Positions 1 through 47,962 of a stretch of DNA of 47,962 nucleotides are shown piece by piece. Source of the DNA: Ferrithrix thermotolerans DSM 19514 (GTDB lineage Bacteria; Actinomycetota; Acidimicrobiia; Acidimicrobiales; Ilumatobacteraceae). The stretch covers positions 1 to 47,962 of the forward strand of contig CAMASN010000021.1 in assembly GCA_945861025.1 (NCBI GenBank), given 5' to 3'. The translations under genes were made by a program, and so were the position numbers. Positions within the stretch are counted from its first letter, which is position 1, and each line of letters opens with the position of its first letter. The notes below the pieces were generated by a model, which saw only the letters and a program-made list of their open reading frames with translations, made no database searches and was not told the DNA's origin.

Positions 1-2
1 AA

Positions 3-1211
3 CTCCTCGACCGCGTCCGCGTCGCCCAATCAACCCTCATCGCCGACGCCACCACCAACAACGACTGGGCAGGCACCGGTGCACGCAACATCGCCGACTG
101 GTTAGCCGGCACAACCAAAACGTCCTACAACGACGCGAAACGCAAAGAACAACACGGTAACGCACTCAACAAATCAAAAGACCTCGCCGACGCTGTCAAC
201 AGTGGTGCTGTGTCACCCGATGCTGCCGATGCGTTAGCCGACGCCGTCAACAACCCACCAGACACCGCCACCCAAGCCGACATCGCCGACTTGGTTTCGG
301 CATCCGAAGGCGCGACACCACGCGAAGCCAAACAAGCCGCATCACGCTGGCGCGAAATCCTGTCCACAGAAACCGAAGAACAAGCCCACACCCGCCGCCA
401 CAACGCACGATCAGTAACCAACACCGTGGCATGCGACGGAATGATCACCACATCAATCACCCTTCCCGTACTTCAAGCACGCCAACTCCTCAACGCAATC
501 AACCATGCAGCCGGCGAACCAGTCGAAGACGACACACGCACCAACACACAACGCCTCGCCGACGGTGCCATCGCACTCGCCCAGCTCTACAACTCCGGCC
601 AACTCATACCCGGCCGCGCCAACCCCAACATTGTGATCGTCATCCCCGTCGACGGCTTCACCGGTGTAACCAACGAACCCGGCCACACACCCTGGGGAGA
701 CCGCATCCCAGCCCACGTCGTACGCGAACTCGCCAAAAACGCAACACTGCAACGCATCATCATGGCCGGCTCCAAAATCCTCGACCTCGGACGCCAAACC
801 CGATACGCCACCCACGACCACTACCTCGCACTCGTCGCCCGAGACGGCCACTGCCGCTACAACGGCTGCACCACCCCCGCCGCATGGTGCGAAATCGACC
901 ACATCATCCAATGGCAACACGGCGGCACCACCAACATCAACAACGAATGGCTCCTGTGCCCATTCCACCACCAACAACGCCACAAACCCGGCACCACCAT
1001 CACCGGCAACGCCAACAACACCCAAATCAACCTCCCCAACGGCACCACCATCAACTGCCCACCCCACGGCGCCAACAACCGAAAACCCGAACCAACACAA
1101 CGATCCCAACCAGGCACACCACCCGCACCAACGGGCGCACCGCCACCCGGCTCACCACCCGAGCCAGCACCAGCGCACAGCCCTACCCAAAACTGGACCA
1201 ACGTCGCCTAA
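3..1211 (+). CDS. DUF222 / HNH endonuclease domain protein (5' end outside window)
   Basis: The reading frame is open from the window edge, so the start lies upstream; 402 codons are visible. The N-terminal part carries a helical DUF222-type stretch (GTGARNIADWLAG and following). The C-terminal part carries an HNH nuclease motif, CRYNGCTTPAAWCEIDH followed by CPFHHQQRH. The paired Cys residues would bind a structural metal and the His/Asn would bind the catalytic one. A Pro/Thr-rich disordered tail follows. DUF222-HNH proteins form multicopy families in Actinobacteria (for example the 13E12 repeat family of Mycobacterium), and their role is unclear. The coding strand is strikingly rich in A and C (runs of AAC, ACC, CAC codons), unlike the genes that follow, which may reflect transfer or a different history. 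The family call is firm; nuclease activity is inferred. Confidence 0.9.
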   Translation, partial: LLDRVRVAQSTLIADATTNNDWAGTGARNIADWLAGTTKTSYNDAKRKEQHGNALNKSKDLADAVNSGAVSPDAADALADAVNNPPDTATQADIADLVSASEGATPREAKQAASRWREILSTETEEQAHTRRHNARSVTNTVACDGMITTSITLPVLQARQLLNAINHAAGEPVEDDTRTNTQRLADGAIALAQLYNSGQLIPGRANPNIVIVIPVDGFTGVTNEPGHTPWGDRIPAHVVRELAKNATLQRIIMAGSKILDLGRQTRYATHDHYLALVARDGHCRYNGCTTPAAWCEIDHIIQWQHGGTTNINNEWLLCPFHHQQRHKPGTTITGNANNTQINLPNGTTINCPPHGANNRKPEPTQRSQPGTPPAPTGAPPPGSPPEPAPAHSPTQNWTNVA

Positions 1212-1281
1212 CCCATCGCGCGCGGTGCCCCGCCGTAGAACCAAAAACAGCAGCATCAAGCCCGTGCAGCAGCTCGAGGTT

Positions 1282-1287
1282 TAGAAT
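1282..1287 (+). promoter_or_regulatory. Candidate -10 box of a leaderless promoter (TAGAAT)
   Basis: TAGAAT lies exactly at -12 to -7 relative to the GTG at 1294, the spacing expected for actinobacterial leaderless transcripts (TANNNT box). No Shine-Dalgarno sequence precedes that GTG, which agrees. No convincing -35 box is visible. Confidence 0.45.
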
Positions 1288-1293
1288 CCATCT

Positions 1294-3009
1294 GTGAAAA
1301 TAGCCCTACCTCGCCTCGAGCATCACGGCGCTGAGAGCCGAGTGGTCACCCAAGTCGAATTCGGCGGCGAATGCCATCAGTGGTGGGTGGGCGTCCCCCG
1401 AGCATATGAAGGTCTTCTTGATCTCGGCATGAGCCCATGGTTGCCAGTCGCAACATTGGTCGCCGCCGCGGTCGGAGAAGATCTCACGATCGAGGGAACC
1501 GTATCGCCCACTCAATTACGTGGCGCCACACATGCGGCGACGTTGTGTAACGACTGGTGGCGCTGGCGGTCGCCCAACATCGAGACCACCTCCGCTGCGC
1601 AACCGTTCGCAGCGGGTCACGGCACCGGGCTCTTGTTCACCCGAGGAATTGATTCCACCGCCACGTTGATCGAATCAATGCGAGGCATCGGGCCACGGGT
1701 CACCCACCTGTTGAGCGTCGCCGATCTCGAGCCGAACCATTCGCCGTCGGTTGCCGCGATGGTGTTGCTCGACACCCAACGAGCAGCTGCTTCAGTCGGC
1801 CTTCCATTGATTGCACTGACCACGAATCTTCGTGCCGAGGTCGAGCGGTTCATCAACTGGGAACGGTCCTTCGGAACTGTTCTGATCAGTACCGCTCTGG
1901 CCCTCGGACCATTGTTGGAAATGCTGCTCATCTCGTCGACGTTGAACGACAAATACCGCAAGCCGCACGGCAGCACCCCAGAACTCGACGAAGGTTGGAG
2001 CACCGACCGCACCAAGGTGCTGACTACGCAACGCACGCTGAGCCGCAATGACAAAGTGGCGCTGGTGGGCAGCGAACCCAACTTGGCTCGTCAGATCAAG
2101 ATCTGTTGGGCGGGTAACCAGCGGCGCAACTGTGGGCGTTGCACGAAATGCCTCATGACGATGACCGCCCTGGTGGTAGATGGTGGCGACGCGGCGCTTG
2201 AGACGTTTGAGGCACGGCTGTCGGCCGAGGCGATTCGGCGGCTCGTGCCCGCCACGTTTGCTACAGATGATCTCGTCGCCGCTCTCCCGGGCGACCATCC
2301 TCACTACGAAGTCCTCTGGCCCTCGAATATGGAATCGATGCTCGACCGAATCGCGCCGCTGCGTCCCGACCTTGCTGAGGCCTGGTTCGACTGTCGGGCC
2401 CGCGGCCTCTACGGCCAACGCGCCGGTCTGGCCGACTCGGACGCGCTCAACATCACACGTAGCCGAGTCGACATCGGCATTGCACGCGGTTGGGGTGGCC
2501 ATGCGCAGCCGCTACTTGTGCCTGCTGCGATGCGTCACCAGTTGTGCGACTCAAACGTCGGCACCGCACGCCCGTTGCGATGGAGCATTGCCCAACGAGT
2601 CGCGCACGGACCGGCGCACATTGCTTCGCTACTCAGCGAAGGTTGGGGTCGCGGCGCCGTGATGTTGCTCGATGCGATCACTCCCGGATTGCCGCCTCAT
2701 GCCGTGCAGCGCTTGCTGAACTCCTCCGCCATGCGTTGCTGGTGGTCCGATGCCCCATATCTCGAAGGTGTGCCGTTGCTTGAGGCAATCACGCACGGTT
2801 GCGTACCCCTCCAGATCACGACAGACGCCCGCGCGGAGCAGCTTCGAAATGAGCTCGGGCCGATAGCGGGAGCACTCGTCATGGGGTTAGCCGAGACCGA
2901 ACGCGGCTACCCGGGCGCCGAGCAACTGCAGCGGTGCCATCAAGCGGCCGTGCAATTGGTTGTTACGGGCAGCCGCGAACGCAACCAAGCGCTAGCAGCG
3001 CACTCATGA
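1294..3009 (+). CDS. PP-loop (QueC/ExsB-like) protein with glycosyltransferase-like C-terminus
   Basis: 571 aa, GTG start. Around residue 113 there is a degenerate PP-loop nucleotide-binding motif (LLFTRGIDST, in place of SGGxDS). Around residue 279 there is a cysteine cluster, NCGRCTKCLMTM, like the zinc-binding CxxC sets at the end of QueC/ExsB-type ATP pyrophosphatases. The last ~100 residues (APYLEGVPLLEAITHGCVP, from about 487) resemble the donor-binding C-terminal segment of GT-B glycosyltransferases; the GT4 gene at 34659 has the similar EAITEGCVP. The ATGA overlap with the next gene, a glycosyltransferase/pyruvyltransferase fusion, implies translational coupling and a job in surface-polysaccharide assembly, perhaps modifying a sugar or activating a carboxylate. 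The changed PP-loop leaves catalysis uncertain. Fold assignment is moderately sure; the reaction is unknown. Confidence 0.8.
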   Translation: MKIALPRLEHHGAESRVVTQVEFGGECHQWWVGVPRAYEGLLDLGMSPWLPVATLVAAAVGEDLTIEGTVSPTQLRGATHAATLCNDWWRWRSPNIETTSAAQPFAAGHGTGLLFTRGIDSTATLIESMRGIGPRVTHLLSVADLEPNHSPSVAAMVLLDTQRAAASVGLPLIALTTNLRAEVERFINWERSFGTVLISTALALGPLLEMLLISSTLNDKYRKPHGSTPELDEGWSTDRTKVLTTQRTLSRNDKVALVGSEPNLARQIKICWAGNQRRNCGRCTKCLMTMTALVVDGGDAALETFEARLSAEAIRRLVPATFATDDLVAALPGDHPHYEVLWPSNMESMLDRIAPLRPDLAEAWFDCRARGLYGQRAGLADSDALNITRSRVDIGIARGWGGHAQPLLVPAAMRHQLCDSNVGTARPLRWSIAQRVAHGPAHIASLLSEGWGRGAVMLLDAITPGLPPHAVQRLLNSSAMRCWWSDAPYLEGVPLLEAITHGCVPLQITTDARAEQLRNELGPIAGALVMGLAETERGYPGAEQLQRCHQAAVQLVVTGSRERNQALAAHS

Positions 3010-5399
3010 GCCGCCTCACCCGACTGCGAATCTGGTTGAGCCGCATCCGCCTTACGCCGGTACGTACCGAGTACATCAACGAGATCACCTCTTCGCTTCC
3101 AACCCACCTCGACGCCGTCGCCCATCAGGCGTTGTCCGAAAGCCAGAGCCTGCGAGTCGCCCTCGACAACGTTGCCGCGATGCTCAACGAGCAGATTGTG
3201 GAAACCAAGCATCGGCTGATCGATGCACAGCATCAGATCGTGGCGCTTCGCCACGAGCTCGCAAGCACTGCCGCAGAGTCTCGCTCGGCAGCGGCAAGCG
3301 TCAGCCAAGCGACCAAGATCGTTGGCGAGATTGCCTCGGCAGCGGCCCGCGACGCCGCATTCGAACGGCTGATGGCAACCATCGACCCGATCACATCACG
3401 CACCGATGGACTCAGCGTGATCATCATCACCTGGAACCACGCTGGCTGGCTCCCCGAAGCATTGGCATCTGCTCGAGCCTCGCTGTTGGCTGTGCCACAT
3501 GAGCGTGCCGGACAGATCCTGATCTTCGACGATGGGTCCACCGACGAGACGGATCAGCTGCTGGCGTCGTTGAGCGGCGATCCGCAGATCAAGGTGATCC
3601 GGTCGGTATCGAACCTGAACTTGGCCCGTGCTCGAAATGTGCTGTTGGCGGCATGCCCCACACGTCATGCGTTGGTGCTCGATGCCGACAATCGCGCTCT
3701 ACCCGATGGCGTCGCCGAGATGTACGCCGTTGCCGCTGCGCTCGGTTCAACCATCGCGTACGGTCAGGTCATTGCGGCTACTCCCGATGAGTCGCAGTGG
3801 ATGGCTTTCTCCTATGCCCCATCGCGAGAAAGCCTGAGCCTCGGCCACTCCTTCGACTCGATGGCAGTGATCGATGTCGATGCTGTCATCGCCCTCGGCG
3901 GATACGCAACCGACCCGCAACTCGGTGGTTGGGTCGACGATCTTGAGTTGCTGCTGCGATGCCTGCGCCGCGGCGGCCTCTTGGCATACGTGCCCACAGT
4001 CTTAGGGCGCTATCGATTGTCCCCGCTGAGGCACAGCAGCCGGGTCACCGATCAGGGCGCGCTCGAGCGTCGCGTTGCGCGTAGCCACCTCTACGACGAG
4101 CCCGACTTCGACCAGTTCGCAATCGTGTCTGCGCACGCTGCGGTTGGCGTTCTTTGGGCATCACCCGGCGCCGCCAAGTTTGTCGAGCACGCCGACGCCG
4201 CGTGGCATGTCCCATGGCCGGATCACGTCGCGACCCAGGCCATCAGCGCGGCCGCCGCCGGGCCGCGAGTACTCATCGTGGTGCCGGGTGGTGTCGGCAA
4301 CTTCGGCGATGACGCCATCAGCGAAGCAGTAATCTCACGCGTGCGAGCCGGATATCCGACCGCAGCGGTTGAAATCATTTCCGACGGGCAGATGCCGACG
4401 ATCAACGGTCGAGCAACTCCGTGGTCGGGAACCGTCGTTGAGACATGGCATGAAACCAATGCACTCGACATCAGCGCCTTTGACCTTGCGGTATTCGCCG
4501 GCGGCGGCAACCTCGCGAGTTCGTTCGCCCCGACCCTGTTGACGCCTCGGTGCGGCATCGCTCGGCGACTCGCTGAGCACGGCGTACCGGTCATCTGGTC
4601 GGGACAGGGAGTTGGCCCATGCATCGACGACGAGCTCGATCTGGTCGTCGCCGCAGCGCACTCAGCACAAGCATTCGGGTGCCGCGACCACCTCTCGGTC
4701 GAACTGATTGAGCACAAATCAAGCGACGTACGCCAACTAGTCGAGCTTGTTGGCGACGACGCAATGGCGCTCGCGCGGGCCGACGAGAACGCTCTCGCTG
4801 AATGTCTACGAAACGCCGAAGTGACCACCGAGCGGTTCGTGGTGCTCCACGTGCGCCTCGCTCACTATGCCGGCACCTCGACTCCGTCAGACTTCGCGGC
4901 GCTTGCCGATGCCGTCGACGCGTTGGCGTTCACCAGTGGAGCGACCGTGCTTGGGCTCGTGACAAACAACAACGAGCCGCACGAGGCGCTCGTGCTCGCA
5001 GCCCTCGCTCAGTTGACTCCAAGACGCAGCCCATGGCGCATCATTGACGTCGTCAGCGATCCAGCCCTGGCCCGCGCCGTATTGGCTGCGGCCGACTCGG
5101 TTGTCACCCACTCGTACCACGTCGCCCTGTGGTCGCTTGAGGCTGGCACCCCTGCATTGTTGGCAACAGGTTCGGCCTATTACGAAGCTAAAGCTGAGGG
5201 CTTGCGGGTACTCGCCGGACTCACCACATCGATCGCCCTCGGCCAAGCCCCGAGCGTCGGGGACCTCGACAAACACCTTCAGGTAGTGCGCAGCGAGCTT
5301 GACCCCGCCGTGTTGTCAAACGTGGCCGCGAGAGTGAACACATGGTGGGACGACGCCTTGGCTGGAGCCCTTCACGGGCGGCCCGCACGCACGCACTAG
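3006..5399 (+). CDS. GT2 glycosyltransferase - polysaccharide pyruvyl transferase fusion
   Basis: 797 aa. The ATG at 3006 overlaps the previous TGA (ATGA) and removes a 24-codon upstream extension. Residues ~30-125 are a heptad-like, Glu/Gln/Ala-rich probable coiled coil. Residues ~136-370 form a GT-A family 2 domain: LSVIIITWNHAGWLPEAL at the start, ILIFDDGSTDETD, the DADN metal site near 226, and WVDDLELLLRCLRRGG. From ~422 onward there is a polysaccharide pyruvyl transferase (CsaB/PssM-like) domain: VVPGGVGNFGDDAI, FAGGGNLAS, IWSGQGVGP, and VTHSYHVALWSLEAGTPAL. It is predicted to add a sugar and a ketal pyruvate to an exopolysaccharide or cell-wall polymer at the cytoplasmic face. No signal peptide or membrane segment is evident. 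Having both activities in one chain is unusual. Domain calls are confident; donor and acceptor are unknown. Confidence 0.9.
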   Translation: MSRLTRLRIWLSRIRLTPVRTEYINEITSSLPTHLDAVAHQALSESQSLRVALDNVAAMLNEQIVETKHRLIDAQHQIVALRHELASTAAESRSAAASVSQATKIVGEIASAAARDAAFERLMATIDPITSRTDGLSVIIITWNHAGWLPEALASARASLLAVPHERAGQILIFDDGSTDETDQLLASLSGDPQIKVIRSVSNLNLARARNVLLAACPTRHALVLDADNRALPDGVAEMYAVAAALGSTIAYGQVIAATPDESQWMAFSYAPSRESLSLGHSFDSMAVIDVDAVIALGGYATDPQLGGWVDDLELLLRCLRRGGLLAYVPTVLGRYRLSPLRHSSRVTDQGALERRVARSHLYDEPDFDQFAIVSAHAAVGVLWASPGAAKFVEHADAAWHVPWPDHVATQAISAAAAGPRVLIVVPGGVGNFGDDAISEAVISRVRAGYPTAAVEIISDGQMPTINGRATPWSGTVVETWHETNALDISAFDLAVFAGGGNLASSFAPTLLTPRCGIARRLAEHGVPVIWSGQGVGPCIDDELDLVVAAAHSAQAFGCRDHLSVELIEHKSSDVRQLVELVGDDAMALARADENALAECLRNAEVTTERFVVLHVRLAHYAGTSTPSDFAALADAVDALAFTSGATVLGLVTNNNEPHEALVLAALAQLTPRRSPWRIIDVVSDPALARAVLAAADSVVTHSYHVALWSLEAGTPALLATGSAYYEAKAEGLRVLAGLTTSIALGQAPSVGDLDKHLQVVRSELDPAVLSNVAARVNTWWDDALAGALHGRPARTH

Positions 5400-5406
5400 T
5401 AGCTAG

Positions 5407-7515
5407 CTAGCGCCAGCGGGTTGGCGCCAGCTCATCGGGTACGTAGCTGCAGTAGATCCCGGTGCGAACTCGTTGATCAAGATGCGCTGCCGCGAGTGGA
5501 TGATGTTCGGCCAAACGGGTGAGCGCATACCGCATCGAGCGCGTAACGGCGGTGCGAGCTCGTTCGGCGCTGCCACCTGTTGAGCGCTGCGCTCCCCCGA
5601 GTCCCACGGCGCTGCGCAGTTCTGCGATCAGATACTCGCGGTCGCGTTCAGCCAACTCGCGCCGAGCGATGTCGTTCATCGCCGTTGCTTGCTCAATGTC
5701 GTCGTCGACCTCTGCCAGTCGGCGGCGATACGCCTCACGGGCGCGATCGTCGAGCACCGGAACACCGCGAGCGGCCAGTCGACCGTCGTCGTCGAGACCG
5801 CTGTTCGCTGCCACGTGGGTAGGAAGCCAGCCAGCCTCGACAGCGACCATGTCGAGCGCGTGGAATTCTCGGCCGGGCTCAGCAAGCAAGCGTTCGATAT
5901 AACGAAGGCCCTTGAGATCGCGCACCACCGCAGTGACGCCACCGAGGCGAACGACCCGCGTGTCACCCTCGCCACGGAACACCGCTTCGTCAGCGATGTC
6001 AGCCACGGCAGCCACGGCAGCGGTGAGGGTCGGCGTGGGGGTCGCTGGCACAACTCGAGAACTATCAGTTGCGAGTGCTTCGTCGCAGCGACGCACCCAA
6101 CCCATCGCGCCAAACGATTCGAAGGCTTCTCGCGCTGCATGCAACTCAAGCCGAGCGCTGTCGAGGTTGCCCTCAGTTCGGCGGATCTCGGCCAACACGG
6201 TGCGCGCAACTGCGGCATCGAACGGAGCCCCAAGGTCGACCCACGAAACCGTCGCCGCAGTTGCCGCAACCTTTGCGCCACTCAGATCGTTGGCTAACAG
6301 CTTGGCCCGTGCGTCGGCGAGCTGTGCGCCGGCCCGCAGCGACGGACTCGGAAAGTGATCGGCGATGTGCCCGAGCGAATCGGCCGCTCGACGCGCCGCC
6401 GCCGTGTCACCTGACGCGGAAGCAATCTCTGCTTGGGCCGCCAGCAACGGCGCGAGGCGGAGGTCGCCAAAGGGCGGACATTCTTTCCATGGCAGATCGT
6501 CGGGGTTGGTGAGCGCGTCATCGATCATTGTCGATGCGCCCGCAACATCGCCTTGCGCCAACCGCAACAGAGCCAAGCCAGGTTGAGCCGACCAAGCCCG
6601 GGCGTGCGCCGAGATAAAGGCCGACTCAGCACCCGCGAGGTCTCCCTTTCGCAGACGAATATTGCCAAGCTCCACCAACGGCCACCCGAACTCGCGACGC
6701 ATCCACGGTCGCAGTTCTTCGCATGCCAGTAACGCTTCCTCCTCGGCACGATCGCATGGGCCAGACACCCTGAGCAGTTCGGCTCGGTGCACTCGACAGC
6801 GCCCATTGATCCCACCGAAGGCGGCGCCGTGGCGCCAGCGCTCCATCATGTCGGTCCACTCGACGGCCTGATCGTGCAACGCGAGGCCCTGCGCCGCGCA
6901 GATCAGCTCGCAGTACATCATCCCCGTGGTCAACGGATCGACTTCGCCCGACATCAGCAGCGCCGCAATGTCGTCGAGTAAGCGCAACCCCTCGTCGAAT
7001 CGACCGTCAAGGATCACGAGTCGGGCGAGGGCCACCCTGCCGATAACGACTGCTGGAGCGACCCCAAGTCGGGTGCCGAGATCGACCGCGATTTCGGCCT
7101 GCTGGCGAGCTGATTGCATGTCGCCGCACATGAATCGCTCGTAGGTTCGAACCATCGCGATGAGCGCGTGCGGAGCCGTCTCGTGCGTGCCCTCTAGTAG
7201 GACTTCGGCTCGGCGGAGCCAACCCCGCACCGGCGCCATCAGACCGGTATCGATCATCAAAAACATCGCCAGAGTGGCTGCGGCCCGAGCTGCTTCTGGC
7301 TTGTCGCCTTCGGCGATGCGGAGGCTATACAAGTCTTCCCAAGCCGAGATCGCATTCTCGTAGTTGCCGTTGCCATAGGCCGCTTGAGCGCGCAGCTCGA
7401 GGCCAAGTGCCGACGCGCCGAGGTCGCCACTGCTGTGGAGCAGGTCGAGTGCTTGTTGCCACTCACCCCGCTCAACGGCGGCACGGGCCTGACGAAGGCC
7501 ATTGTCATTACTCAT
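5407..7515 (-). CDS. TPR-rich regulatory protein with a C-terminal LuxR/AAA-associated domain
   Basis: 702 aa from ATG 7515, preceded by GGGAGA at about 9 nt; a longer frame reaches 7578 without a better site. Most of the chain is alpha-helical repeats of TPR type (QALDLLHSSGDLGASALGLE, NYENAISAWEDL, GNLDSARLELHAAREAF). At about 515-565 it carries FRGEGDTRVVRLGG...VVRDLKGLRYIERLLAEPG, a segment usually found in large LuxR or AAA signalling ATPases, and the C-terminus is Arg/Glu-rich helical. Neither an ATPase P-loop nor an HTH is visible. It converges with the glycan operon (7 bp apart) and diverges from a cupin gene. A sensor or scaffold regulator is inferred. Confidence 0.75.
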   Translation of the reverse strand: MSNDNGLRQARAAVERGEWQQALDLLHSSGDLGASALGLELRAQAAYGNGNYENAISAWEDLYSLRIAEGDKPEAARAAATLAMFLMIDTGLMAPVRGWLRRAEVLLEGTHETAPHALIAMVRTYERFMCGDMQSARQQAEIAVDLGTRLGVAPAVVIGRVALARLVILDGRFDEGLRLLDDIAALLMSGEVDPLTTGMMYCELICAAQGLALHDQAVEWTDMMERWRHGAAFGGINGRCRVHRAELLRVSGPCDRAEEEALLACEELRPWMRREFGWPLVELGNIRLRKGDLAGAESAFISAHARAWSAQPGLALLRLAQGDVAGASTMIDDALTNPDDLPWKECPPFGDLRLAPLLAAQAEIASASGDTAAARRAADSLGHIADHFPSPSLRAGAQLADARAKLLANDLSGAKVAATAATVSWVDLGAPFDAAVARTVLAEIRRTEGNLDSARLELHAAREAFESFGAMGWVRRCDEALATDSSRVVPATPTPTLTAAVAAVADIADEAVFRGEGDTRVVRLGGVTAVVRDLKGLRYIERLLAEPGREFHALDMVAVEAGWLPTHVAANSGLDDDGRLAARGVPVLDDRAREAYRRRLAEVDDDIEQATAMNDIARRELAERDREYLIAELRSAVGLGGAQRSTGGSAERARTAVTRSMRYALTRLAEHHPLAAAHLDQRVRTGIYCSYVPDELAPTRWR

Positions 7516-7571
7516 CAACCGTGTCTCCCGCGCTCGACCGACCCGTGGTCTCGCAGATTTCTTGTCGCATT

Positions 7572-7588
7572 GTGACACAGATTGTCAC
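7572..7588. promoter_or_regulatory. Inverted repeat in a divergent intergenic region, possible operator
   Basis: GTGACA, then CAGAT, then TGTCAC: a perfect 6-bp inverted repeat between the divergent TPR-regulator and cupin genes. It superficially resembles a CRP/FNR-type site, but the spacing does not match TGTGA-N6-TCACA. Regulator unknown. Confidence 0.35.
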
Positions 7589-7640
7589 GCCTTCCGTATG
7601 GCAATCAACCAAACAAACAACACAGAAAGCGGACAACACA

Positions 7641-8024
7641 ATGCGTCTCTCGAAAGAACTCATCCCTACAAAGATCGACATCCCGGGCGCGAAGGCACGC
7701 CAACTCTCCGACTTCGGGGCCGCCTACGGTGTGCTGGGCGTCGAGTATTTCAGCATGGGCGCCGGGGTAGACCTCGCACCATTGCTTGAGGGCCTCAAGG
7801 GCGACGTCTGCCACTCCCCCCACTGGGGCTACATCATCTCGGGTGACCTCGTGGCGACCTACGCCGACGGGTCCACCGAAAACTGCGTGGGCGGCGATGT
7901 CTTCTACTGGCCAGCAGGCCACTCAATCCGAGTGAACGAAGACGCTGAGATCATTCTGTTCAGCCCCCAGCACGAGCACCTTGAAGTCATCGGGCACATC
8001 GCCAAGAAACTTGGCGTCGCCTGA
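7641..8024 (+). CDS. Cupin-domain protein
   Basis: 127 aa beginning MRLSKELIPTK. The small beta-barrel (cupin_2-like) pattern is visible as HSPHWGYIISGDLVATYADG, corresponding to the first metal-binding motif with fewer His than usual, and then GGDVFYWPAGHSIRV for the second. Length suits a single-domain cupin. The gene diverges from the TPR regulator across an intergenic inverted repeat and converges with an acyl-CoA ligase over a long hairpin. A role as a small-ligand sensor or detoxifying enzyme is possible, but no substrate can be inferred. Confidence 0.85.
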   Translation: MRLSKELIPTKIDIPGAKARQLSDFGAAYGVLGVEYFSMGAGVDLAPLLEGLKGDVCHSPHWGYIISGDLVATYADGSTENCVGGDVFYWPAGHSIRVNEDAEIILFSPQHEHLEVIGHIAKKLGVA

Positions 8025-8048
8025 GCGCCGCATCTCACGACTGACGAA

Positions 8049-8091
8049 GAAGCGACGGCCATCGAACAAGACGTTCGCTGGCCGCCGCTTC
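8049..8091. terminator. Long bidirectional hairpin between convergent genes
   Basis: The arms 8049-8061 (GAAGCGACGGCCA) and 8079-8091 pair over 13 bp with one mismatch. Inside the loop a second perfect 5-bp stem (CGAAC/GTTCG) continues the hairpin around AAGAC. It sits between the stops of the convergent cupin and acyl-CoA ligase genes, which suits a shared transcription terminator. No clear U-tract. Confidence 0.6.
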
Positions 8092-8125
8092 GCGTTGCAA
8101 TGAAATCGGAGTAGTGCGTACTCGT

Positions 8126-9667
8126 TTAGAGCGAAGGGAACTGCAGGCGCAGGTCGCGCTTGAGGATCTTGCCCGACGCGTTGCGTGGAATCGAATCGAC
8201 GAAGCGCACCGCAACCGGCGTCTTGAACCGAGCAAGCTTGCCGTCGCAAAAGGCGAGCACAGTCTTCTCGTCGAGTTCGGGGTCCTTGCGCACCGCGATC
8301 GCAATTGCGCTCTCGCCCCACTTCTCTGACGGCACACCAATGACGGCAGCGTCGGCGATGCCGGGGCACGACAACAACAGGTTCTCGATCTCGGCGGGGT
8401 ACACGTTTTCGCCACCGGTGATGATCATGTCTTTGAGTCGGTCTTGGATGAAGATGAAGCCTTCGTCGTCGCGAATACCCATGTCGCCCGAATAGAACCA
8501 TCCGTCGCGAATGCTCTCGGCGGTGGCCTCGGGACGATTCCAGTAGCCAGTCATGATGTGGTCGCCGCTGATGATGATCTCGCCCGACTCGTTGTCGTCG
8601 CACTCTGATCCGTCGGGGCGCACCACTTTGACTGCGGTGTGGAAGAAGCTCTTGCCGGTAGAGCCCGCTTTGCGAATCGCTATGTCGGGCGTAGTCACGC
8701 AGGCAGGTCCGCACGTTTCGGTGAGGCCGTATACCTGATGGATGTCGATGCCCATCTCGAGGTACTGATGGATGAGCGTGACCGGCACGGGCGCCGCACC
8801 GCTGAGGAACCAGCGCACCGATGACTTGTCGTGCTTGGCTGGGTCGTAGGTGACACGCATTGCCTGCAACATTGCGGGCACAAGCAGAGCGTTGTTGATG
8901 CGTTCTTCGGTCACCAGTTCCCACGCCTTCGTCGGATCGAACGAGCGCATCAGAACCTGAGCGAGACCGCGGTAGGTGGTGGCCATCGCTGGGCTCAGCG
9001 CACCCACATGGAACAGCGGCATCGGGTTGAGGTAGCGGTCGCCAACGCAGAAGTCGCTCGTGGCGTTGAGCGTGAACAACGCCGCCATCTGAGTGTTGTG
9101 CGTATGCATTACGCCCTTGGGCAGGCCGGTGGTTCCCGAGGTGTACATGATGTACAACAGGTCGTCGTTGAACGCCGAAACGGTTGGCTCAGTACCTGGC
9201 TGATGATCGACGAGGCTGTTGAACTCGCTCGCAAATGATGGAGTGGTCTCGGCCGATCCGACGTGAATCCACTGGGCTACATCGGTCTTGTCGCCGCGCG
9301 ACTGAAGCTCGACAACCGACGCCAAGAACTCTTCACCATAGAACAACACCGTGGTGCCCGAATCTTTAAGAATGAACTCGAGTTCGTTTGGCACGAGGCG
9401 CCAGTTCAGCGGAACCACGACGCCACCGAGCTTGGCGATTGCAAAGAACGCTGTGAGGAACTCGTGCGAGTTCATCATCAACAGCGCAACTCGGTCGCCC
9501 TTGTTGACAGTGGACGAAATGGCGTGGGCCACCTGGTTCGAGCGCGCATTGAGTTGCTCATACGAAAACCGTCGGCCGGCGGCCACGTCGTAAAGCGCCT
9601 CGAGATCCGGGTTGATGTATGCACGCTGAGTGAGAATTTGACCGATGTTGATCTGCATGACGGGCAT
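8126..9667 (-). CDS. Acyl-CoA synthetase, AMP-binding (FadD-like)
   Basis: 513 aa class I adenylate-forming enzyme. Motifs in order: YIMYTSGTTGLPKGV (P-loop-like A3), YGLTETCGPAC (A5), GWFYSGDMG (A7), DRLKDMIITGGENVYPAE (A8 hinge) and PRNASGKILKRDL with the catalytic Lys (A10). It would activate a fatty, aromatic or steroid-side-chain acid to its CoA thioester through an acyl-AMP. Length fits the short FadD/benzoate-type group without a carrier domain. The start is either 9667 or the ATG three codons inside; neither has a good Shine-Dalgarno sequence. It is divergent from an SRPBCC protein and a P450, suggesting one catabolic neighbourhood. Family certain, substrate unknown. Confidence 0.95.
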   Translation of the reverse strand: MPVMQINIGQILTQRAYINPDLEALYDVAAGRRFSYEQLNARSNQVAHAISSTVNKGDRVALLMMNSHEFLTAFFAIAKLGGVVVPLNWRLVPNELEFILKDSGTTVLFYGEEFLASVVELQSRGDKTDVAQWIHVGSAETTPSFASEFNSLVDHQPGTEPTVSAFNDDLLYIMYTSGTTGLPKGVMHTHNTQMAALFTLNATSDFCVGDRYLNPMPLFHVGALSPAMATTYRGLAQVLMRSFDPTKAWELVTEERINNALLVPAMLQAMRVTYDPAKHDKSSVRWFLSGAAPVPVTLIHQYLEMGIDIHQVYGLTETCGPACVTTPDIAIRKAGSTGKSFFHTAVKVVRPDGSECDDNESGEIIISGDHIMTGYWNRPEATAESIRDGWFYSGDMGIRDDEGFIFIQDRLKDMIITGGENVYPAEIENLLLSCPGIADAAVIGVPSEKWGESAIAIAVRKDPELDEKTVLAFCDGKLARFKTPVAVRFVDSIPRNASGKILKRDLRLQFPSL

Positions 9668-9699
9668 CTTGGCATAACTCGCTCATCACTGAGAACCTG

Positions 9700-9705
9700 T
9701 ACAGT
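9700..9705 (+). promoter_or_regulatory. Candidate leaderless -10 box (TACAGT)
   Basis: TACAGT sits at -12 to -7 of the ATG at 9712. No Shine-Dalgarno sequence is present, so transcription probably begins on the start codon. Confidence 0.45.
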
Positions 9706-9711
9706 CGTTGC

Positions 9712-10170
9712 ATGTCGCAGCTTGTTTCTGTCTCCAAAGATATTGCCGCTAGCCCCGAAACAGTGTGGGCACTTGTGTCCGATCTGCCCCGAATGGGCGA
9801 GTGGTCACCAGAAAACCAAGGTGGCACATGGGTCAAGGGCGCCACACACGCCGCAGTTGGAGCCCGCTTTGAGGGAAAGAACAAGAACGGCAAGAAGAAG
9901 TGGAAGACCGTTGTTGAAGTGAACGTCTGCGACGCGCCAAAGAAGTTGTCGTTTGGTCTGATGTTGCTCGGCAAAGACTGGTGCGACTGGATCTACGAAA
10001 TCGAACCAACAGCCACTGGTTGTCGCGTGACCCATAGCTGGGCTGACCACCGCAAAACATGGCACGACCGCTTGGGCAAGGTCGTGAGCGGCGTTTCAGA
10101 CCGAGCAACTCACAACCGAGCGAACATGGAAATCACGCTCACCCAGCTCGCTGCAGCAGCCGAGAAGTAG
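9712..10170 (+). CDS. SRPBCC (START/Bet v1-like) family protein
   Basis: 152 aa. The opening, VSVSKDIAASPETVWALVSD followed by PRMGEWSPEN, is the typical first strand and helices of polyketide-cyclase/MxaD-like SRPBCC proteins. Later strands (DWIYEIEPTATGCRVTHSW) complete the helix-grip fold that encloses a hydrophobic ligand. It probably binds, carries or cyclises a lipid-like molecule. The P450 begins 5 bp after its stop, so the two are likely cotranscribed. No catalytic residues can be assigned. Confidence 0.88.
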   Translation: MSQLVSVSKDIAASPETVWALVSDLPRMGEWSPENQGGTWVKGATHAAVGARFEGKNKNGKKKWKTVVEVNVCDAPKKLSFGLMLLGKDWCDWIYEIEPTATGCRVTHSWADHRKTWHDRLGKVVSGVSDRATHNRANMEITLTQLAAAAEK

Positions 10171-10175
10171 CCGCC

Positions 10176-11396
10176 ATGAGCGACTCCCCCGGCAGCTACC
10201 TGTCGAACATCGATCTGTTGGCTAACACGTGGTCGCGCGAGGCACCCCACGATCAGTTCGATCTGCTCCGCAAATCCGCTCCGGTGTTCTGGCACGACGA
10301 ACCAACTGGTTCAGGCTTTTGGGCCATCACCAAGCACGCCGACGTGAAGAAGATCAGCCGCGACCCGCGCACATTTTCGTCGGCCCTCGGCTCTACCTTC
10401 ATCCCCGATCAAGACGAAGAGACGCTGATGATGTTGCGCCTCAGCGTGCTCAATATGGACGACCCACAGCACACGCGCTACCGCAACATCGTCGCCAAGG
10501 GTTTCACCCCACGCGTGATTGCCAAGCTTGTCGAAGACACCAACGCCCGAGCCGCGCGTGTCGTCGACGAAGTAGCGGGTCGCGGCGAGTGCGAGTTCGT
10601 GAACGACATTGCATCGAAGGTCCCTATTCAGACCATCTGCACGATGCTCGGCCTCGACGACGAGTTATGGCCGCGCATGGTTGAGCTCACCAACATGATG
10701 ATCAGCGGGCTTGATGCCGAGGGACAAGGCGCCGGCCACATGGCCGCGATGGAGGTCTACGCGCTGTGCGACCAGATGGCCGCTGCCCGCCGCGCCGAGC
10801 CGCGCGACGACATCATGACCGCACTGGTACACGCCGAAGTCGACGGCGAGCGACTCGACGATGGCGAACTCAACATGTTCTTCATCACGCTTATCGTGGC
10901 CGGCAACGAGACCACGCGAAACCTGATCAACCACTCGATGTTGGCCCTCATCGACAACCCAGGTGAAGCCGATCGCTTGCGTGCCGACGAATCACTGTGG
11001 CCCACAGCTGTCGAAGAGATGTTGCGCTACGGCACCTCGATCGCCAACTTCCGTCGTACCGCCACAACAGATGTCGAACTTCGTGGCACGCAGATCAAAG
11101 CTGGCGACAAGGTCGTCATGTATTACGCATCGGCCAACCGCGACGAAGAAGTGTTCGCCGATCCACATCGCTTCGATGTCTCGCGTCGACCAAACGACCA
11201 TGTCACTTTCGGCGGCGGCGGAGTGCACTTCTGCCTCGGCGCCAGTCTTGCGAAGGCACAAATTCGCGCAACGATGCACGAGGTCGTGCAACGTCTCGGC
11301 AACCCGCAACTGGCTGCCCCCATCACGCGACTCAAGAGCGACTTCGTGAACGGCGTGACCCACATGCCCATCACGTTCACGCAGCGCAACGGCTAA
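10176..11396 (+). CDS. Cytochrome P450 (CYP125/CYP124/CYP142-like group)
   Basis: 406 aa from ATG 10176, just after the SRPBCC stop; the 39-codon upstream extension is rejected because it overlaps that gene. I-helix IVAGNETTRNL, ExxR helix EEMLRYG, and heme-ligand loop FGGGGVHFCLGASLAKA with the axial Cys. The sequence around DVELRGTQIKAGDKVVMYY and SANRDEEVFADPHRFDV resembles actinobacterial P450s that oxidise steroid side chains or branched fatty acids. No ferredoxin or reductase gene lies nearby. Substrate is inferred only from similarity recalled, not tested. Confidence 0.95.
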   Translation: MSDSPGSYLSNIDLLANTWSREAPHDQFDLLRKSAPVFWHDEPTGSGFWAITKHADVKKISRDPRTFSSALGSTFIPDQDEETLMMLRLSVLNMDDPQHTRYRNIVAKGFTPRVIAKLVEDTNARAARVVDEVAGRGECEFVNDIASKVPIQTICTMLGLDDELWPRMVELTNMMISGLDAEGQGAGHMAAMEVYALCDQMAAARRAEPRDDIMTALVHAEVDGERLDDGELNMFFITLIVAGNETTRNLINHSMLALIDNPGEADRLRADESLWPTAVEEMLRYGTSIANFRRTATTDVELRGTQIKAGDKVVMYYASANRDEEVFADPHRFDVSRRPNDHVTFGGGGVHFCLGASLAKAQIRATMHEVVQRLGNPQLAAPITRLKSDFVNGVTHMPITFTQRNG

Positions 11397-11400
11397 CACT

Positions 11401-11427
11401 CAACTCGCACAACTCGCGCAACTCGCG
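11401..11427. repeat. Three tandem 9-bp repeats
   Basis: CAACTCGCA, CAACTCGCG and CAACTCGCG follow one another directly after the P450 stop, between convergent genes. A simple intergenic microrepeat with no evident function. Confidence 0.7.
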
Positions 11428-11434
11428 CTACCGC

Positions 11435-12094
11435 TCACGGGTCGAGACGCGACGCCACCTCTACGCCAAGCGCGGCGAGTAACAACGAAGCAAACGCTGG
11501 CTCTTGCTCAGCGTCGATAGCGATGGGCATCAAGCTCATCGCTCCTCGTAGTCCGTCGAGCGTTGAGCCGTGTAACTGGCCGCGCTCAACCGAGATCTTC
11601 GAAACGTCGGCGTCGGCGAGATCGCAGTCCCACCACGCCACTCCCTTGAACGCAGCCGAATTGAACTCGGCGCCGACAAGGCGACACTGCTCAAAGCGGA
11701 TGAACTCGCCTTGCGCGTGACGCATGTTCACACCATCCATTCGGCAGTCGATGAAACGCACATCGCGCATTCGCGCCTGCGAGAAGCGCGCCCCCGAAAG
11801 CTTGCACTCGCGAAACTCAACCCGCGTGAGCGCAACGCCATCGAGATCTGCGCCAGACATATCGCAGCCATGTATCACCGTGTCGACAAATCGAGAACTG
11901 GCAAGTGGCGCAGCCACGAACGATGCGCGCTCGATGCGGCCGTTCGACATCTGCAACACATCGTCGAACTCGTGATGCAGTTGGCCGACCAGCACCACAC
12001 CTTCGCCAACTTCGCCGTGTAGCAGTGCGTCGAGTTCAACTCGCTCAAGTGCGTCGCGCACCCGAGGCGCTGCGGGTCGATCACTACGCGCCAT
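11435..12094 (-). CDS. Pentapeptide-repeat protein
   Basis: 219 aa from ATG 12094 (a longer open frame to 12487 crosses the MFS gene and is rejected). Between residues ~60 and ~180 there are consecutive A(D/N)LXX-like pentads: CDMSGADLDGVALTRVEF, CKLSGARFSQARMRDVRF, CRMDGVNMRHA, and CRLVGAEFNSAAF. These form a right-handed quadrilateral beta-helix. Known relatives include MfpA/Qnr gyrase-protecting proteins, but most family members are uncharacterised and this one is not recognisably MfpA. It is divergent from an exporter gene at 12168. Cytosolic, function unknown. Confidence 0.85.
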   Translation of the reverse strand: MARSDRPAAPRVRDALERVELDALLHGEVGEGVVLVGQLHHEFDDVLQMSNGRIERASFVAAPLASSRFVDTVIHGCDMSGADLDGVALTRVEFRECKLSGARFSQARMRDVRFIDCRMDGVNMRHAQGEFIRFEQCRLVGAEFNSAAFKGVAWWDCDLADADVSKISVERGQLHGSTLDGLRGAMSLMPIAIDAEQEPAFASLLLAALGVEVASRLDP

Positions 12095-12167
12095 GACACG
12101 ACGGTAGTCAATGAGGCGCACAGATGATGAACCTGCTTGCCAACACGAGTGCTGGCAAACTGATCGG

Positions 12168-13358
12168 GTGAACAGCCGCACTCGCAGATTTGCGGCCTTC
12201 AACAACCGAAACTTCCGGCTGTACTTCATCGGCCAAACGATCTCGACAATCGGATCGTGGACCCAATCACTCGCTGTGATCTGGCTTGTTCTTGAGATCA
12301 CCAACCGCAGCGATCGACTCGGCCTCGCCATGGCGCTGCAGTTCCTACCGATGCTCATCCTCGGCGCACCTGCAGGAGTGCTCGCCGACAAGTTCGATAA
12401 CCGACGTCTCCTCCTCGCCACCTCTGCGTTGTCGGGCCTACTCGCCTTGGTATTCGGAATCGTTGTGGCAGCAGGGCACATCACCATTTGGTGGATCTAT
12501 GCGCTCACCTTGATGCTTGGCCTCGTGCTGGCAGTAGAGCGCCCGGCGATGCAGGCCATCCTGTTCCAACTCGTGGGCGTCGAGTTGCTCCCCAGTGCTG
12601 TGGCGACCAACAGCACGATCAACTCAGTCTCGCGGCTCATCGGGCCAGCGTTGGCCGGCGGACTCATCGCCACTGTTGGCGTGAAAACCTGCTTCTACAT
12701 CAACGCTGCGACATACCTTGTGGTGATTGCTGCCTTAATCGCGCTACGCGCGAGCGAACTGACCGTGCGACCACTCATCGGGCGAACGAAAGGACGACTG
12801 CGCGAGGGCTTCGCATATGTGCAGGCCAATCCAAACGTGGCCCGCCCATTACTCGTGATGACCATTATCGGTACAGCCGCCTACAACTTTCAGACCACAT
12901 TCCCAGCGATGGTTCGCTTCGGATTCCACCGCGGCGCTGGGGCCGTGGGCATGGTCATGAGCGTGAGCGCCATTGGCTCAATCATCGGCGGGATCTACAT
13001 CGCTGGGGTCAATCCGCATCCCCGCAAAACGTTGACTATCACACTGGTCGGGTTCGGTGCAGCGCTGCTTGCGTTGTCGATCACTCCAGGTTTCTGGCCG
13101 TTCGTTGCCATGACCATCGTGTTGGGATTCGCTTCAGCGTCGTTCCAATCGGTGAACACCGTGGTGCTGCAACAGGCCACAGAACCATCGATGCAGGGCC
13201 GAGTCATGGCGCTTCATCAGATGGCGTGGTTTGGCAGCACACCCATAGGTTCCGTGCTGATGGGTTGGGTCATTCAGATTTCGTCACCGCGCGTGCCGTT
13301 TGCTCTGGCTGGAGCTGCTGCGTTGATGTGCGCTGTGGCCGTTATCAGCGGCGACTGA
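12168..13358 (+). CDS. MFS transporter, DHA3/EntS-like exporter
   Basis: 396 aa from the GTG at 12168; family members typically begin with ...FRLYFIGQ, as here, so the ATG at 12111 seems too far upstream. About 12 hydrophobic segments are visible, with the loop-2/3 signature ILGAPAGVLADKFDNRRLLL and the mid-protein marker VERPAMQAILFQLV. This is characteristic of the MFS_3 drug/siderophore exporter family in the cytoplasmic membrane. The substrate is unknown. It converges with a carboxylesterase 11 bp away. Confidence 0.92.
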   Translation: MNSRTRRFAAFNNRNFRLYFIGQTISTIGSWTQSLAVIWLVLEITNRSDRLGLAMALQFLPMLILGAPAGVLADKFDNRRLLLATSALSGLLALVFGIVVAAGHITIWWIYALTLMLGLVLAVERPAMQAILFQLVGVELLPSAVATNSTINSVSRLIGPALAGGLIATVGVKTCFYINAATYLVVIAALIALRASELTVRPLIGRTKGRLREGFAYVQANPNVARPLLVMTIIGTAAYNFQTTFPAMVRFGFHRGAGAVGMVMSVSAIGSIIGGIYIAGVNPHPRKTLTITLVGFGAALLALSITPGFWPFVAMTIVLGFASASFQSVNTVVLQQATEPSMQGRVMALHQMAWFGSTPIGSVLMGWVIQISSPRVPFALAGAAALMCAVAVISGD

Positions 13359-13369
13359 GCGGCTCAGCG

Positions 13370-14893
13370 TCAGATGATTCCGTCCCATAATGCCAGTTCG
13401 TCGGCGCGAGGATTGGTAGCCACCGAACACGCCTCGTTGAACAACAGTGTCGACCGATCACTCGTGGTGTACCGCGGCCACGCAGGCAGACCGTCGTGCG
13501 CAGGATCTCCGTGCGTGATGAAGTTTGCCCACGCCGTATGCATTGCATCAGCAAGCGGCCGCGGCGCATTCGGACCCGCAAACATTGCGGCCAATTCGCT
13601 GTCGAGATTGTTGAACACGTACGCCAACTCAAGTGCATGACATGCACCGAAGGATCCATTCAACACGGGCGTCTGCCAATCGAAGCGATACATCCAAACA
13701 TTGGGGTTGTGCGCCGACTGAGCATCGGCCATGCGCACCGCAGGCACGCGGAACATGCTGTCGGTTTGCGCTGCCGCCACAATTTCGTGCGGCGCAGCGT
13801 TGGCGCGGTTCGAGCGGTATCGATCGAGCGCAGCGGTGCCAGCAGCTTGGCTTCCGAACACTGCCGCCATGGTCATCTCGACGAGTTCATCGCTGAACAT
13901 GTCTTTCATTGCCACCACAAACACCAAGCACTCTTCCATTGTGGTGCCGGTGAGCACGGCCACGTTGGCCGCCGAGCCAGCGGTGATTGCCTCAATGGGA
14001 CGCAGCGGAAGCACAGCCGTGCCAAACGTGGGCTGGAACGCCATCGCCGATGCAGCGGCCTCGCCGAACTTGATGGGGTTACGGGTCATCTGCAACTCGA
14101 GGGTCAACGTATTCTGCGCCTCGAGCAACTGCTCAGAGGTGAGCTGACGCAACGCGTCGATGTCTCCCGGCGCGACCCCAACGAGTTCGAGAAGATGGCC
14201 AGCAATGGCCGAAGCAGTGGGCGCGCTGATTCCGTTGTGCCCGGCGCCGCTTTGCAGGATGGCCCGCTGGAACAGACCGTTCGTGGACTCAAGCGCGAGC
14301 AATGTGCCCACGCTCATACCGCCAGCAGACTCGCCCGCAACCGTGACCCGCCCTGGGTCGCCACCGAACGCAGCGATGTTTTGCTGCACCCATTGCAACG
14401 CCGCAACCTGATCGAGGATGCCAAGGTTGCCCGAGTCAGCAAGCTCGGGGAAATGCTCGCCGAGGTGCAGGAAGCCAAGTGCGCCGAGGCGATAGTTAAT
14501 AGTGACGCACACCACGCCTTGGCGGGCGAATGAGGCGCCGTCGTAGGTGGGTTCAATGCTGCTGCCGCTCACAAATGCGCCGCCATGAATCCACACCAAT
14601 ACCGGCAGACCAGAGGCTGCGGGATCCGGCGTCCACACACTCAGGTTCAAACAGTCGTCGCCGGCGGGAGGTAGGTCGCCGCCAGCAAAAGGCGGCGGCA
14701 TCAACGGCTGGGGCGCAATAAGCCCGTCGATCGAGGCGTCGCGTATGCCATCCCACGATACGGCGGGCTGCGGTGGCTGCCAGCGGTTCGCTCCGACGGG
14801 CGGCGCTGCGTATGGAATGCCCCTAAACGCATGCACTCCGTTGGACTGGGTTCCACGCAACATTCCTGTTGAGACCGTGACCGTGCTATTCAA
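13370..14893 (-). CDS. Type B carboxylesterase / para-nitrobenzyl esterase family
   Basis: 507 aa. N-terminal HAFRGIPYAAPPVGANRW and the nucleophile elbow GRVTVAGESAGGMSVG are diagnostic of the COesterase family. The acid and His follow later (GACHALELAYVF region). A TTG at 14893 is preceded by GGGGG at about 6 nt, and a second TTG at 14905 is possible; no ATG fits before the conserved start. No signal peptide is evident, so it is probably cytosolic. It hydrolyses carboxylic esters; the natural substrate is unknown. Confidence 0.93.
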   Translation of the reverse strand: MNSTVTVSTGMLRGTQSNGVHAFRGIPYAAPPVGANRWQPPQPAVSWDGIRDASIDGLIAPQPLMPPPFAGGDLPPAGDDCLNLSVWTPDPAASGLPVLVWIHGGAFVSGSSIEPTYDGASFARQGVVCVTINYRLGALGFLHLGEHFPELADSGNLGILDQVAALQWVQQNIAAFGGDPGRVTVAGESAGGMSVGTLLALESTNGLFQRAILQSGAGHNGISAPTASAIAGHLLELVGVAPGDIDALRQLTSEQLLEAQNTLTLELQMTRNPIKFGEAAASAMAFQPTFGTAVLPLRPIEAITAGSAANVAVLTGTTMEECLVFVVAMKDMFSDELVEMTMAAVFGSQAAGTAALDRYRSNRANAAPHEIVAAAQTDSMFRVPAVRMADAQSAHNPNVWMYRFDWQTPVLNGSFGACHALELAYVFNNLDSELAAMFAGPNAPRPLADAMHTAWANFITHGDPAHDGLPAWPRYTTSDRSTLLFNEACSVATNPRADELALWDGII

Positions 14894-14990
14894 AATGACC
14901 CCCAATGTCGTTACCCAACCCTAAGCGGTCGACGCACACTCTTGGCGATCGTAATGCGGCGAACGCGCACGGTTCTCGAGTCGCAGTTCC

Positions 14991-15061
14991 CGTCCACCAT
15001 CCGCCACGTCCACCATCCGCCTCAGTTGCGTCCGCCACAGTTGCGTCCGCCTCAGTTGCAT
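14991..15061. repeat. Short tandem repeats (16-bp x2, 15-bp x3) leading into palindrome copy 1
   Basis: CGTCCACCATCCGCC is repeated with a 16-bp period (14991 and 15007). It is followed by three 15-bp units, CCGCCTCAGTTGCGT at 15017 and near-identical copies at 15032 and 15047. The last unit runs directly into the palindrome. The stretch is C-rich on the plus strand. Confidence 0.8.
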
Positions 15062-15105
15062 GGGCGCGATCTGGGACAGCAGTTGTCTCAGATCGCGCCC
15101 ATGCA
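15057..15105 (+). repeat. Dispersed palindromic element, copy 1
   Basis: 49 bp. The 22-nt arms begin TGCATGGGCGCG and end CTGGGACA; the loop is GCAGT. The arms pair over all 22 positions with one G-T wobble. It lies 13 bp past the stop of the DUF3048 lipoprotein gene. Three other copies occur at 16448, 40308 and 47132. Confidence 0.9.
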
Positions 15106-15118
15106 ACAGGGTTTGGGA

Positions 15119-16285
15119 TCAAACCACCGGGGTGAAGGTGTCCTTACCCCTGATGACGCCCTTGCCACTGTTCGGTAACTCAACAAAGGTGCGCCCGGGT
15201 GTGAGCAGAATTGGTGCTCCGTCGATGTCGGTGAGCACAAACGGATCGAGCCGAGTCGTGCGTGACCAGGTACCGCCGATCAGACGACCGCCCGTGAAGA
15301 CCATCGCCGCGTTGGTTCCCGTGGAGTTGCCAGCGGGCGATCGACTGTCGATACGGCTGGGTTCATAGTCGAGCCACATCACAACAACATTCTCGGTCGA
15401 CACCTGTTTGCCGTCGGCAAGCACGTGCGGCGCGCGATCTTGCGAACGCAGATAGGTACCGGTAGGGATGTCGTATCGCCACTGCGCGAACACCTGTTGG
15501 ATCTGCATATTAAAGCCCGATATCGCAAGGCCGGCCGTAGACGGTTGCCCTTCGGCTCGATAACGAAACTGCTGCGATGGGCCCGAGCGATCGGGGCCCG
15601 CATTCGACCGCAGCAGCGCCGTGTTGGCATGCGTCTTGTGCGGCCGATTGCGCGTTGGGTCAAGTTGCCACCCGGGGCCCTGACCCTCTTTGATGAGCAA
15701 CAGGTCCGAGGCCCGAAGCAGCGCTATGTTTCCGGGGTTCCCGCCGGAGCACGCAAACACGGCTCGGTTGAATCCGCCCACAAGGTTCACGTCTTGCTCG
15801 CGGCACGAGCGGATTGGCCCCACAAAATCGGCATCGGTGCTGTGCCAGACGGCGGCGAAACGTGTTGGCCCTGCCCCCCACGCCTCGAAGATGATGTCGG
15901 GATCATTGAGCCCAGTCTGCGGGCGAGCGCCTGGGTCGTTGCTTACCTTCACCACGAGTGCCACCCTCAACAACATCGCCGTATCGGTGACGGGCCGGCC
16001 GGTCAATGGTGCCACCGGCCCAACCGGCGCCGGCACCGTACTGGCCGAAGGCAACTGGGTAATCGACGTGTTCAGCGACGTCGCTACGTCGCTCGATGGA
16101 ACACTGTCACCTGCGCCATTTGTCGTGGCCCCGGCGGAAGGCTTCTCAGCCGACCAATCGCTGCATGCCCCAAACAACACTGCCCCACCTGCAAGGGCAA
16201 GTGCCCTCCTCCGAGAAACTGACGTCCATAGGCCCTGAGGCGTTGTGTCGTCCGACGTGATTCTCGGCTGATCGTTGCTGCGCAT
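15119..16285 (-). CDS. DUF3048 (YerB-type) lipoprotein, Tat-like signal
   Basis: 388 aa from ATG 16285, preceded by GAGAGG with 7-nt spacing; the upstream extension to 16444 lacks such a site and would place the signal too far inside. Residues ~25-45 (SRRRALALAGGAVLFGACS) form a twin-arginine, hydrophobic, lipobox-ending signal, so the protein should be lipid-anchored outside the membrane. The mature part shows DUF3048 landmarks: PLTGRPV, ALVVKVSNDPGARPQTGL, DIIFEAW, and FVGPIRSCREQD. The family is widespread in Gram-positives with unknown function, probably envelope-related. The palindromic element follows its stop. Confidence 0.9.
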   Translation of the reverse strand: MRSNDQPRITSDDTTPQGLWTSVSRRRALALAGGAVLFGACSDWSAEKPSAGATTNGAGDSVPSSDVATSLNTSITQLPSASTVPAPVGPVAPLTGRPVTDTAMLLRVALVVKVSNDPGARPQTGLNDPDIIFEAWGAGPTRFAAVWHSTDADFVGPIRSCREQDVNLVGGFNRAVFACSGGNPGNIALLRASDLLLIKEGQGPGWQLDPTRNRPHKTHANTALLRSNAGPDRSGPSQQFRYRAEGQPSTAGLAISGFNMQIQQVFAQWRYDIPTGTYLRSQDRAPHVLADGKQVSTENVVVMWLDYEPSRIDSRSPAGNSTGTNAAMVFTGGRLIGGTWSRTTRLDPFVLTDIDGAPILLTPGRTFVELPNSGKGVIRGKDTFTPVV

Positions 16286-16689
16286 GATGGGGCCTCTCGA
16301 GCCGTGCGGTCTCCTGAGTGGGCAGAGGCCGGAGTCGGTTATTGGGACTCTCAAGCAAGTGCCGACTTCGAACCGTATCGCTGATTTGGGGAGCCACTGA
16401 CTCGCCGCGCTCGCAATCCCTCGCGAAGCCTGCGCCACAAACACGTGTGCATGGGCGTGATTTGGGACAACTGGTGTCTCAAACCGCGCCCATGCAGGTC
16501 AGGGGGCGAGGGGCCAGGCGGACGGGCGAGGCAACTGCAGTTGCGCGGGTCGTACGCCTTGAGTCGCTCCATAAGTGGACTTTTGGCCCAATCTCGTTCG
16601 GTGCAGTTGACATCTCCGCAGACCCATGCGACGTTACTCGTCTACAACAAGCGCGCTGTGGCGTAGCTCAATATCCGGGGGGACCCAGA
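16286..16689. other. 404-bp divergent intergenic region
   Basis: This separates the DUF3048 lipoprotein from the repeat protein. It holds palindrome copy 2 (16448-16496) with a G-rich flank (16497-16532). A TTGACA hexamer at 16607-16612 could be a -35 box for the plus-strand gene, but no good -10 box follows at 16-18 nt. GGGGGG at 16677-16682 is the Shine-Dalgarno sequence of the next gene. No small ORF is supported. Confidence 0.6.
16448..16496 (-). repeat. Dispersed palindromic element, copy 2 (inverted)
   Basis: 49 bp with 22-nt arms and loop ACTGG. It has two G-T-type pairs and one mismatch. Judged by the loop (CCAGT on the minus strand, versus GCAGT in copies 1 and 4) it is inserted in the reverse orientation. 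Its C-rich leader is accordingly on the other side (G-rich on the plus strand, 16497-16532). It lies between divergent genes, so it cannot be a simple terminator for either. Confidence 0.85.
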
Positions 16690-17709
16690 ATGTTGCCATC
16701 TACCTCGCGTAGGTACGCCGAGAAGAGCCTTCGCAGTCGCCTCGTTCGCGTCGGAGCCGCTTCGTTTTTCGCCCTTGCTCCGGCAATCGCATTTGTTGGC
16801 GTCAGCCAGGGAGGCGTTGCCTCTGCATCGTCGTCAAAACTCGACAACGACCGCGATGGCATTGCAAACAAGATCGACCCGGACGTAGACGGTGACGGCA
16901 TTCGTAACGGCTCCGACTCAGACGTCGACGGCGATCGCATCCCCAACGTGAACGACCACGATGTCGACGGCGATGGCGACCTGAACGGTTCCACAAAAGA
17001 GAAGGACATCGACGGCGACAGCAGCCCCGACACCTCGGACAACGACATGGATGGCGACTCCTCGGCCAACGGTTCCGACCGCGACGTCGACGGTGACGGC
17101 CTCTCAAACAGCCAAGACTCAGACGTTGATGGCGACGGGGTTCGCAACGGCCGCGACTCAGACGTAGACGGCGACCGCCGCTCGAACGGCCTTGACGACG
17201 ACGTCGACGGCGATGGATCCAGCAACGGCCGCGACTCAGACGTAGACGGCGATGGCCTTTCAAACAGCGCATCGAACGAGAAGGACATCGACGGCGACGG
17301 CAGCCGTGATGGCGTCGATAGCGACGTTGACGGCGACGGTTCAAGTAACGGCCGCGACTCAGACGTAGACGGCGACGGATCAAGCAACGGTTCCGACAAC
17401 GATGTCGACGGCGACGAACTCTCCAACGGCGCAGTCGCTGAGAAGGACATCGACGGCGACGGCATCCTCGATTCGTCAGATAGCGATGCCGACGGCGACG
17501 GCAAGTCAAACTCATCCGACGACGACATCGATGGCGACGGCAGGTCAAACTCAGTCGATGACGACGTCGATGGCGACGGCAGGTCAAACTCAACTGATGA
17601 CGACGTCGACGGCGATGGCAAGTCGAACAGCACCGACGATGACTCCGACGGCGACGGCACCGACGATCACGGCGGCGCATCTGGCAAGTCGGGCAAGAAG
17701 GGCCGCTAA
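16690..17709 (+). CDS. Exported Asp-rich thrombospondin type 3-like repeat protein
   Basis: 339 aa with GGGGGG 7 nt upstream. Residues ~15-50 form a Sec-type signal peptide (basic SRRYAEKSLRSR, then a hydrophobic core, then VASASSS). The rest is about 20 tandem units of 13 residues with the pattern DVDGDGxSNGxDS, plus a degenerate first unit. Three units (3, 10 and 14) are lengthened to 15 residues and end in EK before DIDGD. The DxDxDG loops are calcium-binding, as in thrombospondin type 3 repeats. The tail is basic (GKSGKKGR). No LPXTG or other anchor is visible. A secreted or surface calcium-dependent structural or adhesive protein is inferred. Very low pI apart from the tail. Confidence 0.9.
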   Translation: MLPSTSRRYAEKSLRSRLVRVGAASFFALAPAIAFVGVSQGGVASASSSKLDNDRDGIANKIDPDVDGDGIRNGSDSDVDGDRIPNVNDHDVDGDGDLNGSTKEKDIDGDSSPDTSDNDMDGDSSANGSDRDVDGDGLSNSQDSDVDGDGVRNGRDSDVDGDRRSNGLDDDVDGDGSSNGRDSDVDGDGLSNSASNEKDIDGDGSRDGVDSDVDGDGSSNGRDSDVDGDGSSNGSDNDVDGDELSNGAVAEKDIDGDGILDSSDSDADGDGKSNSSDDDIDGDGRSNSVDDDVDGDGRSNSTDDDVDGDGKSNSTDDDSDGDGTDDHGGASGKSGKKGR

Positions 17710-17763
17710 GCCACGTCACTCGGCCACTACGGCCATCGACGATCACACCTGTAGGGTCACGTC

Positions 17764-18264
17764 GTGACACTTGAACTCGCTGCCGATGACATCCCCGTAG
17801 CCCACACTCCAGCGGGCGGATACGGCCCCAACTTTCCACCGCTGATCCTCGCTGGATGCAACGAACCGTTGGTGGCCGGAGCCCCCGATCTGCGTGGCAC
17901 CTGGAAGGTGGTGCGTGCGCAGCGCGGCGGACAACCCGTACCCGAAGGCGACCGCCTACTGAGCTACAGCGAGCGCATTGAGCAGTGCGGCAATCGCATC
18001 GTCGACTGTGGCGGCGGCACCATCTCCGACGCTCGCGCCGATGGCACTGAAGCCAACGCCGTGCACGACGTTTCGGTGTTCGACTACACGACACCTATCC
18101 ATGTAGTCGCGTCGTACGAAGACGGCGTGTTCGTGTTGCGGCCCATTGGGATGCCAGGCATCGAAGTCACGCGACGCCTTGATGCCGATGGCCACATGAT
18201 CTGGACCCGCCCTGATATGGGCGGAGTCGTAGTGACGCTCGAACGGATCAGCGACCCGATCTAA
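17764..18264 (+). CDS. Hypothetical protein, possible lipocalin-like beta-barrel
   Basis: 166 aa, GTG start with TAGGG about 9 nt upstream. From residue ~43 the sequence DLRGTWKVVRAQRGG, then SERIEQCGNRIVDCGGGTI, then YEDGVFVLRPIG and GHMIWTRPDMGG looks like an all-beta small-ligand-binding fold of the lipocalin/FABP type: a GxW near the start followed by alternating strands. Two Cys at the centre could form a disulfide. No signal peptide. It converges with an acyl-CoA ligase 11 bp away, which fits a fatty-acyl ligand, but that is only inference. Confidence 0.75.
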   Translation: MTLELAADDIPVAHTPAGGYGPNFPPLILAGCNEPLVAGAPDLRGTWKVVRAQRGGQPVPEGDRLLSYSERIEQCGNRIVDCGGGTISDARADGTEANAVHDVSVFDYTTPIHVVASYEDGVFVLRPIGMPGIEVTRRLDADGHMIWTRPDMGGVVVTLERISDPI

Positions 18265-18275
18265 GCGGCCCGCTT

Positions 18276-19988
18276 CTACTCTCCGGTGAGTTCTTTTTTG
18301 AGTTCGCGCTTGAGGAATTTGCCGCTGGCGTTGCGAGGAATCGGATCGTCGCGGAACCAGATCTTGGAAGGGATCTTATGCTTGGCCACGCTAGCGCCAA
18401 GGAACTCACGCAGTTCGTCGGCCGACAGTTCGTGGCCTGGGCGCAGCACGATCACGGCCGCAACTTCTTCACCCAAACGCTCTTCGGGGATGCCGAACAC
18501 GCATGCTTCGGCAATGGCGTCGTGGTGATAGATGGCCGTCTCGACCTCGCTGCAGTACACGTTCTCGCCACCACGGATGACCATGTCTTTGGCGCGGTCG
18601 ACAATGTAGATGAACCCGTCGTCGTCGATGCGGGCGATATCGCCTGTGTTCAGCCAACCATCGACAATGGTGTCGGCGGTGGCTTCAGGACGATTGAGAT
18701 AGCCCTTGATAGTGACACAACCGCGCACGCACAGCACGCCAACAGTGCTGGGGTCGGCAGGCAAATCGTTGCCATCTTCGTCGACCAACTTGGTCTCAAG
18801 CGTTGGCACCGCAGGCCCACACGACTCGGGCTTGGCGACGAACCAACGCGCCGAGTTGGCGGTGATGATTCCGTGAGTCTCGGTCATGCCGTATCCGGTG
18901 GATGGCTGACCGTGCTTGAGCGCTCCGGCGATCTTGTGCACGAGGTCTGGCTGCAATGCGGCACCGCCGCCACCCAAGCCAGCCAACGATGACGTGTCAC
19001 GTGTTGCCCAATCGGGGTGCATGAGCATCTCGCGGCTCATCGTGGGAACACCCGAGAAGTTGGTGACCTTTTCGCGCTCGATGAGCTCGAGGGCACGCGC
19101 TGGGTCCCACTTATACATGAGCACAACCTTGGCGCCAGACAGCGTGGCTGGGTGCACGATGCAGTTGCAAGCGGTCACGTGGAACAGCGGAGTTGGAGCC
19201 ATCATTGATGGCGGCAATGCCGGTGGGCCAGGTGGCGGAGCGGGAACGTCGCCAGCGGCAATGGCCTTCTGCTCGGACATCGCTACGGCAGTGGTCATCG
19301 CAGCAATGTTCAAGATGTTTGCGACCGAGCCGCGGTTCGTGAGTTGTGCACCCTTAGGGAAACCAGTGGTGCCCGAGGTGTAGAAGATGGTGGCGTCATC
19401 GTCGGAATCAATATCGACTGCGGGCAGCGAGCCCGGATCGGTCTCGGCCATAATGTTGGCCCAACGTGAGCCACCGGCGGGGATGGCCCGATCGGAACGC
19501 ACCGAAACGATGTGCATCTCACGCTGGCTTGGCATGTGCATCAAGCGCTCGAGGCGCTCGTCGTCGACAATCAATGCACGCGGCTCGCTGTCGTTGAGCG
19601 CGTATTCCATCTCTGGTGGAGTCCACCATGCGTTCATGCCCACTACCGCAGCGCCGATGGACACCGTGGCCCAGTAGCCCACGATCCACTCGGGGTAATT
19701 GCGCATTGCGATGGCAACGCGCATGCCTGGCGCTACGCCGTTGGCCAGCAAGTGTGCGGCCAACTTGCGCACCTGACTCTGAATCTCACCGTAGGTATAG
19801 CGCTCGTCTTCGTAGACGAGGTAGTCCTTGTCGGCAAAACCAGCGGTGGCTTCCCACAGCGCGCGCATGGTTGGCGGGGCAGAGACAAACGCCTTCGACG
19901 GCACCCCGCGAATATCGATGATGGTCGTAGCGAACGGAGAGCCGGCAGCATCGAGTTCGGCACGGGCGGCGAGGTAATGGTGGATCAC
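18276..19988 (-). CDS. Acyl-CoA synthetase, AMP-binding (FadD-like), second copy
   Basis: 570 aa from the GTG at 19988, chosen because homologues begin shortly before the AAGSPFATTIIDIRGVP segment; a GTG at 20045 is the alternative and no start has a clear Shine-Dalgarno sequence. Motifs: IFYTSGTTGFPKGAQ (A3), GYGMTETHGI (A5), WLNTGDIARID (A7), MVIRGGENVYCSEVE (A8), and PRNASGKFLKRELKK (A10, catalytic Lys). A Pro-rich insertion (DVPAPPPGPPALPPS) precedes the conserved PLFHVTACN region. It converts a carboxylic acid, CoA and ATP to acyl-CoA, AMP and PPi. It follows the sialidase-like gene on the same strand. Confidence 0.94.
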   Translation of the reverse strand: MIHHYLAARAELDAAGSPFATTIIDIRGVPSKAFVSAPPTMRALWEATAGFADKDYLVYEDERYTYGEIQSQVRKLAAHLLANGVAPGMRVAIAMRNYPEWIVGYWATVSIGAAVVGMNAWWTPPEMEYALNDSEPRALIVDDERLERLMHMPSQREMHIVSVRSDRAIPAGGSRWANIMAETDPGSLPAVDIDSDDDATIFYTSGTTGFPKGAQLTNRGSVANILNIAAMTTAVAMSEQKAIAAGDVPAPPPGPPALPPSMMAPTPLFHVTACNCIVHPATLSGAKVVLMYKWDPARALELIEREKVTNFSGVPTMSREMLMHPDWATRDTSSLAGLGGGGAALQPDLVHKIAGALKHGQPSTGYGMTETHGIITANSARWFVAKPESCGPAVPTLETKLVDEDGNDLPADPSTVGVLCVRGCVTIKGYLNRPEATADTIVDGWLNTGDIARIDDDGFIYIVDRAKDMVIRGGENVYCSEVETAIYHHDAIAEACVFGIPEERLGEEVAAVIVLRPGHELSADELREFLGASVAKHKIPSKIWFRDDPIPRNASGKFLKRELKKELTGE

Positions 19989-20081
19989 TCCCACAGTCTT
20001 GCCGATAGCAGGCCGCCAACTTCCAGCCAGAGGTCGAACGGGCACTTTGCGAAGGCCGCTGGCTGCGCGGCCGAGAGCAGC

Positions 20082-22070
20082 TCAAGTAAGCAGGGATCGA
20101 GACAGCGCTATTGCTTCGGTCACCAACAACGGTCGGTCATAGATCAACATCCGCAAGATGTCGCCGCCGAAGTCGGGCGCCACGAGCAATTCAGAACCGC
20201 CGATCTCACCAAGTTCACGCGGATGGAACGCCCAACCTTGCGGATGGTCTCCCCCATCATCGAGCCGTTCGTCAACCACCACGCCGACCACCTTGGGGCC
20301 GCCATCAACAATGAAGCTCACGGTGTGGCCGCCGCCGTCCCAGATTCGCAAGGCCACTGCCACACGAGTGGCGTGGCGCAGCTGCGCGCCGAAGCCATCG
20401 GTGATGAACAACTCGATCTCGCCATCATCAGTAACCGACACCTGGTAACCCTTGGTGATCCGCTGGCTTGTGGGCTCCTCGCCCAACGCAGCGGTCACGT
20501 TCGAGAACGCCGACAGCAGCACCCGATGGTCGAGCGCCGAACGAAGGTCGCCGCTCACGTGGACGGTGATCGTGAATCCACCGCCACTGCGCAGATCGGG
20601 TAGCACCACGCTTCGCGGTGCAGCGTTACCAGCGTTATCAGCGGACCAGTCAACGACCTTGCCTTCGCTGGGAACGAGCGACAAGTCGTGCTGAGCGCGC
20701 AGGTACTGCAGCAACCGCGGTTCGACCACGTGGTAGCGCACGGCCAACTTGTTCGACTCGACATAGGCCAGCGTTCCGTCGGGCAACTCAATCCAGTCGG
20801 GATAACCAGGGCCATCAACGATGGCCCAATCCGCATTCCAATCGGGCCGCTCCTCGAAGCCTTGGCCGTCCCAATACAAAGCGATCTCGGGCTGGCTCCA
20901 CGTGATGACCCCATCGTCGCCACCGCGCCCCACGGTGATCCAATAAACGCGGCGGCCCGTGTATCCGAGTCGTTCAGTGCGGCCGTTGTTATAGAAGAGC
21001 ATCACGAACTCAGCGACTCCAGGATCGGAGCCCGTCGCAGCGCGCAACCGATACGGCGTGATCGAACCTCGCGGGTTCTTGATCATGTGCTGTCCGCCCT
21101 CGCCGAGTGGCAGCCCTTCGTAGGTGAGCCAAAACGGATCACCCCACGACCGTCCCGCATCGTTCGAGTACGCCGCCGCGAGTCGGCCTGTCTCTGCACG
21201 CCACATCGAAAACAGTCGTGCAGGTAACCGATCGTTCACGGCCAACACGTGCGGCTCTTCGCCAAGGCATAGTTCGCCACCCGGCGCCTGCAATCCAACA
21301 TCGCCGACCGGCAACGTCTCCCACACCGCGTCGTTGAGGTCGCTCACATGCAACAGATTCGAACTGCGCAAGAAGAAGACCTCGGAGCCGGGGGTTTCAC
21401 CGGCGCCTTCGCGCGTCTTTTGAAAAGCCATGTAGACAGCGCCGTCGATGACCGATGGCTTGTCGCACAAGAACATGCCCATCGTCTCGCCGCCCCACGG
21501 ATTGTCGCGGTCGATGCGCGTGCGCCGCACCTGCACGAGGTAACGCCGCGACCCCCACGTGCGGCCGGCATCATTGGAAACCCGAAACCAGTAGCCCTCA
21601 TCGAGTTGCATATCGGTGCGTCGTAACGAGGTCAGGGCGTCGTTGGCGTTGCCGTTGGCGCCCGGCGGATAGTGCGAGCCGTGGTTCCACCCGTAGAACA
21701 CGAAGAGGCGCTCGCTGCCATCGGCCATGCGGTGCAGCAATTGGTATCCATCGTGCGATTGCCGGTCGGGCGAATCAATCGGCACCAGCGGCGACCATGT
21801 CTTTCCACTGTCCACGCTGCGCGTTCCGAACAGCTGCAGCCCGGGTCCACCCTCGCGATTTTCGGAGTGATGCAACACCACCGACAACACGACTACATCA
21901 AGTTCTGCGTCGTATACCGCAACAATGTTTTGGCTGTCGTAGTAGCCGTTGCGATCCGACACCACGCTGCCAGCCTTCACATCGCGCGGGTCCACCCGCG
22001 ACGCGAACGGAGCAAATCCGACTGGCGCGTCGGCCCTACGAGATGAATCGCTATCCATGCGCACGATCAT
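20082..22070 (-). CDS. Sialidase-like (BNR/Asp-box) protein with C-terminal LamG-like domain
   Basis: 662 aa. Asp-box motifs occur at three sites (TRSVDSGKTWS, VSNDAGRTWG, YSNDAGRSWG), which mark a six-bladed beta-propeller of the sialidase superfamily. The last ~180 residues (SGGGFTITVHVSGDL to the end) look like a concanavalin/LamG-type jelly roll. No signal peptide is found at either start (22070 or 22058). A secreted glycosidase would be odd, and an intracellular or non-classically exported glycan-active or binding protein is possible. The catalytic Arg triad of true sialidases cannot be confirmed by eye. It probably lies upstream of the ligase at 18276 in one transcript. Confidence 0.8.
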   Translation of the reverse strand: MIVRMDSDSSRRADAPVGFAPFASRVDPRDVKAGSVVSDRNGYYDSQNIVAVYDAELDVVVLSVVLHHSENREGGPGLQLFGTRSVDSGKTWSPLVPIDSPDRQSHDGYQLLHRMADGSERLFVFYGWNHGSHYPPGANGNANDALTSLRRTDMQLDEGYWFRVSNDAGRTWGSRRYLVQVRRTRIDRDNPWGGETMGMFLCDKPSVIDGAVYMAFQKTREGAGETPGSEVFFLRSSNLLHVSDLNDAVWETLPVGDVGLQAPGGELCLGEEPHVLAVNDRLPARLFSMWRAETGRLAAAYSNDAGRSWGDPFWLTYEGLPLGEGGQHMIKNPRGSITPYRLRAATGSDPGVAEFVMLFYNNGRTERLGYTGRRVYWITVGRGGDDGVITWSQPEIALYWDGQGFEERPDWNADWAIVDGPGYPDWIELPDGTLAYVESNKLAVRYHVVEPRLLQYLRAQHDLSLVPSEGKVVDWSADNAGNAAPRSVVLPDLRSGGGFTITVHVSGDLRSALDHRVLLSAFSNVTAALGEEPTSQRITKGYQVSVTDDGEIELFITDGFGAQLRHATRVAVALRIWDGGGHTVSFIVDGGPKVVGVVVDERLDDGGDHPQGWAFHPRELGEIGGSELLVAPDFGGDILRMLIYDRPLLVTEAIALSRSLLT

Positions 22071-22136
22071 TACCCAGAGTTAGACAACGCGGAGTGTCTT
22101 GCCAAGCCACTCGCCGTCGGTAAGTGTTTGCACCTC

Positions 22137-23315
22137 ATGACTGCGCCCACGATCACATACGACATCTACTCCGACGAATCGCTGTCAAATCCGTATCCGA
22201 TCCATGAAGAACTGCGCTCGCTTGGGTCGGCAGTGTGGATGGAGCCGCACAACGCGTTCGTGCTCGCCCGCTACACCGCGTGTCGCGATGCGCTTCGTAA
22301 TTGGCGGGTCTTCGGCTCGGGCAACGGCGTGATGATGAACGATCCAATGAACGCGGCGGCGGGCAACCAGCTGATGTTATGCACCGACGGCGAACGCCAC
22401 AGCAAGCTCCGCTCGGTGGTGGGCGCTCCGCTGATGACCAAGGCGCTCGACAACGTGCGGCCGCTCATCGAAACCGAAGCCACTGCGCTGGTTGATCGGC
22501 TCGTAGCTCAAGGCACGTTCGACGCCGTGAGGGAGTTCGCTCAGCACCTTCCGGTGACCATCGTGTCCGAACTCGTTGGCCTGCCCGAGGCCGGACGCGA
22601 GCGCATGCTGCCGTGGGCGTCGGCGGTGTTCAACTCGATCGGGCCCTTGAACCAGCGTGGACTCGACTCGATTGGCAAGATCATCGAGATGAACGAGTTT
22701 GTCTCCACGAAGTGCACCCGTGATGCCGTGAAGCCAGGCGGTTGGGCCGAAGCGTTGTGGGACGCTGTCGACCGCGGCGACATGGATCCAAGCGAACCAG
22801 CGATGCAACTGCATAACTACACCGGCCCGTCGCTCGACACCACGATCAACGCCACGTCGAACATGATTTGGCTGTTCTCGCAAAACCCAGATCAGTGGGA
22901 CCTACTGCGTCGACAACCAGAACTCATCCCCAACGCAATCGATGAAGTGCTGCGGCTCGAGTCGCCCGTGCAGGGATTCTCACGGTGCACCACCGAAAGC
23001 GTCGACGTCGATGGCATCACTCTGCCCGCAGGCGCTCGAGTGCTGATGCTCTACGCCGCAGCGAACCGCGACGAGCGCCAGTTCGCCGACCCAACGGTGT
23101 TCGACATTCAGCGCGTCAACGCAGGCGACCACCTCGGCCTTGGCCATGGTCGACACGTGTGCCCAGGAGCGCACCTCGCTCGCCTGGAAATGCGCTCGCT
23201 GCTGAACTCGTTGCTTTCAAAGGTGGCACGCTTCGATCTCGTCGAGAGCTCGATGGCGCTCAACAACACCATGCGCGGTCTCGCCACCTGCACCGTCAAC
23301 GTGATTCCCGCGTAA
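22137..23315 (+). CDS. Cytochrome P450, second copy
   Basis: 392 aa from ATG 22137. Heme loop GLGHGRHVCPGAHLARLE carries the axial Cys; ExxR is DEVLRLESP. The I-helix reads YTGPSLDTTINAT, lacking the usual AGxET but keeping an acid-Thr pair (DT). The K-helix to meander region (SANRDE-like AAANRDERQFADP) is standard. Distinct from the P450s at 10176 and 38952. The next gene follows closely (29 bp), so they may be cotranscribed. Soluble monooxygenase, substrate unknown. Confidence 0.94.
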   Translation: MTAPTITYDIYSDESLSNPYPIHEELRSLGSAVWMEPHNAFVLARYTACRDALRNWRVFGSGNGVMMNDPMNAAAGNQLMLCTDGERHSKLRSVVGAPLMTKALDNVRPLIETEATALVDRLVAQGTFDAVREFAQHLPVTIVSELVGLPEAGRERMLPWASAVFNSIGPLNQRGLDSIGKIIEMNEFVSTKCTRDAVKPGGWAEALWDAVDRGDMDPSEPAMQLHNYTGPSLDTTINATSNMIWLFSQNPDQWDLLRRQPELIPNAIDEVLRLESPVQGFSRCTTESVDVDGITLPAGARVLMLYAAANRDERQFADPTVFDIQRVNAGDHLGLGHGRHVCPGAHLARLEMRSLLNSLLSKVARFDLVESSMALNNTMRGLATCTVNVIPA

Positions 23316-23344
23316 GCGATATGACACTCACCTACGCTCGCAGT

Positions 23345-23779
23345 ATGGATCAACCGGTGCGAGAACCAATGAAGGCCCGTAAGCGCGTTGTGATGATTGC
23401 TCATGACCACCGCAAGAAAGACATGCTCAATTGGGCGACGTTCAATGTGGGCACGCTCTCGCGTCACGACCTCTCGGCCACAGGATCCACCGGCAAGCTG
23501 CTTGCCGACAATCTCGGGCTGCCCATCCACCGCTATCTCAGCGGACCACTTGGCGGAGATCAGCAAATCGGCGCGGCGATCGCCACTGGCCAGCTTGATC
23601 TTGTGATCTTCTTCTGGGATCCGCTTGAACCCCAGCCGCACGATGTCGACGTGAAGGCACTGCTGCGCATCGCCGTTGTGTACAACACCCCAATGGCGTG
23701 CAACCGCTCGACCGCCGATTTCTTGCTGTCGAGTCCGCTCATGGGCGAGACGTATTCGCCCTTCGCACACATCGACTGA
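23345..23779 (+). CDS. mgsA: Methylglyoxal synthase
   Basis: 144 aa from ATG 23345; ATGs at 23321 and 23369 are also in frame, and 23369 would give the 136-aa length close to the Bacillus enzyme. Diagnostic motifs: VVMIAHDHRKKDML, ATGSTGKLLAD, SGPLGGDQQIGA (catalytic Asp), LVIFFWDPLEPQPHDVDVKA (second Asp and His) and NRSTADFLL. It converts dihydroxyacetone phosphate to methylglyoxal and phosphate, a bypass that relieves sugar-phosphate stress. Its placement between a P450 and a MaoC-type protein has no obvious metabolic logic. Confidence 0.95.
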   Translation: MDQPVREPMKARKRVVMIAHDHRKKDMLNWATFNVGTLSRHDLSATGSTGKLLADNLGLPIHRYLSGPLGGDQQIGAAIATGQLDLVIFFWDPLEPQPHDVDVKALLRIAVVYNTPMACNRSTADFLLSSPLMGETYSPFAHID

Positions 23780-23841
23780 CCACCCTCCGCCCCCGTTTTT
23801 GTCAAGCTTGGCGGGGCCCACACCAGCCCAATCGACTCGTA

Positions 23842-23847
23842 AAGGAG
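23842..23847 (+). promoter_or_regulatory. Ribosome binding site that fixes a TTG start
   Basis: A perfect AAGGAG lies 8 nt before the TTG at 23856, while the first in-frame ATG (23865) is 17 nt away. The TTG is therefore the likely start of the MaoC-like gene. Confidence 0.75.
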
Positions 23848-23855
23848 ACATCGTT

Positions 23856-24581
23856 TTGAGCGACATGCCCGTTGAGTGGTCGGTGACCGCGCAGAACCTG
23901 CCCGAACACGCACGCAACCCCATCCACACCGACGAAGGCGCTCAGGCCGCCGGCTTCGCACGTGCTCTCGTTGCGGGGGTCACCACCTACGCATACCTCA
24001 CTCATCCGGTGGTTGCTGCGTGGGGACTGCCCTGGGTTCGCAATGGTGGCGGGGAGGTTCGATTTCGGCGTCCGGTGTTTGCACATGATCACCTGCGTTG
24101 CGCGCCCATCGTCGACGACAACGAATTGTCGATTCACGCGCTCACCAACGAACCGGAGCAACCGCGCGCCGTGTTTCAGGTTGCACGGAACAGCGCCGAC
24201 CCAGTTGCGATGCGACCCGGCGAAGCGTTGGCCGATAAGCACATTCCCCTTGCTGGCGAATGGGGCTCCGACTACGGCTCACGCGCTGGCGACGACTTCG
24301 CGCTGTTTGCTCAACACGGCATCGTGCATCCGGCCGTGTGGCCGGCGCTCGCCAATCATGTGGTGCACACCTCAGTGGCGCGTGGCAGTTGGATTCATAC
24401 GCGCAGCATCGTGCGGCACCACGCGCTTGCCCGCGCCGGCGCAATCGCCCATGTACGCGCCGTGGTGGTGCGTCGTTTCGAGTCGCACGGCGAGCGCGCA
24501 GTGCTCGATGTTCAAATCAGCGTCGAAGGCGTGCTTGTCGCCACGCTCGAGCATGAGGCGATTGTCGCTCTGCCAGAGTGA
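23856..24581 (+). CDS. MaoC-like hot-dog dehydratase/thioesterase family protein
   Basis: 241 aa, TTG start fixed by AAGGAG at 23842. The segment ARNPIHTDEGAQAAGFARAL, followed by VAGVTTYAYLTHP, matches the hydratase-2/MaoC motif (NPIHxD with catalytic Asp/His, then the hot-dog helix). The second half (HHALARAGAIAHVRAVVVRR) may form the second hot-dog repeat, giving the usual double-hot-dog length. It probably hydrates or dehydrates a 2-enoyl-CoA in fatty-acid or steroid breakdown. It ends inside a perfect hairpin. Confidence 0.82.
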   Translation: MSDMPVEWSVTAQNLPEHARNPIHTDEGAQAAGFARALVAGVTTYAYLTHPVVAAWGLPWVRNGGGEVRFRRPVFAHDHLRCAPIVDDNELSIHALTNEPEQPRAVFQVARNSADPVAMRPGEALADKHIPLAGEWGSDYGSRAGDDFALFAQHGIVHPAVWPALANHVVHTSVARGSWIHTRSIVRHHALARAGAIAHVRAVVVRRFESHGERAVLDVQISVEGVLVATLEHEAIVALPE

Positions 24582-24594
24582 ACCTGGCAGAGCG
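24566..24594. terminator. Perfect 11-bp hairpin spanning the stop codon
   Basis: CGCTCTGCCAG (24566-24576) pairs perfectly with CTGGCAGAGCG (24584-24594) around a 7-nt loop that contains the TGA of the MaoC-like gene. It lies between convergent genes and is a candidate bidirectional terminator. No U-tract. Confidence 0.55.
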
Positions 24595-24611
24595 CCCAGA
24601 GCGCCCAGAGC
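24591..24611. repeat. Tandem 9-bp microrepeat
   Basis: AGCGCCCAG occurs twice in tandem and is followed by a partial third unit (AGCGATCAG), next to the hairpin between convergent genes. Confidence 0.6.
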
Positions 24612-24613
24612 GA

Positions 24614-25123
24614 TCAGTCGATGTGGAAAACGTGCTTCCATGTGCCGTCGGAGTTATGAACTGACTCAACCCAACCAGTGGCACCTGCGTACTTGCCGGA
24701 ACCGCCAACAATCGAGCGAAGTGTCGACGATGACACCTTCAATGTGGTGCCCGCACCTGGGTACAGGCCCATGCCCACAAGAATCAACTGGTCGTCGGAT
24801 GTGTCGAAAGTGAACACTCCGGTCGTCATACGGGCCTGCACATCTTTGGCAGTCACGTCAATGCCGGTGGTGGTCATAATCCAGTCAGTGCGCACAACGG
24901 CACCGTCGGCGGTCTTGCCATCGAAATGCCAGATGCGCTGATCGCCTGCCGAGGCTCCGGTGTCGCCATGGTCCAACGCAGTTGGAGTTGGCACCTCAGG
25001 ATGGGTCACGGTGACAACGGTGCCGCTGCTTGAGCAGCCAACAAGGGTGCCAACGAGCACGACTGCGGCGATCGCCGAAACTGCCCGTTGCTGGAACGTA
25101 GAGAAAACTAAAAACTTGGTCAT
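24614..25123 (-). CDS. Lipoprotein with allene-oxide-cyclase/dirigent-like barrel
   Basis: 169 aa from ATG 25123, with AAGGGG 7 nt upstream. The signal peptide ends in a lipobox (VVLVGTLVGCSSS, lipidated Cys near residue 30). The mature part is all-beta. Its C-terminal half (QLILVGMGLYPGAGTTLKVS, then SIVGGSGKYAGATGWVES) resembles the barrel of allene oxide cyclase-like/dirigent-like bacterial proteins (the GGTGKY-type turn is characteristic). Membrane-anchored on the outer face; ligand unknown. It converges with the MaoC-like gene. Confidence 0.82.
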   Translation of the reverse strand: MTKFLVFSTFQQRAVSAIAAVVLVGTLVGCSSSGTVVTVTHPEVPTPTALDHGDTGASAGDQRIWHFDGKTADGAVVRTDWIMTTTGIDVTAKDVQARMTTGVFTFDTSDDQLILVGMGLYPGAGTTLKVSSSTLRSIVGGSGKYAGATGWVESVHNSDGTWKHVFHID

Positions 25124-25267
25124 TGCATGGCCCCTTAAGAAACGCTGCTGAAGTGCGCCCGACCCTAACGCACCCCGAGCAACCGACTCCTCATCGCTGA
25201 TCGTGAAGCGGTTGCAGCCAAAGCTTGGTGCGCCTACCATGCGTGTCTACAACAGATGCGAGATGCC

Positions 25268-25714
25268 ATGTCAGAGCCAATCGTCCTCACGCCAGATCAA
25301 CGGCCACGCGCACTCAATGTCGCGGGCTTCGATATCACCGTGCTCGCATCTGACGCACAGACCAGCGGGTACGAAGTGTTTCTGCAAGCTGGCGTCGACG
25401 GCAAGGGACCCGGCCCGCATCAACACCCTTGGGACGAGTCGTTCTATGTCGTCAGCGGCGAGATCACGTGCGCCATCGACGGCATCGAAACCGTTGCGTC
25501 GGCTGGCACCTTCGTGCATGTTCCAGGCGGCTCAACGCACTGGTACAAGTTCGGCGCCGGCGGAGCCGAGTTGCTGTCGATGACATCGAAGGGCAACGCG
25601 TCGCGAATGTATACCGACTTCGATAACGAGTCCTCGCGCGAGAATCCCGATCGCTCGCTTTACGGAGAACTCGCTGCGAAGCACGGCCAACAGATGGCCA
25701 CACCCCAGTCGTAA
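25268..25714 (+). CDS. Cupin_2 domain protein
   Basis: 148 aa from ATG 25268 (25256 is a possible earlier ATG). The first cupin motif is complete, GPHQHPWDESFYVVSGEITC (two His and a Glu as metal ligands), and the second is GTFVHVPGGSTHWYKF with the third His. This gives an intact mononuclear metal site, unlike the cupin at 7641. Probable small-molecule dioxygenase, isomerase or sensor, cytosolic. It converges with a PadR regulator, 7 bp apart. Confidence 0.9.
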   Translation: MSEPIVLTPDQRPRALNVAGFDITVLASDAQTSGYEVFLQAGVDGKGPGPHQHPWDESFYVVSGEITCAIDGIETVASAGTFVHVPGGSTHWYKFGAGGAELLSMTSKGNASRMYTDFDNESSRENPDRSLYGELAAKHGQQMATPQS

Positions 25715-25721
25715 TTCTCAA

Positions 25722-26258
25722 TCAGTCGACGGCGGCATCAAGCAGTCGGTCGAGAAATCGAAGCGCCGCGCTCGACGCCTCGGCTCGCCACAGGACAACC
25801 ACGTCGTCGCTCACTGCACCGTTGGCCGACTCTGTGAGCGCAGTGGCCATGCGCTCAATGTGATCGCGCTGCAGCAGCAACATCGGTCGGATGTCGATGG
25901 CACAGATGTCGGCGATGATGATCTTGAGCAAGAGCTCGCTGCGCAAGTCGCGCAGATGCGACACTGGCGCGTTCAACCATTTGCGGACTTGCGCCCGACC
26001 AGTTCGCGTCGCCGCGAGAATCGTACGGTTGCCACCGGCAATCCCTGGCTCTTCACCAACCTCGAGCGCGTATCCGCGCTCGAACAACTGGGCCAACGAT
26101 CGATAAGTCAGCGCCCTCGAGAGTGACCACACTCGGCCAACATCGCCATCGGGCTTCAGCCGCGCCGCAATGGCGAAACCGTGGGTTGGAGCCGCGTACA
26201 AGATGCCGAGGCACGCCCATTCTCCGAGCAAGAGATCGTGCTCAGCCCTCGGGTTCAT
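25722..26258 (-). CDS. PadR-family transcriptional regulator
   Basis: 178 aa. The N-terminal winged helix is [20 protein letters not shown], then [20 protein letters not shown], which is the PadR recognition region, followed by the wing ([19 protein letters not shown]). A C-terminal helical dimerisation part follows ([18 protein letters not shown]). Its start lies inside the 3' end of msrB (17-bp overlap), so the two are cotranscribed. Targets unknown; repression of the operon itself would be typical. Confidence 0.88.
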
Positions 26259-26646
26259 CGGCCACGAGATCGAGCGCCAAACTGTTCATGCAATAGCGCT
26301 GGCCGGTGGGCTGCGGACCATCGGGGAACAAATGCCCAAGGTGCGAGCCGCAACGCCGACACCGAACCTCAGTGCGCACCATGCCATGGCTACTGTCGTC
26401 GATGAGCACTACTGCATCGTCGTTCTTGGCGGTGTAGAAACTCGGCCAGCCACTACCCGACTCATACTTCGTCGCCGAGTCGAAGAGCTCGGCAGCGCAG
26501 CCGGCGCAGCGATAGGTGCCATCGGTGTGTTCGTCTACGTACTTGCCAGTCCACGCCCGTTCGGTGCCAGCGTTACGCAGCACCTGATACTGATCGGGGG
26601 TCAGCGTTGCCCGCCACTCGGCGTCGGTTCGTTCGATCTCAGGCAT
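26242..26646 (-). CDS. msrB: Peptide-methionine (R)-S-oxide reductase
   Basis: 134 aa with AAGGA 7 nt upstream. Complete MsrB signature: [20 protein letters not shown] (first zinc CxxC), [26 protein letters not shown] (second CxxC and HLGH), then [10 protein letters not shown] with the catalytic Cys. Repairs oxidised methionine in the cytosol using thioredoxin. Located 51 bp after modC on the same strand and overlapping padR. Confidence 0.97.
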
Positions 26647-26697
26647 GGTGATTCCTTGCTGTAGTTGCAGTAGTTGCTGTGCGGTTCATGGGTCGGC

Positions 26698-27753
26698 TCA
26701 TGCCGGATACACCTCGATGTCAGTGGCTTTCACCGTTGCATACAGGTCGTCGCCCGATCGTAGTTGCATTGACTCGAGCGCTGCCACGGTGATCTCAGCA
26801 GTCAATGGCAACTTTCCTTCGATACTCACGCGCGCACGCGCGCCGAGTCGATCGATCTCTACGACCGTTCCGGGCCATACGTTGCGGGCGCTTGAGCCCT
26901 CGGGGTGATCCCGAACGAGCGAGATCGAGTGCGGACGGATAATCGCCAGCGACGGCCCGGCTGGCGCATCGGCGATCACCACTCGTGCTCCGCTGCTCGT
27001 TGCAAGCACGCCTTCCGACACGTCGCCAGAAACTAGGTTCACACCGACGAGATCGGCTACGTAACGAGACCTTGGACGGGCGGTCACCTCGGCGAGTGTG
27101 CCAATTTGCACAATGCGGCCCGCATCGAGAATGGCGACACGATCGGCAAGCGCGTACGCATCGACAGGATCGTGAGTGACAACGATGGCCATACCCTCAA
27201 ACGACTCAAGGTGTCGATGAAGATCGCGGCGCACCTGTGCCCGCGTGCCCACGTCGAGCGCGGCAAGCGGTTCGTCGAGCAGGAGCAAGCGCGGCGAGGT
27301 CGCCAGCGCGCGAACTAGGGCAACACGTTGCGCTTGGCCGCCGGACAACGCGTTGGGACGAGCAGCCGCTAGCTCGGCCAGACCCACCCGCTTCAGCCAG
27401 TCGTGGGCAATGGCGAGCGCCTGCGCTTTCGGCGTGCCGCCAGCGCGCAAACCGAACGCGACGTTCTCAACAACTGTCATGTGCTCAAACAACACGTAGT
27501 TCTGAAACACGAACCCAACCGAGCGATCTTCGGGCTCAACGAACGCTGCAAGCGCGGGATCGTCTAGCGCCTTCGAGTCGATAGTGATTCGCCCAGCGTC
27601 GACTGCGGCGAGACCCGCAAGGCAACGCAACAGCGTGCTTTTACCCGCACCGTTCGGACCAAGCAGCGCCAGCACCTCACCGGGCCGCACCTCGATGTCG
27701 ACGCTCAGGTCGAGCGTTCCGCGGCGGAGTTGCACACCGGCGCGCAGGCTCAT
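26698..27753 (-). CDS. modC: Molybdate ABC transporter, ATP-binding protein
   Basis: 351 aa. Walker A is LLGPNGAGKSTLLRCLAG, the Q-loop is FVFQNYVLF, the ABC signature is NALSGGQAQRVALVRAL, and Walker B is RLLLLDEPLAALD, with a switch His in VVTHDP. The final ~75 residues (PGTVVEIDRLGARARVSIEG, then GDDLYATVKATDIEVYPA) form a MOP/TOBE domain, which identifies a molybdate-type importer. Its start overlaps the modB stop by 4 bp. Confidence 0.95.
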   Translation of the reverse strand: MSLRAGVQLRRGTLDLSVDIEVRPGEVLALLGPNGAGKSTLLRCLAGLAAVDAGRITIDSKALDDPALAAFVEPEDRSVGFVFQNYVLFEHMTVVENVAFGLRAGGTPKAQALAIAHDWLKRVGLAELAAARPNALSGGQAQRVALVRALATSPRLLLLDEPLAALDVGTRAQVRRDLHRHLESFEGMAIVVTHDPVDAYALADRVAILDAGRIVQIGTLAEVTARPRSRYVADLVGVNLVSGDVSEGVLATSSGARVVIADAPAGPSLAIIRPHSISLVRDHPEGSSARNVWPGTVVEIDRLGARARVSIEGKLPLTAEITVAALESMQLRSGDDLYATVKATDIEVYPA

Positions 27754-28583
27754 CGTTGCACTCTCGTCGACTCACTACCGGCTCGGATGAACCAGCGATC
27801 TCGAAGCGCTACAAGCACCGCGAACGAGATCGCGATCATCACCAACGCCAACACGATTGCCTGTTCGGGATTGGTCTCAAGAGCGAGGTACACCGCCAAC
27901 GGCATCGTCTGTGTGGTGCCGGGAAAGTTGCCAGCAAAGGTAATGGTGGCACCAAATTCACCGAGCGCACGCGCCCACGCCAACGCTGAACCAGCGGCCA
28001 GAGCTGGCCCGATTGCGGGCAGGGTCACTCGCCGAAACGTGTACCAACGCGAGGCACCGAGCGTGCGCGCAGCATCTTCGAATGAGGTGTCGAGTTGACG
28101 CAAGGCGGCCTCAACGGTGACCACCAAAAATGGCATGGCAACAAACGTTTGCGCGATGACCACGCCTGCTGTTGTGAACGGCAGGCGCAGGTCGAACCAG
28201 CGATCGAGATACTGCCCAACAATGCCGCGTCGACCAAGCGCGAAGAACAGAGCAACGCCACCAACAACCGGCGGCAGCACCATCGACATCATGCACAGCG
28301 CGCGTACGGCGCTGCGGCCAACGAACTGAACCCGGGCCAGCAGCCACGCCAGCGGGACACCAAAGATGATCGAGAGCAACGTGGCCCACAACGAACAGAC
28401 CATCGAGAGCCTCAGCGCAGTGAGTGCGCTGTCTTCGGTGAGGTATGCCCACGCATGCGACCACGGTGCCCGCCACAGCAAACCAATCACAGGCAGGGCG
28501 AAGAACAGCACAGCAACGGCGGCGAGGGCCGTGACCCACACCGGCACACCGGCACGCCTCTTCGGTCGCCGCCTCCAAATCAT
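27750..28583 (-). CDS. modB: Molybdate ABC transporter permease
   Basis: 277 aa with several membrane segments (VWVTALAAVAVLFFALPVIG, and others). The cytoplasmic EAA loop, SFEDAARTLGASRWYTFRRV, contacts the ATPase, and ALGEFGATITFAGN is typical of ModB/CysT-type permeases. It overlaps modA and modC by 4 bp at each end, so the three are translationally coupled. Confidence 0.95.
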   Translation of the reverse strand: MIWRRRPKRRAGVPVWVTALAAVAVLFFALPVIGLLWRAPWSHAWAYLTEDSALTALRLSMVCSLWATLLSIIFGVPLAWLLARVQFVGRSAVRALCMMSMVLPPVVGGVALFFALGRRGIVGQYLDRWFDLRLPFTTAGVVIAQTFVAMPFLVVTVEAALRQLDTSFEDAARTLGASRWYTFRRVTLPAIGPALAAGSALAWARALGEFGATITFAGNFPGTTQTMPLAVYLALETNPEQAIVLALVMIAISFAVLVALRDRWFIRAGSESTRVQR

Positions 28584-29350
28584 GGCGCCAAGAACCCATA
28601 CTTCGCCAGAATCGCCTGACCCTGCGAGGCGCTCACGAAGTCGATAAAGACCTGAGCCAGCGCAGCGTTTGGAGCTTCCTTCGTAACTGCCATCGGATAG
28701 TTGGTGACCACGTTGACATCGGTCGGAATCTCTACGCCAACAGCCTTGTCGCCAGCAGCCTGCACGTCGGTGGCGAACACGATGCCTGCATCGGCTTCGC
28801 CGGCTGTCACCTTGGCAACGACCCCCTTGACCCTGTCTTCAAGACTCTTCGGGGTCATGGTCACGTTCGAGTTCTTCAGGATCTTCGCTGCACCTTGGCC
28901 GCATGGCACGGTCTCTGCACACAACACGACCACAAGGCCGGGCTTGGCCAGATCGGCCAGGCCAGTGATGCCCTGCGGATTGCCGTTTTCGACGATGATC
29001 TGAAAGGTGTTCTTCGCAATCGCCACTGGGTCACCAGCAACTTCACCTGCAGCGGCGAGCTTCTTCATGTTCGTATCGTCGGCCGAGACAAACACATCAG
29101 CAGGTGCCCCCTGACTGATCTGGGTGACCAGTTCGCTTGAGCCGGAAAAGTTGAACGTAACCTTCGCATCGGGGTTGACCACGTTGAATGCGGCCGCTAG
29201 GTCAGTAAACGCGTCGGTCAATGACGACGCCGCGAACACCACGATGTCACCCGAGCCCGCTGCCTCACCACCCGATGCGGCGCCGCACGAAGCAACAAGC
29301 GGTACAAGAATCGCTACGAATGAAACGAGGAATAGCCGTTTGGTTCGCAC
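28580..29350 (-). CDS. modA: Molybdate-binding lipoprotein
   Basis: 256 aa, GTG start at 29350. The signal peptide ends with a lipobox (VAILVPLVASCGAASG). The body has the ModA/type II binding-protein pattern: VVFAASSLTDAFTDLAAAF, then NFSGSSELVTQISQGAPADV, FVSADDTNMKKL, and later ADAGIVFATDV. It captures molybdate/tungstate outside the membrane for ModBC. No Mo-riboswitch or ModE palindrome is visible in the 24 bp before it. Confidence 0.96.
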   Translation of the reverse strand: MRTKRLFLVSFVAILVPLVASCGAASGGEAAGSGDIVVFAASSLTDAFTDLAAAFNVVNPDAKVTFNFSGSSELVTQISQGAPADVFVSADDTNMKKLAAAGEVAGDPVAIAKNTFQIIVENGNPQGITGLADLAKPGLVVVLCAETVPCGQGAAKILKNSNVTMTPKSLEDRVKGVVAKVTAGEADAGIVFATDVQAAGDKAVGVEIPTDVNVVTNYPMAVTKEAPNAALAQVFIDFVSASQGQAILAKYGFLAP

Positions 29351-29374
29351 GTGCTGACAATAGTCAACTAGTAA

Positions 29375-29755
29375 CTAAAGGAGCGAACTGTCCGACGCCG
29401 ACAAGCTGCCGCCACCAAGACGCGGATCAGCCCACATCGCCGACATATCGACCAGGGTCACTTTGAGATCTCGAAAGCCGAATCCCATCGTGTTCAGAAA
29501 GCCTTCTGTCTCAACGAGACCGTGCACATGGGCCGCCGTCTCCGGGTCGTCGCCACCAACGCGAACCTCGTAGCGAAAGTTGAAGAAGTCAATGCGCTTG
29601 TCATAGGTAAACGTGCCTTCGCCGGTGTAGCCCGACTTCATGATGTCGTGCTCGTCGACGCCGCCCACGAGATAGCTGCGCGCCTTTGCGGTGAGGTCAA
29701 GAAACCGACCTCTCACCGTGACCCGAAACACTCGTTCATTCGAGCCGTCATGCAC
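29375..29755 (-). CDS. DUF6204 family protein
   Basis: 126 aa if started at GTG 29755; a GTG at 29809 would overlap the divergent YkgJ gene. ERVFRVTVRGRFLDLTAKAR, DEHDIMKSGYTGEGTFTYDK and FFNFRYEVRVG match the small actinobacterial DUF6204 family as I recall it. Function is unknown. It lies 24 bp upstream of modA on the same strand, so it probably heads the mod operon, but no mechanistic link is visible. Confidence 0.75.
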   Translation of the reverse strand: MHDGSNERVFRVTVRGRFLDLTAKARSYLVGGVDEHDIMKSGYTGEGTFTYDKRIDFFNFRYEVRVGGDDPETAAHVHGLVETEGFLNTMGFGFRDLKVTLVDMSAMWADPRLGGGSLSASDSSLL

Positions 29756-29780
29756 GCCCTCAGCGTAATCTAATTGGGCG

Positions 29781-30353
29781 ATGACTGACCGAGACCCCAC
29801 GCCCGACACTCAGTTAGATGCGGGAGATTTCGCTTCGTGGCTGGTCGAAATTCGCGGCGCGATCCGCGGCGACAACCCATCAGATGTTCCGTGCGGCGAC
29901 TGCACGGCGTGTTGCACAGCATCGCAGTTCATCCACATCGCACCCGATGAAACCGATGCGTTGGCGCACATCCCTTCGGCGCTGCTGTTTCCCGCTCCGC
30001 GCCTGCCAAGCGGACACGTACTCATGGGCTACAACGAACGCGGTCAATGCCCGATGCTCATCGACAACCGCTGCTCGATCTACGAGCATCGCCCGCGCGC
30101 ATGCCGCACGTACGACTGCCGCGTGTTTGCGGCCACGGGTCTTGAGCCCGACGACGACAAGATTCTGGTTGCGCAGCAGGTGCGACGTTGGCGCTTCAGC
30201 TTCGCCACGCAATCCGACCACGATGCCTACGACGCGCTATGCACCGCAGCCAACCAGCTACGCCTAGATCCAAGCGAACTACCGCAAGGCATCAGCCCAT
30301 CGAACACCACCCACATCGCGATTCACGCGATCGAGATCGCCGACACGCACTGA
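29781..30353 (+). CDS. YkgJ-family cysteine-cluster protein
   Basis: 190 aa. CGDCTACCTASQFIHIAPDE begins the cluster, followed by CPMLIDNRCSIYEHRPRACR and TYDC. These Cys-rich motifs define the zinc/iron-chelating YkgJ family (PF03692). Such proteins bind a metal ion or Fe-S cluster and are of uncertain biochemical role. A TAATCT hexamer at 29766-29771 may be its -10 box, giving a very short leader. It converges with a phosphotransferase over a 7-bp hairpin. Confidence 0.9.
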   Translation: MTDRDPTPDTQLDAGDFASWLVEIRGAIRGDNPSDVPCGDCTACCTASQFIHIAPDETDALAHIPSALLFPAPRLPSGHVLMGYNERGQCPMLIDNRCSIYEHRPRACRTYDCRVFAATGLEPDDDKILVAQQVRRWRFSFATQSDHDAYDALCTAANQLRLDPSELPQGISPSNTTHIAIHAIEIADTH

Positions 30354-30356
30354 TCT

Positions 30357-30380
30357 CGGCCGAGTACATCTAGTCGGCCG
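30357..30380. terminator. Small hairpin between convergent genes
   Basis: CGGCCGA (30357-30363) pairs perfectly with TCGGCCG (30374-30380) around a 10-nt loop that holds the phosphotransferase stop codon. A modest terminator candidate. Confidence 0.4.
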
Positions 30381-31386
30381 CAATCAGTCCGGGCACCTCA
30401 TGGCGGTACACGCCAACATCGAGATAGCGACGCAACTTGGTCACCGTGTTTGCGAGATACCGCGGAAGCATGTCGCGAAACTCGGCGTTGATCGTGGCGA
30501 TCACATCGTTGAGTAACACCAAGTTACGCGCCGCCAGCATCGCTTCGTATTGATTGGCCGTGAATGGCGGCAAATCGCGAACCTGTTGATAGCCCTCGAG
30601 GAACGCCGCCTCAAGTTCGTCGTCGTCGCGCAGGTAGTACGCCGCAATCGCCAGGTCTAAGGCCGGCACGCCAAAACCGCAGTCGTCGAAGTCGAACACT
30701 GCGAGGCGGCCCCGATTCCATTTGAGGTTGGCCGAATGCAGATCAGCGTGAAGAACATGGCGCCGCGCATTGTGCACGAGTGACTCGAATTGCGACTGCG
30801 TATGAGCGAGCGCTGCATCGATGACGCTGCGCTCACCAGCGCCAATCAGCGGATGCTCGCTACTGAGATTGTTCGCCGTGCTCATCAGTACCGAATCGAC
30901 ATCAGGCAACTCTGCGTGATCGGGCAGCACCCACTGCTCGCCGTGGGCGTGCAACGCGGCGGCAGCGCGACCAACCGCAATCATCCGCGGCACCGTGGTG
31001 GAGTCCTCGAGATCGGGACCCGGCAGCCAACTGAACAACACCGCTGGCAACTCGCGGCCGAGGTCGGCTGCGAACACGCTTGTACAGAGATCACCATTCA
31101 CGGCGGCTTGCGGAACCGGCAGAATCAGGTCGGTGTCGCGCGACAACGCAGTGAGCCACGAAATCTCACCAGTCACATTGGCAAACGAACGATTCCCGCT
31201 GACATTGAGCCGAAGTGCATACCGACGACCATCGCTGGTATCGACTCGAAACGTGGTGTTGTAGCCGTGGTAGATCAGGCGAAGGCACGCAACATCAATG
31301 GGATAGCTACGAAGTGCGTTGAGAGCAACGGCGCGAAGCCGTCGGACCTGAGATTGCGCCGAGCGTTCGTTGAACCGGCGAACCAT
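30370..31386 (-). CDS. Aminoglycoside phosphotransferase-fold kinase (APH/homoserine kinase type II-like)
   Basis: 338 aa. GGAG lies about 7 nt before ATG 31386. Kinase hallmarks: YNTTFRVDTSDGRRYALRLN (nucleotide-binding strand pair with Lys/Arg), RHVLHADLHSANLKW (catalytic Brenner loop HxDxxxxN), and AVFDFDDCGFGVPALDLA (metal-binding DFD). Domain length is standard for the phosphotransferase enzyme family, which phosphorylates small alcohols, amino acids, sugars or antibiotics; the substrate cannot be read from sequence. The small basic ORF ends 11 bp upstream and is likely cotranscribed. Confidence 0.9.
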   Translation of the reverse strand: MVRRFNERSAQSQVRRLRAVALNALRSYPIDVACLRLIYHGYNTTFRVDTSDGRRYALRLNVSGNRSFANVTGEISWLTALSRDTDLILPVPQAAVNGDLCTSVFAADLGRELPAVLFSWLPGPDLEDSTTVPRMIAVGRAAAALHAHGEQWVLPDHAELPDVDSVLMSTANNLSSEHPLIGAGERSVIDAALAHTQSQFESLVHNARRHVLHADLHSANLKWNRGRLAVFDFDDCGFGVPALDLAIAAYYLRDDDELEAAFLEGYQQVRDLPPFTANQYEAMLAARNLVLLNDVIATINAEFRDMLPRYLANTVTKLRRYLDVGVYRHEVPGLIAAD

Positions 31387-31397
31387 CGGGACTCCGT

Positions 31398-31715
31398 CTA
31401 AAAACGACGGTCGTTGGTCTTCTTCTTTGGTGGAGCCTTGAACGGGGCCTCAATGAGCGCTTCGAACGCAGCATCGTCGGGCTGCTTTGGCTCGTTGAGC
31501 TTCTGCAAGTAGACCTTGAGAGCGGCACGGGCTGGGGCGACCTGGTCGCCCTTGGTGCCCACCGAGCGGGCAAGCGCATCTTTGGCCTTGACCACGCGGT
31601 CTTTACGCGTGGTTTTCTCCTCTTCGGAGATCGCACGCTTGGGCTTGTCAGCAGCGGGTGCGTTGCGACGAGCTTCCATTTCCTGCAGCGGTGTGAGCTT
31701 CGGGGCGATAGCCAT
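31398..31715 (-). CDS. Small Lys/Ala-rich hypothetical protein
   Basis: 105 aa. A good Shine-Dalgarno (AAGGA, 9 nt upstream) and tight spacing to the following kinase gene support it as real. It is highly charged and low-complexity (EEEKTTRKDRVVKAKDALAR near the middle, FKAPPKKKTNDRRF at the end) and probably mostly helical or disordered. No signal, membrane segment or recognised domain. The Lys-rich nature allows nucleic-acid binding, but nothing proves it. Confidence 0.7.
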   Translation of the reverse strand: MAIAPKLTPLQEMEARRNAPAADKPKRAISEEEKTTRKDRVVKAKDALARSVGTKGDQVAPARAALKVYLQKLNEPKQPDDAAFEALIEAPFKAPPKKKTNDRRF

Positions 31716-31719
31716 AGCA

Positions 31720-31968
31720 CTAATCCTTCAGATCGGGTCGTAGCAAAGATACCTGCTCAGTACGCCAATCCCCCATCGGCAATTTGCCGCACACCATTTT
31801 GGGCAGGTACCAGCACGGTCGCAGCACAAATCGCAGGGACACCGAAGCATTGACCAGCGGGCGTACGACCTCAGCTCGATGAATGGCATCCGCAAAGCCG
31901 CACTGGGCAGGGGCTAGCGCGAACCGAGCCGCACCGACCAGCCGCCTAGCGGTACGCGTCGTATACAT
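31720..31968 (-). CDS. Possible small ORF, unrecognised
   Basis: 82 codons. Its TAG ends 4 nt before the next ATG, an operon-like spacing, and a TTGACA lies about 35 nt upstream of its ATG with a weak GGTCTT at 17-bp spacing. The product (MYTTRTARRLVGAARFALAP at the start) shows no domain I recognise, and its codon third positions are less GC-rich than neighbours. It may be a remnant or chance ORF. Confidence 0.25.
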   Translation of the reverse strand: MYTTRTARRLVGAARFALAPAQCGFADAIHRAEVVRPLVNASVSLRFVLRPCWYLPKMVCGKLPMGDWRTEQVSLLRPDLKD

Positions 31969-32040
31969 CCGAGATCAAAAAGACCTACGACGATCGGCCT
32001 CTTGTCAATACCCGTGGCCGCTGCGCTTAATAGTCGAGGC

Positions 32041-32076
32041 ACGCGAAGTCCCGACAAAAGCCCCCGGACTTCGCGT
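32041..32076. terminator. Perfect 11-bp inverted repeat, hairpin of unknown role
   Basis: ACGCGAAGTCC and GGACTTCGCGT flank a 14-nt loop; an additional C-G pair extends the stem to 12. It is 187 bp past the methyltransferase stop (minus strand), so it could terminate that operon or belong to a structured leader. Confidence 0.45.
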
Positions 32077-32262
32077 GTCGATAGCTGCCAGGCAGCCGAA
32101 ATCGGAAATCCGAAGGCCAGTTCCCACACCGGAGTCGGCGGCACCGAACCGCGTCCGGCCAACCGGGTCGCGAATGGCGACATCATCGTGGGCGATGCGT
32201 TGATTGAAAACGGTGCCGAACTGGTCCAACTACCGGCGCAGGCTCGGTATTCTGCTGCCCAC

Positions 32263-33099
32263 TCAGCGACGTCGCATCACGAGCATGAAGTGATCACCCA
32301 TGTCACGAAAGAGCGGCCACCTCGCTGTGACGGCATCGAGCGAAACCAATCGCCCGAACATTTTGGGAAACTTCTCGGCCACCTTGTCGAGATACGGCGG
32401 CGGCACAAACAGTGACAGAGATTCGTAGTACTCGACCTGCCACTGATCGGCATCGCCAATCCACTCCCGAGCAAACTCGCGTGGCGTGAAGTAGCGAGTC
32501 CAGATGATGTGGCCGTTCATGCCGACCGGCGTGGACTCACGCTCGAAACGCACCTTGGCCCGCGTGAAGCGACGCTTTCGAACGTAGTGAGCCACTTCCC
32601 ACGGGCAGTATCGGCCGATGACGGTGAACACTGCATAGCCGCCCGGACGGGTGATAGCGGCAAGCGAGGACGCCGTGTGGCCAAGGTCGGGAACACAGTT
32701 GAGCGGGCCAAAGTTTGAGTACGAAAGATCGATCGTGTCAGGGCCGAGGTTGAACTCAGACCCGAGGCGATCGAACTCTTGAGCGCCAACACGCAGAGCC
32801 GTGATCTGGCCAGGCTCGCAGTTGGCGCGAGCGCCAGCGCGCTCGACCATCTCGGGTGACCAATCGGTAGCAAACACATGATGACCGAGTTGCGCGAAAT
32901 GTTGAGCGTCGATGCCCGTGCCGCATCCGATATCGATGAGCGTTGAAGGGTCCTTAAGGAAACCTTCGACCCGCTGCCACACGATGTCGCGCATGCGTTG
33001 GATGAGCGGGTTATTGCCCTGCGGACCGTCGTAGGTTGGCGCCACACTGTCGAAGGCGGCAGCCGTCTCGGCCAACTGATCGGAGATTGGAGGGGTCAT
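32263..33099 (-). CDS. Class I SAM-dependent methyltransferase
   Basis: 278 aa. Motif I is TLIDIGCGTGIDAQHFAQLG, motif II is HHVFATDWSPEMVERA (acidic ribose-binding residue), and the post-motif is DLSYSNFGPLNCVPD. A Rossmann methyltransferase with a C-terminal cap that ends VMRRR. Its ATG overlaps the upstream radical SAM gene (ATGA). Clusters with glycosyltransferases, so methylation of a sugar or polyketide-like acceptor is likely, but the acceptor is unknown. Confidence 0.9.
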   Translation of the reverse strand: MTPPISDQLAETAAAFDSVAPTYDGPQGNNPLIQRMRDIVWQRVEGFLKDPSTLIDIGCGTGIDAQHFAQLGHHVFATDWSPEMVERAGARANCEPGQITALRVGAQEFDRLGSEFNLGPDTIDLSYSNFGPLNCVPDLGHTASSLAAITRPGGYAVFTVIGRYCPWEVAHYVRKRRFTRAKVRFERESTPVGMNGHIIWTRYFTPREFAREWIGDADQWQVEYYESLSLFVPPPYLDKVAEKFPKMFGRLVSLDAVTARWPLFRDMGDHFMLVMRRR

Positions 33100-34631
33100 G
33101 CGTGATTGCCGTTCATCGTGACTTCGACTGATGCTGCGGTGATTGAGACCGTCTCGGCGGCCACTGGAATACGCAACCGAGTTGGGTTCGGGTTACGTTC
33201 GCTTGGCTCTCGCTCGCGCAGCGCAGCCCAAGCAGTAGCGACTCGCTCGCGGTGCTCATCCAACCCAAGTTCGCTGAGCTGTGGGTGAGGCGCCCGGCTG
33301 AGACCGAGATCGCGACGGCGGAGGTCGAGATCGTCGTGCAGGCAGTGGTGGAGCGCTCGATAAAAGCCGGTGGCGTAGGTGCCCGCGAAGATCATTGCGA
33401 GGTCGCCTGAGTCTTGCCAGTTGGCGTGATCGGTGAGATCAGATTTCACCATCTCGTAAAACTTTGTGCCGGGCAACGGGTAGCTCACGCTGACCCCAAT
33501 GTCATCAGGCATCAAATCGGCCACGAGATCGATAGTGGCGCAGATGTCTTCCCATGTCTCGCCCGGGTAGCCGAACTGGATGAAGAAACACGCCCGAACT
33601 CCGTGTTCGCCAAGGCGGCGGCGCGCCTCGCGAATCTCATCGACGGTGATTTCCTTGTCCATCGCATCGAGGACGCGCTGGCTGCCGCTTTCGGCGCCAA
33701 GCCACACCTCTTTGCACTTTGACCGGGCCAAGGCATCGACGGCAACGTCGTTCATCAAATCGCACCGCGACTGAATGGTGAACGGCACTGCGCCACCAGT
33801 GGATTCGATGTGGTCGGCAAACTCGGCGAGCCAGTCGCTGCGCAGACCAAAGATGTCGTCGGCGAACCACACATGATCGGGCGCATGTTGAAACTTGAGT
33901 TGCGTCATCTCATCGGCAACAGCCACGGGACTGCGCATCGAGTAGCGCTGGCCCCAGATTGGCTTGGCGCACCAGTTGCATGAATACGGGCAACCACGCG
34001 TAGACACCATGTTGAGCGAGAACTCGCCATGATGCGAGAGCCATGCGTCGCGGTAGGCACCGATGTCGATGAGGTCTCGCGCTGGCAACCCGAACACGTC
34101 GGGGTGCCGCTCGATTGAGCGGTGACCCGTGCTGGCGATTTCGCCATCGACCAAGATTGCCGAACCGGCCACCTGTTCTAGGGCCATAGAGCGCCCAAGC
34201 CAACGATCGACAATTTCGGCCACGGCATGTTCGCCCTCACCAAGCAGACAGACCTCGGCGCCGGCGCCGAGGTACACCTCGGGATGATCGGTGACATCGG
34301 CACCCGACATCGCGACCTTGCAACCCCGCGCCAGCGCCATGCCCAGCATGGTGATCGCGGCCTCGCGCATGCGGGCCAAACACATCTTCGACAAGAAGTT
34401 GAAGTTGTCTTCGAACAGCACCACCACGCGAGGCTGATGTTGCTCAAGCGCAGCCTCGAAATCGGATTCGTCGGCGGCGAGCATGGCGTCGAAAACGGCT
34501 ACGTCGTATCCCCGCTCGCGGAGCACCGATGCGGCATACAGCGTGGCCAGAGGCGGATACGGCCGCATCTTTGCCTTCTGTTTCGCGTCGAGGTTGAGGT
34601 AGTACGAATGGGCCAGCAACACGTCGCGCAT
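33096..34631 (-). CDS. B12-binding-domain radical SAM protein
   Basis: 511 aa from ATG 34631 (GTG 34643 is the alternative). The N-terminal ~150 residues form a cobalamin-binding Rossmann domain of the BchE/P-methylase type (PYPPLATLYAASVLRERGYD, then VVLFEDNFNFLSKM). Around residue ~210, TRGCPYSCNWCAKPIWG carries the CxxxCxxC [4Fe-4S]/SAM motif. Further TIM-barrel landmarks: HVWFADDIFGLR, EVWLGAESGSQRVLDAMDK, and CFFIQFGYPGETWEDI. Such enzymes methylate unreactive carbon or phosphorus, or catalyse ring formation, using adenosyl radicals and cobalamin. Overlaps the methyltransferase by 4 bp. Confidence 0.92.
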   Translation of the reverse strand: MRDVLLAHSYYLNLDAKQKAKMRPYPPLATLYAASVLRERGYDVAVFDAMLAADESDFEAALEQHQPRVVVLFEDNFNFLSKMCLARMREAAITMLGMALARGCKVAMSGADVTDHPEVYLGAGAEVCLLGEGEHAVAEIVDRWLGRSMALEQVAGSAILVDGEIASTGHRSIERHPDVFGLPARDLIDIGAYRDAWLSHHGEFSLNMVSTRGCPYSCNWCAKPIWGQRYSMRSPVAVADEMTQLKFQHAPDHVWFADDIFGLRSDWLAEFADHIESTGGAVPFTIQSRCDLMNDVAVDALARSKCKEVWLGAESGSQRVLDAMDKEITVDEIREARRRLGEHGVRACFFIQFGYPGETWEDICATIDLVADLMPDDIGVSVSYPLPGTKFYEMVKSDLTDHANWQDSGDLAMIFAGTYATGFYRALHHCLHDDLDLRRRDLGLSRAPHPQLSELGLDEHRERVATAWAALREREPSERNPNPTRLRIPVAAETVSITAASVEVTMNGNHA

Positions 34632-34658
34632 AAAACGAGACACTAACCGACTGAGGCT

Positions 34659-35744
34659 CTAGCCGCGTGAGTAGACGACCGATTGATACGCCTGCTCGAG
34701 CTGCTGAGCGACCGCCTGCCACGTGAGCGTTTGGTTGGCGTGCTTGGCGACGAGCTCGCTTCTCGTTCGTGAGGCAATCCCGATGAGGCGTGCTGCCGCC
34801 GTGGCATCACCGGGGGCAAACGTGCCGATCAATTCGCCGACGATTGAGCGATGCGATGGGATGCCCGTAACCACCGGTACGCAACCCTCGGTGATCGCTT
34901 CAATGAGCGAGTAACCGGATCCTTCGCGCCAACTCGTAGACAGCACGATGTCGGCAGCCTGATACCAACTCGCCATCTCGCTAGCGCTCACCGGATCATG
35001 GATGTGTACATGCGCACCGAGATCTCCTAGGGCAGAGATGGCGGCACGCACCTGTGGTTCGAGTGATCGATCGGTGGCCAGCAGATGCAGATGCGCATTG
35101 GGAACTTCGCTCGCAACCGCCTGCGCGAAAGCAGCGACGGCCGCAAGCGGATCCTTCGAATCGATGAGACGGCCAACCCACAACACAGCGGGGCTGCCCG
35201 CAAGGTGAACCGGCGCCAAGGAACTGACACGGCCGCTTGGCAACGTGCTAGCAGCCTCGAGCACCTCGAAGCATGTAGCGGTTTCGGAAATCATGCGGCG
35301 ATCAATGAACGGCTGGGCCTGGCCGAATAAGGCACCGGTGAAGAGGTAGCCGTCGACAGAGCGACGCACAATGCGATGCGCCAACACCGTGCGCCGATGG
35401 CCCGGCGTCTCGCCATGATGTTGCAGCACAATCGCGGCCGTGCGATGAACCGCCCTGCCCAGACGAAGGTTGAGCCGCGTGAATCCGAACCCATGCACGT
35501 GCACGACATCGGGGCTCCACTGCGCAACCTCGCGAACCAAAGCAGAGTCGGTCCTCGTGAAGCGATACGTCACACCATCTCGCTGAACAACAGCTGGTGC
35601 GAGCGTGGTTCGACACGCCACCATCACGTCGAGATCGGCGTGCTCGCTCAGCGCTTTTGCTTGCAAGACCACCGACGGCCAACCATCGAGCGTTTGCTCG
35701 GGATCAGCGCTGGTTGCTGGGGGCATCACGATGGCGACGCGCAT
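34659..35744 (-). CDS. Glycosyltransferase family 4
   Basis: 361 aa from ATG 35744, only 2 nt after the upstream TGA; the 21-codon upstream extension overlaps the previous gene and is rejected. GT-B fold: N-terminal MRVAIVMPPATSADPEQTLDG, VVHVHGFGFTRLNLRLGRA, then AVLWVGRLIDSKDPLAAVAA and the donor motif WREGSGYSLIEAITEGCVPV (ExxxxxxxE). It transfers a sugar from a nucleotide-sugar to a lipid- or glycan-linked acceptor at the cytoplasmic membrane face. Probably translated together with the nucleotidyltransferase and radical SAM genes. Confidence 0.9.
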   Translation of the reverse strand: MRVAIVMPPATSADPEQTLDGWPSVVLQAKALSEHADLDVMVACRTTLAPAVVQRDGVTYRFTRTDSALVREVAQWSPDVVHVHGFGFTRLNLRLGRAVHRTAAIVLQHHGETPGHRRTVLAHRIVRRSVDGYLFTGALFGQAQPFIDRRMISETATCFEVLEAASTLPSGRVSSLAPVHLAGSPAVLWVGRLIDSKDPLAAVAAFAQAVASEVPNAHLHLLATDRSLEPQVRAAISALGDLGAHVHIHDPVSASEMASWYQAADIVLSTSWREGSGYSLIEAITEGCVPVVTGIPSHRSIVGELIGTFAPGDATAAARLIGIASRTRSELVAKHANQTLTWQAVAQQLEQAYQSVVYSRG

Positions 35745-35746
35745 TG

Positions 35747-36760
35747 TCACCGTCGTCCGATGAGGCGGCGCACCGCTGCCGAGACACTGCGCGAGCCATG
35801 GGGCCACACCATCTGGTCAACTACTGCGACGCGTTCGCGCACCGACTGTGTAAAGGCCAGACGCCAGCGGAACGACGTGCGCGTGTTGGGGTCGCGCAAC
35901 ACGTCTGCAGGCGATGCGTTGCCAAGCATGCGACGCGCAGCGCGTGGCAGCCGCTCGATCTCGCGTGACACCACTGCATCGGGCAACAGGCCAGGCATCA
36001 GTTGCTGCACCAACCACAGGCCCGGCGCGGTAAGGCGCGGATCGGTGAGCGCGATGAGTTGATTCGCGCGCTGCCAATCGATGGGTCGCCGTGCGCACCA
36101 CCACACATCGACCACGTTCACGGATCGAACCTCGGCACGCACCACAGTTGAGGCGAGGTGACCCAACACGTGAACCGTGAGCGCCTCGTGGTCGAACGGC
36201 ATCGACTCAACAGCGAATCCGCGCACTGTGTAGCCATGCAGAAACTCGATCCACCCCGGGTGCACCTCGACGCGACCGTTGTGATCGGCCGACTCGCCGT
36301 CGGTGCGGCCCACGCCACCGTTGCCCCACGAAAGAAACGTGTCTTCGTAGTCGGTTGAATCGATTGCCCGAAGCCCACCTGCGATGAGCGCAGCGGCGGC
36401 TTGTGATCGCTGTGCGGCGGGCACGATGAGATCGATGTCAGCCATGGGCCTCGTACCCTCCATGCCCCACACGCCCTGCAGCAGCGCTGCGCCTTTCACA
36501 GCAACCGCCGGCACTGCGTGCTGCTTGAGCGCTGCCATCACCGTGGGTAGTAACTCACCAAAACGGCGCACGCGCTCACTCACTTGTTCACGTTGCTCGG
36601 CGACGAATACCACGACATCGGGCGAAGCGTCGCCAAACAAGTCGAGCGAGCCAGCAAGCGCTGTGAGTCCAGTGGCGAGTCCCGTGAGTTGCACCTGCTC
36701 GAGCGACCATGGCTCAAGGCGTGCCGGTTCACCCTCGAGTCGTGCGAGTACCGCCTGCAA
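35747..36760 (-). CDS. Nucleotidyltransferase-fold protein (NTP_transf_5 type)
   Basis: 337 aa with a TTG start at 36760; an in-frame stop lies just upstream and no ATG/GTG precedes the conserved part. The key segment is AVAVKGAALLQGVWGMEGTR, then PMADIDLIVP, an Asp-x-Asp metal site typical of the uncharacterised nucleotidyltransferase family PF14907. This family often sits beside HPr-kinase-like, asparagine-synthase-like and glycosyltransferase genes in surface-polysaccharide or lasso-peptide clusters. Here it pairs with a GT4 and faces an HprK-like kinase. Start is the weak point; family call moderately firm. Confidence 0.82.
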   Translation of the reverse strand: MQAVLARLEGEPARLEPWSLEQVQLTGLATGLTALAGSLDLFGDASPDVVVFVAEQREQVSERVRRFGELLPTVMAALKQHAVPAVAVKGAALLQGVWGMEGTRPMADIDLIVPAAQRSQAAAALIAGGLRAIDSTDYEDTFLSWGNGGVGRTDGESADHNGRVEVHPGWIEFLHGYTVRGFAVESMPFDHEALTVHVLGHLASTVVRAEVRSVNVVDVWWCARRPIDWQRANQLIALTDPRLTAPGLWLVQQLMPGLLPDAVVSREIERLPRAARRMLGNASPADVLRDPNTRTSFRWRLAFTQSVRERVAVVDQMVWPHGSRSVSAAVRRLIGRR

Positions 36761-36783
36761 TAACTCAAGTTGTCGGAGGCGAA

Positions 36784-36814
36784 GGTCACTAGTGATGGGC
36801 GAACACTAGTCACC
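36784..36814. promoter_or_regulatory. Inverted repeat with two ACTAGT cores in a divergent promoter region
   Basis: GGTCACTAGTG (36784-36794) and CACTAGTCACC (36804-36814) form an 11-bp inverted repeat with one mismatch. Each half carries the palindrome ACTAGT, spaced 17 bp apart. It lies in the 91 bp between the divergent nucleotidyltransferase and GT4 genes, so it is a candidate operator for the cluster. Confidence 0.45.
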
Positions 36815-36851
36815 TCACGGGGCAAGCGTCTCCGCTCTGCCAGACTGTGTC

Positions 36852-38027
36852 GTGCGCGTAGTGCTGGTGGTGCCGGGAGGTGTGGATCAACCCGGATCTG
36901 ATCGGGTGATTCCGTTCATTCACGATCTGATTCAGCGCCTCGCTGTCGAGAACACGGTCACCATCATCGCCATCGGACACAATCCAGAGCCAGGCGAATG
37001 GACGCTGTACGACTGCGACGTCATCAACGTGTCCATCGGCAATCACAGCCGCAGCGATGTGTTACGAGCCGTGCGCGAAGCAGTTCGCATAGCGGGCCGC
37101 GGTGGTCGAGCCTGTCGGCCCGATGTGGTGCATGGATTGTGGGCCGGAGTTACAGGCCTCGCTGCCGCAGCTATCGGCCGCCGATATCGGGTGCCATCGG
37201 TGGTCACGTTGTGCGGCGGCGAACTCGCCGCGATTCCCGAAATTGGCTACGGCGGAGGCCTCACGGGCGGGGGCAAGCTGCTGGCTCGAACAGCACTGCG
37301 CCTACCCACCGCAACTACGGCAGCAACCGAGTGGATGCGAGCGCACGCTGCTGCAACGGGCGCACCTATTGACGAGCTCATCCCGCTCGGCGCAGATCGC
37401 GCGCGGTTTCTCCCGGCGGCAGCACCAGCCACGGGCGCGCACATTGTTCAGGTCGCCAGCCTCAACGCAGTGAAAGATCAATACCTCGCGCTGAACGCCT
37501 TCGCGATCGTGCTCGCAGCGCGACCCGATGCCACGCTCACGCTGGCCGGAGTAGACACGATGCATGGCAAACACTCCTCCCTCGCTGAGGCCCTTGGCAT
37601 TGCGAACGCAGTCAGATTTGTTGGTTTCGTGCAGCCCGACGATCTGTGCGAGCTCTACCAATCAGCCGCAGTTCATCTCAACACGTCATGGCACGATGCC
37701 GGTCCATTGGCGGTTGTCGAGGCTGCGTTGTGCGGGGTGTGCACCGTGGGCACCCGCGTGGGGCACGTGTCAGATTTTGCGTCGTTGCCGGAGCCTGCAG
37801 CAGTTGCGGTCGATCACAACGCCCAAGCGGTTGCTGCAGGCGTGCTGCGACTCTTGAACGACTCCACCGCACGCGCCGCCATCGCCGAACGAGCGCACGC
37901 GTGGGCGTCGCTGCACAACGCCGACGCAACTGCAGCAGCCTTCGAGACGCTCTACCGCAGGCTTGCAGCCAGATCGTCGAGAGCCTCGGCCGCGGCCAAC
38001 GGCGAGAGCCCCCGCCGCAACACATAG
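36852..38027 (+). CDS. Glycosyltransferase family 4
   Basis: 391 aa, GTG start. GT-B architecture: N-terminal MRVVLVVPGGVDQPGSDRV, DVVHGLWAGVTGLAAAAIGR, then IVQVASLNAVKDQYLALNAF and the C-terminal SWHDAGPLAVVEAALCGVCT donor site. The last ~17 residues form a basic tail (SSRASAAANGESPRRNT) that is read from within the 3' end of the convergent HprK-like gene (76-bp overlap), perhaps after loss of an earlier stop. A cytosolic or membrane-associated retaining glycosyltransferase; substrates unknown. Confidence 0.9.
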   Translation: MRVVLVVPGGVDQPGSDRVIPFIHDLIQRLAVENTVTIIAIGHNPEPGEWTLYDCDVINVSIGNHSRSDVLRAVREAVRIAGRGGRACRPDVVHGLWAGVTGLAAAAIGRRYRVPSVVTLCGGELAAIPEIGYGGGLTGGGKLLARTALRLPTATTAATEWMRAHAAATGAPIDELIPLGADRARFLPAAAPATGAHIVQVASLNAVKDQYLALNAFAIVLAARPDATLTLAGVDTMHGKHSSLAEALGIANAVRFVGFVQPDDLCELYQSAAVHLNTSWHDAGPLAVVEAALCGVCTVGTRVGHVSDFASLPEPAAVAVDHNAQAVAAGVLRLLNDSTARAAIAERAHAWASLHNADATAAAFETLYRRLAARSSRASAAANGESPRRNT

Positions 38028-38872
38028 GTGGGTCGGTCCAACAACCCGTCGGCCCATTGTGACGAGATGTGCTCGCGCTCGGTGGGTAGCGACGCCGCCC
38101 AGAACCGCTCGGTCGCTTCGGACTGGCTGACCGGCAGGAGCGAAAACTCGGTGTCGGGATCGAGCAACACAACTGCGTGCACTTCTTGCAACGCCACCTG
38201 CTGCGACTCGGGCGGATAGATGGCAATCTTGCAACCCTCTTCAGAGGTGTGCGGCACCGGTTCGATGTCGCGAATCTCATCGAAACGAGCCGCAGCGTCT
38301 TGGGTCATCAACATTCGCCATGGGTAGCCGGCGAAGACCCCCGCCGGCTGTTGTACAGCGGCGTACAACCAATCGTCGCTGGTGATTCCCATGCCGCGAC
38401 GCAGACATGAATACGTCAACGTGCTTTTGCCAGCACCCGATGGACCGCGCAGCATCAACCCGATTCCGTCACGCGAAACCAGCGCGCTATGCACCGCTAC
38501 GAGCCGCTCGTGATGAACGTGCATCGCTGTGAACGCCGACTCGACAAACAAACGCACACCGTCGTCAATAGGCAACAACGATTGGGCCAGCGAGATCTCG
38601 CCAATGCCCGCAGCAAAGTTCACGACCGCGTGGGATGTGCCGCAGCGCACCGTGATTTGCTCGGCATTGATGTCGGCGGCCACCGATGGCCACCCCGGAT
38701 CGCTGGCACCCGCATCGTGCACGCTCACATTGAGATGCAACGAGCCGCCGATTGCGAGACCCTCGGGATAGCGACCAAGGCCGCGCTGAACGGCCGCAAT
38801 CACTTCTTGCGATTGGGTTTGCACCACCAGTTCGCTACCGAACGGGTAAATGCGAAGGATCGGCAAAGACAT
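37952..38872 (-). CDS. HPr kinase-related (HprK-like) ATPase
   Basis: 306 aa from ATG 38872. The P-loop is LMLRGPSGAGKSTLTYSCLR and the following GITSDDWLYAA matches the acidic DD motif of HprK-type kinases. The N-terminal ~150 residues are beta-rich and unrelated to HprK's regulatory domain. HprK homologues of this kind ('HprK-related kinase A') occur in exopolysaccharide and lasso-peptide loci, where some phosphorylate peptides. Its 3' end overlaps the GT4 gene by 76 bp on the opposite strand. No HPr or PTS gene is nearby, so classical carbon-catabolite signalling is unlikely. Confidence 0.85.
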   Translation of the reverse strand: MSLPILRIYPFGSELVVQTQSQEVIAAVQRGLGRYPEGLAIGGSLHLNVSVHDAGASDPGWPSVAADINAEQITVRCGTSHAVVNFAAGIGEISLAQSLLPIDDGVRLFVESAFTAMHVHHERLVAVHSALVSRDGIGLMLRGPSGAGKSTLTYSCLRRGMGITSDDWLYAAVQQPAGVFAGYPWRMLMTQDAAARFDEIRDIEPVPHTSEEGCKIAIYPPESQQVALQEVHAVVLLDPDTEFSLLPVSQSEATERFWAASLPTEREHISSQWADGLLDRPTYVLRRGLSPLAAAEALDDLAASLR

Positions 38873-38951
38873 CGCCCGAACGGTACCCAACACTTTGCAC
38901 TCTCATACGGTCGAGCAAGACACCTATCATCACGAACAGCGAAGGGAAGCC

Positions 38952-40253
38952 ATGACCACGATCGATCTCAGCACGTATGACCCGATGAATCGCGAGATTC
39001 AACAGTGCCCCTTTCCGCACTACGCAGCTCTTCGCGAACATGGCCCCTTGTTCCGCCACGAGCCCACCGGGATGTACTTCGTGTCTCGTTTAGAGACGAT
39101 GCGCGTTGTCCTGCGAGACACCGAAACATTCTCATCGAAATCCTCGAATGCGGGCACCGCTCCCCCGCCCGAACTCATGGCCGAGCTGGTTGCCTTGTCA
39201 CGTCAGGGCGTACCACGAGTAGACACCATGCTCACCCTTGACCCACCCGCTCACACCCGCTACCGCAAGACCGTGGCTGGCGCTTTCAACGTGCGGCGCA
39301 TTCAGGGACTTGCGCCGCGAATTCGCGAGCTCGCCGACGAACTCATCAATGCGTTCCCCAACCACGGCAACGTCGACTTCATGAATGCGTTTGCGATTCC
39401 GCTGCCCGTGCGGGTGATCTCGCACATGCTCAACGTGCCCGCCGAGCGAGAGGCCGACATCAAGCGTTGGTCCGACGATGCAGTGGCTTCGCTGGGCACC
39501 CGCCTCACACCCGAGCGCGTTGTCGAAGCAGCGCGCGGTGTGCTCGAGTCGCAGTTGTTCTTCATCGCCCAATTTGCCGACCGACGCCAGAATCCGCAAG
39601 ACGACTTCACCTCCGATCTCGTGAACGCCACGTTCGAAGACGCCGACGGAACCACCCGAAATCTCACCGATGCCGAGATGTTTTCGATTGTGCAACAACT
39701 GATGGTGGCCGGCAACGAAACCACAACAAAGTTGTTTAGCGAAGGCATGAAACTGCTGCTCGAGAATGCTCAGTGGTGGCAGCGAATCGTGAGTGAACCA
39801 GCGTTGATCCCTTCGGTCATCGAAGAAGTGCTCCGCATGGCCAGCCCCAACCAGGGCCTGTTTCGCGTGGTCACCCGAGACACCGAACTCGAGGGAGTGC
39901 CACTAAAAAAAGGCGCTCGACTGTGGGTGATGTTCGGTGCGGCCAATCGCGACGAGCGAACGTTCGCCGAGGCCGAAACGTTCAACCCCGAGCGCGACAA
40001 CCTGTCGCAACACATTGCATTCGGTTTCGGGGCGCACTTCTGCATTGGCGCACCGTTGTCCAGGCTTGAGGCGCGCATCGGATTCGAAGCACTCTCCGAA
40101 CGGCTCGCGCATGTCGAGTTTGCGCCCGGCAACACGTTCGAATACGAGCCCAGCTACATCCTGCGTGGCCTCAAGAATCTCGATCTCATCGTGCAGCGAC
40201 CTGCCGCCGAGTTGGTCGAGCCCGGCAGCGCAGCGCCGTCCGCAACTCAATAG
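38952..40253 (+). CDS. Cytochrome P450, third copy
   Basis: 433 aa from ATG 38952 (GGGAAG just upstream); the extension to 38850 is antisense to the HprK-like gene and rejected. I-helix LMVAGNETTTKLFSEG, ExxR EEVLRMASP, heme loop FGFGAHFCIGAPLSRLE. The opening NREIQQCPFPHYAALREHGP is typical of soluble actinobacterial class I P450s. No redox partner is encoded in the window. Followed by palindrome copy 3 and converging with a hydrolase. Confidence 0.95.
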   Translation: MTTIDLSTYDPMNREIQQCPFPHYAALREHGPLFRHEPTGMYFVSRLETMRVVLRDTETFSSKSSNAGTAPPPELMAELVALSRQGVPRVDTMLTLDPPAHTRYRKTVAGAFNVRRIQGLAPRIRELADELINAFPNHGNVDFMNAFAIPLPVRVISHMLNVPAEREADIKRWSDDAVASLGTRLTPERVVEAARGVLESQLFFIAQFADRRQNPQDDFTSDLVNATFEDADGTTRNLTDAEMFSIVQQLMVAGNETTTKLFSEGMKLLLENAQWWQRIVSEPALIPSVIEEVLRMASPNQGLFRVVTRDTELEGVPLKKGARLWVMFGAANRDERTFAEAETFNPERDNLSQHIAFGFGAHFCIGAPLSRLEARIGFEALSERLAHVEFAPGNTFEYEPSYILRGLKNLDLIVQRPAAELVEPGSAAPSATQ

Positions 40254-40266
40254 CGCGCCGCCAACT

Positions 40267-40296
40267 CACCCACCCCCAGCCCACCCACCCCCAGCC
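40267..40296. repeat. Perfect 15-bp tandem repeat (x2), C-rich leader of palindrome copy 3
   Basis: CACCCACCCCCAGCC is repeated twice without mismatch, 11 bp before the palindrome. It parallels the 15-16-bp tandem repeats that precede copy 1. Confidence 0.85.
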
Positions 40297-40307
40297 CTCA
40301 ACATTGC

Positions 40308-40364
40308 TGCATGGGCGCGCTTTGGGACAGCAGTTGATTCCGCCTCCCAAACCGCGCCCATGCA
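40308..40364 (+). repeat. Dispersed palindromic element, copy 3
   Basis: 57 bp. 20-nt arms (TGCATGGGCGCG then CTTTGGGA, and the complement) with one mismatch and an enlarged 17-nt loop, which still begins CAGCAGTTG. It lies in the 202 bp between the convergent P450 and hydrolase genes. Confidence 0.88.
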
Positions 40365-40377
40365 AAAGGGATTGCGG

Positions 40378-40445
40378 CGGATAGTGAGGGTGACGGCCGC
40401 GGAGGGTGAGTGCGGATAGTGAGGGCGGCGGAGGGTGACGGCCGG
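40378..40445. repeat. Imperfect G-rich direct repeats after palindrome copy 3
   Basis: CGGATAGTGAGGG occurs at 40378 and 40413, and CGGAGGGTGA at 40400 and 40429, interleaved with GGTGACGGCCG. This is a duplicated, degenerate G-rich block. Confidence 0.65.
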
Positions 40446-40455
40446 GGCGGATGGA

Positions 40456-42054
40456 TCAGCCGGGGTTGCCGATGGTCGACGCTTCGGCGACCGCCTTCAG
40501 CTGCTTGGCATCGGCAGCGAGCAGTGCACCCGACGCAACGGCGCTATCGACTGCGGCATTCCACTTGCTCACGAACGTGGCGTGATCGGGATAGGCCGCG
40601 GCAAGCTGCGCCGCATCGAACGGAACCGTGGTGCCGAACAATCCGCAAAAGCTAGTGCCGGTCTGACCGAAGCCTGAGAGCTTGGCGAGCGGCACATCTA
40701 CATGCGGTGTACGAATACCACCCGTTGCGTTACCTGCCGGGTCGAGCACAACGCCGGTCTTGTCGGCGTTGAGCGGGATGCGCGGCATGATTGGCGGCAA
40801 CGTGCCTTGCGAAACCCACGCGTTCAACGCAGCGATTGCACTGCGCAGCACATACGTGTGCGGGCCGGCATTGATTCCGAGATCGCACGTGATGACCCCG
40901 CCGTAGATCGAGTTGTTCGGCGTGAGCAGCGCAGCGAACAGTGCTGCATCGCCAGCACCTGAGCCATCGTCGGAGTCACCAATACCCAGGCTGTACAGAT
41001 CGGCGTGCGCAGTGCCAGGGACTTCCCATGCGCGAACAAAATCGGTGTCGGGCTGCTCGGCGCGGCCATAGCCAAGACGGTCACCCAGCATGTCGGTCTC
41101 TGACAAGAAGTTGAGCACCGGCACGCGAAGATCGGAGCGGATGAGCGTTGGGTCTGGTGCAGCGATATCTGGCAGAGGTGTCTGCGACAGCGCAGCGCCA
41201 ACAGCCCCGCGGCTGTGGATGAGGAATCCGTCGTACACGTTCGCAATCGAGGCAATGGCGTTGACATAGGTGTTCAAGCGGAATGCCGACTGCGACTCTC
41301 CGAATGCAATCACGTGCTTGGGTTCGAGACCGCCGAGCACTTGCGCTGCTTGGGTACGCACTACGGCTCCGGCTTGGCTGAACATGTCGTACGAATAGCT
41401 GTCGCCAGGGTGGCTGAGCGCTGCGTAGCGATCAGGATCTGCAGCCTTCAACGCCAGCGCTGCGCCAAGCGCGTTGCCGCCCCCAACGATGCCCACTGAC
41501 TGCGCCGACACGCCGACCCATGTCCAACCAGATCGGATGAGCTCGGTGTGAGCGAAGCTCCAGTCGGGGGCGTTGTCGAATCCGGCGGTCACGTTGAACC
41601 ACTCGACCGCAACGCTGCCGTTGAACTTCGCGCCGTCGATGGGGCGACGAACAACGATGCGTGTTGTGAACGGCGCTGGTGTGCCTTCGTTAATCGTCCA
41701 GTTGCCATCGCTGCTCAGAGGCGTGGCCGACGAGTACGACGCAGCGTTGCCCGACAAGAAAAACTCTTCTTGGGTGTAGCCAACAGTCGCGAGATCAAGT
41801 CCGCCAATTCCCATGACGATGCCACCCTTGCCGCCAGTGATGGGACCCGTGACAGTGGCTGCGCCGACAGCATCGGGCACGAAGGCGGGCCGCGCCACGG
41901 TTGTGGTGGGTGCGTCAGTAGCAGCCGAGGTTGATGCAACCGTGGCGGACGCCGCGGTGTCGCCACCGCTCGAGCCCGACGATGAACACGATGAGACGCC
42001 CAAAAGCGTTACAGCGAAAAAGAATGCGAGTGCGGGCCGCGTTACGTGGCTCAT
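40456..42054 (-). CDS. Secreted lipoprotein, alpha/beta-hydrolase domain-containing
   Basis: 532 aa from ATG 42054 with AGGGGG about 5 nt upstream. The signal peptide ends in a lipobox (FFAVTLLGVSSCSSS), followed by a Ser/Thr/Ala-rich linker. Catalytic region: VIAFGESQSAFRLNTYVNAI contains the nucleophile GESQS, VPVLNFLSETDMLGD supplies the acid, and VPGTAHADLY the His. This matches the alpha/beta hydrolase domain family (tannase-like fold, often called Abhydrolase_10). Membrane-anchored outside the cell, it probably hydrolyses an ester or lactone before uptake. Substrate unknown. Confidence 0.88.
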   Translation of the reverse strand: MSHVTRPALAFFFAVTLLGVSSCSSSGSSGGDTAASATVASTSAATDAPTTTVARPAFVPDAVGAATVTGPITGGKGGIVMGIGGLDLATVGYTQEEFFLSGNAASYSSATPLSSDGNWTINEGTPAPFTTRIVVRRPIDGAKFNGSVAVEWFNVTAGFDNAPDWSFAHTELIRSGWTWVGVSAQSVGIVGGGNALGAALALKAADPDRYAALSHPGDSYSYDMFSQAGAVVRTQAAQVLGGLEPKHVIAFGESQSAFRLNTYVNAIASIANVYDGFLIHSRGAVGAALSQTPLPDIAAPDPTLIRSDLRVPVLNFLSETDMLGDRLGYGRAEQPDTDFVRAWEVPGTAHADLYSLGIGDSDDGSGAGDAALFAALLTPNNSIYGGVITCDLGINAGPHTYVLRSAIAALNAWVSQGTLPPIMPRIPLNADKTGVVLDPAGNATGGIRTPHVDVPLAKLSGFGQTGTSFCGLFGTTVPFDAAQLAAAYPDHATFVSKWNAAVDSAVASGALLAADAKQLKAVAEASTIGNPG

Positions 42055-42151
42055 GGATCCCCCTGATGATCGATTGGATCGCGACATCAACGAGGCGAAC
42101 CGGCTCTGAGCCTTACATATGCAAGAGACCAGATCGCTAGCTCGGCGCCAA

Positions 42152-42988
42152 TTACCAGGTCGCTGACTTCTCGAGACGGTTGACCGATGGGCGCAGGATG
42201 AGCGCGTAGGTGTCGGCAATTGCGGGCTCGCGATGATCCTTCTGAGCAGCCAATCGCGCCGGATCGGCAACCACTGCCATAAATGCAGCCTTGCTTGGGA
42301 ATGCGTTGAACCGCACCTGATCCCATTGGCGGCCATCGCCCATGATGGTTCCCTGCACCTGATACCAACCGTTCACGCGCGCACCGTGCGGCACCGCAAC
42401 GGCGCCCGCAGCGTTTTGGTACGCCACCATGTCGACCAATCCGCCATCGACATATTTGATGACATGCATGACCACGACAGGACCATCGTCTTCGGTGGCT
42501 GGGTGCGGCACATCGGCCCATGACGGCTGCTCGATGGGCTTTGGCACATCGATTGGGGTGCAGCCCATCACAATGGTTTCGGCCATGCCGGCTTCCTTGT
42601 GAACGTGCTTCTCTTTGAAGTCGGTGCGTGACTGCATGTCGATGAACGAGCGACCTGTTGGATAGCGCACTACGGCAATGCGATCCCACATCGGGGCATC
42701 GCCGAGCAATTGCGTATCGACTTCGGCGAGGAACACCATCGACGCGCCAATGGCTGCCAGCGGACCGACCGGGGCATAGAGGTCGTCGGCTTCGCGACCG
42801 CTGATGTTGAGCTCGGTACCATCGGTGTAGTCGGCCTTCTCGCGGTACTTCATTAAGTTGACCATGTAGACCGGACCGTCTTCGTCGGCAGGTGTGGTGG
42901 CCAAACGAATCGCGTATTCGGTATCGACTTGGCCGTAGCGAACGGCGGCGTGGCGCTGTGATGAACCGGCGTCGGGAGTGTTCGTCAT
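42152..42988 (-). CDS. Duplicated dimeric alpha-beta barrel protein (DUF1330/NIPSNAP-like)
   Basis: 278 aa with GAGGA about 5 nt before the ATG. Two ferredoxin-like halves can be seen: GPVYMVNLMKYREKADYTDG to the central DAPMWDRIAVVRYPTGRSFI, and GPVVVMHVIKYVDGG to DQVRFNAFPSKAAFMAVVAD. Each has the strand-helix pattern with a conserved GR/W...V(R)(Y/F) edge typical of DUF1330/NIPSNAP proteins. Such folds bind small hydrophobic ligands or act as monooxygenase or isomerase partners. The gene is divergent from an aldo/keto reductase across a clear palindromic operator. Confidence 0.75.
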   Translation of the reverse strand: MTNTPDAGSSQRHAAVRYGQVDTEYAIRLATTPADEDGPVYMVNLMKYREKADYTDGTELNISGREADDLYAPVGPLAAIGASMVFLAEVDTQLLGDAPMWDRIAVVRYPTGRSFIDMQSRTDFKEKHVHKEAGMAETIVMGCTPIDVPKPIEQPSWADVPHPATEDDGPVVVMHVIKYVDGGLVDMVAYQNAAGAVAVPHGARVNGWYQVQGTIMGDGRQWDQVRFNAFPSKAAFMAVVADPARLAAQKDHREPAIADTYALILRPSVNRLEKSATW

Positions 42989-43055
42989 GGTGTCCTCTGA
43001 AGTCGTTGAGTCGATGGCTTGCGGCTCATCGAAGTTGGTAGCCCAAACCTAGTAT

Positions 43056-43074
43056 TTGTCATCGGCGATGACAA
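43056..43074. promoter_or_regulatory. Palindromic operator TTGTCATC-GGC-GATGACAA
   Basis: A perfect 8-3-8 inverted repeat midway in the 126 bp between divergent genes, with TTGTCA-like -35 possibilities on each strand and an AT-rich edge. The size and symmetry suit a TetR- or GntR-type repressor that would control both genes. No cognate regulator gene is adjacent. Confidence 0.6.
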
Positions 43075-43103
43075 TTAATACGCGGCGCTCGATCGATGGC
43101 GGC

Positions 43104-43109
43104 CATAAT
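43104..43109 (+). promoter_or_regulatory. Candidate leaderless -10 box (CATAAT)
   Basis: CATAAT ends 5 nt before the ATG of the aldo/keto reductase and no Shine-Dalgarno sequence is present, so the transcript is probably leaderless. The operator at 43056-43074 lies just upstream. Confidence 0.45.
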
Positions 43110-43114
43110 GCGTC

Positions 43115-44089
43115 ATGCGTTATCGACGACTCGGCAGGACAGCACTACAGGTCAGCGAACTGTGCCTTGGCACGATGAACTTCGGACCCCAAACCTCGGA
43201 GGCCGACTCGCACACCATCATGGATCGTGCGCTCGAGTTAGGCATCAACTTCCTCGACACCGCCAATCGTTACGGCGGACACCTCGGCGTTGGCGCCACC
43301 GAAGAAATCGTTGGCAACTGGTTCGCGCTCGGTGGCGCTCGGCGCGAGAAGGTTGTGCTGGCCACCAAGTTGTACGGACCAATGACCGATTGGCCAAACG
43401 ATGGTCGCCTCTCGGCTCGTCACATTCGCGCCGCGTGCGACGCCAGCCTGCGTCGCCTGCAAACCGATCACATCGATCTCTTCCAGATGCATCACGTGGA
43501 TCGCACAGCGCCGTGGGACGAAATCTGGCAGGCGATGGAAACCCTCACCCAACAGGGCAAGATCATCTACGTAGGCAGTAGCAACTTCGCTGGTTGGCAC
43601 ATCGCCAGAGCAAACGAAGCTGCGAGTCGCCGCGGATTCCTCGGCCTCATCAGCGAGCAGAGTCACTACAACTTGTTGGTTCGCACGATCGAACTCGAAG
43701 TGCTGCCGGCATGTATCGAATACGGCGTCGGGGTCATCCCATGGAGTCCATTGTCGGGTGGCCTATTGGGCGGCGTGTTGGGCAACGAAGACACCGCCCG
43801 ACGCCAATCGCCGCAAGCACTCAAGCGCATCGCCAAGATTGGCCCGCAGCTCGAGAAGTGGGAAGCGCTGTGCGGACAACTCGGCGAGCAGCCGGCCGCC
43901 GTTGCATTGGCGTGGTTGTTGCATCAGCCTGGTGTCACGTGTCCGATTATCGGGCCACGCACCAGCGAGCAGCTCGACGGCGCTTCGCTTCGTGCGCTCG
44001 ACATCTCACTCGATGCCGATGCACTCGCTGCCATCAACGCAATCTTCCCTGGCCCAGGAGGCTCAGCGCCCGAGGCGTATTCGTGGTGA
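43115..44089 (+). CDS. Aldo/keto reductase
   Basis: 324 aa. Opening MRYRRLGRTALQVSELCLG, then GINFLDTANRYGGHLGVGAT (catalytic Asp and Tyr), KVVLATKLYG (Lys), DLFQMHHVDR (His) and the NADPH-binding GPRTSEQLDGA. It reduces carbonyls to alcohols with NADPH in the cytosol. An LGxMNFGP motif and its length place it in the AKR family close to YhdN/MocA-type enzymes. Seven bp from the convergent monooxygenase gene. Substrate unknown. Confidence 0.95.
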   Translation: MRYRRLGRTALQVSELCLGTMNFGPQTSEADSHTIMDRALELGINFLDTANRYGGHLGVGATEEIVGNWFALGGARREKVVLATKLYGPMTDWPNDGRLSARHIRAACDASLRRLQTDHIDLFQMHHVDRTAPWDEIWQAMETLTQQGKIIYVGSSNFAGWHIARANEAASRRGFLGLISEQSHYNLLVRTIELEVLPACIEYGVGVIPWSPLSGGLLGGVLGNEDTARRQSPQALKRIAKIGPQLEKWEALCGQLGEQPAAVALAWLLHQPGVTCPIIGPRTSEQLDGASLRALDISLDADALAAINAIFPGPGGSAPEAYSW

Positions 44090-44096
44090 GCGCGAA

Positions 44097-45566
44097 CTAG
44101 ATGCGTTCGTAGTGGTCCATCTTCGGGGCCGCCATCTCTTGGCGGAAGCGATCGAAGGTCCATGGCCAGGTGGCGGGAATGCCATCGGCGTCGAGATACC
44201 AACTGCGACAACCGGTGGCCCACACCGTGGTCTTGGCGGCTTCTTTACGCGCAGCATCGAACGCGGCCGTGGCTTCGCGGCCTGCGCTGATCTGCGTGCA
44301 ATGACCGGCGCTGATCTCTTCGACGAGTTCGAGCACGTAGGCAATCTGCAGTTCGGCCACTTCGATCAGCGAGAAGTTACCCACCGGACCGTTGGGGCCG
44401 TTGAGCATGAACAGATTCGGAAAGTCGGGCACTGAGATCGACAGCATTGCCACCGGACCCGCAGCCCACGCGTCGTCGAGCAAGAGCCCGTCGCGACCAA
44501 CCACATTCATCGGGCGCATAAAGCGATCGACGCGAAAACCCGTTGCCAACACAAGTACATCGAGCTCATGTAGCTGCCCGTCGACTGTACGCACGCCGCC
44601 TGGTTCGATGCACTGAATGCCGGCGGTGACCAGTTCGGCGTTGGGCTTTTGGATCGCCGAATAAAAGTCACCAGAAATGACAAGGCGCTTACACGCAGCG
44701 CGATAATCGGGACGCAGCTTTTCGCGCAGCACCGGGTCGTGCACGCTGTCTTCGAGGTGCGCCTTGCATACGGCCTCAATGAGTTGCATCTCAGGCGAAT
44801 CGGCATTGATAACGGCATTCGAAAACCGGTCGGCAAAGCCGCGCGAGATTTCGTCGCGCATCATCGTGATGATCTCGGGATGCTCCTTAAATTGCTCGAT
44901 CTGTGCCTCGGAGAAGGCCGGGTTTTCTTGTGGGCCAATCCACTGCGGCGTGCGCTGAAACATCGTGATCGCGCCGCACTGATCGACCAGTGCTGAGACG
45001 ATCTGCACCGCCGTAGAACCAGTGCCGATAACGCCAACGCGGCGGCCATCAAGCGGCACGCTATGGTCCCAGCGCGCGCTGTGAAACGAAGCCCCCGCGA
45101 ACGACTCGATGCCATCGAGATGCGGAATGTTGGGATGGTGCAACACGCCCGTGGCCGCAATGATCACATCGACGGTGTCGGTGCGTCCGTCGGTGGTGGT
45201 GAGGTTCCATCGGCCGTTCACGAACTCGGCCTGATCTATTGCGGTACCAAACACGATGCGCTCATTCACTGCGTGCCGCTGCGCGACACCCTCGAAGTAG
45301 GCCTGGATTTCGGCACCCGGCGCAAAGCGATGGCTCCACTCGGGGTTGGGCTCAAACGAGTAGCTATAGAGGTGCGACGGCACATCGCAGGCGATGCCCG
45401 GATAGGTGTTCTCGCGCCACGTTCCGCCGAGGCGCTCGGCCTTTTCGTAGACGATGTAGTCGTCGAAGCCAGCTTCGGACAGCTTGATAGCGCTGAGAAT
45501 GCCCGACATACCGGCGCCAATGATCGCGAATCGAAGCGGGCGTTGCGCCACCGCGCCGTTGGTCAC
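44097..45566 (-). CDS. Flavin-containing (Baeyer-Villiger type) monooxygenase
   Basis: 489 aa. The GTG at 45566 overlaps the desaturase TGA (GTGA), which fixes the start and rejects the ~230-codon upstream extension. First FAD Rossmann motif is FAIIGAGMSGILSAIKLSEAG. The substrate-side signature is SFHSARWDHS (FxGxxxHxxxW-like), and the NADPH-binding motif is GVIGTGSTAVQIVSALVD. A conserved VLATGFRVDRF follows. It would insert oxygen into a ketone or oxidise an N/S-containing compound. Translational coupling to the membrane hydroxylase suggests a shared substrate, perhaps a steroid or terpenoid. Confidence 0.93.
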   Translation of the reverse strand: MTNGAVAQRPLRFAIIGAGMSGILSAIKLSEAGFDDYIVYEKAERLGGTWRENTYPGIACDVPSHLYSYSFEPNPEWSHRFAPGAEIQAYFEGVAQRHAVNERIVFGTAIDQAEFVNGRWNLTTTDGRTDTVDVIIAATGVLHHPNIPHLDGIESFAGASFHSARWDHSVPLDGRRVGVIGTGSTAVQIVSALVDQCGAITMFQRTPQWIGPQENPAFSEAQIEQFKEHPEIITMMRDEISRGFADRFSNAVINADSPEMQLIEAVCKAHLEDSVHDPVLREKLRPDYRAACKRLVISGDFYSAIQKPNAELVTAGIQCIEPGGVRTVDGQLHELDVLVLATGFRVDRFMRPMNVVGRDGLLLDDAWAAGPVAMLSISVPDFPNLFMLNGPNGPVGNFSLIEVAELQIAYVLELVEEISAGHCTQISAGREATAAFDAARKEAAKTTVWATGCRSWYLDADGIPATWPWTFDRFRQEMAAPKMDHYERI

Positions 45567-46684
45567 GTTGGCTCCAGGTTCGCAGTGTTGAATTCGACGG
45601 GGGCTACTTCGTTGTAGCGCTGCGCCTCGTGCCTCGAGTACGCCCAACCGGGGCCTCGGAATACGAATGACAGGCGGTCTTTCCAGTTCGTTGAGTTGGC
45701 GACGTCGCGCACGATGTCGCGATATTCGTGTGTTGCGATTGTGGACACGTTGTAGGTGTCGATGTTCTTGGTTAAGCCGTACACCACAGGATCGTCGGCG
45801 CGCTCGCGAGCGAACGTGCCAAACAACCGATCCCAAATGATGAGGATGCCACCGTGGTTGCGATCGAGATAACGCTTGTTGACGCCGTGGTGCGCACGAT
45901 GGTGCGACGGCGTGTTGAGCACTTCTTCGGCGGGCCCCAATGAGCGCACGAGATCGGTGTGAATCCAAAATTGGTAGATCAAGTTGAGCGCGCGAGACGT
46001 CTCGATAAGCGTCGGCCGCACGCCGAGTCGGGCAAGCCAACCCGCTGGCAGCCACACGCCAAACGAGTTGGCCACGGGTTGGCGAAGCGCAGTGGACAAG
46101 TTGTAATGCTCGCTGGAGTGGTGCACTACGTGAATCGCCCACATGATGCGAATCTGATGCATGAAGCGATGGTTCCAGTAGTAGATGAAATCCCAACCGA
46201 TCATTGCGGTAAGCCACGCAAGCGGGCCATTGCCGAGGTCGCGATGCTTGCCCTTGCTCCATTGCCGCTGGGCGTTGGCCAGGTATGCCGTGCCAGTGGT
46301 GAGGGCGAGCCCGCCCGCCGCAATCGCAGTAACGCCGCCGACGCTCGCTACCTTGCGAGCTCGCCGCCGCATGCGGTGACCCTGCTCGGTATCGGGCGCT
46401 TGCTTCACGATGCGATCGGCGACCGAGGTAACGACAACTGCTGACACAGCGGTACCGATGAGCAGACGGGCAAAACGCCCCTTGCCGGGAATCAATGGTC
46501 GCAGCAGGTATTCGGTGATCGGAACGATCACGCTGCCGAAGCCCATCGCGAGGCTCGCCCGCGTGTCGGCTTTGAGATAGTCGGCAGCCGAAGGGCCTTC
46601 AACCGCAGCCCGCTTCTTGAGGGCGCGATCTTCAACAACCATTGACCCGAGATAGAAAGGTGTGACCGTTACCGAGAGATCCAT
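45563..46684 (-). CDS. Sterol desaturase / fatty acid hydroxylase family protein
   Basis: 373 aa from ATG 46684, with AAAGGA about 8 nt upstream overlapping the end of the EF-G remnant. Histidine clusters: YYWNHRFMHQIRIMWAIHVV with HxxxH then HHSSEHYN, and later HHRAHHGVNKRYLDRNHGG. These form the di-iron site of the membrane hydroxylase/desaturase superfamily. Hydrophobic helices occur before and between clusters. Integral membrane non-heme di-iron enzyme that hydroxylates or desaturates a lipid or carotenoid-like substrate. Forms an operon with the following monooxygenase. Confidence 0.94.
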   Translation of the reverse strand: MDLSVTVTPFYLGSMVVEDRALKKRAAVEGPSAADYLKADTRASLAMGFGSVIVPITEYLLRPLIPGKGRFARLLIGTAVSAVVVTSVADRIVKQAPDTEQGHRMRRRARKVASVGGVTAIAAGGLALTTGTAYLANAQRQWSKGKHRDLGNGPLAWLTAMIGWDFIYYWNHRFMHQIRIMWAIHVVHHSSEHYNLSTALRQPVANSFGVWLPAGWLARLGVRPTLIETSRALNLIYQFWIHTDLVRSLGPAEEVLNTPSHHRAHHGVNKRYLDRNHGGILIIWDRLFGTFARERADDPVVYGLTKNIDTYNVSTIATHEYRDIVRDVANSTNWKDRLSFVFRGPGWAYSRHEAQRYNEVAPVEFNTANLEPT

Positions 46685-46695
46685 ACACGTCCTTT

Positions 46696-46905
46696 CTACT
46701 CTGCCAACGCGGTTCGGCTCACTTCGTCGACGAAGTCGGCACATCCGGGTGTGTCGATCAGATTGATCTGAGAGCTAAGTCCATCGGGGGCCTGCCGCTC
46801 GATCGCTCCTGCCTTCACCAAGAGAGCCTCTGCCAACATGGTCGTGAGGGACCCACTATGGCCGACCAGCACAACATTGCGGATCCTGTTGGTTGGGTAA
46901 CTCAT
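46696..46905 (-). pseudogene. Remnant of an elongation factor G-like GTPase
   Basis: About 69 codons beginning MSYPTNRIRNVVLVGHSG, which matches the start of actinobacterial EF-G/FusA-like proteins. The P-loop is broken (GHSGSLTTM instead of GHxGxGKT). The segment between AEALLVKAGAIER and the G3 motif INLIDTPGCADFV is missing about 35 residues including switch I, and the frame ends soon after (SRTALAE). The same frame is open upstream to an ATG at 47073 with no recognisable sequence. It cannot be a functional GTPase. The stop lies 11 nt before the desaturase start, so it may now serve as leader. Confidence 0.7.
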
Positions 46906-47131
46906 CACGGCCATAGACCCCATATCTCGACCGGGCGGTCGCTCGTCGGATGAGATCGAGCGATTCGAATCTGATGTGGACGGTACGCCCGCTGGGCGCG
47001 CCGCTACTAGGGCCAGAAGTCCCAAGAGATCCTCGATACGACGCAATATCGAGCCTGATACTTTGACAGCCATGCTGCTCTCTCGTCTCCGGCTCCGACC
47101 CTGTGCCCCATCCCCAGCCACCACCCATCCC

Positions 47132-47179
47132 GCATGGGCGCGGTTTGGCACAGCAGTTGTCCCAAACCGCGCCCATGCA
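47132..47179 (+). repeat. Dispersed palindromic element, copy 4
   Basis: The 21-nt arms (GCATGGGCGCGG then TTTGGCACA, and complement) have one mismatch and loop GCAGT. It is preceded by a C-rich stretch (47103-47131). It sits 6 nt before the start of the hydrolase lipoprotein and opposite the EF-G remnant, so it cannot terminate either. Confidence 0.88.
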
Positions 47180-47185
47180 AACAAA

Positions 47186-47962
47186 ATGCGGGTGGTATTC
47201 GTGTCTATGGCCGCGCTCACCGTGGCTGCATGCAGTTCCTCGAACACCACCAACTCGTCAGTTGCACCGTCGACACCGGCGTCGGTCACCATCGATACCG
47301 CTACCTCCGACACTTCAGGGGCTTCGGCCGACTGTGCGGTGAAGGCTGCTGGCGCACCGGCAGCGGCCGCCGTTGCCGACGCGGCCAGCGACTTCGACAT
47401 CACGTCGTTCGATGGCACCATCATCCGCGCCCATTGGTTCCCACTGCCGTCACTCGCAGCTGGCGAGGTGGCACCAACCGTGTTGATGGGGCCCGGCTGG
47501 GGTTCGGGCGGCGACACCGATCCAGATGTCGTGGGCATCCTCGGCCAAGTGAACATCGCCACGTTGCGCGCCGCCGGCTACAACGTGCTCACGTGGGATC
47601 CTCGCGGATTCGGAAAGTCCACCGGCACTATCACCATCGACGACGTCGACCACGAGGCGCTCGATGTTGGCCGGCTCATCGATTGGGTTGCCGAACAACC
47701 TCAGGTCGAACTCGATCAAGCGGGCGACCCACGCATGGGGATGATCGGCGCTTCGTACGGCGGCGGTATTCAGTTGGTGACTGCAGCGATCGACTGCCGA
47801 GTCGACGCAATCGTGCCGGTGATTGCTTGGCACTCGTTGGTCACCAGTTTGTTCAAGTCCGACACGGCCAAGACAGGATGGTCGGGCATCTTGACGCTTG
47901 CGTCCAACGGTCGCCAGGTTGATCCGCACATCACCGACGCCAACGCATCGAGCAAGGACACT
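47186..47962 (+). CDS. Lipoprotein alpha/beta hydrolase (CocE/S15-like), 3' end outside window
   Basis: 259 codons from ATG 47186 to the window edge without a stop. A short lipoprotein signal (MRVVFVSMAALTVAACSSSN) with the lipobox Cys near residue 16. After a Ser/Thr-rich linker, the domain begins DITSFDGTIIRAHWFP. It continues TVLMGPGWGSGG (oxyanion region), NVLTWDPRGFGKSTG, and MIGASYGGGIQLVTA, which holds the nucleophile Ser of the GxSxGG elbow. This suits an X-Pro dipeptidyl-peptidase/CocE-type esterase. Membrane-anchored outside. The start follows palindrome copy 4 with no Shine-Dalgarno sequence, so a slightly different start is possible. Confidence 0.88.
   Translation, partial: MRVVFVSMAALTVAACSSSNTTNSSVAPSTPASVTIDTATSDTSGASADCAVKAAGAPAAAAVADAASDFDITSFDGTIIRAHWFPLPSLAAGEVAPTVLMGPGWGSGGDTDPDVVGILGQVNIATLRAAGYNVLTWDPRGFGKSTGTITIDDVDHEALDVGRLIDWVAEQPQVELDQAGDPRMGMIGASYGGGIQLVTAAIDCRVDAIVPVIAWHSLVTSLFKSDTAKTGWSGILTLASNGRQVDPHITDANASSKDT

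Follow-up and report, generated by a model that had tools for sequence, protein, structure and literature searches.

Gene content and layout of the cassette

The window analyzed here, the whole stretch of 47,962 nucleotides from Ferrithrix thermotolerans DSM 19514, carries six genes between positions 32263 and 38872 that form a real unit, followed by a cytochrome P450 gene. A sequence-only reading had proposed the same six genes, and all were recovered at their positions from open reading frames and Pfam matches. Their predicted products are as follows.

32263..33099, minus strand: MTa, class I SAM-dependent methyltransferase (Pfam PF13489, 53.5 bits, and PF13649)
33096..34631, minus strand: rS1, B12-binding radical SAM enzyme (Pfam B12-binding and Radical_SAM)
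34659..35744, minus strand: GTa, GT4-type glycosyltransferase (Pfam Glyco_trans_1_4 and Glycos_transf_1)
35747..36760, minus strand: NTP5, NTP_transf_5 nucleotidyltransferase-fold protein with KG and D-x-D motifs (Pfam PF14907)
36852..38027, plus strand: GTb, GT4-type glycosyltransferase, divergent from NTP5 (Pfam Glycos_transf_1, 79 bits)
37952..38872, minus strand: HprK-like P-loop kinase (PF07475 below cut-off, and predicted fold)
38952..40253, plus strand: flanking cytochrome P450, divergent from HprK (Pfam p450)

Four of the starts were chosen within longer reading frames. The rS1 frame is open from 34643, and the ATG at 34631 agrees with relatives; the GTa frame reaches 35807, with 35744 as the likely conserved start. 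The HprK-like frame is open from 38893 and likely starts at 38872, and the start of the P450 gene at 38952, in a frame open from 38850, is a guess. The cassette is tightly packed: its widest internal gap is 91 bp, MTa and rS1 overlap by 4 bp, and the convergent GTb and HprK genes share 76 bp at their 3' ends. The P450 gene probably lies outside the cassette. It adjoins HprK in both other fetched cassette genomes of the genus (L018 and L019), and it was not seen at the cassette loci of the other two genera among the fetched relatives.

Predicted activities of the cassette proteins

The HprK-like protein scored 27.0 bits against Hpr_kinase_C (PF07475), under the curated Pfam cut-off of 33.3, and was likewise far under the cut-offs of the NCBIfam families HprK_rel_A and HprK_rel_B. 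The class assignment is nevertheless supported by the predicted fold. The model (pLDDT 93) aligned with HPr kinase over 130 residues (Z 14.9, rmsd 2.3) and with E. coli PEPCK over 262-263 residues (Z 14.8, rmsd 5.2-5.3). Moreover, the protein contains a Walker A P-loop and a His-Lys-Asp-Asp set, the catalytic motif given for lasso kinases in PMC9266682. The His, the Lys and the second Asp were identical in 16/16 alignment rows, and the first Asp position was D or E. We thus predict an HPr-kinase fold with retained catalytic residues and kinase activity.

NTP5 scored 59.4 bits against PF14907, above the curated cut-off of 31.2, and its motif residues K, G, D and D were identical in 18/18 rows. 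When its predicted model (pLDDT 88) was compared with known structures, nucleotidyltransferase folds occupied ranks 1-17 (Z 8.7-10.8). Foldseek gave no match at E ≤0.001 (best E, 3.3e-3), and a sequence search of the PDB gave no credible match. The motifs and the model are consistent with a nucleotidyltransferase fold whose catalytic motif is intact.

For rS1, both the B12-binding domain (37.3 bits; cut-off, 32.1) and the Radical_SAM domain (65.8 bits) passed their Pfam cut-offs, and the cluster motif C214-x3-C218-x2-C221 was invariant in 9/9 alignment rows. These features place rS1 in the B12-dependent radical SAM class, with cobalamin binding predicted. Its highest NCBIfam score among the best 25 of 29 matches was 106.6 bits with TIGR04072, against a cut-off of 360, so that the score was about 3.4× under the cut-off for TIGR04072; for HpnJ it was about 5.7× under. 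By these scores, rS1 is an unnamed subfamily within NCBIfam, among the equivalogs listed. Both top matches are lipid-type B12-radical SAM enzymes (TIGR04072 is annotated as "lipid biosynthesis"), as would suit a pathway for glycolipid or membrane-lipid modification, for example one adding sugar and phosphate to a B12-radical-SAM-modified isoprenoid or cyclitol headgroup. The ABC transporter of the wider pathway described below also scored highest with CydD and MsbA, under cut-off. We consider such a lipid product quite unlikely, given how far the rS1 scores fall below both cut-offs and that no lipid-synthesis gene was recognized in the examined cassettes.

The methyltransferase MTa shared 50-52% identity with the methyltransferase of five Xanthomonas, Dyella and Rhodanobacter loci. 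The N-terminal VVPGGVD...RVIP of GTb was also found in GTb of Rhodanobacter.

Conservation within the Ilumatobacteraceae

Strong NTP5 matches were present in 11/150 Ilumatobacteraceae genomes (weak genomes G023, G052 and G131 were left out), and rS1 at E 1e-60 or better was present in the identical set of 11/150. The HprK-like kinase was found in 10 of these 11 genomes, together with one probable remnant (weak genomes G023, G042 and G088 left out). The order GTb<>NTP5-GTa-rS1, with GTb divergent, was preserved in ten fetched relatives across three genera: GTb was divergent from NTP5 in 10/10, and GTa adjoined NTP5 in 10/10, one being cut by a contig end. This order persists across genera despite different flanks. 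MTa was more variable, being absent beside rS1 in L021, L022 and L025 and fragmentary in L026.

A chance neighborhood of functionally unrelated genes might explain why HprK lies at another locus in three genomes and is kept without NTP5 or rS1 in G140. Such an explanation has next to no probability: the NTP5 and rS1 genome sets are identical, the order is kept while the flanks differ, and the gene set recurs in Proteobacteria. We rejected it on the co-occurrence within the Ilumatobacteraceae. The genes are thus conserved together in three Ilumatobacteraceae genera and in Proteobacteria, which refutes what the sequence-only reading had named as its own undoing, namely that relatives never conserve them together. 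In the genomes of L020, L021 and L026, the kinase lies at a second locus, away from the cassette; at the second loci of G018, G053 and G130, it directly adjoins rS3, an MTa-like gene and a zinc-ribbon methyltransferase, tying the kinase and radical SAM steps together.

In none of the 11 cassette genomes was an amidohydrolase gene found next to the cassette (G078 alone had weak matches, at other positions), and in the F. thermotolerans genome neither rS2 nor rS3 gave a match except rS1 itself. The F. thermotolerans product may therefore be different or simpler than that of relatives with these genes. No Wzz or flippase was recognized among the scanned genes flanking the cassette in F. thermotolerans and the other Acidimicrobiia loci.

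Two further candidates were dropped. A 232-residue "FWPT" protein, which adjoins the cassette in 7/8 loci of two other genera, was considered as a pathway acceptor or enzyme; it occurs in 102/150 genomes, mostly without the cassette. Homologues of the zinc-ribbon methyltransferase elsewhere in G000, G087, G078 and G130 were considered as pathway loci; apart from a weak methyltransferase match, tblastn detected none of the other cassette genes next to them.

Search for lasso-peptide machinery

In passages of PMC9266682 and PMC8498205, an HprK-family kinase, PsmK, and a nucleotidyltransferase-family partner, PsmN, act on the lasso peptide pseudomycoidin, PsmN being reported to attach a glycosyl group to the phosphate; the only substrates given there for such a pair are lasso peptides. 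By this precedent, the F. thermotolerans cassette could make a lasso-type RiPP, with HprK phosphorylating and NTP5 glycosylating the peptide of an unseen precursor gene. NTP5 matched 1/296 genomes of the class at an E limit of 1e-10 (F. thermotolerans itself) and 3/296 of the phylum at an E limit of 1e-15 (F. thermotolerans and two in a different context). The best phylum match outside the Ilumatobacteraceae belongs to a locus of lasso type, which also contains PqqD, B2, asparagine synthase and a short open reading frame.

We looked for these components in 30 stretches, comprising the F. thermotolerans stretch, 10 relatives' cassettes, 6 second or remnant loci and 13 loci of other phyla. No credible PqqD-like, B2 or asparagine synthase match was seen in them (best PqqD E, 0.052). 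The PqqD profile and the B2 and asparagine synthase queries were built from L128 and L129, which match by construction; a further PqqD-like reading frame of L129, outside the profile, also matched. In F. thermotolerans, Pfam identified no PqqD, asparagine synthase or precursor candidate among the cassette proteins and no match for eight small reading frames in the cassette gaps and flank. No precursor candidate was found in the cassette, where no internal gap exceeds 91 bp. Two pieces of the 547-bp flank of MTa align to L018, and one short 75% piece aligns to L019. The Xanthomonas locus has gaps of 160-434 bp that contain small reading frames.

The absence of PqqD-like, asparagine synthase and precursor genes noted in the sequence-only reading thus holds by protein matches, small reading frames and profile search alike. 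Its suggested link to lasso-peptide loci stands for the HprK/NTP5 pair itself; the peptide-specific parts looked for were not found in the profile search, gaps or small reading frames. A lasso-type product is accordingly largely refuted for the window, and we regard it as highly improbable.

The cassette in other phyla

Outside the Ilumatobacteraceae, rS1 relatives of about 48-58% identity were found in Acidobacteriota, Chloroflexota, Bacteroidota, Pseudomonadota and others; a plasmid search at E 1e-60 found nothing. Identity between the Ilumatobacteraceae and other phyla was only about 18-29% for HprK and NTP5. Among the best 80 of 555 confirmed rS1 loci, many of them short contigs in which absences are weak, HprK was present in 20 and NTP5 in 17. 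All of these matches fell within 29 loci of one rS1 clade, with none in the remaining 51. Some of these loci also went into building the HprK, NTP5, amidohydrolase and rS2 profiles, so they match by construction. We took L038, L039, L043 and L098 as the same genomes as G120, G037, G130 and G098; not being independent, they were excluded from the rS1 tree and counted within its Acidimicrobiia clade.

HprK, rS1, NTP5, GTb and GTa were co-located in 9/9 Xanthomonas, Dyella and Rhodanobacter loci among the best 80 of 555, and MTa was present in all 6 of those whose stretch or extension reaches it. Eight of eight searched genomes of this group had one NTP_transf_5 gene, within the cassette. In other bacteria, we also observed a wider pathway, absent from the sequence-only reading, with further B12-radical SAM enzymes, methyltransferases, an amidohydrolase and an ABC exporter.

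In 4/4 extended Xanthomonas, Dyella and Rhodanobacter regions (L121-L124), the cassette continues into a polysaccharide locus. Its series of genes, for FdtA, a hexapeptide transferase, a GNAT protein, a DegT aminotransferase, a flippase, a GT2, a membrane protein and Wzz (Pfam identities from one or two copies of each gene), has a single order and lies on the same strand as MTa, the amidohydrolase and MTb. The FdtA, DegT and hexapeptide transferase genes we take to be those of a Fuc3NAc- or Qui3NAc-type sugar. Pfam identified no polymerase there; the adjacent flippase, Wzz and sugar-nucleotide genes mark it as a surface polysaccharide locus. These genes could be neighbors of the cassette rather than the source of its substrate. 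A flippase and a GT4 also lie near the Caulobacter cassette, and an Anaerolineales genome has a flippase and GT4s close to its rS1 operon.

The wider clusters, with a deaminase-like amidohydrolase and two or three methyltransferases, recall a glycosylated small molecule of aminocyclitol- or nucleoside-like type. Its core would be made by the radical SAM enzymes, amidohydrolase and methyltransferases, glycosylated by the GT4s, phosphorylated and nucleotidylated by HprK and NTP5, and exported by the ABC transporter. In the PDB, the protein matching rS1 best by sequence is AprD4, an apramycin biosynthesis enzyme (E 9.5e-21), the NTP5 model resembles the ANT(2'') aminoglycoside nucleotidyltransferase, and the distribution, at 11/150 genomes, is patchy. 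However, both resemblances go no further than shared superfamily membership, the F. thermotolerans version has no amidohydrolase, and such a product would not lead one to expect the glycan-type surroundings that the cassettes have in the Xanthomonas group and Caulobacter. We therefore judge a small-molecule product unlikely.

A proposed glycan-tailoring pathway

We put at about even the chance that the cassette belongs, as one branch, to a pathway spanning several phyla that tailors a surface glycan or a lipid-linked oligosaccharide; its chemistry and acceptor we infer from enzyme classes and context. A glycoconjugate is favored because the cassettes of Xanthomonas, Dyella and Rhodanobacter run into a surface polysaccharide locus, and the kinase and NTP5 chemistry is supported by motifs, folds and the PsmK/PsmN precedent. 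The lack of a recognized adjacent flippase or Wzz in Acidimicrobiia, the low HprK and NTP5 identity, the patchy MTa and G140 weigh against the glycan reading.

In the proposed pathway, rS1, with rS3 or rS2 in some relatives, would alter a sugar or sugar-like unit at one of its carbons, and MTa would methylate that unit. The HprK-like kinase would then phosphorylate a hydroxyl of the modified unit, and NTP5 would place a nucleotidyl or PsmN-like glycosyl group on the phosphate. GTa and GTb may add sugars before or after the NTP5 step, and the product may be exported by the ABC exporter (Xanthomonas group) or a flippase, the outcome being a methylated, phosphate-containing glycan cap or branch. 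The sequence-only reading had suggested a methylated, phosphorylated glycoconjugate; the polysaccharide-locus context makes a glycoconjugate likely, and the methyl and phosphate groups would follow from the enzyme classes. More tentatively, and with the odds somewhat against it, HprK and NTP_transf_5 might cap a sugar rebuilt by B12-radical SAM enzymes through a phosphodiester (phosphoglycosyl) linkage, which would be the first glycan use of the lasso-type pair.

No description of this gene combination was found in the papers searched, most subscription papers lying outside the search. The cassette is a compact conserved set without recognizable peptide machinery, and named isolates of Rhodanobacter, Dyella and Caulobacter carry it, which makes the substrate question testable. 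Work on it could bring to light a new kind of phosphate-containing glycan, along with new chemistry of B12-radical SAM enzymes on sugars.

Comparison with known systems

Like the PsmK/PsmN system and the PadeK and ThcoK kinases, the cassette has an HprK-family kinase with His-Lys-Asp-Asp and a nucleotidyltransferase-family partner, and its Xanthomonas-group version also has an ABC exporter. In contrast to that system, no precursor peptide, PqqD/B1, B2 or asparagine-synthase-like cyclase was found in the cassette, which instead has a B12-radical SAM enzyme, a methyltransferase and two GT4s and, in the Xanthomonas group, a glycan setting. The loci L128 and L129 of other Actinomycetota share the NTP_transf_5 family with the cassette, but both have PqqD-like genes, and L128 also has asparagine synthase and B2, none of which was found in the cassette.

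AprD4, TIGR04072, HpnJ and BchE share the B12-binding and radical SAM architecture of rS1, which lies far below the NCBIfam equivalog cut-offs listed. Surface polysaccharide loci with Wzz, flippase, FdtA, DegT and hexapeptide transferase are joined by the cassette in the four extended regions but were not seen adjacent to it in the scanned Acidimicrobiia flanks. To our knowledge, HprK, NTP5 and B12-radical SAM enzymes are not standard parts of such loci. WbdD caps O-antigen through kinase and methyltransferase activities, its kinase having another fold. The idea of a phosphate and a methyl group on a glycan end would be common to both systems, whereas the cassette differs in using an HprK-type kinase and separate enzymes.

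The cassette in the window

Six genes had been placed at 32263-38872 by the sequence-only reading, and all were found there: those of a methyltransferase (MTa), a B12-binding radical SAM enzyme (rS1), two GT4-type glycosyltransferases (GTa and GTb), an NTP_transf_5 protein (NTP5) and an HprK-like kinase (HprK). The proposed family names were matched by Pfam (NTP_transf_5, 59.4 bits versus a cut-off of 31.2; B12-binding domain, 37.3 versus 32.1), except for the HprK-like protein, which scored below its cut-off (27.0 bits versus 33.3). The cassette is densely packed, with a widest internal gap of 91 bp and a 76-bp overlap of the 3' ends of the kinase and GTb genes. Its G+C content (62.0%) is nearly equal to that of the remaining window (61.3%). 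An adjoining block at 38850-44089 comprises genes for a P450, an alpha/beta hydrolase (PF20091), a family-less protein and an aldo-keto reductase; this block is kept beside the cassette in the related locus L019 and, up to the contig end, in L018.

Conservation within the family

Strong NTP5 matches (E below 1e-80; three genomes with weaker matches dropped) were found in 11 of 150 Ilumatobacteraceae genomes, and rS1 at E 1e-60 or better occurred only in these same 11. The kinase was strong in 11 genomes, again with three weaker ones dropped, and 10 of them are NTP5/rS1 carriers. In G037, the carrier lacking a strong kinase match, the cassette lies at the end of a contig. The extra kinase genome, G140, gave no NTP5 or rS1 match; its HprK (locus L141), flanked by FWPT/ArsB-like genes and a mutase-like gene (judging from sequence, a putative methylmalonyl-CoA-mutase relative), is probably the remnant of a lost cassette.

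Gene order was compared in ten relatives (L018-L027). All ten have GTb in divergent orientation to NTP5-GTa, with GTa of L020 cut by the contig end, and rS1 follows GTa in nine, the L020 contig stopping before it. HprK and GTb converge tail to tail in 6/10; a full-length MTa follows rS1 in four and a fragment in one further relative. The flanking gene is the P450 in the window's genus, and in 7/8 loci of two other genera it is the gene for FWPT, with a mutase-like gene on the opposite side of the cassette in four loci. FWPT, a highly conserved protein of 232 residues, is present in 102/150 family genomes (L025:566-1261; G000:C15:51093-51770 in the window's own genome). It has no Pfam match, and its invariant H-x-D and later H residues presumably resemble a 2-oxoglutarate oxygenase triad.

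A second locus (L136-L140) carries a further B12-binding radical SAM gene (rS3), an MTa-like gene and a zinc-ribbon methyltransferase gene in five family genomes, adjoined by a kinase gene in the first three (G018, G053 and G130) and without it in G098 and G120. The rS3 proteins of G018, G053 and G130 are 53-56% identical to an acidobacterial rS3. The rS1/rS3/MTa set forms a single run in Acidobacteriota and Chloroflexota and is divided in two in the second-locus genomes. The window's own genome (95.6% complete) gave no rS3 match other than rS1 itself; its contig C1 holds a zinc-ribbon methyltransferase homologue.

Spread beyond the family

Cassette-type NTP5 was found in 1/296 genomes of a class search, namely the window's own; a phylum search found NTP5 in 3/296, the own genome and two with a different setting. 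When named genomes were scanned with rS1, the best 80 of 555 loci were examined; of these 80, 20 had an HprK profile match and 17 an NTP5 profile match. All such matches fell within 29 loci of a single rS1 clade (four from genomes already in the family set and so not independent), with none among the other 51. By a quick tree method, the fork of this clade had a support of 100, and the sub-fork uniting the Acidimicrobiia with the proteobacterial module 91.

HprK, rS1, NTP5, GTb, GTa and an ABC exporter are common to nine loci: one of Xanthomonas dyei, two of Dyella and six of Rhodanobacter. Eight of the nine have an amidohydrolase and a second methyltransferase (MTb), L065 stopping before them, and eight have another B12-binding radical SAM gene (rS2), which the Xanthomonas locus lacks; MTa is present in all six whose stretch or extension reaches that far. 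Kinase, rS1, MTa, rS2 and NTP5 occur together in two alphaproteobacterial MAGs (L078, L099) and in Caulobacter (L045), and a Gemmatimonadota locus (L084) has the kinase, both glycosyltransferases, rS1, MTa and rS2, and no NTP5 within its stretch. Chloroflexota, Bacteroidota and most Acidobacteriota loci are rS1-rS3-MTa-rS2-MTb-amidohydrolase variants without NTP5. Within the Acidobacteriota, L107 has HprK and NTP5, L108 has HprK, and L046, L066 and L083 gave weak HprK matches at the far edge of the locus.

Four loci (L046, L057, L069 and L083) show a run of three B12-binding radical SAM genes, two or three methyltransferase genes and a deaminase-like amidohydrolase gene, with a SPASM-type radical SAM ORF close by. 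The amidohydrolase has invariant His and Asp at likely metal positions, and the genes of these runs, where scanned, stayed below the NCBIfam cut-offs.

A glycan setting and the nature of the product

Four extended regions of the Xanthomonas group (L121-L124) share one constant order: FdtA, a hexapeptide transferase, a protein without clear family, a GNAT protein, a DegT aminotransferase, a flippase, a GT2 and a membrane protein of unknown family. In the joining stretches (L117, L113, L116, L102, L123), Wzz, MTa, the amidohydrolase and MTb then follow on the same strand. Pfam covered the L121 set, the GT2 and Wzz of L123 and the Wzz of L117 and L113, and recognised no polymerase in the polysaccharide genes scanned; for the remaining copies, assignment relied on tblastn (44-76% identity). 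Together, FdtA, DegT and an acyltransferase form a usual set for a 3-amino-3,6-dideoxyhexose. The eight Xanthomonas-group genomes searched (E 1e-5) each hold one NTP_transf_5 gene, always the cassette's own. A PF13440 flippase and a GT4 lie close to the Caulobacter cassette, and a flippase and GT4s in the vicinity of an Anaerolineales rS1 operon. Because of this glycan setting, our best guess for the product is a surface glycan or lipid-linked oligosaccharide, with a glycosylated small molecule as the main rival.

A ribosomally synthesised peptide (RiPP) was also considered. The two other actinomycetotal NTP5 loci of the phylum search (L128, L129) adjoin PqqD genes, one of which also carries a short precursor-like ORF and genes for B2 and asparagine synthase. 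Both served as sources for a PqqD profile and for B2/AsnB queries, so that the source loci match by construction; a further PqqD-like ORF of L129 matched at E 7e-13. Across 30 stretches nothing credible was found, the top score (E 0.052) coming from the window, antisense to rS1. Eight small ORFs from the window's gaps and flank gave no Pfam match, and the PqqD control did. The sequence-only reading had seen no PqqD-like protein, asparagine synthase or precursor peptide, and this held for the window in both searches. Given these results and the tight gene packing, a RiPP is unlikely for the window; gaps in the Xanthomonas locus are wider (160-434 bp). In L129, the NTP_transf_5 gene and two Pfam-confirmed PqqD genes lie beside an ORF whose start resembles a chain-length determinant, a resemblance outside Pfam; this locus is perhaps a link between peptide and glycan uses of NTP5.

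Proposed chemistry and comparison with known systems

The predicted kinase model (pLDDT 93) aligned with HPr kinase at Z 14.9 and rmsd 2.3 over 130 residues, and with PEPCK at Z 14.8 and rmsd 5.2-5.3 over 262-263 residues. The kinase carries the His-Lys-Asp-Asp set, the third residue being Asp or Glu; these residues are essential in lasso peptide kinases according to a review (PMC9266682). The NTP5 model (pLDDT 88) resembled the nucleotidyltransferases MenT1 (Z 10.8 over 165 residues) and ANT(2'')-Ia (Z 9.7 over 164), and Foldseek alone gave no match for it at E 0.001 or better. rS1 retains the C-x3-C-x2-C motif and scored below every NCBIfam cut-off listed; AprD4 is its nearest sequence among solved proteins.

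According to PMC9266682 and PMC8498205, the kinase and nucleotidyltransferase-family pair of the lasso peptide pseudomycoidin (PsmK/PsmN) phosphorylates a serine and then puts one or two hexoses on the phosphate; the alternative left by the reviewers is nucleotidylation followed by a host glycosyltransferase. Together, the folds and motifs of the kinase and NTP5, this precedent and the features of rS1 suggest that some acceptor remodelled by rS1 would undergo phosphorylation, phosphate elaboration, glycosylation and methylation in one order or another.

Open-literature searches, with most subscription papers outside their coverage, returned no description of this gene combination. PsmK/PsmN is likened to the cassette's kinase and NTP5 by family and, for the kinase, by the residues described for lasso peptide kinases. 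We rate the enzyme classes and the kinase/nucleotidyltransferase pairing as known, and the conserved combination and its setting as new.
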